The position numbers and the translations under genes are program-made. A DNA stretch of 22,507 bases from a virus. How positions within the stretch are numbered: the stretch's first letter is position 1; every line of letters begins with the position of its first letter. The notes below the pieces were generated by a model. It saw nothing but the letters and a program-made list of their open reading frames with translations, had not been told where the DNA came from and ran no database searches. The stretch spans positions 1 through 22,507 of the IMG/VR virus record IMGVR_UViG_3300010354_000731. One strand, given 5' to 3'. Below, one piece after another: positions 1 through 22,507 of the stretch.

Positions 1-79
1 AATAAGTTTTTTAAGTTTACCACCACTCACAATTAGTTTACAAAGTTGATTCCCACCAACCTCAAAAATTTTCGCGGTA

Positions 80-87
80 TATAAATA
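80..87 (+). promoter_or_regulatory. T4-type late promoter box
   Basis: Exact TATAAATA, 16 nt before the ATG at 104. The flank (AAAATTTTCGCGG before the box) is shared with the box at 888. T4 late promoters need only this element, read with gp55, gp33 and gp45, and gp33 is encoded at 17629. The rest of positions 1-103 shows no gene. Confidence 0.75.
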
Positions 88-103
88 CAATTATATAACC
101 CAA

Positions 104-646
104 ATGAAAAGTTTCAAACAATACATTTTAGAATCTGAAGCATATACCCCATACCCGTGGAGACGACAAAACCATGGTGGTTGGTGGCATCCGAGTGGAA
201 ATCATTCCACATGGAAATGGGATATTGATGGTGGGGATTTTCATGTTACTAAAGTTGTTCAGTCTCCACACTTATTTGGATTAAACCACGATGATATTCA
301 TAATATCATCACAAGCAATGATCCACATAATATACAGTGGAGAAAACATTATGGATGGAATGATGAAGATCTTAAGAAAAAATTAGCTGGCGGTATAATT
401 GATCAATATTTTCCAATTGAATCCGCGGCATACGATAGAGGATGGGTTGGTGTTCGTCGTACATCTGGTGTTTTGTCATTAATGGGAAAGGAACATGGGT
501 TAAAGAAAGCTTTGGGTGTCGCATCTTTACATATTCCACCCGAAAACTTAGATACAGAAAAAATTTATATATTTAATGCAAGCAAAGATAAGTATCATGA
601 TCTGATTGGAATTGATCAAATCCATAGGTACATAAAACACGGATAA
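104..646 (+). CDS. Hypothetical protein with capsid-targeting-like N-terminus, paralogue A
   Basis: Function unknown; 180 residues. The N-terminus MKSFKQYILES resembles the T4 internal-protein capsid-targeting sequence (MKTYQEFIAEA) and contains ILE, which fits the gp21 prohead-protease rule [I/L]xE with cleavage after E. Shared blocks with the next gene include PYPW, GWWHP, DFHVT, FGL, IHNIIT/IHDIIT, DRGWV.VR and LHIPP/LHVPP, so the two are tandem paralogues. No Shine-Dalgarno is visible before the ATG, but a late box lies 16 nt upstream. I infer a late, possibly head-packaged protein. The body resembles small hypothetical proteins that I recall from T4-like cyanophages, with no known activity. 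Confidence 0.85.
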   Translation: MKSFKQYILESEAYTPYPWRRQNHGGWWHPSGNHSTWKWDIDGGDFHVTKVVQSPHLFGLNHDDIHNIITSNDPHNIQWRKHYGWNDEDLKKKLAGGIIDQYFPIESAAYDRGWVGVRRTSGVLSLMGKEHGLKKALGVASLHIPPENLDTEKIYIFNASKDKYHDLIGIDQIHRYIKHG

Positions 647-654
647 GTACCTAA

Positions 655-697
655 CCTCAAAATTTTTCTCGGTATAAAAATACTCTCCATAAGTCGA
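655..697 (+). repeat. Duplicated late-promoter region (degenerate box)
   Basis: CTCAAAATTTTTCTCGG then TATAAAAATACTC and CATAAGTCGATG repeats the layout at 870-915 and resembles 60-90. The box at 673-680 reads TATAAAAA rather than TATAAATA. No sizeable ORF follows directly, so it looks like a leftover from the duplication that made the two paralogues, although weak activity is possible. Confidence 0.5.
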
Positions 698-746
698 TGT
701 TAATGGTGTCTTAACATGTTAATGGTATCTTAACAGTATCTTAACA
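698..746 (+). repeat. Tandem repeat of 19 nt, 2.6 copies
   Basis: TGTTAATGGTGTCTTAACA at 698-716 is followed with no gap by TGTTAATGGTATCTTAACA at 717-735, then a truncated GTATCTTAACA at 736-746. Each full unit begins TGTTAA and ends TTAACA, so each is itself an inverted repeat. Likely a protein-binding iteron or a small duplication; function unknown. Confidence 0.8.
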
Positions 747-772
747 ATTGTCTAAATAGATACCCATATCAT

Positions 773-868
773 ATGAAACAAAATAAAAAAAGAATTAAGA
801 AGTATCTAAAAAAAATCAGTAACTTATACTACCTTCTCGTAGACATCTTACAAAGAGATCTTGTGTGA
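773..868 (+). CDS. Possible 31-residue basic peptide
   Basis: ATG to TGA encodes a Lys-rich peptide beginning MKQNKKRIKKYLKKI and then hydrophobic (NLYYLLVDIL). No Shine-Dalgarno is visible. It fills most of the gap between the two paralogues and may be spurious in AT-rich DNA. Confidence 0.25.
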   Translation: MKQNKKRIKKYLKKISNLYYLLVDILQRDLV

Positions 869-887
869 TATAAAAATTTTTGCGATG

Positions 888-895
888 TATAAATA
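888..895 (+). promoter_or_regulatory. T4-type late promoter box
   Basis: Exact TATAAATA, 17 nt before the ATG at 913, nearly the same spacing as at 80-104. Confidence 0.75.
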
Positions 896-912
896 CTCTT
901 TATAAGTCGCAT

Positions 913-1482
913 ATGAAATCTTTTAAGCAATATATTTTAGAGTCAGAACACCAATCATATCCATGGACGCAAAAAGGTCATGCTGGTTGGTGGCATCCTA
1001 CTCAACCGCATATGATATGGAAAGGTGATGGTGATTATGGTAAAACTGATTTTCATGTTACTCAACTTGTGAGAAACCCTCAACATTTTGGATTAACTCA
1101 TCAACACATACATGACATCATCACAGGCACTGATGCTTTAAATAAAAAAGAAAGAAACAGGTTCAATATAAGTGATGATGAACTATTGAAAAGATTAAAC
1201 AATCGAATTATCGATAATTATCGTCCACTTGAAAATGCATTACATGACAGAGGTTGGGTTGCTGTTCGTAATTCTCAAGGAATCCAGATGAATGGTCATG
1301 AACCCGCATTACGACTCGCAGTTAATCACGCTATACTTCATGTTCCTCCAGATAAAGCAGAAGATGTAGGGTTTGTAATGCGCGACATTGGTAATAATAA
1401 AATGTTTTCATTATATGGATCTAGAGAAGCAGAGCGATATGCCAAATATGGACATATTCCTTCGCAAGAGGGTAGGTACTGA
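913..1482 (+). CDS. Hypothetical protein with capsid-targeting-like N-terminus, paralogue B
   Basis: 189 residues. The start at 913 is chosen because it gives MKSFKQYILES, identical to the N-terminus of the gene at 104, and lies right behind the late box; the frame stays open further upstream but would run through the promoter. Conserved blocks SYPW, GWWHP, DFHVTQLV, NPQHFGL, IHDIIT, NRIIDNY, DRGWVAVR and LHVPP align with paralogue A. ILE before the Ser at position 11 fits prohead-protease cleavage. Expected to be late; packaging in the head is inferred. Activity unknown. Confidence 0.85.
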   Translation: MKSFKQYILESEHQSYPWTQKGHAGWWHPTQPHMIWKGDGDYGKTDFHVTQLVRNPQHFGLTHQHIHDIITGTDALNKKERNRFNISDDELLKRLNNRIIDNYRPLENALHDRGWVAVRNSQGIQMNGHEPALRLAVNHAILHVPPDKAEDVGFVMRDIGNNKMFSLYGSREAERYAKYGHIPSQEGRY

Positions 1483-1483
1483 T

Positions 1484-1783
1484 ATGAAATTTTTTCTTTC
1501 TCTCCTTCTCTCTTTATCTTTCTTCGCTTCCAATGGAAACGCAGAGACAATTATAATTCCAGTCCAGGATCTTCTTTATGAAATACCAAACTTTGAAAGT
1601 CCCAAGTATGATCTCAACGCTGGATTGAATGGTCAGTATAGTGTGAGGGAAATACCAAAAGAAAAAAGATCACGAAAAAAAATTGAAGAGAAGATTCGAA
1701 ATATTGTTTATGACTTTTATCCAGATGCAACATCGGTTCGTATCTGGAGAGGAAATGTGATCGTGACTCTTCCGAATTCATAA
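1484..1783 (+). CDS. Small exported protein with signal peptide
   Basis: 99 residues. The start at 1484 gives a clean signal peptide: MKFFLSLLLSLSFFAS, a hydrophobic core, then NGNA before ETIIIPVQDL, consistent with signal peptidase I cleavage after A. A GAGGG stretch sits 14-18 nt upstream, at the end of the previous gene, with a 1-nt gap between genes. The mature part has a basic helix (EKRSRKKIEEKIRN) and a C-terminal strand-like VRIWRGNVIVTLP. I do not recognise a family; I would expect it in the host periplasm or envelope. It stops just before the Pro-rich gene series. Confidence 0.7.
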   Translation: MKFFLSLLLSLSFFASNGNAETIIIPVQDLLYEIPNFESPKYDLNAGLNGQYSVREIPKEKRSRKKIEEKIRNIVYDFYPDATSVRIWRGNVIVTLPNS

Positions 1784-1791
1784 ATAAAAAT

Positions 1792-2526
1792 ATGAAAAGA
1801 TTAAATCCAGTTTATAAAAGCATATTGAATGAAGTTGCAAGAGATGACTTTACTTCTCCATGGATGGATCCAAGGGATCCTAGATATCCTAGACCTTTAT
1901 ATCCAGAATATACAAATCCTTCTACACCCAGACCTCCTTCTACTATAGAACCAAAACCAGGTCCATATGAACCACCACCAGAGATCACTCCAATACGTGG
2001 ACCTGGTGGACGACCTGGAGGGTTCATAGAACCAAAACCAGGTCCATTAGACATGGAATTTTATGATCCAAGAAGACCACTTGGACCAAAACCGCCTCCA
2101 ATTCCACCACCAAAACCACCAACACCTCCATCACAAACAACTCCACCACCAAAACCATGGTGGTGGTTGGGAACGCTTGCTGAATGGATTGCTTGGTGGA
2201 CTTCCGTGATTGCTCCATGGATCTATACACAAGAAATAGGTGGTCAATTGACTCTTCCAGATGGATCAATAATTAATCAAGATGTGGGTGTACAAATCTG
2301 GCCAGATATCGGTGTCGTATTTAATTTTCAACAAGGAGTATATTCATATCCAGATGGTTCTTCATATAATGTTGATACTGGAGTATTTACATTCCCAGAT
2401 GGATCAACACAACAAGGTCTACCCGCTGGATATCCAACACCTGGACATCCAAATGGTCCCCCACCTCCACTTGGTCCAGTTCCTCCCAATACTCCAATAG
2501 ATTTGGGTGGTAATTTTTATCCATAA
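1792..2526 (+). CDS. Pro/Trp-rich hypothetical protein with LNE N-terminus
   Basis: 244 residues. The N-terminus MKRLNPVYKSILNEVARDD contains LNE, fitting the [I/L]xE prohead-protease rule. Residues 20-125 are a Pro-rich stretch with a repeated IEPKPGP (twice) and runs of PPP. Residues about 124-145 are Trp/Ile-rich (WWWLGTLAEWIAWW), possibly membrane-interacting. Then come three PDGS units (LPDGSI, YPDGSS, FPDGST), each followed by strand-like sequence, giving a short beta-repeat. It ends Pro/Gly-rich. CATAAATA (7 of 8 match to the late box) overlaps the upstream stop codon 5 nt before the ATG. Likely virion-associated; activity unknown. Confidence 0.8.
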   Translation: MKRLNPVYKSILNEVARDDFTSPWMDPRDPRYPRPLYPEYTNPSTPRPPSTIEPKPGPYEPPPEITPIRGPGGRPGGFIEPKPGPLDMEFYDPRRPLGPKPPPIPPPKPPTPPSQTTPPPKPWWWLGTLAEWIAWWTSVIAPWIYTQEIGGQLTLPDGSIINQDVGVQIWPDIGVVFNFQQGVYSYPDGSSYNVDTGVFTFPDGSTQQGLPAGYPTPGHPNGPPPPLGPVPPNTPIDLGGNFYP

Positions 2527-2544
2527 ATAATAAAAAGGTTATCC

Positions 2545-3300
2545 ATGAACGAAGATCTCAAAAATCATCTCCGTAGAAAATTATTTGAAGCATTTGAACC
2601 TCCTTGGGCGGGGGATGAAGAAGGGGGTATAGAAGATTTGCCCATCTTTTCTCCAGTTCCAAAGCCTTATATTTTACCAAATGGACAACCTTCATGGTAT
2701 CCTAATCCTTTACCTGGAACCGTTCCTCTATTATCTCCTTTGGATATGAATGATTTTGATAGCCAAACAACTCATATTCTTCAATGGATTAACACTCTAG
2801 ATATCAATGATATAATCACTAGTGAATCATTATTAGACTGGTTGTTGTGGGTTTTTGCAAATAGTAATAATTTAAGTTTGCCTAGTTTCATGAATCCAGA
2901 AATTGAAGATCTTCTTTTTGGCATGGTGAGGGAAAATTTAAATTATAGAGCCATATATTATGATCATATTATCAATCGTTTGAATGCAATGAATAATATG
3001 GACATACAAGATCGAATTCGAAAAATAACTAACTTAATTAATTATATTGAAGCACTTTTGCATAGTATTAATCCATGGACAGAGATGGTTGAATTAGGAA
3101 TTATCGATTGGCCTCATTTGCAACACATGATGCCTTATGGTTGGTATCCTTCAAGTTATGAAGATCAAGAAAACTTTTTCAATAATCCTTACCTACAACC
3201 ATGGCCTGGAATGCCTACCAAAATACCAACAGATATTCCATGGTGGGATGTTAATTTTCCAGAGGATCCCATATTTAATGATGAAGATATGATTGGATAA
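2545..3300 (+). CDS. Trp/Pro-rich hypothetical protein with LFE N-terminus
   Basis: 251 residues. The N-terminus MNEDLKNHLRRKLFEAF is an amphipathic helix, very similar to MKEELKEHLRRKLNQ at 3323, and contains LFE before A, a good prohead-protease site. An AAAAAGG stretch lies upstream of the ATG, and ATAAATA overlaps the previous stop. After an acidic/Pro segment the middle (residues about 70-180) is predicted helical; the C-terminus is rich in Trp, Pro and Asp. No family recognised. It belongs to the same operon-like series as its neighbours (spacing 18-22 nt). Confidence 0.8.
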   Translation: MNEDLKNHLRRKLFEAFEPPWAGDEEGGIEDLPIFSPVPKPYILPNGQPSWYPNPLPGTVPLLSPLDMNDFDSQTTHILQWINTLDINDIITSESLLDWLLWVFANSNNLSLPSFMNPEIEDLLFGMVRENLNYRAIYYDHIINRLNAMNNMDIQDRIRKITNLINYIEALLHSINPWTEMVELGIIDWPHLQHMMPYGWYPSSYEDQENFFNNPYLQPWPGMPTKIPTDIPWWDVNFPEDPIFNDEDMIG

Positions 3301-3322
3301 ATAAATAAAGAAAGACAAAAAA

Positions 3323-3637
3323 ATGAAAGAAGAATTAAAAGAACATCTCCGTAGAAAATTAAATCAAAGTATTTTAAATGAAGTATCTTTACATCAAGAT
3401 GATCGTATTGAGGTATATCGCGATAGTCCAATAGAGCCACGAGGAGAAACATCACCAGTACCTTCATTAAATCCATTTTCTCAACAATATTATAATCAAG
3501 ATATTAGGCAACTTCTTCAATGGTATTATCAAAATGATCCACTTACTGTTCCTAGAATTATTAGGAATCTTCAACAAGGATATCCATGGTGGCATGGTAT
3601 TCATCCAAGTGCATGGCCACCAGAGTTTCGAAGATAA
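3323..3637 (+). CDS. Small Pro-rich hypothetical protein with LNE N-terminus
   Basis: 104 residues. MKEELKEHLRRKLNQSILNEV combines the helix seen at 2545 with the SILNEV seen at 1792, so the N-termini of three neighbouring genes look shuffled or duplicated. LNE fits the prohead-protease rule. The remainder has Pro-rich and Tyr/Gln-rich parts (FSQQYYNQDIRQLLQWYYQ) and a Trp/His/Pro C-terminus (YPWWHGIHPSAWPP). No family recognised. Confidence 0.75.
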   Translation: MKEELKEHLRRKLNQSILNEVSLHQDDRIEVYRDSPIEPRGETSPVPSLNPFSQQYYNQDIRQLLQWYYQNDPLTVPRIIRNLQQGYPWWHGIHPSAWPPEFRR

Positions 3638-3655
3638 TTAAAAACAAAATCTATC

Positions 3656-4240
3656 ATGAAAAAATTATACGAACACATTCTCGAAAGACATCGTTTAAAG
3701 CAATTAAACGAAAAAACTGATTGGAAAATGGGTCCACGGCATTGGGATATGGATGATCCTATTGTAAAACCAACACCAAGGAATCCATTAACACCATTTC
3801 TTCCTCCATTTACTAATCAACCAAGTCCAACATTTGTTAATCAACCTGTTCCTCGTGGAGCACAACCACCAACTTCTCCTATTTCTCCTTTTATGCCTAA
3901 TAGACCAGTAGCATTACCAGCAGATGCTATGCCAGGTCTTCAACCTTCTCCAGATGGATATTGGTATCCCCCAGATGCAAATAATCCAAATTTACCAGAT
4001 CCTTTTTGGTGGTGGGATAGAGGAAATAATACATGGAAACTACTTACTAGAACAGATACGGGTGGTGGTTTATTTAGATGGGAAGTTAGGGCAACTAGTG
4101 TATTAGTTTTCCCAGCCAGACCAGGTGATTACTTCTGGAATCCACAAACTGGACAACTCGTACCGTATGGGGGTGTTGGGTTCCCCATCGATGTTATGTG
4201 GGCATGGAGACACGGAATGATGGTTCCTTACATACACTAA
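3656..4240 (+). CDS. Pro-rich hypothetical protein with ILE/LNE N-terminus
   Basis: 194 residues. The N-terminus MKKLYEHILERHRLKQLNEK carries two [I/L]xE sites (ILE and LNE). Residues 35-95 are Pro-rich (repeated TNQP/VNQP), followed by SPDGYWYPPDANNP and a Trp-rich segment (DPFWWWDRGNNTWKLL). The C-terminal half has strand-like Val/Phe-rich sequence with FPARPGDYFWNPQTGQLVPYG. Last of the plus-strand series; it meets the minus-strand gene at 4271 across a shared terminator. Composition suggests a structural or packaged protein; activity unknown. Confidence 0.8.
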   Translation: MKKLYEHILERHRLKQLNEKTDWKMGPRHWDMDDPIVKPTPRNPLTPFLPPFTNQPSPTFVNQPVPRGAQPPTSPISPFMPNRPVALPADAMPGLQPSPDGYWYPPDANNPNLPDPFWWWDRGNNTWKLLTRTDTGGGLFRWEVRATSVLVFPARPGDYFWNPQTGQLVPYGGVGFPIDVMWAWRHGMMVPYIH

Positions 4241-4248
4241 AAAACAAA

Positions 4249-4268
4249 ACCCCCGAAAGGGGGTTTGT
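4249..4268. terminator. Bidirectional intrinsic terminator
   Basis: AACCCCC, loop GAAA, GGGGGTT, with A-runs on the left and T-rich sequence on the right, between two convergent genes. It can end transcription from both sides. Confidence 0.85.
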
Positions 4269-4270
4269 TA

Positions 4271-5086
4271 TTATTCGGTTTGTCCTTGATAATTATAATT
4301 ATCTCCCATCATATCATCAGTTTCATTTGGATCTTCTTGTTCGTATGGTATACTAGACTGACCAGGAAGAGCATGATTTGTTGGATCAAGATAATTTTTA
4401 ATATGTGGAAGAGAATCGGAATGTAATCCCATGTGAGCAAGACGATTGTGAATGTCAGTTGTTCTTTCTCTAAACGCAGCAAAAGTTGCCATTCTTCCTA
4501 AATTTACTTTATTTTGGTCGGCATCTTTTTCTTGCTTTTGTTGCCAAAGTTCATACCAATTCTTTCCTTGATCTGGATTACTTGTAGTAAGTTTCCAATC
4601 TTGCATGGACTGGAATACTTTGTCAAATTCTTTTTGTAAGTTTTGATCTTGATTAAGGAGATACATTGCAGGATGCATTTTAACCTGATTGATTAAATGA
4701 TCTGTTTTATCTTTTTGTGGTTGTGCTTGTGGATTCTGTTGCATCTTCTTTTGCATTTCTTCTGGAGATGCTATTTCAACACCATATGCTTTTGCTAGGT
4801 TTGTAATAAAATTCTTGGAATCTTTTTGAATCTTAAATCCACCACCACCTTGTACTAATCCATCGTCGCTTTGTTTACCAGGATCTAATGCTGATTGATA
4901 TGGACTATATAATGATCTTTGTACGTACATTGGCATCGTATCAGGATGAAGACCATATATGTAACCTTTTCCAGTAGACATATTTGATAATATATTAAAA
5001 GTAGAGGTTCCTATTATTTCATTAGGAACATCTAATTCTGGACCCAAAGGATTTGATTCTTTAAGATATTGTTTAAAACTTTTCAT
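4271..5086 (-). CDS. Hypothetical protein with capsid-targeting-like N-terminus (MKSFKQYLKES)
   Basis: 271 residues. The start at 5086 gives MKSFKQYLKES, nearly identical to the start of the genes at 104 and 913, with LKE fitting the prohead-protease rule. A longer reading back to 5140 adds a hydrophobic leader that lacks this motif and overlaps the opposite-strand promoter, so I reject it. The body is hydrophilic and Gln/Asp/Asn-rich, with QNPQAQPQKDK at about 120-130 and likely helical segments; the C-terminus is acidic (EQEDPNETDD). No Shine-Dalgarno is visible. Candidate packaged protein; activity unknown. Confidence 0.8.
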   Translation of the reverse strand: MKSFKQYLKESNPLGPELDVPNEIIGTSTFNILSNMSTGKGYIYGLHPDTMPMYVQRSLYSPYQSALDPGKQSDDGLVQGGGGFKIQKDSKNFITNLAKAYGVEIASPEEMQKKMQQNPQAQPQKDKTDHLINQVKMHPAMYLLNQDQNLQKEFDKVFQSMQDWKLTTSNPDQGKNWYELWQQKQEKDADQNKVNLGRMATFAAFRERTTDIHNRLAHMGLHSDSLPHIKNYLDPTNHALPGQSSIPYEQEDPNETDDMMGDNYNYQGQTE

Positions 5087-5125
5087 TATATAATATGTAT
5101 ATAATAAAAACAGTGGCATAGGGTC

Positions 5126-5153
5126 TTGACATATATACAACGGATGGTATAAT
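5126..5153 (+). promoter_or_regulatory. Sigma70-type promoter for the acidic-protein operon
   Basis: TTGACA at 5126-5131, 16-nt spacer, TATAAT at 5148-5153. CTTGACA plus GGTATAAT recurs at several other promoters in the window. Confidence 0.85.
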
Positions 5154-5170
5154 ACTTCACGGAGTCAAAA

Positions 5171-5494
5171 ATGCTCAACAGAAAAAATAATGAAGACATT
5201 GATAATATTATTTTTGTAATCGATCAAGATAAATATGACGATAAAGATTTTGAAGAGGAAGAGTTTGAAGACATCGAAGAGGAAGACCTTGACGATGACG
5301 ACGATGACTGGGATGATGAAGACGAGTGGGACGATGATGAAGATCTTTTAGGCGATGACGAAGAAGACTTTATCGATGATGACGAAGATGAATTTGATGA
5401 TGACGATGAAGATTATGATGACGAAGAATACGACGACGATCAGCATCAAGATTATGAGTTCGAATCAGACGATGAAGATGAACTAGATGCATGA
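5171..5494 (+). CDS. Hyperacidic Asp/Glu-rich protein
   Basis: 107 residues. Apart from the first 20 residues, nearly everything is Asp, Glu, Tyr or Trp, with runs such as DDDDDDWDDEDEWDDDED. The start is supported by GGAG 7 nt upstream and the strong promoter at 5126. It is the first gene of a three-gene unit with overlaps (next ATG at 5491 inside its stop region). Such extreme negative charge is compatible with a DNA mimic that titrates host DNA-binding proteins, or with a metal-ion or histone-like-protein binder; this is inference only. No domain recognised. Confidence 0.85.
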   Translation: MLNRKNNEDIDNIIFVIDQDKYDDKDFEEEEFEDIEEEDLDDDDDDWDDEDEWDDDEDLLGDDEEDFIDDDEDEFDDDDEDYDDEEYDDDQHQDYEFESDDEDELDA

Positions 5495-5724
5495 ATAAAA
5501 AAATGACTATCTCCAAGCAAATTATTAATTGTTATGAATACGTGGAATTTGCAGAAAAAGCAGCAGCAAATGGTGCTTACGGAGATAGCACTCGTTATTG
5601 GAAACGAGCAGTAGAGATTGCAATCAAATTACTAGATGACAACGCCCATGGTAGTTTTCTAGACGACGAATATAAGTTTTTAAAAGACGTTTCAAAACAC
5701 TTTAAGGATGAGGAATTTTTTTGA
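5491..5724 (+). CDS. Small hypothetical helical protein
   Basis: 77 residues; its ATG overlaps the stop of the acidic protein (ATGA), implying translational coupling. The sequence is mostly helical (CYEYVEFAEKAAANGAYGDSTRYWKRAVEIAIKLLDD), reminiscent of a single TPR-like hairpin, with an acidic/Phe C-terminus. No family recognised. Confidence 0.8.
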   Translation: MNKKMTISKQIINCYEYVEFAEKAAANGAYGDSTRYWKRAVEIAIKLLDDNAHGSFLDDEYKFLKDVSKHFKDEEFF

Positions 5725-6107
5725 TGAGTAAGCGAACAAATACTATTGAAGTTTTTCTAAATGAAGAGTATGGATACAAGACGTGGATCTGGACTCCAAA
5801 TATGACAGAAGATGAATTCGTGTCATGGTGGGAGAATCTTTCAGAATCCGATATTATCAAATATTACTTCAATATCAACGCACTTCCAGGAACTCTTAAA
5901 GAGTACAAGGATGAAACTCGCGGAACCGCGTTGCGTAGAGAGTATGGAGATCCAACTTCATATCGTCCACAATATTACTGCCACTTTCATGATGTAGAAG
6001 ATTCTTATATTTGCATTGAGAATGCAACTTATCGATTTAAGAATCGTTCACGATATGATTGGAAAGATAACTGGGTAGATTATCAGATTGCCAAGTCTAG
6101 ATCTTAA
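5724..6107 (+). CDS. Conserved-looking hypothetical protein
   Basis: 127 residues. The start ATG at 5724 overlaps the upstream stop (TGATG); a TTG one codon earlier is also in frame. Trp/Tyr-rich, with WIWTPNMTEDEFVSWWENL near residue 20 and C-terminal YRFKNRSRYDWKDNWVDYQI. Third gene of the 5126 operon. It ends in a 3-nt overlap with the convergent gene at 6104. Function unknown. Confidence 0.8.
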   Translation: MSKRTNTIEVFLNEEYGYKTWIWTPNMTEDEFVSWWENLSESDIIKYYFNINALPGTLKEYKDETRGTALRREYGDPTSYRPQYYCHFHDVEDSYICIENATYRFKNRSRYDWKDNWVDYQIAKSRS

Positions 6108-6355
6108 GGAAGAAACCCAAGAACATTACCCGATGTTGGTCGAATACTGCTGCAGTTTACTGGAATAATTTGTCCAACCGCCATGCTTATTCCAATATCT
6201 CCACCTCTTACTCCAAGTTGATTGTAAATAAAAGGACCAGAAATTGTTACAGTTTGCGCAGCAGTATGTACATTTTGAATTCCGACGAATCCACTATCAC
6301 TGGTATATCCAGCAGCGGTAGTAATTAATTTTGCCTTCTTATATGCTTCTGCCAT
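6104..6355 (-). CDS. Small probable virion structural protein
   Basis: 83 residues. Composition (Gly, Ser, Thr, Ile, Val rich; GFVGIQNVHTAAQTVTISGPF) and predicted beta strands resemble small head-decoration or fibre-type phage proteins. GGAG sits 7 nt before the ATG. It is transcribed away from the gene at 6384, with an AT-rich divergent gap containing TATATAATTATATA. No named family recognised. Confidence 0.7.
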   Translation of the reverse strand: MAEAYKKAKLITTAAGYTSDSGFVGIQNVHTAAQTVTISGPFIYNQLGVRGGDIGISMAVGQIIPVNCSSIRPTSGNVLGFLP

Positions 6356-6383
6356 TTAAGTTCTCCATAATATATAATTATAT

Positions 6384-6602
6384 ATGAAAGAATCTAATTG
6401 GCAAGAACTTGACTTTAAGGTGGCAAGCGACTATACTCATGGAAGTCCAGAATATTACAGAACTTTGCTTCGTCAAATGATTAATATTCCAAGATATCTT
6501 CCTGGAGAAAAAAATGATATTTCAAGAGAAAAATATAAATCGTCAATTACTTCTAAAGTATCTGGTAGAGGGAACATGTCAGGTTTCTTTCACAAAGGTT
6601 AA
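6384..6602 (+). CDS. Small hypothetical protein overlapping the next gene
   Basis: 72 residues; ATG at 6384 without a clear Shine-Dalgarno. The first 50 residues (MKESNWQELDFKVASDYTHG and on) look like a real hydrophilic protein. The last 30 codons overlap the gene at 6514 in a different frame (+1). It may be a complete short protein, or the last codons may be incidental. Confidence 0.55.
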   Translation: MKESNWQELDFKVASDYTHGSPEYYRTLLRQMINIPRYLPGEKNDISREKYKSSITSKVSGRGNMSGFFHKG

Positions 6603-6999
6603 AGATAATACAAATCGTGTTCTTCTTTGTACATTAAATCCAAATACTTTACCAGCAAAATTTACAAAGGCAGCAGAAACCGCTTTAAAACCATCGGAAG
6701 ATGAAGATCTACTTCCTGTATGGGATGTTATCGATAACAAATGGAAAAGTTTTAGAATTTCTAAAGTGAATTCATTTCGTACACCAGATGAACTCACTAA
6801 GCAGGATAAGTCTGGTCAAGATATAGATTCTAAACAATCACAAGAACTTAAAGCAAGAAAAGAAAAAGCAAAGAAGAGATTTGAAGAACGTGTTCAACAA
6901 CAAAAAGAACAAGCAGAACAGTCTAAGAAAAATCTAGAAGAAGCAAGAAACATTATTAATAGAATTCGAAGTGGAGATCGTAACAATGGGAAAGAATAA
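6514..6999 (+). CDS. SH3-like fold phage protein with coiled-coil C-terminus
   Basis: 161 residues. The start is supported by GGAG 6 nt upstream (6504-6507). Residues about 20-85 (EGTCQVSFTKVKDNTNRVLLCTLNP, then PVWDVIDNKWKSFRISKV; shown here in parts) match a small beta-barrel family common in T4-like phages, in which a Thr/Lys-containing strand precedes CTLN and a later W.fR motif. Residues about 105-150 form a charged coiled coil (Glu/Lys/Gln/Ala repeats). It overlaps the 6384 gene by 89 nt and the next small gene by 14 nt. Exact role unknown. Confidence 0.75.
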   Translation: MIFQEKNINRQLLLKYLVEGTCQVSFTKVKDNTNRVLLCTLNPNTLPAKFTKAAETALKPSEDEDLLPVWDVIDNKWKSFRISKVNSFRTPDELTKQDKSGQDIDSKQSQELKARKEKAKKRFEERVQQQKEQAEQSKKNLEEARNIINRIRSGDRNNGKE

Positions 7000-7132
7000 T
7001 ACAAACAATCGTGGATTTAGTTCAAACGCAATGCGAAAGCGTAAGCATGAAATTTTTATGAAGACTCTCAATCGCAAAGCAAATCATGAAGGTACATCTA
7101 AAAGATCACAACGAGTGAACGGAAAGGTTTAA
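6986..7132 (+). CDS. Small basic hypothetical protein (48 aa)
   Basis: MGKNNTNNRGFSSNAMRKRK and on: very basic, Asn/Arg/Lys-rich. GTGGAG lies about 10 nt upstream, inside the end of the preceding gene (14-nt overlap). It stops 1 nt before the next ATG. Likely RNA- or DNA-binding by composition only. Confidence 0.65.
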   Translation: MGKNNTNNRGFSSNAMRKRKHEIFMKTLNRKANHEGTSKRSQRVNGKV

Positions 7133-7133
7133 T

Positions 7134-7301
7134 ATGCCAAATACACCATGTCGTGAAGTTGCCCACAAGCACCGCATCAAGAAGAAGAAATGGACCGCAA
7201 AGAATCAAGCAAATCTTGCAAATGCCAAAAAGAAAACTTTGGAAGATCTCCATAAGTTAGGTCGTCTTCCAAAGTCTCTATATCATCGACTTGGACTATG
7301 A
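7134..7301 (+). CDS. Small basic hypothetical protein (55 aa)
   Basis: MPNTPCREVAHKHRIKKKKW and on: basic N-half and a helical C-half ending KSLYHRLGL. Its stop overlaps the next start (ATGA at 7298-7301), so it appears coupled to the endonuclease V-like gene. The codon pattern is clean and in a dense operon; family not recognised. Confidence 0.7.
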   Translation: MPNTPCREVAHKHRIKKKKWTAKNQANLANAKKKTLEDLHKLGRLPKSLYHRLGL

Positions 7302-7813
7302 ATATTTTTGTTCTTCATGATGATCCGCGCGAAGCAGCGCGTATGATGTGTGACAAGCATGTTGTTAAGATGATTGTGGAGGGATGTCAAATGCTCTCCA
7401 CAAATCATCGTTTATCTGCTAGTCATGTTGTATACGCACCTGTTAATTTGTACAAACAATCATTTCAAAATCATCCATGTACTATATGGGCAAGGCAGAC
7501 CAGTGGTAATTATTTTTGGTTAGCAGATCATACTCATGAATTATCACTTGAGTATACTCGTCGCTATAATAAAACACATTTGGCACATGACATGACCGAA
7601 TGGTTTAGATTTCATTCTCCTTTACAAGTACCACAGGGATATTTAACGCCATTTGCTCAGGCAATGCCAGATGAATTTAAAGTTCCTGGGGATGCTGTTG
7701 CTGCGTACCGTAAATATTATATCGGGGCAAAGTCTCACTTCGCAAAATGGAAATTTACAAAAGTGCCAGATTGGTACACAAAGGGCTTGACAAACGCCAC
7801 CGTTATGGTATAA
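7298..7813 (+). CDS. T4 endonuclease V-like (pyrimidine dimer DNA glycosylase-type) protein
   Basis: 171 residues. The N-terminus MNIFVLHDDPREAARMMCDKHVVKMIVEGCQML fits the Pyr_excise family pattern (T4 DenV relatives: small acid loop, then dK.v.k..vE..Q.L), here in the longer form seen in T4-like marine phages, which continues with NHPC..WAR, the TPFAQAMP motif and a C-terminal AYRKYYIGAKSHFAKW. Glu28 within VVKMIVEGCQ is the likely counterpart of the conserved family Glu. Role: probably repair of UV-damaged DNA, or a related base-excision activity; the family assignment is from memory. Last gene of the plus-strand run; the promoter at 7787 lies inside its 3' end. Confidence 0.7.
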   Translation: MNIFVLHDDPREAARMMCDKHVVKMIVEGCQMLSTNHRLSASHVVYAPVNLYKQSFQNHPCTIWARQTSGNYFWLADHTHELSLEYTRRYNKTHLAHDMTEWFRFHSPLQVPQGYLTPFAQAMPDEFKVPGDAVAAYRKYYIGAKSHFAKWKFTKVPDWYTKGLTNATVMV

Positions 7814-7814
7814 T
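7787..7814 (+). promoter_or_regulatory. Sigma70-type promoter inside the 3' end of the endonuclease V-like gene
   Basis: TTGACA at 7787-7792, 16-nt spacer, TATAAT at 7809-7814. It would transcribe the non-coding stretch and the tRNA-Lys-like element at 8064. An ATG at 7820, at the predicted start site, opens a 17-codon ORF (MTKQEIILTIWCYIATL), which I do not annotate as a gene. Confidence 0.75.
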
Positions 7815-8063
7815 AGTACATGACAAAGCAAGAGATTATCTTAACAATCTGGTGCTATATCGCCACTCTATAAGATAGGAAATAATCATGATTAATATTT
7901 AAAATCAGTATTGTCAGATTATATTGAATATTATTATATTATGAGAGTTTGACGATTTAGAAAAAATCATCATTGTGGGGATCTTATAGGTTCTAACCCA
8001 CTCTTACGCTACGAAACTAGGCGTTAAACTTTTTGAAGGGGACTCGCCACCCCTTCTTCTCTT
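7815..8063 (+). other. Non-coding transcribed stretch with hairpins
   Basis: No convincing gene. It contains small stem-loops, for example AGATT...AATCT near 7832, GGTG...CGCC near 7850, and a 7-bp GAAGGGG/CCCCTTC hairpin with an 8-nt loop at 8035-8056 followed by TTCTCTTT, which could be a weak terminator or an RNA processing structure. The stretch lies between a strong promoter and a tRNA-like element. Confidence 0.4.
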
Positions 8064-8137
8064 TGCTTCGGTGGCAGACAAGTAATGCATCATCCTTTTA
8101 AGATGGCGAATGTGGGGGCAGTACCCACCCGAAGCAT
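8064..8137 (+). tRNA. tRNA-Lys(TTT)-like gene, degenerate T-arm
   Basis: Acceptor TGCTTCG(G)/(C)CGAAGCA, short D-arm GCA/TGC, anticodon arm TCATC-CTTTTAA-GATGG with anticodon TTT at 34-36, and T-stem GTGGG/CCCAC. The T-loop is GGCAGTA, not the usual TTCGANN, and one extra base pair lies between acceptor and T-stem (8-bp acceptor). It ends at the stop of the minus-strand HNH gene. Either a decaying tRNA or a divergent one. Confidence 0.55.
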
Positions 8138-8556
8138 TAAATCAATTTATGGTACTTTAATCTTGCTTTATTACCTTTACCATAATTTAACGCTTTGTAA
8201 GTTGGTGTGAGTGAGTGGCAATTTGGACAAAGAACTCTTAAATTTTCTGGTCTATTATTTTCAGAATCGCCATTGATGTGATCAATCTCTAATGGACTTT
8301 TACCTGTGGTTGGATTTATTTCACACCATCCACATTTTGAACATTTATGATTTGTTTGTTCTAACAAATATTTTCTGACGGTACTTGACAGAGAAAATCC
8401 TTTTTTTGTTCCATCCCATGTACCATCTAACCACTTTTGTAGTGATTGTTTAGATTGATAATCTCGTTGACATTTGTTTGAACAATATTTGCCAGTTGAA
8501 CATTGAATACGATACTTAAATTCTTTTAAACAATTATTGCAAGTAGATTTTTCCAT
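8137..8556 (-). CDS. HNH endonuclease (homing type)
   Basis: 139 residues. The N-terminal zinc knuckle CNNCLKEF...CSNKCQ (residues about 6-30) is followed by an NUMOD-like basic linker and the HNH domain: CSKCGWCE (about residue 73), LEIDHINGDSENNRPENLRVLCPNCHS with the catalytic DH, the N and the terminal CxxCH. This is the standard arrangement of free-standing phage HNH enzymes. It sits on the opposite strand between a tRNA-Lys-like element and tRNA-Gly, typical for a mobile endonuclease inserted near tRNA genes. Start is the ATG at 8556; no intron was found around it. Confidence 0.9.
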   Translation of the reverse strand: MEKSTCNNCLKEFKYRIQCSTGKYCSNKCQRDYQSKQSLQKWLDGTWDGTKKGFSLSSTVRKYLLEQTNHKCSKCGWCEINPTTGKSPLEIDHINGDSENNRPENLRVLCPNCHSLTPTYKALNYGKGNKARLKYHKLI

Positions 8557-8596
8557 AAGTAGACCTTATATACATATGTATGTTAGGACTACTTTT

Positions 8597-8667
8597 GCGG
8601 GATTAGCATATTGGTGATGCCCTGGATTTCCAATCCAGTAAAACGGGTTCGATTCCCGTATTCCGCT
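8597..8667 (+). tRNA. tRNA-Gly(TCC)
   Basis: Acceptor GCGGGAT/ATTCCGC (one G-U), anticodon arm CTGGA-TTTCCAA-TCCAG with TCC, T-arm CGGG-TTCGATT-CCCG, discriminator T. CCA is not encoded. All arms are intact. Confidence 0.9.
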
Positions 8668-8668
8668 T

Positions 8669-8809
8669 ATGATAGACAATCGACAACACGCTGCTGGAAA
8701 AGGCGATAAACCCAGACCGATTGACTATAAAAAATGGTCAGACAACTGGGATCGTATCTTTGGCAAAAAAAAGATAAATAAAAAGAAGACAAAGAAAAAT
8801 GCCAATTGA
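8669..8809 (+). CDS. Small conserved T4-like phage protein (46 aa)
   Basis: Begins directly after tRNA-Gly. MIDNRQHAAGKGDKPRPIDY, then KKWSDNWDRIFGKKK and a Lys-rich tail. The pattern RQHAAGKGD...W...RIFGK is one I recall in short hypothetical proteins of many T4-like and other phages; function unknown. Its 3' end overlaps the next start (8799) by 11 nt. Confidence 0.75.
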   Translation: MIDNRQHAAGKGDKPRPIDYKKWSDNWDRIFGKKKINKKKTKKNAN

Positions 8810-9113
8810 ATACGAGATGAAATATCTCTTTGAAATAACAGTAGATGCGATCACTCAATATTCTGAGGATCACACTGCTGCTTATTGGTTTATTAATATT
8901 GAAAATAATATTCTTCAACAAATTATGGACAATGATCCATATATTTTGTCTTATTTTCGCGATTACCAATTGGCAGCAATGCGTGAATTAATTAAGCGCG
9001 GATTGTGGGTAAGATGGTCAGAAAAAGATGGACGACCTATTCTTTCCCGTGATCCTATTTACAAAATATCAGTCTGGGACGATACAAAACCCATTCCTAG
9101 TGGAGCAGACTAA
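8799..9113 (+). CDS. Hypothetical protein, 104 aa
   Basis: MPIEYEMKYLFEITVDAITQ and on; helical, acidic N-half with aromatic residues, and a C-terminal part with RWSEKDGRPILSRDP. An AAGAAGACAAAG purine stretch precedes the ATG. It overlaps both neighbours (start inside the 46-aa gene, stop TAATG with the next one). No family recognised. Confidence 0.8.
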   Translation: MPIEYEMKYLFEITVDAITQYSEDHTAAYWFINIENNILQQIMDNDPYILSYFRDYQLAAMRELIKRGLWVRWSEKDGRPILSRDPIYKISVWDDTKPIPSGAD

Positions 9114-9247
9114 TGGACAACGAAATCGAAGATCGATTCAAAGATGTAATCTATGAAATTCGTATTGTAAACGGATTAGTTGTATTTAATATGATTGTCT
9201 TGGGTGCAATTTTGGTCACAGGAATGATACTAGCATGGTTAAATTAA
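9113..9247 (+). CDS. Small single-span membrane protein (44 aa)
   Basis: Start overlaps the previous stop (TAATG). Acidic/charged N-terminal part (MDNEIEDRFKDVIYEIRIV), then one hydrophobic segment (VVFNMIVLGAILVTGMILAWL) reaching the C-terminus. Such tiny phage inner-membrane proteins are often lysis- or exclusion-related; no specific evidence here. Confidence 0.7.
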   Translation: MDNEIEDRFKDVIYEIRIVNGLVVFNMIVLGAILVTGMILAWLN

Positions 9248-9429
9248 ACAATAAAACTAAATTTTATTTTTTAACTGTCATATTGGCAGTTTTGTTTATA
9301 TGGGGAATGATGTTTACTCCAAGAATGAGAATTACTTCAAATATACCGAGAACCGCCTTATGTGGGCAACTACATAGTGTGGAGGAATTCTATGGTTCCC
9401 GAAGAAGAAGTTACAATCAAGATCAATAA
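9235..9429 (+). CDS. Small membrane protein, overlapping neighbours
   Basis: 64 residues: basic N-terminus (MVKLNNKTK), one transmembrane helix (FYFLTVILAVLFIWGMMF), then a polar tail. It overlaps the previous gene by 13 nt and the metalloprotease gene at 9392 by 38 nt in another frame. The topology resembles a signal anchor or spanin-like component, but no lipobox is seen and there is no other proof. The last residues may be incidental because of the overlap. Confidence 0.55.
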   Translation: MVKLNNKTKFYFLTVILAVLFIWGMMFTPRMRITSNIPRTALCGQLHSVEEFYGSRRRSYNQDQ

Positions 9430-9691
9430 GAAAAATTGGAAAATTAAGATTGTAAAGTCCACAGACATGTCTCCACATAGTCTTGGCGAATGTGATCATC
9501 CCGAATATGCCAATCCAGAAATTTGGGTAAAAAGATCACAAAAACCCTTAGATCTCATGGATACAATTATTCATGAAATTCTTCATGCCGTCAGACCAGA
9601 GTTGTCTGAAGAAGCGGTACTTGATACTGCAACCACGATAGCAAAAGCACTGTGGAAGCTAAACTACCGCAAGATAGACAAAGATAGCTAA
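9392..9691 (+). CDS. Putative HEXXH metalloprotease
   Basis: 99 residues. The start at 9392 is chosen for GGAGG 7 nt upstream; an upstream start at 9362 lacks one. Zinc motif HEILH (residues about 66-70: DTIIHEILHAVRPELSE) followed by a helix. The N-terminal half (EVTIKINKKNWKIKIVKS) is a beta-sheet-like segment and CDHPEYANPEIWV sits between. Small phage metallopeptidases of this layout (M78/SprT-like in size and HEXXH context) are common; substrate unknown. Followed by an AT-rich 70-nt gap and then the 9762 promoter. Confidence 0.8.
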   Translation: MVPEEEVTIKINKKNWKIKIVKSTDMSPHSLGECDHPEYANPEIWVKRSQKPLDLMDTIIHEILHAVRPELSEEAVLDTATTIAKALWKLNYRKIDKDS

Positions 9692-9761
9692 TAGCTCTAT
9701 TTAAACTTTAAACTTTAAAATTAAAGAACTTAAGAATCTTTTAAGAAAGTGTCTCAGGGGC

Positions 9762-9790
9762 TTGACAACCCCCTCCCCATCGGGTATACT
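9762..9790 (+). promoter_or_regulatory. Sigma70-type promoter for the HTH-like gene
   Basis: TTGACA at 9762-9767, 17-nt spacer, TATACT at 9785-9790. The predicted start is near 9797, leaving a leader of about 80 nt. Confidence 0.85.
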
Positions 9791-9802
9791 ATATGCAGTC
9801 AA

Positions 9803-9849
9803 CCGAACAGCAGCGCGACCAATGCTGATTCGGAATGTTCAAAGGTCGC
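9803..9849 (+). promoter_or_regulatory. H-type pseudoknot in the leader (candidate riboregulator)
   Basis: Stem 1: CCGAACAG (9803-9810) with CTG-A-TTCGG (9825-9833), eight pairs and one bulged A. Stem 2: GCGACC in its loop (9815-9820) pairs perfectly with GGTCGC (9844-9849). The arrangement is a classic pseudoknot starting about 6 nt after the predicted transcription start. The Shine-Dalgarno AAGGATAGG (9858-9866) follows within 9 nt, so folding could affect translation. No known riboswitch core was recognised. Confidence 0.6.
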
Positions 9850-9877
9850 AAACAGTAAAGGATAGGAAATTTTCGTT

Positions 9878-10156
9878 ATGCCAAGCAACAACACTCTCAG
9901 CAAGAAGCGTCAGGTCATCAATCATCTCGCCCGTGGTTGGGGTATCGATTCCCGTGAAGCACTCAAGAAGTACGGCGTTCGTAACCTCCGTGCAACCATG
10001 AGCGACATTCGTGAACAGGTCGAGGCATTCGGCAACTGGGAGATTGAAACTGTCGAGAACGGCAATTCAACTCGCTACTTCATGCGCGATACCCACCCAG
10101 GTAATCGCACCTACGGGTTCCGCAAGGACGGTTCCCGTTTCATGATCAACGCTTGA
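9878..10156 (+). CDS. Small helix-turn-helix-like conserved phage protein
   Basis: 92 residues. The N-terminal part (KKRQVINHLARGWGIDSREALKKYGVRNLRATMSDIREQ; given in pieces) matches the winged-helix/HTH pattern I recall in short proteins of T4-like marine phages: SR/KK.Q..NHL.RG...T...A...YGV..L.A...DIR. The C-terminal part (NGNSTRYFMRDT...YGFRKDGSRFMI) looks like the wing/strand region. More GC-rich in third codon positions than its neighbours, which suggests strong expression. Own strong promoter, structured leader and terminator make it a stand-alone transcript. Likely a DNA-binding regulator, not shown. Confidence 0.75.
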   Translation: MPSNNTLSKKRQVINHLARGWGIDSREALKKYGVRNLRATMSDIREQVEAFGNWEIETVENGNSTRYFMRDTHPGNRTYGFRKDGSRFMINA

Positions 10157-10177
10157 TCTAACAATTAAATACACGCG

Positions 10178-10210
10178 AAGGTGTGGTGGAAACGCCACAC
10201 CTTTGTTTTT
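10178..10210 (+). terminator. Intrinsic terminator after the HTH-like gene
   Basis: AAGGTGTGG (10178-10186), 8-nt loop, CCACACCTT (10195-10203), then TGTTTTT. The following ATG at 10211 abuts the T-run. Confidence 0.85.
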
Positions 10211-10579
10211 ATGACAGACATTGATAATCTTTTAAATTTTGCTTATCCCTTGTGTCTGGAAATTCCAAGACAAAAGAAGCATATTTCTTTGATTTTTCAT
10301 AAAAAGAAATTGCTTTCAATTGGTCGTAATTGTTTTAAGACTCATCCAAAAGCAAAAGAGATCGGTTATGCGTATGAGGAAATGCATTCTGAATTGGACG
10401 CATATAGAAAACTCCCATACAAATATCGTGGGTTAAAACTTACTCTTGTAAATGTTCGTTTCAACCGTTTTCGACAATTACGCATGTCAAAACCATGTGA
10501 ACTATGTACGCCATGGTGTCTTGAAGTATTTGATGATATATACTATACAGACAATGATGGTCTACAGAAAATGGAGTAA
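10211..10579 (+). CDS. Cytidine deaminase-fold protein
   Basis: 122 residues. The start at 10211 is chosen because the frame upstream is inside the terminator. Zinc-dependent deaminase signature: MHSELDA (HxE, residues about 59-61) and SKPCELC (PCxxC, residues about 96-100), with preceding strands HISLIFHKKKLLSIGRN and a THP before the HxE. This is the order found in the CDA/APOBEC-like fold; the substrate could be a nucleoside, dCMP, or nucleic acid. The enzyme family is inferred from the motif pair and spacing; overall similarity to T4 dCMP deaminase (Cd) is low. No Shine-Dalgarno is visible because the terminator occupies that place. Confidence 0.7.
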   Translation: MTDIDNLLNFAYPLCLEIPRQKKHISLIFHKKKLLSIGRNCFKTHPKAKEIGYAYEEMHSELDAYRKLPYKYRGLKLTLVNVRFNRFRQLRMSKPCELCTPWCLEVFDDIYYTDNDGLQKME

Positions 10580-10582
10580 ACT

Positions 10583-10735
10583 ATGAAATATGTACTTAAA
10601 GAAACAAAAGAAACTTGTGTAATTGTCGAGGAATTTACAGATCTATTTGGTAACGAAATGGTGAAGATCAAGACTCAATCGGGTCAAGTTATGGATGTTG
10701 CCAAAGAAGATATTTCTTTCTTCCTACAGGACTAA
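10583..10735 (+). CDS. Small hypothetical protein (50 aa)
   Basis: MKYVLKETKETCVIVEEFTD, then an acidic/beta-rich stretch ending VAKEDISFFLQD. GGAG lies 7 nt before the ATG, at the end of the deaminase gene. It reads as a compact beta-barrel-like protein; family not recognised. Confidence 0.75.
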   Translation: MKYVLKETKETCVIVEEFTDLFGNEMVKIKTQSGQVMDVAKEDISFFLQD

Positions 10736-10737
10736 TC

Positions 10738-10998
10738 ATGCCTTTTCGTCTTCATATTGACATTCCTCTGAATATGACAGAGGATCAAGCTAAAATTGCA
10801 TCACAACAAATTCTTGGTATTCTTGCAGAAGAAGAAACTGATGCACTTATTTTAAATGCAATTGGTATCGATGAAATTAATTATCGTCTTGGTCATGATG
10901 ATGATCGTCAAAAGAGTAATTACTTTTTGAAAGATGCTAATGGTCATGTAAACAATAAGAAGTCAAAGATTATTGTCCCGAAGATGGTTCAAGACTAG
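10738..10998 (+). CDS. Hypothetical protein, 86 aa
   Basis: MPFRLHIDIPLNMTEDQAKI and on: a strand then helices (EDQAKIASQQILGILAEEETDALI) and a polar tail. It starts 2 nt after the upstream stop and converges with the minus-strand gene at 10970, overlapping it by 29 nt. No family recognised. Confidence 0.75.
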   Translation: MPFRLHIDIPLNMTEDQAKIASQQILGILAEEETDALILNAIGIDEINYRLGHDDDRQKSNYFLKDANGHVNNKKSKIIVPKMVQD

Positions 10999-11410
10999 AC
11001 ATTCTTGCTTCTAATGGAATTTTAACTTTTTTACCAAATTGTTGATATAATTTGTGTTTCTTTCTGCCAGATTCTGAGTCAGTATACGAATATCTAAGTG
11101 CTTTAATTTCTTCTGGTGAATTTTCAATATGATGTTTTATATGACTCAGAACTGTTTTGTATATTGGTAATGCAACAGACATGGGTTTGTTATCACCACT
11201 TGTAAAACCATCTACAAAAAATTTGATATCTGATTTATTAGTTACATAACTATGATCAATGTAAGTTTTAATTTCATGCTTACCGACAGTGCTTCTGTAT
11301 GTTTTAGTTACTGAAATTCCAGGGTATTCTTTTACTTCTGGTTGTAAGGGTTTTTGACTTTTATCGTCAATATCAAATAATTCGGCAATATAAGTTTTAA
11401 AAGTTTTCAT
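10970..11410 (-). CDS. Hypothetical protein with capsid-targeting-like N-terminus (MKTFKTYIAEL)
   Basis: 146 residues. The start at 11410 gives MKTFKTYIAEL, the closest of the set to the T4 capsid-targeting sequence MKTYQEFIAEA: the IAE preceding the cleavage point is the same. A longer reading to 11467 runs into the divergent tRNA promoter and is rejected. The minus-strand late box TATAAATA (11423-11416) ends 5 nt before the ATG. After residue 12 the body is basic with a His/Lys-rich C-terminal region (YKTVLSHIKHHIENS, KKHKLYQQFGKKVKI). Predicted late and packaged; activity unknown. Confidence 0.8.
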   Translation of the reverse strand: MKTFKTYIAELFDIDDKSQKPLQPEVKEYPGISVTKTYRSTVGKHEIKTYIDHSYVTNKSDIKFFVDGFTSGDNKPMSVALPIYKTVLSHIKHHIENSPEEIKALRYSYTDSESGRKKHKLYQQFGKKVKIPLEARMSSLEPSSGQ

Positions 11411-11415
11411 AGATT

Positions 11416-11423
11416 TATTTATA
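11416..11423 (-). promoter_or_regulatory. T4-type late promoter box on the minus strand
   Basis: Exact TATAAATA on the minus strand, 5 nt before the ATG at 11410; with the usual spacing the transcript would begin at or very near the start codon. Divergent from the tRNA promoter beginning 9 nt away. Confidence 0.7.
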
Positions 11424-11431
11424 TAAAGGTA

Positions 11432-11459
11432 TTGACAAGTGAGTAGTTTCTGATATAAT
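11432..11459 (+). promoter_or_regulatory. Sigma70-type promoter of the tRNA-tmRNA operon
   Basis: TTGACA at 11432-11437, 16-nt spacer, TATAAT at 11454-11459. tRNA-Ile begins 9 nt after the -10 box. Confidence 0.9.
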
Positions 11460-11468
11460 ACATTCAAC

Positions 11469-11543
11469 GCGCTGTGGGAGGTCTTGGTTATCTCAGATCG
11501 ACTTATAATCGATTAAGACTAGGTTCGAATCCTAGACAGCGTA
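11469..11543 (+). tRNA. tRNA-Ile(TAT)
   Basis: Acceptor GCGCTGT/ACAGCGT (G-U at the end), anticodon arm ATCGA-CTTATAA-TCGAT with TAT (reads AUA), T-arm CTAGG-TTCGAAT-CCTAG, discriminator A. CCA is not encoded. AUA is a rare codon in many hosts and more frequent in AT-rich phages. Confidence 0.9.
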
Positions 11544-11547
11544 TTAC

Positions 11548-11621
11548 GCCCTAATAGATTAACTGGCTAAATCCCCGCCCTTTCAAGGCGGTGAGTCGGG
11601 GTTCGAGTCCCCGTTAGGGTA
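11548..11621 (+). tRNA. tRNA-Glu(TTC)
   Basis: Acceptor GCCCTAA/TTAGGGT, anticodon arm CCGCC-CTTTCAA-GGCGG with TTC, T-arm CGGGG-TTCGAGT-CCCCG, discriminator A. Confidence 0.9.
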
Positions 11622-11623
11622 TT

Positions 11624-11712
11624 GCGTAGGATCAGTCAAGTAGCGCACTTGGAGGCTAAACTAGGATTGCTGTTTAAGCAATTGAGAAGGGGTTCAAGTC
11701 CCCCACTACGCG
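11624..11712 (+). tRNA. Type II tRNA, probably Ser(GCT), irregular anticodon loop
   Basis: Acceptor GCGTAG/CTACGC (6 bp; the seventh position is G-A), discriminator G, a long variable arm ATTGC-TGTTTAA-GCAAT, and T-arm GGGG-TTCAAGT-CCCC with a mismatched closing pair. The anticodon arm CTTGG/CTAGG encloses the 8-nt loop AGGCTAAA, in which GCT is preceded by G rather than the universal U33. Long variable arm plus G73 favours Ser over Leu. The variable-arm hairpin can be mistaken for an anticodon arm (TTT or GTT). Confidence 0.65.
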
Positions 11713-11714
11713 CG

Positions 11715-11788
11715 CGGGGTGTAGCACAGCTTGGTAGTGCGCTTGCTTTGGGAGCAAGAAGTCGTTGGTTCAAATCCAGTCACCCCGA
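11715..11788 (+). tRNA. tRNA-Pro(TGG)
   Basis: Acceptor CGGGGTG/CACCCCG, anticodon arm CTTGC-TTTGGGA-GCAAG with TGG, T-arm with TTCAAAT loop, discriminator A. Begins 2 nt after the previous tRNA. Confidence 0.9.
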
Positions 11789-11790
11789 TT

Positions 11791-12105
11791 ATGACACTTC
11801 CAGATGAAATGTTCAATTCACTACGAGCAGCAAGGTCTTTTATGACAGACATGCTTGATCCTGCTGTATATCCAAAACTGCCAAAGCAAGTTCGTATGGC
11901 AGCAAGTGCTCGTCTAAAACATTTTCCAACAGAATACGATATTAATCAATTAGAAGAAATGTATAATAATTCTAATAAGGATAAAGGTATTCTTATTGGA
12001 GAAACTAATGCTGAACTTCAGCGTATTGCGGGAGAGGCGATGTTAGTAAACTCTCGTTTAACTAAGGTATCTCAAGCAATACAGGAACTTATAAATAAAC
12101 CTTGA
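11791..12105 (+). CDS. BPSL0761-like small conserved protein
   Basis: 104 residues, starting 2 nt after tRNA-Pro, so it is likely cut out of the tRNA transcript. MTLPDEMFNSLRAARSFMTDMLDP...LPKQVRMAASARLKHFPTEYDINQL fits the BPSL0761-type pattern seen in phages and bacteria (TLPDER...A...AR.FL.DL.DP...P..VR..A...LRHYP...D). Function unknown. The C-terminal half is helical (NAELQRIAGEAMLVNSRLTKVSQAI). A TATAAATA at 12090-12097 lies in its last codons, just before the tmRNA. Confidence 0.75.
   Translation: MTLPDEMFNSLRAARSFMTDMLDPAVYPKLPKQVRMAASARLKHFPTEYDINQLEEMYNNSNKDKGILIGETNAELQRIAGEAMLVNSRLTKVSQAIQELINKP
12090..12097 (+). promoter_or_regulatory. Late-box sequence upstream of the tmRNA
   Basis: Exact TATAAATA inside the end of the BPSL0761-like CDS and about 40 nt before the tmRNA T-arm. 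It could add late expression of the tmRNA, or be a chance match in AT-rich coding DNA. Confidence 0.35.
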
Positions 12106-12449
12106 TATCGTTGATCTATGTAAACTACCCAACTGCACAGGGGTGCGAATCCCCTCGACTCCATTCGACACTATGGGCGTTCTGACGAAAACGCGGTCTT
12201 GACAAGAGATGCGCTTGCGTAAAACGGTTCACTCAATTAACCGACAAAGCAAGATAGATGGTGTAATCCATCATAGTGTCACAAACTACGGGGTCGAAAA
12301 GAATCGACAGGGGGATGCGAGCATTAGGGAGATATCCGAGAGGTAGTCAACAACCCTCGTTAAATGCCAAAGTTGGCAACATAAATGCCGCACCAATGCG
12401 GATGGCTGCTTGAAGCAGTGGGGAATGGTTCACCCGCATCTGAACGAAC
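12106..12449 (+). ncRNA. ssrA: Circularly permuted (two-piece) tmRNA
   Basis: The acceptor half comes first: T-arm AGGGG-TGCGAAT-CCCCT (12139-12155), acceptor 3' strand CGACTCC (12156-12162), discriminator A, no encoded CCA. The 5' acceptor strand GGGGTCG (12290-12296) lies about 130 nt downstream and pairs with it (7 bp, one G-U), followed by GAATCGACAGGG, the tmRNA-type GAxTCGACxGG signature. The intervening segment is closed by GACACTATG (12167-12175) and CATAGTGTC (12272-12280). The tag frame starts at GCC 12366 and encodes AKVGNINAAPMRMAA, stop TGA at 12411, with the stop inside the hairpin CTGCTT/AAGCAG. Role: rescue of stalled ribosomes and tagging of their products for proteolysis, with SmpB. 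Outer ends are approximate; the helix linking the two pieces was not resolved. Confidence 0.85.
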
Positions 12450-12451
12450 CA

Positions 12452-12476
12452 CCCTCGCTTCACGGCGAGGGTTTTT
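12452..12476 (+). terminator. Intrinsic terminator of the tRNA-tmRNA operon
   Basis: CCCTCGC, 6-nt loop TTCACG, GCGAGGG, then TTTTT. It closes the unit that starts at the 11432 promoter. Confidence 0.9.
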
Positions 12477-12516
12477 GTTTATACATATAAGTGAACTTAC
12501 AAAAGGGGAAAACAAC

Positions 12517-13284
12517 ATGGGAAGATTTACCACTATGCTTGTGACTCTTTTCGTCATGACGACATCCGCATTCGCTCAGACGGATCCAAATGCCAAACTG
12601 AATTTGGTGCTTGAACAGCCAGAAACAAACATTCAAGTCGGAGAAACATTTGAGATTCCTCTGATGGTTTCCGCTGCAACCACTCCACAGCGATATGTCG
12701 TTGCAGACATTGTGTTTGGTTGGAACACCGAGCATCTTGAGTTCGTAGGCATCTCGCATGAGGGTTCGCATCCCCTCATATGGAGGCAGAATCCAACAGG
12801 TCTTCCGTACTGCCCACCTGGTCAGACGCATGGTTGTGGTGATTTCTACGGCATCAATGAACTACCAATACCCGCTGATGGAAATGGACTGTACTACGGC
12901 TACAATGTCATCGGATCGAACTTCGTAGTCACTGAGCCTGTACAGATAGTGAAGTTCATCTTCAAGGCACTTGCACCTGTATCTGCAACAGAGATTCAGT
13001 TGCTTCCCGAGCATACTGTCTACTACACCGCATTGACTGTGATCTATGGCAGCAGTGTGCCAGGAATGGTTGTGACGGGAACAACTACAAATGCAGTAGT
13101 CACCATTGTTCCTACGAACATTGCAGGAGATTTCAATGGAGATGGAACTGTTAATTCTGAGGATATGTCACAACTACTGACCAATTGGGGACTCAATTCA
13201 TTCAAGGCAAACCCATACGATCTCGACGGGGATGGAACGGTAGGCAGTGGAGACTTAGCGATTCTCCTCACCAACTGGTCTTGA
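12517..13284 (+). CDS. Exported cohesin-like/dockerin protein
   Basis: 255 residues. The start at 12517 follows AAAAGGGG and gives a signal peptide (MGRFTTMLVTLFVMTTSAFA, cut before QTDP); a longer frame would run through the tmRNA terminator. Residues about 25-195 resemble a cohesin/Ig-like beta-sandwich (LNLVLEQPETNIQVGETFEIPLMV, given in parts; VADIVFGWNTEHLEFVG; VQIVKFIFKAL). The C-terminus is a type I dockerin with two calcium loops: GDFNGDGTVNSEDM and DLDGDGTVGSGDL, each followed by LLTNW. This is the form abundant in planctomycete exported proteins. More GC-rich than its surroundings, with its own terminator; likely a horizontally acquired cargo gene. It would act outside the cytoplasm, perhaps in surface adhesion or polysaccharide contact (inference). 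Confidence 0.85.
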   Translation: MGRFTTMLVTLFVMTTSAFAQTDPNAKLNLVLEQPETNIQVGETFEIPLMVSAATTPQRYVVADIVFGWNTEHLEFVGISHEGSHPLIWRQNPTGLPYCPPGQTHGCGDFYGINELPIPADGNGLYYGYNVIGSNFVVTEPVQIVKFIFKALAPVSATEIQLLPEHTVYYTALTVIYGSSVPGMVVTGTTTNAVVTIVPTNIAGDFNGDGTVNSEDMSQLLTNWGLNSFKANPYDLDGDGTVGSGDLAILLTNWS

Positions 13285-13306
13285 CATTGGGGATCTAGAA
13301 TTGACT

Positions 13307-13335
13307 CAACCCCTATTAGTAGGGGTTGTTTTTTA
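13307..13335 (+). terminator. Intrinsic terminator after the dockerin gene
   Basis: CAACCCCTA, loop TTAG, TAGGGGTTG, followed by a T-run. Confidence 0.9.
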
Positions 13336-13414
13336 TATACATACAATAGGAATGGCGTGGTGACTTTTTAATTTTGCTATATTATCTCTTTGGGTTTTAT
13401 TATAAGGATAGGAT

Positions 13415-13744
13415 ATGCAAAATAATAATGATATACACGAAGATTTATTACGGTACGGTATAGACTTAGGATTTCTTCTTTCAGGTTTCTTTGGTGCTTT
13501 ATTATTAAACATCAGGAACAAAAAGAAAACAATTGGAAAATCAATTCTTTGTATTGCGGCAGGAACATTATCTGCAAATTATTTAACCCCATTGATACTA
13601 ACACTTGCTCCTACATCTATACAGGATAAAGGAAAATATGCTGTGGCGTTTATGATGGGTTATATGGGATTGAAGGGATTAGAATTTATTGTTGATATTT
13701 TTGCAGATCAATTAAAAAATAAAAAAGCAAAAAAGAACGATTGA
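13415..13744 (+). CDS. Holin-like membrane protein
   Basis: 109 residues. AAGGATAGGAT precedes the ATG. Three hydrophobic segments: about residues 18-32 (LGFLLSGFFGALLLNI), 43-66 (SILCIAAGTLSANYLTPLILTLA, given in part) and 74-95 (YAVAFMMGYMGLKGLEFIVDIF), with a strongly Lys-rich cytoplasmic tail (DQLKNKKAKKND). Length, three spans and basic tail fit class I-like phage holins, but other small membrane proteins look alike. No endolysin was found beside it. Confidence 0.6.
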   Translation: MQNNNDIHEDLLRYGIDLGFLLSGFFGALLLNIRNKKKTIGKSILCIAAGTLSANYLTPLILTLAPTSIQDKGKYAVAFMMGYMGLKGLEFIVDIFADQLKNKKAKKND

Positions 13745-13768
13745 CATAGATAATTGTGGAGATATACT
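13741..13768 (+). promoter_or_regulatory. Sigma70-like promoter abutting a start codon
   Basis: TTGACA 13741-13746, 16-nt spacer, TATACT 13763-13768, immediately before the ATG at 13769. A transcript would begin downstream of that ATG, so this may serve the gene at 14013, or be coincidental. Confidence 0.4.
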
Positions 13769-13999
13769 ATGGCAAAAGAAGTGAAAAGAAATGAATTAAT
13801 TCATGTTCAGTTTGAAAAAGATGATCGTTGTATCGACATGCTACTTACACAATCGGAAATAGAAAAAGGTGTAGCAAGAGCATTAGATACAAAAAACTAT
13901 GATCTTTTATGTAAAAATTGCTGCACATGCTGGCCTGTGGAAAAACCACCAAAATGTAATTTTTGGGATCGTTTAATGTTTAAGTGTTCGTCAAAATAA
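13769..13999 (+). CDS. Small cysteine-rich protein
   Basis: 76 residues. The ATG at 13769 is preceded by GTGGAG (7-nt gap). The C-terminal half holds a Cys cluster (CKNCCTCWPVEKPPKC, then FKCSS), suggesting metal binding or disulphide bonds. The N-terminal part is charged (KEVKRNELIHVQFEKDDRCIDMLL, given in part). Lies between the holin-like and Lsm-like genes. No family recognised. Confidence 0.7.
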   Translation: MAKEVKRNELIHVQFEKDDRCIDMLLTQSEIEKGVARALDTKNYDLLCKNCCTCWPVEKPPKCNFWDRLMFKCSSK

Positions 14000-14012
14000 A
14001 AAGGAGTATATT

Positions 14013-14330
14013 ATGTCAGTGAAGATTATTCGTCTATTAAGTGGTGAAGAAATTATTTGTAATTTTCAAAAGAACGATGATGGTACTGTTCTTCTTAAGA
14101 ATCCATCAATTTTAATCCCATCCCCCGAAGGTAAACTTCTTCTTGCAAAGTGGATTCCATATGCAAAGACAGACGATGGAATTGTTATGGATGCGAAGAA
14201 TATTATCTTCTCTCTTGATGCTCAAAAGGAACTTGAAGATCACTTTACAAATGTTGTTGTAAATAATCTTGTTGTTCCTGGCAAGAAGATTGTAGATCCA
14301 TCAGCATCTGGACTAAAACTAACAGTTTAA
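14013..14330 (+). CDS. Conserved Lsm-like beta-barrel phage protein
   Basis: 105 residues; ideal AAAAGGAG 7 nt before the ATG. MSVKIIRLLSGEEIICNFQK, then KNPSIL, KWIPYAKTDDGIVMDAKNIIF and C-terminal DPSASGLKLTV match a small protein that I recall as frequent in T4-like marine phages: V..I.L.SGE.........KNP..L...P, WIP....., V....V.F. The SGEEI opening and strand order suggest an Sm/Lsm-like fold. RNA-related role possible, not shown. Confidence 0.75.
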   Translation: MSVKIIRLLSGEEIICNFQKNDDGTVLLKNPSILIPSPEGKLLLAKWIPYAKTDDGIVMDAKNIIFSLDAQKELEDHFTNVVVNNLVVPGKKIVDPSASGLKLTV

Positions 14331-14332
14331 AC

Positions 14333-14360
14333 TTGACAACGGGAATATCCGTGGTATAAT
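14333..14360 (+). promoter_or_regulatory. Sigma70-type promoter for tRNA-Arg
   Basis: TTGACA 14333-14338, 16-nt spacer, TATAAT 14355-14360; the tRNA starts 9 nt later, the same distance as at tRNA-Ile. Confidence 0.85.
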
Positions 14361-14368
14361 AGTGGCAT

Positions 14369-14442
14369 GTTCCCGTAGCTCAGTTGGATAGAGCATCGGT
14401 TTTCTAAACCGATGGTCAGAGGTTCGAGTCCTCTCGGGAATG
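14369..14442 (+). tRNA. tRNA-Arg(TCT)
   Basis: Acceptor GTTCCCG/CGGGAAT (G-U at the end), D-arm with AGCTCAGTTGGATAGAGC, anticodon arm TCGGT-TTTCTAA-ACCGA with TCT (reads AGA), T-arm AGAGG-TTCGAGT-CCTCT, discriminator G. Confidence 0.93.
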
Positions 14443-14561
14443 TTATGAATAATGTTAAACTAAACAAGGTGTGGCGTCGAGTTAGACTTTCTAATCCAAA
14501 ATTTTTAAATCCAGACATGAGTTGGTATACTTATGTCCTAACAACTAAAGGAGTTTTGTTT

Positions 14562-14852
14562 ATGAAGAATCGTAATTTTATTATCGGACTTGCGTTTGCT
14601 GGACTTGCTATTCAAGTGTTTACTCTTGTATGCGGAGATGCCCTTCTTCGTTCATATTCAGATGCATTTAATGCCGTATCAGCAATTACCCTCTTTCTTG
14701 CGCTAATCGGTATGATTTGGAATCAACCAACATCAGTTGATCGTATTCGTGAGATTGATGATATGTACCGTGACATCGATCAAATTTATCGTTATATTGA
14801 CGATACTGCTCGCGATATTCGCGATGAAATTCGTGATTCTGAAAAGAAGTGA
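14562..14852 (+). CDS. Membrane protein with charged C-terminal helix
   Basis: 96 residues from the ATG at 14562, which has AAAGGAG 8 nt upstream. The frame is open back to 14445, just after tRNA-Arg, so a longer form with a basic N-terminus (MNNVKLNKVWRRVRL) is possible. Two hydrophobic spans: about 5-24 (FIIGLAFAGLAIQVFTLVCG) and 34-53 (NAVSAITLFLALIGMIW), then an amphipathic charged helix with repeated DDMYRDIDQIYRYIDDTARDIRDEIRD (given here in part) of roughly heptad or 11-mer spacing. Function unknown; membrane-anchored coiled coil. Confidence 0.75.
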   Translation: MKNRNFIIGLAFAGLAIQVFTLVCGDALLRSYSDAFNAVSAITLFLALIGMIWNQPTSVDRIREIDDMYRDIDQIYRYIDDTARDIRDEIRDSEKK

Positions 14853-14870
14853 ATTTCTAAATAGTAGTAG

Positions 14871-15089
14871 ATGCTTAAGGCAACATATACTTACTCATTC
14901 TTAGAGTTAAGTGGTAAACCAAAAAGATTTATAGAATCAAAAACTGATTGTAAAATCATCGGTTACGGTGTCTCAACGGACACCGTAACCTTTTCTGTTT
15001 TGTACGAAGATACAAACGCATTCAACCAGATCAACAAAAATCTTCAGGATAAATTTGGTATTTGTCCTCAAGACATTTATTTCATTTAG
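14871..15089 (+). CDS. Small hypothetical protein with a hairpin inside its gene
   Basis: 72 residues: MLKATYTYSFLELSGKPKRF and on; an alternating strand/helix sequence with DTVTFSVLYEDTNAFNQINKNLQ (in part), compatible with a ferredoxin-like fold. No good Shine-Dalgarno. The middle of the gene contains a perfect 12-bp inverted repeat (separate entry). No family recognised. Confidence 0.7.
   Translation: MLKATYTYSFLELSGKPKRFIESKTDCKIIGYGVSTDTVTFSVLYEDTNAFNQINKNLQDKFGICPQDIYFI
14961..14990 (+). repeat. Perfect 12-bp inverted repeat inside a CDS, followed by a T-rich tract
   Basis: GGTTACGGTGTC, loop TCAACG, GACACCGTAACC, then TTTTCTGTTTT. The shape is that of an intrinsic terminator, but it lies within codons of the gene at 14871. 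Confidence 0.85.
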
Positions 15090-15097
15090 GAGGGGTC

Positions 15098-15265
15098 ATG
15101 CACCTCTACACCGTTAATGCAGAGCAAGTCATTTTTCACACAATTTCAGTATTGGCAAGAAATGAAGATGAAGCAAAAAGTTCGGTAAATGAAATAATAA
15201 AAAATAAAAAACCTTTATCGACTACTCAATGCATTGAGATAACGAGAGTCAAGGAAGAAAATTAA
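15098..15265 (+). CDS. Small hypothetical protein (55 aa)
   Basis: The start at 15098 has AGGAGGGG just upstream, one of the best ribosome-binding sites in the window; an in-frame start at 15062 is inside the previous gene and is rejected. MHLYTVNAEQVIFHTISVLA then NEDEAKSSVNEIIKNKK. This is like a short beta-alpha-beta module seen in many phage proteins of unknown role. It overlaps the end of the minus-strand gene at 15262. Confidence 0.75.
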   Translation: MHLYTVNAEQVIFHTISVLARNEDEAKSSVNEIIKNKKPLSTTQCIEITRVKEEN

Positions 15266-16305
15266 AAAGGTCTTCCGTAGAAACTATTTTTGCTATTGTT
15301 GTTTTTGAGTACGGGACCAGATATTGTATTGATGCTTGCCACAGCATTGACTAGATTACTAGTTATGGTAATCAAATTGTCTGTTGTGTCTTTTTGAATT
15401 GCTGTATCTGTTTCTGGAGTTGCACAGAACGTTCCAAGTGTAATTTCTGTCTCAATGCCATTTATTTTGCTTGATCTAAATCTACATTGAGATATTGTGC
15501 TGTTATTTGTGCAACTTACAACAACTCCATTAAAATATTCTATGCAAGCACCAACTTCTGTTTCAGAAAGACTTGGTTCATTTTCATATGCATCTACTAC
15601 GGGAATATAAACAGAAACAGTTGTTTTGGTATCAGTTAAATCTATGTTTGTAAGATCTGCATTTAACAAAACATATTCGTTTCCATCAGAATCTACATTG
15701 ATATCTAATACCTTTACAGGATCTTCCATTTCAGTTATCTTTACATAGTCCCCAATTTTAATTGAAAGATAATTAAATGAATTTTTTGTATCTTTTCCGA
15801 GACGATTTTTAATCATGCTTATAACAGTATCAGATTTTAAAGATACAGGAACAATGTATGGAATTTGTTCAAATCTATTTTTATCATAACGATTTAATTT
15901 TGAAGAAAGATTTGTGGTAGATATTACATCTGCTTCGATGATTCCATTATAAAAGTTTTTGAATTTATAAGTTCCAGATATGTCAGCAGAAACTTTAAGA
16001 TTTACATCATTATAAATTCCATTATAAAGATTAAATGTACATCCATGTGGTATCTGTGTAAAGTATCCAGATACGGTTGAGTCGAGTCCTGTGTTTGTTT
16101 GATTTGTATAATCAATTAAACATTTAGTATTTGAATCATAATAGATTATATTTGGAGTGGATACAATTCCACGATTTAACGAACTTAATTCTGATTTATA
16201 TTTTTCAATTTTAAGAGCGTAAAAGAAACCTTCACGAACAAGAACTAATCTTTCTTTCTTGTTTTGAGTGGTTTTACTGAAATTGTATATTTTTTGATGT
16301 ATCAC
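15262..16305 (-). CDS. Probable virion structural protein
   Basis: 347 residues, GTG start overlapping the upstream stop (GTGA at 16305-16302), so translation is coupled to the fibre-like gene. Rich in Asn, Thr, Ser, Ile and Val with many predicted beta strands (SVYIPVVDAYENEPS, CIEYFNGVVVSC, and KIGDYVKITEMEDPVKVLDI in part). The N-terminus is basic (MIHQKIYNFSKTTQNKKERL). Pairing with the fibre-like gene suggests a fibre-associated or baseplate component; no named family recognised. Confidence 0.75.
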   Translation of the reverse strand: MIHQKIYNFSKTTQNKKERLVLVREGFFYALKIEKYKSELSSLNRGIVSTPNIIYYDSNTKCLIDYTNQTNTGLDSTVSGYFTQIPHGCTFNLYNGIYNDVNLKVSADISGTYKFKNFYNGIIEADVISTTNLSSKLNRYDKNRFEQIPYIVPVSLKSDTVISMIKNRLGKDTKNSFNYLSIKIGDYVKITEMEDPVKVLDINVDSDGNEYVLLNADLTNIDLTDTKTTVSVYIPVVDAYENEPSLSETEVGACIEYFNGVVVSCTNNSTISQCRFRSSKINGIETEITLGTFCATPETDTAIQKDTTDNLITITSNLVNAVASINTISGPVLKNNNSKNSFYGRPF

Positions 16306-17549
16306 GATCCAATGTAAGTTAGATTTGCAGTTCCTGATGCAGTACGAACAAATACTGATCCTAATGTTCCAATCTCTAAGAAGATAATTTCACCTGGACT
16401 TAAAATGTAACCATTAGTTGTTGTTGCCGTTGCTAATGAGTTTCCAACGTAGATATCTACAGTGTTTGTGATTGGCGATTTGAGAGTTACACCTGTTCTC
16501 AATTGACTTGAACCAAGAACAGCGGGAGTGACTGTTAATGCCTTTTGACCATGTTGGAAAGTTGTTGGTCTTGTGGTTGAAGCAATATTTACCTTTGCTC
16601 CTGCGCCACTCGCATTTACGAGATTTAATATATCTAAAGCATAACTTGCGTTGGTTGCAACTGTATCGATATTTGTCTTAAGGTCTTCAATACTTGAGAT
16701 GAGATCTGTATCGTCAATTGTAACCGAACCAGAAACGCCTACAGGGACTGCTGAGTAAGCACCAATCTCTACTGCACCGCCAGCAAGACTGCCTTGTATG
16801 GTCACAGGAGTTCCACTAGTAGTGCCTTGTATACGAAGACCATTGCCAGCAACATCGTTGGTAACTCCAATTGTACTCGCAAGAGAAACACTGAAAGTAA
16901 AACCAGTGTTTGTTACTGCAACTTTGAGGGCGTCACCTGATCGACCAAGAGCAGATCCACCAGAATTAAGATTTACTTCGACAAAGGTTGAACCCGCAGG
17001 ACCATATACAGAAACAGAATCATCGATTGCTGTAAGTTGGAATCCTCCACTAATTCCTACATTTCCATAAACATAAACACTATCTGTTGCAGAAGACAGT
17101 CTTCTGCCTCCAGTAATTCCTATTGCAGTAGCACCACTTATTCCAAATATTCCAATATTATTATTAACATTTACATTACCAGTGACCCCAACTGGTACAC
17201 CATTTGCAATGCCTTGTATAGTTCCCGTAATGCCTACTCTTGGATCTGTGGAAAAGGTGCTGCCTATTACCTTTATAGGAAACGCATCATTGGTCTTTAC
17301 AAAGAAATATCCAGTACCAGAAACTGTGCCGCTGACAGGAATGGTAGTGCCTGTAATTCCGTAAATTCTAACAGGTGCTGGAGCAGATTCAGAAACTCTA
17401 TAAGTGTTATTTTCATCGCCCCATGCTAGTTTTGATATTTGAGCATGTGAAGCACTGAATCCGACTGCTCCGCTAGTACCATAATCAGTTGCAATGACTG
17501 CGGTTCCAGATGCTATCGAAATTTCAATGTTGTCAGCGGTATATGGCAT
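16302..17549 (-). CDS. Fibre-like virion protein with VPVxVxG repeats
   Basis: 415 residues. AAAGGATT precedes the ATG. Gly/Ser/Thr/Val-rich, with recurring V-P-V-x-[VI]-x-G units: IPVSGTVSGT, VPVGVTGNVNV, TPVTIQGSLAG, VPVGVSGSVTI, plus IGITG/VGISGG, giving a long beta-rich repeat region (residues about 60-285). A helical stretch (DLISSIEDLKTNIDTVATNA) follows, then a C-terminal beta-sandwich-like domain with NTVDIYVGNSLATATTTNGY and ending LTYIGS, of a type common in tail-fibre or decoration proteins. TATATAAACA lies before the ATG but is not an exact late box. Likely on the virion surface; receptor role not shown. Confidence 0.8.
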   Translation of the reverse strand: MPYTADNIEISIASGTAVIATDYGTSGAVGFSASHAQISKLAWGDENNTYRVSESAPAPVRIYGITGTTIPVSGTVSGTGYFFVKTNDAFPIKVIGSTFSTDPRVGITGTIQGIANGVPVGVTGNVNVNNNIGIFGISGATAIGITGGRRLSSATDSVYVYGNVGISGGFQLTAIDDSVSVYGPAGSTFVEVNLNSGGSALGRSGDALKVAVTNTGFTFSVSLASTIGVTNDVAGNGLRIQGTTSGTPVTIQGSLAGGAVEIGAYSAVPVGVSGSVTIDDTDLISSIEDLKTNIDTVATNASYALDILNLVNASGAGAKVNIASTTRPTTFQHGQKALTVTPAVLGSSQLRTGVTLKSPITNTVDIYVGNSLATATTTNGYILSPGEIIFLEIGTLGSVFVRTASGTANLTYIGS

Positions 17550-17593
17550 GTATTTAATCCTTTATGTTTATATATAACCAATATTAATCGTAC

Positions 17594-17621
17594 TTGACAA
17601 TTGATATTTCATAACTATAAT
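17594..17621 (+). promoter_or_regulatory. Sigma70-type promoter for gp33
   Basis: TTGACA 17594-17599, 16-nt spacer, TATAAT 17616-17621. The ATG at 17629 is where transcription would start, implying a leaderless or nearly leaderless mRNA. Confidence 0.85.
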
Positions 17622-17628
17622 ACGAATC

Positions 17629-17856
17629 ATGATATTTCACATAACAAAGGAAGAATTTTCAAAGAGAATTGAAAAATACGTTAAGTCAAATAATTGCACT
17701 TATATGGATGCAGTTATTCATTTTTTAGAGGAGTATTCTTTTGATTTTTCTATGGGTTCAAAACTATTATCTCAACCTATTATTGAAAAAATAGAAGGAG
17801 AAGCAAAAGATTTAAATCTTTTACCTAAAAATAAAAACAAATTACCTTTCGCTTGA
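17629..17856 (+). CDS. gp33: gp33-like late transcription coactivator
   Basis: 75 residues, shorter than T4 gp33 (112). It matches the short gp33 form of T4-like cyanophages: KEEFSKRIEKYVKSNNCTYMDAVIHFLEE (given in part), then LLSQPIIEKIEGEAKDLNLLP and a C-terminal KLPFA. gp33 binds the RNA polymerase beta flap and links it to the gp45 clamp and gp55 at TATAAATA late promoters, which are present in this window. The position directly before gp32 matches the T4 33-59-32 order with gene 59 absent here. No Shine-Dalgarno is seen. Confidence 0.8.
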   Translation: MIFHITKEEFSKRIEKYVKSNNCTYMDAVIHFLEEYSFDFSMGSKLLSQPIIEKIEGEAKDLNLLPKNKNKLPFA

Positions 17857-17881
17857 CAGGGTATAAATACCATAGTATAAT
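17853..17881 (+). promoter_or_regulatory. Overlapping early and late promoter of gp32
   Basis: TTGACA 17853-17858, 17-nt spacer, TATAAT 17876-17881; an exact late box TATAAATA lies inside the spacer (17862-17869). Confidence 0.8.
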
Positions 17882-17887
17882 AAAGAG

Positions 17888-17930
17888 GTGGGGAGTTCCC
17901 GCCACATAAAAGTCCGAAGGAGATCTTCGG
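17888..17930 (+). promoter_or_regulatory. Structured leader of gp32 mRNA (candidate autoregulatory operator)
   Basis: Hairpin A: GTGG.GG (17888-17893) with CC.CCAC (17899-17905), one bulged G. Hairpin B: CCGAAG (17914-17919), loop GAGAT, CTTCGG (17925-17930), which contains the AAGGAG purine motif. In T4, gp32 represses its own translation by binding its leader from an upstream pseudoknot; these hairpins could be the counterpart, but a pseudoknot was not established. Confidence 0.5.
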
Positions 17931-17946
17931 GGAAAGTAGAGTAAAA

Positions 17947-18819
17947 ATGAAGAATAGTAAGAGTAGCATTGATAAACTTATTGGTCTTTTGGAAGAGAAG
18001 TCGGAAACCAAAAACTATAAGGATGATCGCTTCTGGCGACCAGAACAAGATAAGTCTGGCAACGGAATGGCAATTGTGCGATTCCTTCCAGGTCTAGAAA
18101 ACGATACACCAATCGTTCCCCTCAATTCACATGCATTTCAAGGACCAGGTGGTTGGTATATTGAAAACTGCCTGACAACCATTGGTCAAAAAGATCCCGT
18201 GGTTGAAGTCAATACCATGCTATGGAATACAGGTCTGGATTCTGACAAGGATATTGCTCGTAAGCGCAAGATCAAGAAGCATTTCATTTCAAATGTATAT
18301 GTTGTTTCTGATCCCGCAAATCCACAAAACGAAGGAAAGGTATTCCTTTTCAAGTATGGTGAGCAAATTAAGAAACTTCTTCTTGAAGCAATGAAAGATG
18401 CTTATGAGGATGAGAAGATTAATCCCTTTAGCATTGATTCTGATGGTGCTAACTTTAGAATCAAGATCAAGCGCGAGAGTGGTTATATCACCTATAACTA
18501 CAGCAAGTTTGATTCAAAGAATGATCTAGTAAAAGATCAATCAGCAAAGGATCGAATTCTTAAGTCTCAGTATCCACTAAAACCATTCAATGATCCAGCA
18601 AACTTTAAGTCATACGATGAACTTAAGGCAAGAATGAATGAAGTTCTTGGTGGAGATGTTCGTGGTATTGCTACCTCTCAACTTACTGCAGAGGATGTTT
18701 CTGAATCTCTTGTGGAGAAGAAACCACAAATGAAGGAACGTAAACCAGTTCCCGTTTCAGAAGAAGATGACGATACTGATGGTCTAGAGATTTGGAAAAG
18801 TTTAAAGTCTAAAGATTAA
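17947..18819 (+). CDS. gp32: Single-stranded DNA-binding protein gp32
   Basis: 290 residues (T4: 301). Core DRFWRPEQDKSGNGMAIVRF, NSHAFQGPGGWYIENC, LWNTGLDSDKDIARKRKIKK, HFISNVYVV, EGKVFLFKYGEQI and NPFSIDSDGANFRIKIKR follow the T4-type gp32 core in order. The N-terminal basic region needed for cooperative binding is short (MKNSKSSIDKLIGLLEEK); the C-terminus is acidic (SEEDDDTDGLEIW), the docking tail for replication partners. The T4 zinc site (His64, Cys77, Cys87, Cys90) is incomplete: one Cys remains, while the CxxC pair is replaced by KDPVVE. It coats single-stranded DNA in replication, recombination and repair. A terminator sits just downstream, inside the convergent gene. Confidence 0.92.
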   Translation: MKNSKSSIDKLIGLLEEKSETKNYKDDRFWRPEQDKSGNGMAIVRFLPGLENDTPIVPLNSHAFQGPGGWYIENCLTTIGQKDPVVEVNTMLWNTGLDSDKDIARKRKIKKHFISNVYVVSDPANPQNEGKVFLFKYGEQIKKLLLEAMKDAYEDEKINPFSIDSDGANFRIKIKRESGYITYNYSKFDSKNDLVKDQSAKDRILKSQYPLKPFNDPANFKSYDELKARMNEVLGGDVRGIATSQLTAEDVSESLVEKKPQMKERKPVPVSEEDDDTDGLEIWKSLKSKD

Positions 18820-18834
18820 TCAGCACAATTCAAA

Positions 18835-19803
18835 TTAACCAAGAGCAGTCCTCCAAATCGGAGGACTGTTCATTTTATCAATAAATGTATCTATTGTGGT
18901 GGAACGAGATCCAATATTATTAAAATTTCTCACACCGCTGGCATATGTGGTTCTTGCTCCCGATATGACATTGCCAGAAATATCGTTTCCATTTTTAATT
19001 TCAGAAAACTCTAATTCATTGTTTTGTTTTTTTGTAGAATTTCTAGCCATTTCGGTGAGTGATTCATCTCTTTCCTTCTCCCTCATTGCCATTTTTTGTT
19101 CGTTATCTTTTGAAAGATCCGTGACAGCATCATGCATTTTTGGTTTAGAATCATCAACCATGATGTTTGATTTTTCAAGATAATTAATATTTATTTCTTT
19201 TAAGTCATTACTAAATTCATTTTGTATAACACTAGTATTTGGTGACATTTGCATTCTGTCTGATATTGCATTTTGAGTCAAAGTATGCAACATATCATAG
19301 GATCTTTTTAGATCTACATTTTTAGATTTTACAGGTGATTGAGAATATGAATAATCTGAAGGAGCATCGGGAGAATAATAATCAAGACTTCTTATATCTA
19401 AAGTTGGTTGTGGTGGTCCAGAATTAATAGATTTTTGTAATAAAACCAATGGACTATTTTCATACTGTACTACTTTTACGTTAGAATCTCCATCTTGTTT
19501 TGAATCCCCTGTGTAATTTTTTTTTAATTCTTCTGGAGAAGATGGTGGATTGTTTCCAAGAACATTATTTACGATGTTCGTTGCATTATTTCTTTGCAAT
19601 AAAGACGGAGTGCTTGTAGAAGATAAATTAACATTTACGTTAAAATTATTTGTAACACCTCCAGATGCTTCTTGTGCGTTTATTTCTTCCTGTGAAGGCA
19701 ATTCTACAAGATTATCTGGTTGTGATGACTCAACAGATAACAAACCACCATCAAATGTATTTTGTAGTTCTGAGTTTACAAGTTTTCTGTTTTCGTTATC
19801 CAT
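18835..19803 (-). CDS. Hypothetical protein of the baseplate/assembly region
   Basis: 322 residues. The ATG overlaps the stop of the short ORF at 19796 (ATGGATAA). Asn/Ser-rich, low complexity (residues about 50-125), with helical charged parts (DLSKDNEQKMAMREKERDES, in part) and a C-terminus NSPPIWRTALG that looks conserved in phage morphogenesis genes. No enzymatic motif. Position after gp26 suggests a tail or baseplate assembly role. The last codons form a terminator hairpin for gp32 on the opposite strand. Confidence 0.75.
   Translation of the reverse strand: MDNENRKLVNSELQNTFDGGLLSVESSQPDNLVELPSQEEINAQEASGGVTNNFNVNVNLSSTSTPSLLQRNNATNIVNNVLGNNPPSSPEELKKNYTGDSKQDGDSNVKVVQYENSPLVLLQKSINSGPPQPTLDIRSLDYYSPDAPSDYSYSQSPVKSKNVDLKRSYDMLHTLTQNAISDRMQMSPNTSVIQNEFSNDLKEININYLEKSNIMVDDSKPKMHDAVTDLSKDNEQKMAMREKERDESLTEMARNSTKKQNNELEFSEIKNGNDISGNVISGARTTYASGVRNFNNIGSRSTTIDTFIDKMNSPPIWRTALG
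18844..18870 (+). terminator. Intrinsic terminator of gp32 within the 3' coding end of the convergent gene
   Basis: AGCAGTCCTCC (18844-18854), loop AAATC, GGAGGACTGTT (18860-18870), 11 pairs with one G-U, then CATTTTAT. On the minus strand the same bases encode NSPPIWRTAL. Confidence 0.8.
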
Positions 19804-19951
19804 TTCGATTTGCCCTTGCTTGAAGTGTCTTCAAATTTTGATCTTCTATGTGCTGCCTCAGTTGTTCTACAAATATGTCTCTTTCCCACGGAATCATATT
19901 TTCTATATCACTTATATTTAATTTTTGTATATGCATTAAATTAAAATTCAT
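19796..19951 (-). CDS. Short ORF read as -1 frameshift extension of gp26 (assembly-chaperone-like tail)
   Basis: 51 residues if started at ATG 19951: MNFNLMHIQKLNISDIENMI then PWERDIFVEQLRQHI. There is no Shine-Dalgarno before this ATG. The reading frame is open upstream to the slippery T7 in the gp26 gene (no stop between), so a -1 shift yields ...DFF-SIGLSYTTLNSIFKMNFNLMH, which continues naturally. The ENMIPWERDI motif with a following helix resembles the C-terminal part of gpGT-type tail-assembly chaperones and of gp26-family proteins in other marine phages (recalled). Its stop overlaps the next gene's start. Confidence 0.75.
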   Translation of the reverse strand: MNFNLMHIQKLNISDIENMIPWERDIFVEQLRQHIEDQNLKTLQARANRNG

Positions 19952-19986
19952 TTTGAAAATACTGTTCAGTGTTGTGTAGCTGAGGC

Positions 19987-20685
19987 CTATTGAAAAAAAT
20001 CACGAACTCCTCTTAAAATAATCTCTCTAGTTGTCCCATCTGAAGTTTGATATTCAATCTTCTTTTGAATCTTCGGCATTGTTTTGAAAAAGTCAATAAG
20101 TTTATTAAATTGTTGTTTTGTTAATAAATCCAAAAATTCTTTTAAATTATCTGACGAATAGTTTTGAGTTTCTATGATTTCTTTTGGCGTTTCAATTGTT
20201 TCTATACATCGTATTAAAAGATCATAGTAATCCTCATTTTGGTTTTTTGCTATAAAATCTGAAAGAACAGGATACCTCATGGTGATAATCATATTGTCAA
20301 ATTTAATCTTTTTATTGTGATTATCAAAATATACTGGTTCTATCTCATCCAAGTTTAGTACAATATTAATTTTTTCATTTGTATATGGACATATTATTGT
20401 TGTTTCTACAATTTCACCCACAGACTTGCATCTTAGTTTGATAAAAAAATATTCAACATCAAATATTGGAACTTTATCTATTTTTTGGTCAAGAGAAAAA
20501 CAAGATTCTATTACACTTCCTATAGTTGTCAAAAAGTCTTCTTTGTTGCCTGTGCTGTTTGACATTAATAAAGATTTTTCATCTTTTACTGTAAATGGTG
20601 TAAAGTTTACTTTCTTTTGAGTAGAAGGTTGGGTAATCACATACTTTGGTAGTGATTTTTTCATATAATCTAAAAGTTGTTCCAT
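19987..20685 (-). CDS. gp26: gp26-type baseplate/assembly protein (T4_baseplate family)
   Basis: 232 residues (T4 gp26: 208). Start at 20685 has AAGG upstream. Typical family features: N-terminal LPKYVITQPSTQKKVNFTPF (in part) and TVKDEKSLLMS, then Ile/Leu-rich FDVEYFFIKLRCKSVGEIVE, an INIVLNLDEIEP segment and a C-terminal helix domain ending RGVRDFFQ. In T4, gp26 is part of the baseplate hub assembly pathway. The last codons GAT TTT TTT CAA TAG hold T_TTT_TTT, a -1 slippery heptamer (19993-19999); see the ORF at 19796. Full shifted product would have 296 residues. Confidence 0.85.
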   Translation of the reverse strand: MEQLLDYMKKSLPKYVITQPSTQKKVNFTPFTVKDEKSLLMSNSTGNKEDFLTTIGSVIESCFSLDQKIDKVPIFDVEYFFIKLRCKSVGEIVETTIICPYTNEKINIVLNLDEIEPVYFDNHNKKIKFDNMIITMRYPVLSDFIAKNQNEDYYDLLIRCIETIETPKEIIETQNYSSDNLKEFLDLLTKQQFNKLIDFFKTMPKIQKKIEYQTSDGTTREIILRGVRDFFQ

Positions 20686-20694
20686 AATTAAACC

Positions 20695-21372
20695 TTATGC
20701 GTAAATATAATCTTTAAACTGAAATGATACTGTGAATGTTGGATATGCTGATCCATCAGATGCCATCGTGACTGGACTTATCGTTGCTGGATACGCCTCT
20801 TTTAATATTATTGTTCTATTTGGTTGTTTTGTTTGACTATTTAAACAATTGATAACAACTGTGCCAACTCCATTATAATAATCAATATAATCGTTATACT
20901 TATTAGTTCCAAAATTTGCATCAGAATCTTGTACACCACCAGAGGATAATGAAGAACTAATAGAATCGTATTGCTGGGATGTCAATTGCACTGATGAAGG
21001 ATCAGAAGTGCTGTTTTCCTGTGAATCTAAAGCAATTTGTTGCTCTACGCTTCTGCCATCATTACGAATAATAGAGTTCATCCACGATTCAATATAAGTT
21101 CTTTCTACCCAATCTTGGTATATGATAAAGGTCATGCTGCATTGAGTATAACCTCTCTTGTATGGAATCTTTCTAATTGTTCCCCATATATCATGATCAT
21201 ATGTAATGAATAATCTTCCAGGTAAGACAACGTTCAATGGGTAACAAACAATTGGATTATTTCCGTTTTGAGCAAGTGTCACTGCGTACATAGCGGATAT
21301 CTGAGGACCGCCTCTAGACAGAACATCGTCTCTAAATTGGGTTATTGTATTGCTGATTTTAGGTGTTCCCAT
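20695..21372 (-). CDS. Tail-tube-like baseplate protein (gp54/gp19 type)
   Basis: 225 residues from ATG 21372 (the preceding TTG is also in frame). N-terminal FRDDVLSRGGPQISAMYAVTL, LPGRLFITYDHDIWGTIRKIPY and SMTFIIYQDW follow the strand order of T4-type tail-tube proteins (gp19) and the tube initiator gp54; the C-terminus RTIILKEAYPATISPVTMAS ... FTVSFQFKDYIY resembles the A-[YW]-P ... FTV.F.Y ending of gp19. In size and position (beside gp26, gp4 and gp48) gp54 or another gp19-fold tube/baseplate protein fits best. A Ser/Gln-rich insertion lies at residues about 120-150. Confidence 0.7.
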   Translation of the reverse strand: MGTPKISNTITQFRDDVLSRGGPQISAMYAVTLAQNGNNPIVCYPLNVVLPGRLFITYDHDIWGTIRKIPYKRGYTQCSMTFIIYQDWVERTYIESWMNSIIRNDGRSVEQQIALDSQENSTSDPSSVQLTSQQYDSISSSLSSGGVQDSDANFGTNKYNDYIDYYNGVGTVVINCLNSQTKQPNRTIILKEAYPATISPVTMASDGSAYPTFTVSFQFKDYIYA

Positions 21373-21805
21373 CAAATAACTCTTTTTCTGTTAGTATTAC
21401 AAATTTCCAATTGTGGGTTTTGCAAAACTCTTTTGCAGCATCCCATTTTTTAATATTTATAGCGTAAGTTATATTTTCATTAATTAATGATCTTTTTGAC
21501 TTTCGCTTTCCCGCTGTTGGACTTTTTGTTTGTTTTTCTGGTTTGATCTCTACTATTAGAGTATCAACCTTGCCCTCTTTGTTTTTCTTCTCTACGATAA
21601 AATCGGGAATGTAAAAATGTAATTCTTTATCGACGGGAGACTGGTAAGGAATTCTGAGAGTTTCAAAAGACCACCTTATAATATTTTTATTTTCATCCAG
21701 GAATTTACAAAATTTTCTTTCCCAAAGAGATCTACAAAGTATTTTATTTGGGTCGCCTATATATTTTGTAGTGTTCTTTGGTATAAATTTTGTTTTATAT
21801 GGCAT
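21359..21805 (-). CDS. gp4: gp4-like head completion nuclease
   Basis: 148 residues; T4 gp4 (also called gp50/4) is about 150. Start at 21805 gives MPYKTKFIPKNTTKYIGDPN; the longer frame to 21862 overlaps the divergent gene and is rejected. Family pattern: CRSLWERKFCKFLDEN (residues about 25-40), IPDF (66-69) and VEIKPEKQ (85-92), the last two forming a PD-(D/E)XK nuclease core as in TnsA-like enzymes, then a C-terminal helix-strand (AAKEFCKTHNWKFVILTE). It acts in completing the filled head before tail joining. It overlaps the next gene by 14 nt. Confidence 0.85.
   Translation of the reverse strand: MPYKTKFIPKNTTKYIGDPNKILCRSLWERKFCKFLDENKNIIRWSFETLRIPYQSPVDKELHFYIPDFIVEKKNKEGKVDTLIVEIKPEKQTKSPTAGKRKSKRSLINENITYAINIKKWDAAKEFCKTHNWKFVILTEKELFDGNT
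21454..21461 (-). promoter_or_regulatory. Late-box sequence within gp4, upstream of the gp54-like gene
   Basis: Exact TATAAATA on the minus strand, about 80 nt before ATG 21372. It may give the downstream morphogenesis genes a late start, or be a chance match. Confidence 0.4.
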
Positions 21806-21826
21806 AAAAATATTTAGGAGAGAATA

Positions 21827-22507
21827 ATGCCAGGATTTGTTGGAAACGCAGCAAGTTTGCAAGAATCAACGGGATCGTTTGTTTTTCCAAACGATCCCGA
21901 GTTGGTCAGTTCTATACCATTGTGGATGAAATTTTATTGTTTTGAGTATTCTAATAATGCATTAAGTCGCGCTGCAGCATCATTAAGAGCGCAAAATTCA
22001 GCAAGTGTCCCAGGATTATCAAATCTAAAAGCACAGATATATGTTCCAGCACCCACAGCATTTGAATGTTTAACTTCTCTACAATATAATAGATCTGCTA
22101 CAACAGCAGCAAATGCATTTCCTGGAGTGGTGAACAAATTGTGGGATTTTGCAAAATCTTCAAGTAATCCTTTTATTAAATCAATTGTGGATGGTATGAG
22201 TCAAATCGCGGATGATGCAAAACAAACAGCAGATATTCTTGGTGCTATTGCTGGTGGAGGGTTTGGGTATGGACAAGACATACCATTAGATCTAAACGAT
22301 CTTACCTTTGTTGGTACTGGGTCTTATAGATCTTTTGATATACGATTGTATCTTCCCTGTCTATCTGTTGCAGATTCGATGAAAGCAGGAAAAATAATTA
22401 GATCGTTCGAAGCACTAGCACTCCCCACTGCATTATCCGCTGGTAGCATTTTTGCAACAAAATATTTTCATCCTCCTTTATGGTCATTTGGTGTCGGACC
22501 AGTTGAT
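21827..22507 (+). CDS. gp48: gp48-like baseplate tail-tube cap protein (partial)
   Basis: 227 residues, open to the right edge. AGGAGAG 5 nt before the ATG. N-terminal part is Ala/Ser-rich (ASLQESTGSFVFPNDPELVS), then SIPLWMKFYCFEYS, a hydrophobic helical stretch (residues about 115-150), and the diagnostic block LTFVGTGSYRSFDIRLYLPC (about 165-185), then KIIRSFEALALPTAL and PPLWSF. The order 'R-F-strand ... II..F......P ... hPP.W.F' is shared by T4 gp48 and gp54. Assignment to gp48 rather than gp54 is by context and is tentative. It is transcribed opposite to gp4, 21 nt away. A perfect 12-bp hairpin lies at 21870-21899 in its coding sequence. Confidence 0.6.
   Translation, partial: MPGFVGNAASLQESTGSFVFPNDPELVSSIPLWMKFYCFEYSNNALSRAAASLRAQNSASVPGLSNLKAQIYVPAPTAFECLTSLQYNRSATTAANAFPGVVNKLWDFAKSSSNPFIKSIVDGMSQIADDAKQTADILGAIAGGGFGYGQDIPLDLNDLTFVGTGSYRSFDIRLYLPCLSVADSMKAGKIIRSFEALALPTALSAGSIFATKYFHPPLWSFGVGPVD
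21870..21899 (+). repeat. Perfect 12-bp inverted repeat near the gp48 start
   Basis: CGGGATCGTTTG, loop TTTTTC, CAAACGATCCCG; begins 43 nt after the start codon. Same geometry (12-bp stem, 6-nt loop) as 14961-14990 but unrelated sequence. Confidence 0.85.

Follow-up and report, generated by a model that had tools for sequence, protein, structure and literature searches.

Does the tRNA cluster of a T4-like phage encode a tmRNA in two rearranged pieces, and what lies in the segment between them? The question was raised by an earlier note on a stretch of viral DNA of 22,507 nucleotides (IMG/VR record IMGVR_UViG_3300010354_000731, positions 1 to 22,507; hereafter, the window), which had proposed a phage-encoded, circularly permuted tmRNA. 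We hold with considerable confidence that a T4-like phage encodes a circularly permuted tmRNA in two pieces at positions 12104-12450 and that a second RNA (12167-12280), shaped like a tRNA without an anticodon loop, is nested in the excised spacer of this gene; this reading includes the processing and tagging proposed below. The tmRNA gene, the nested RNA, the promoter-like box and the terminator lie on the plus strand.

Anatomy and setting of the permuted tmRNA

When the window was searched with the Rfam covariance models, the merged model RF04321 (tmRNA_permuted) matched positions 12104-12413. The score of 59.6 bits exceeds the cut-off, 47 bits, and the E-value for the window is 1.7e-9. The older alphaproteobacterial tmRNA model, RF01849, gave 25.1 bits, below its cut-off of 50, which places the window tmRNA outside the well-studied alphaproteobacterial subtype. 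ARAGORN called no tmRNA in the window and called the same gene in many close relatives. A blastn search of catalogued phages with the window tmRNA gave no match.

The elements that had been described from the letters alone (T-arm, 7-bp acceptor, GAATCGACAGGG signature, 9-bp GACACTATG/CATAGTGTC closure, MAA-TGA in a hairpin and terminator) were all found. The acceptor piece (12104-12163) starts where the RF04321 match begins. It contains an inter-piece strand GATATC, the T-arm (12139-12155), the acceptor 3' strand CGACTCC (12156-12162) and the discriminator A12163; the CCA end is unencoded, as it also is after the tRNAs of this phage. An intervening segment of 126 nt (12164-12289) follows, whose removal is expected from the spacer lengths among relatives. 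The coding piece (12290-12450), delimited by the RF04321 match, by pairing and by covariation, holds the acceptor 5' strand GGGGTCG (12290-12296), which forms seven base pairs with 12156-12162, and further the G3-U70 pair, the second inter-piece strand, pseudoknot PK1, the tag and a 3' pseudoknot. An intrinsic terminator, CCCTCG..CGAGGGTTTTT, is found at 12452-12476.

Relatives were gathered by a signature search of viral contigs and then by further pattern searches; they are mostly contig fragments, so that absences among them are soft. In 27 distinct tmRNAs, cells in which both sides of a pair had changed numbered 12 in the acceptor stem, 11 in the inter-piece helix, 8 in the T-arm and 32 in the 3' helix. 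As acceptor partners were collected with seven pairs required, the percentage paired is not independent, and the evidence is the variety of compensating changes, with CGACUCC/GGGGUCG, CAUCUCC/GGGGAUG, CGGUUCC/GGGACCG and CGGCUCC/GGGGCUG all represented. The inter-piece helix likewise occurs as GATAT/ATATC, GACAT/ATGTC and GGTAT/ATACC, and the G3-U70 alanine identity pair is present in 27 of 27. Thus, the T-arm and the acceptor 3' strand precede the acceptor 5' strand, and their pairing is maintained by compensatory change.

The gene lies in a T4-like tRNA cluster, with genes nearby for gp32, tail tube, baseplate hub and head closure proteins; gp32 shares about 45-52% identity with proteins of cyanophages and pelagiphages. 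Upstream, a TATAAATA box (12090-12097) ends 6 nt before the tmRNA 5' end, G12104, and resembles the T4 late promoter. Eight-base matches to TATAAATA are about as numerous in the window as chance would give, so the argument for a promoter rests on its conserved position: the box, complete or partial (TAAATA, TACATA), stands at the same distance from GATAT, GACAT or GGTAT in most relatives. In L046, L048, L039 and L040 (locus handles of relatives), the 3' end of a tRNA abuts the tmRNA in place of the box. From the likeness to the T4 late promoter we infer late expression; transcription would probably start near G12104.

The subsequent steps are proposed. The host RNase P would cut just before G12290, and the acceptor piece would be finished by 3' trimming and CCA addition. 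Once tRNA-processing enzymes had released the two pieces, the host AlaRS would charge the acceptor piece through G3-U70, and the host SmpB would bring it to stalled ribosomes, where the tag would be added. Independence of the phage from its host, which the earlier note had suggested with respect to a degraded host tmRNA, is unlikely, because a search for an SmpB gene found none in 18 related records, the set including one of 177 kb; the control detected SmpB in 10 reference genomes.

The same result fits another possibility, namely that the phage tmRNA competes with or inhibits the host tmRNA rather than rescuing ribosomes. A precedent is the tagless tmRNA of mycobacteriophage DS6A, which competes with or inhibits the host tmRNA (PMC11915505), and two relatives, L022 and L025, have lost the tag-coding part while retaining the acceptor half and the nested RNA. 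However, about 30 relatives have kept the tag frame, the stop codon and the pseudoknots, and for the phage tmRNA as a whole we regard interference as very unlikely. In L022 and L025 themselves, a short stub that has no tag frame and runs into a terminator makes up the second half; these two are CDS-less tmRNAs, as in DS6A.

The window is not the first case of a permuted tmRNA in a phage, such genes being already known. Methylophage Melnitz carries a two-piece ssrA, and 53 two-piece tmRNAs were found in phage genomes by ARAGORN (PMC9004378). The window gene shares with RF04321 and Melnitz the gene order, the acceptor pairing, G3-U70, a tag ending in AA and a location in a phage tRNA cluster. 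It differs from them in its position outside the alphaproteobacterial subtype model (25 of 50 bits) and in a 126-nt spacer with a conserved RNA; furthermore, Melnitz has a glutamine riboswitch, whereas none was seen at the window tmRNA.

Three other features of the window were recorded. Directly downstream of the tmRNA, 12517-13284 (plus strand) codes for a protein that looks secreted and carries a dockerin type I repeat (PF00404); such cargo is unusual in T4-like phages. Between tRNA-Glu and tRNA-Pro, 11622-11712 (plus strand) is likely an extra tRNA, Ser-like, with a long variable arm and GCT in the anticodon position, which was called by neither ARAGORN nor Rfam. Finally, the open reading frames 104-646, 880-1482, 4271-5140 and 10970-11467 share an N-terminal MKSFKQYI-like stretch, as if they had a common leader or formed a paralogous family.

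The tag peptide

A short frame ending in Ala-Ala and a stop codon is present in the coding piece, and its end, MAA-TGA, lies inside the GCUGCUUGAAGCAG hairpin. The earlier note had read it as a tag of 15 residues, AKVGNINAAPMRMAA, which would put the resume codon at GCC 12366. This longer frame is open in the window and in L005, L020, L027 and L028. In other relatives, however, a 1-nt shift or an in-frame stop falls between GCC 12366 and the conserved end of the tag: read back from the stop codon, the frame is conserved only as far as GCC 12387, upstream of which 1-nt indels and in-frame stops occur. From that codon on, eight codons are kept, giving for instance AAPMRMAA, AAPMRRAA, AAPMAMAA, ANELAMAA and GAQMRLAA, and the tag frames called by ARAGORN in relatives were identical, of eight residues with the same ends.

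Furthermore, GUUGGC (12372-12377) can pair with the loop GUCAAC of the preceding hairpin and probably forms the second strand of PK1. If PK1 is completed by this strand, about 9 nt are left and the canonical spacing would set the resume codon at GCC 12387. Since the upstream frames of relatives carry indels and stops, the tag predicted from the sequence is most likely AAPMRMAA, the last eight codons (GCC GCA CCA ATG CGG ATG GCT GCT TGA, 12387-12413), and the 15-residue tag appears highly improbable.

The tRNA-like RNA nested in the spacer

The intervening segment had been described as closed by the 9-bp GACACTATG/CATAGTGTC helix. This helix is indeed present, but it belongs to a separate tRNA-like RNA, whose acceptor stem it forms, and the segment is not a plain spacer: it holds a member of a conserved RNA family. 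The nested RNA (114 nt, 12167-12280) was delimited by a covariance model, R1, by its fold (z=-2.8) and by covariation in 33 sequences. Its acceptor 5' strand GACACTAT (12167-12174) pairs with 12273-12280 and is followed after two nucleotides by a D-arm, GCGTT(CTGACGAA)AACGC (12177-12194). One nucleotide further, a hairpin with a GASAA pentaloop, GTCTT(GACAA)GAGAT (12196-12210), stands in the position of the anticodon arm. Then come a long variable arm, CTTGC/GCAAG (12214-12253), with an internal loop formed by GTAAAAC and GACAAA, and a T-arm, GATGG(TGTAAT)CCATC (12257-12272), which abuts the acceptor 3' strand. Acceptor stem, D-arm and T-arm thus form a cloverleaf with the element order and linkers of a class II tRNA; the stand-alone relatives have a canonical 7-nt T-loop.

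R1 was built on 11 copies of the stand-alone subtype, nine of them outside tmRNA spacers, with the window excluded. It nevertheless found 12167-12280 with 87.6 bits (E=1.5e-20), and the family comprises 41 loci with 33 distinct sequences. In an alignment of these 33, which is biased towards the model because it was fitted to it, the six-helix structure of 31 pairs was paired in 97.0% of cells, and double changes affected 20 of the 31 pairs (183 cells), a level reached by 0 of 500 shuffles. In slid controls, the paired fraction dropped to 33-44%. The same fold was obtained by an independent MAFFT/RNAalifold run. Energy minimization of one stand-alone member also reproduced the model unaided.

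The pairing data also bear on the anticodon arm. The stem of the pentaloop hairpin can form in 27-33 of the 33 sequences at each position, while a stem closing a canonical 7-nt anticodon loop pairs in just 0-25 per position. A tRNA-Val(GAC) or tRNA-Leu(GAG) with the loop UUGASAA was ruled out by this covariation. A small ribozyme of hammerhead type, to which a CUGANGA-like string in the D-loop had pointed, was likewise rejected: the last base of the string varies and stem II is absent. The GUAAAAC internal loop is invariant (33/33), and GACAAA stands opposite in 26 of 33. Since the acceptor stem varies freely by compensation, the conserved information lies in the core, where the invariant bases are found.

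No Rfam family matched the window insert at E<1, nor did any match other members, and neither ARAGORN nor the tRNA model RF00005 recognized the nested RNA. In bacterial genomes, a strict pattern gave no hit and a relaxed one gave 18 stretches, apparently of unrelated coding sequence, none of which was convincing by R1 (best 16.1 bits, E=0.057, over the core only). A blastn search of catalogued phages with five members returned no family member, and the open-access literature yielded no account of a tRNA-like RNA lacking an anticodon in the spacer of a permuted tmRNA. It seems probable that these RNAs form an undescribed phage family, which travels with tmRNA and tRNA clusters and nests in the throw-away spacers of permuted tmRNAs. 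A strongly conserved RNA family without an Rfam match offers a testable architecture with many natural variants.

Contexts, known counterparts and possible roles

The nested RNA occurs in several settings. Twenty of the 41 loci, including the window, have it in the spacer of a permuted tmRNA, and two more (L022 and L025) in a permuted tmRNA from which the part encoding the tag is missing. It stands alone shortly upstream of a permuted tmRNA at seven loci and directly upstream of a standard tmRNA at three (L043 and L084 by Rfam, L054 by near identity). Seven copies are in tRNA arrays of records in which no tmRNA was detected (two of these records have 100 and 113 kb), and the two others are at contig ends. 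Where whole records were searched, each contained one copy. As a gene of its own, with a canonical T-arm, a 7-bp acceptor and ordinary tRNAs on both sides, the same core is found in L038, L039 and others. The tmRNA spacer measures 122-135 nt with the nested RNA and 6-13 nt in relatives without it (L008, L009, L010, L013, L016, L018 and most of L027-L036).

This distribution could mean that the element is an aid to processing and that its tRNA shape serves to attract RNase P or to keep the two ends of the tmRNA together. Such a role agrees with the 20 copies inside permuted tmRNA spacers and with 10 more that adjoin a tmRNA or lie a short way upstream of one; the seven copies in arrays without a detectable tmRNA speak against it. 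Moreover, a spacer of 6-13 nt suffices in many close relatives, and the invariant bases are in the core and not in the acceptor stem, all of which makes a processing aid unlikely.

Alternatively, the nested RNA could be a selfish or decaying tRNA copy, tolerated since the spacer is discarded. Its presence or absence is clean among relatives, R1 finds its best matches outside the family in class II tRNAs, and L026 has a whole tRNA-Pro in the same slot. Near-identical copies in diverged tmRNAs also suggest transfer: the window and L019 share 91% identity in the nested RNA and 67% in the tmRNA, values that suggest either transfer or a stronger constraint on the nested RNA. On the other hand, the strong compensatory change in all six helices and the invariant GUAAAAC loop show purifying selection, and each record holds one copy. 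A tolerated tRNA copy is thus quite unlikely in our view.

We favor an RNA with a function of its own. A core that is invariant while the tRNA shell around it varies freely would suit an RNA that binds a specific partner and whose shell serves processing and stability. Our best guess is that the conserved core (the GASAA hairpin and the GUAAAAC/GACAAA loop) binds a protein or another RNA and that the tRNA shell serves maturation and stability. The nested RNA would be freed by the same tRNA-processing enzymes and would accumulate as a separate stable RNA, like RNA C and RNA D of T4. The nested RNA might also act as a decoy against host defences that target tRNAs.

RNA C and RNA D (NC_000866, 70908-71171) are, like the nested RNA, RNAs of about 120-140 nt and of unknown function encoded in a phage tRNA cluster, and RNA C ends in a T-arm, as the nested RNA has a T-arm. 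When R1 was run on the whole T4 genome, only tRNA-Ser was found at E<0.001, and the RNA C region scored 16.3 bits (E=0.18). These RNAs are thus the nearest functional analogues, without detectable homology, and the nested RNA bears on the old puzzle that they pose. Class II tRNAs (Leu, Ser, Tyr) share with it the acceptor, D-arm and T-arm geometry, the long variable arm and weak R1 matches; unlike them, the nested RNA has no canonical anticodon loop, has a conserved internal loop in its variable arm and is called by neither ARAGORN nor the Rfam tRNA model. As an anticodon-less tRNA mimic beside phage ribosome-rescue genes, it is relevant to the question of why tRNAs are carried by phages.

A counterpart with an RNA gene inside the removed spacer is the intact tRNA-Ala in the intervening sequence of the permuted tmRNA of GCA-2688965 sp002688965, a case called unique in a genome that is possibly misbinned (PMC11915505). 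That RNA is an ordinary tRNA, whereas here an anticodon-less tRNA-like family is found in many phages, with a tRNA-Pro in addition in L026. The window shows that the excised spacer of a permuted tmRNA can host another functional-looking RNA gene.

Other variants of the spacer were observed. In L026 (438-946, minus strand), the spacer of the permuted tmRNA holds the complete tRNA-Pro, which comes after the nested tRNA-like RNA; a reading of this locus as having lost the tmRNA coding piece was wrong, the tRNA-Pro being inserted in the spacer. In L038, L039, L040, L041, L045, L047 and L049, a different conserved structured segment of about 95 nt, GCCTAACCGAA...AAGTCCTAGGCTT, occupies the tmRNA spacer where the tRNA-like RNA stands alone upstream. 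Two further RNA elements were noted in the collected contigs: a pistol ribozyme in the phage contig L043 (4010-4077, plus strand; RF02679, 60.6 bits) and a group I intron in L085 (6604-6784, minus strand; RF00028, 64.3 bits).
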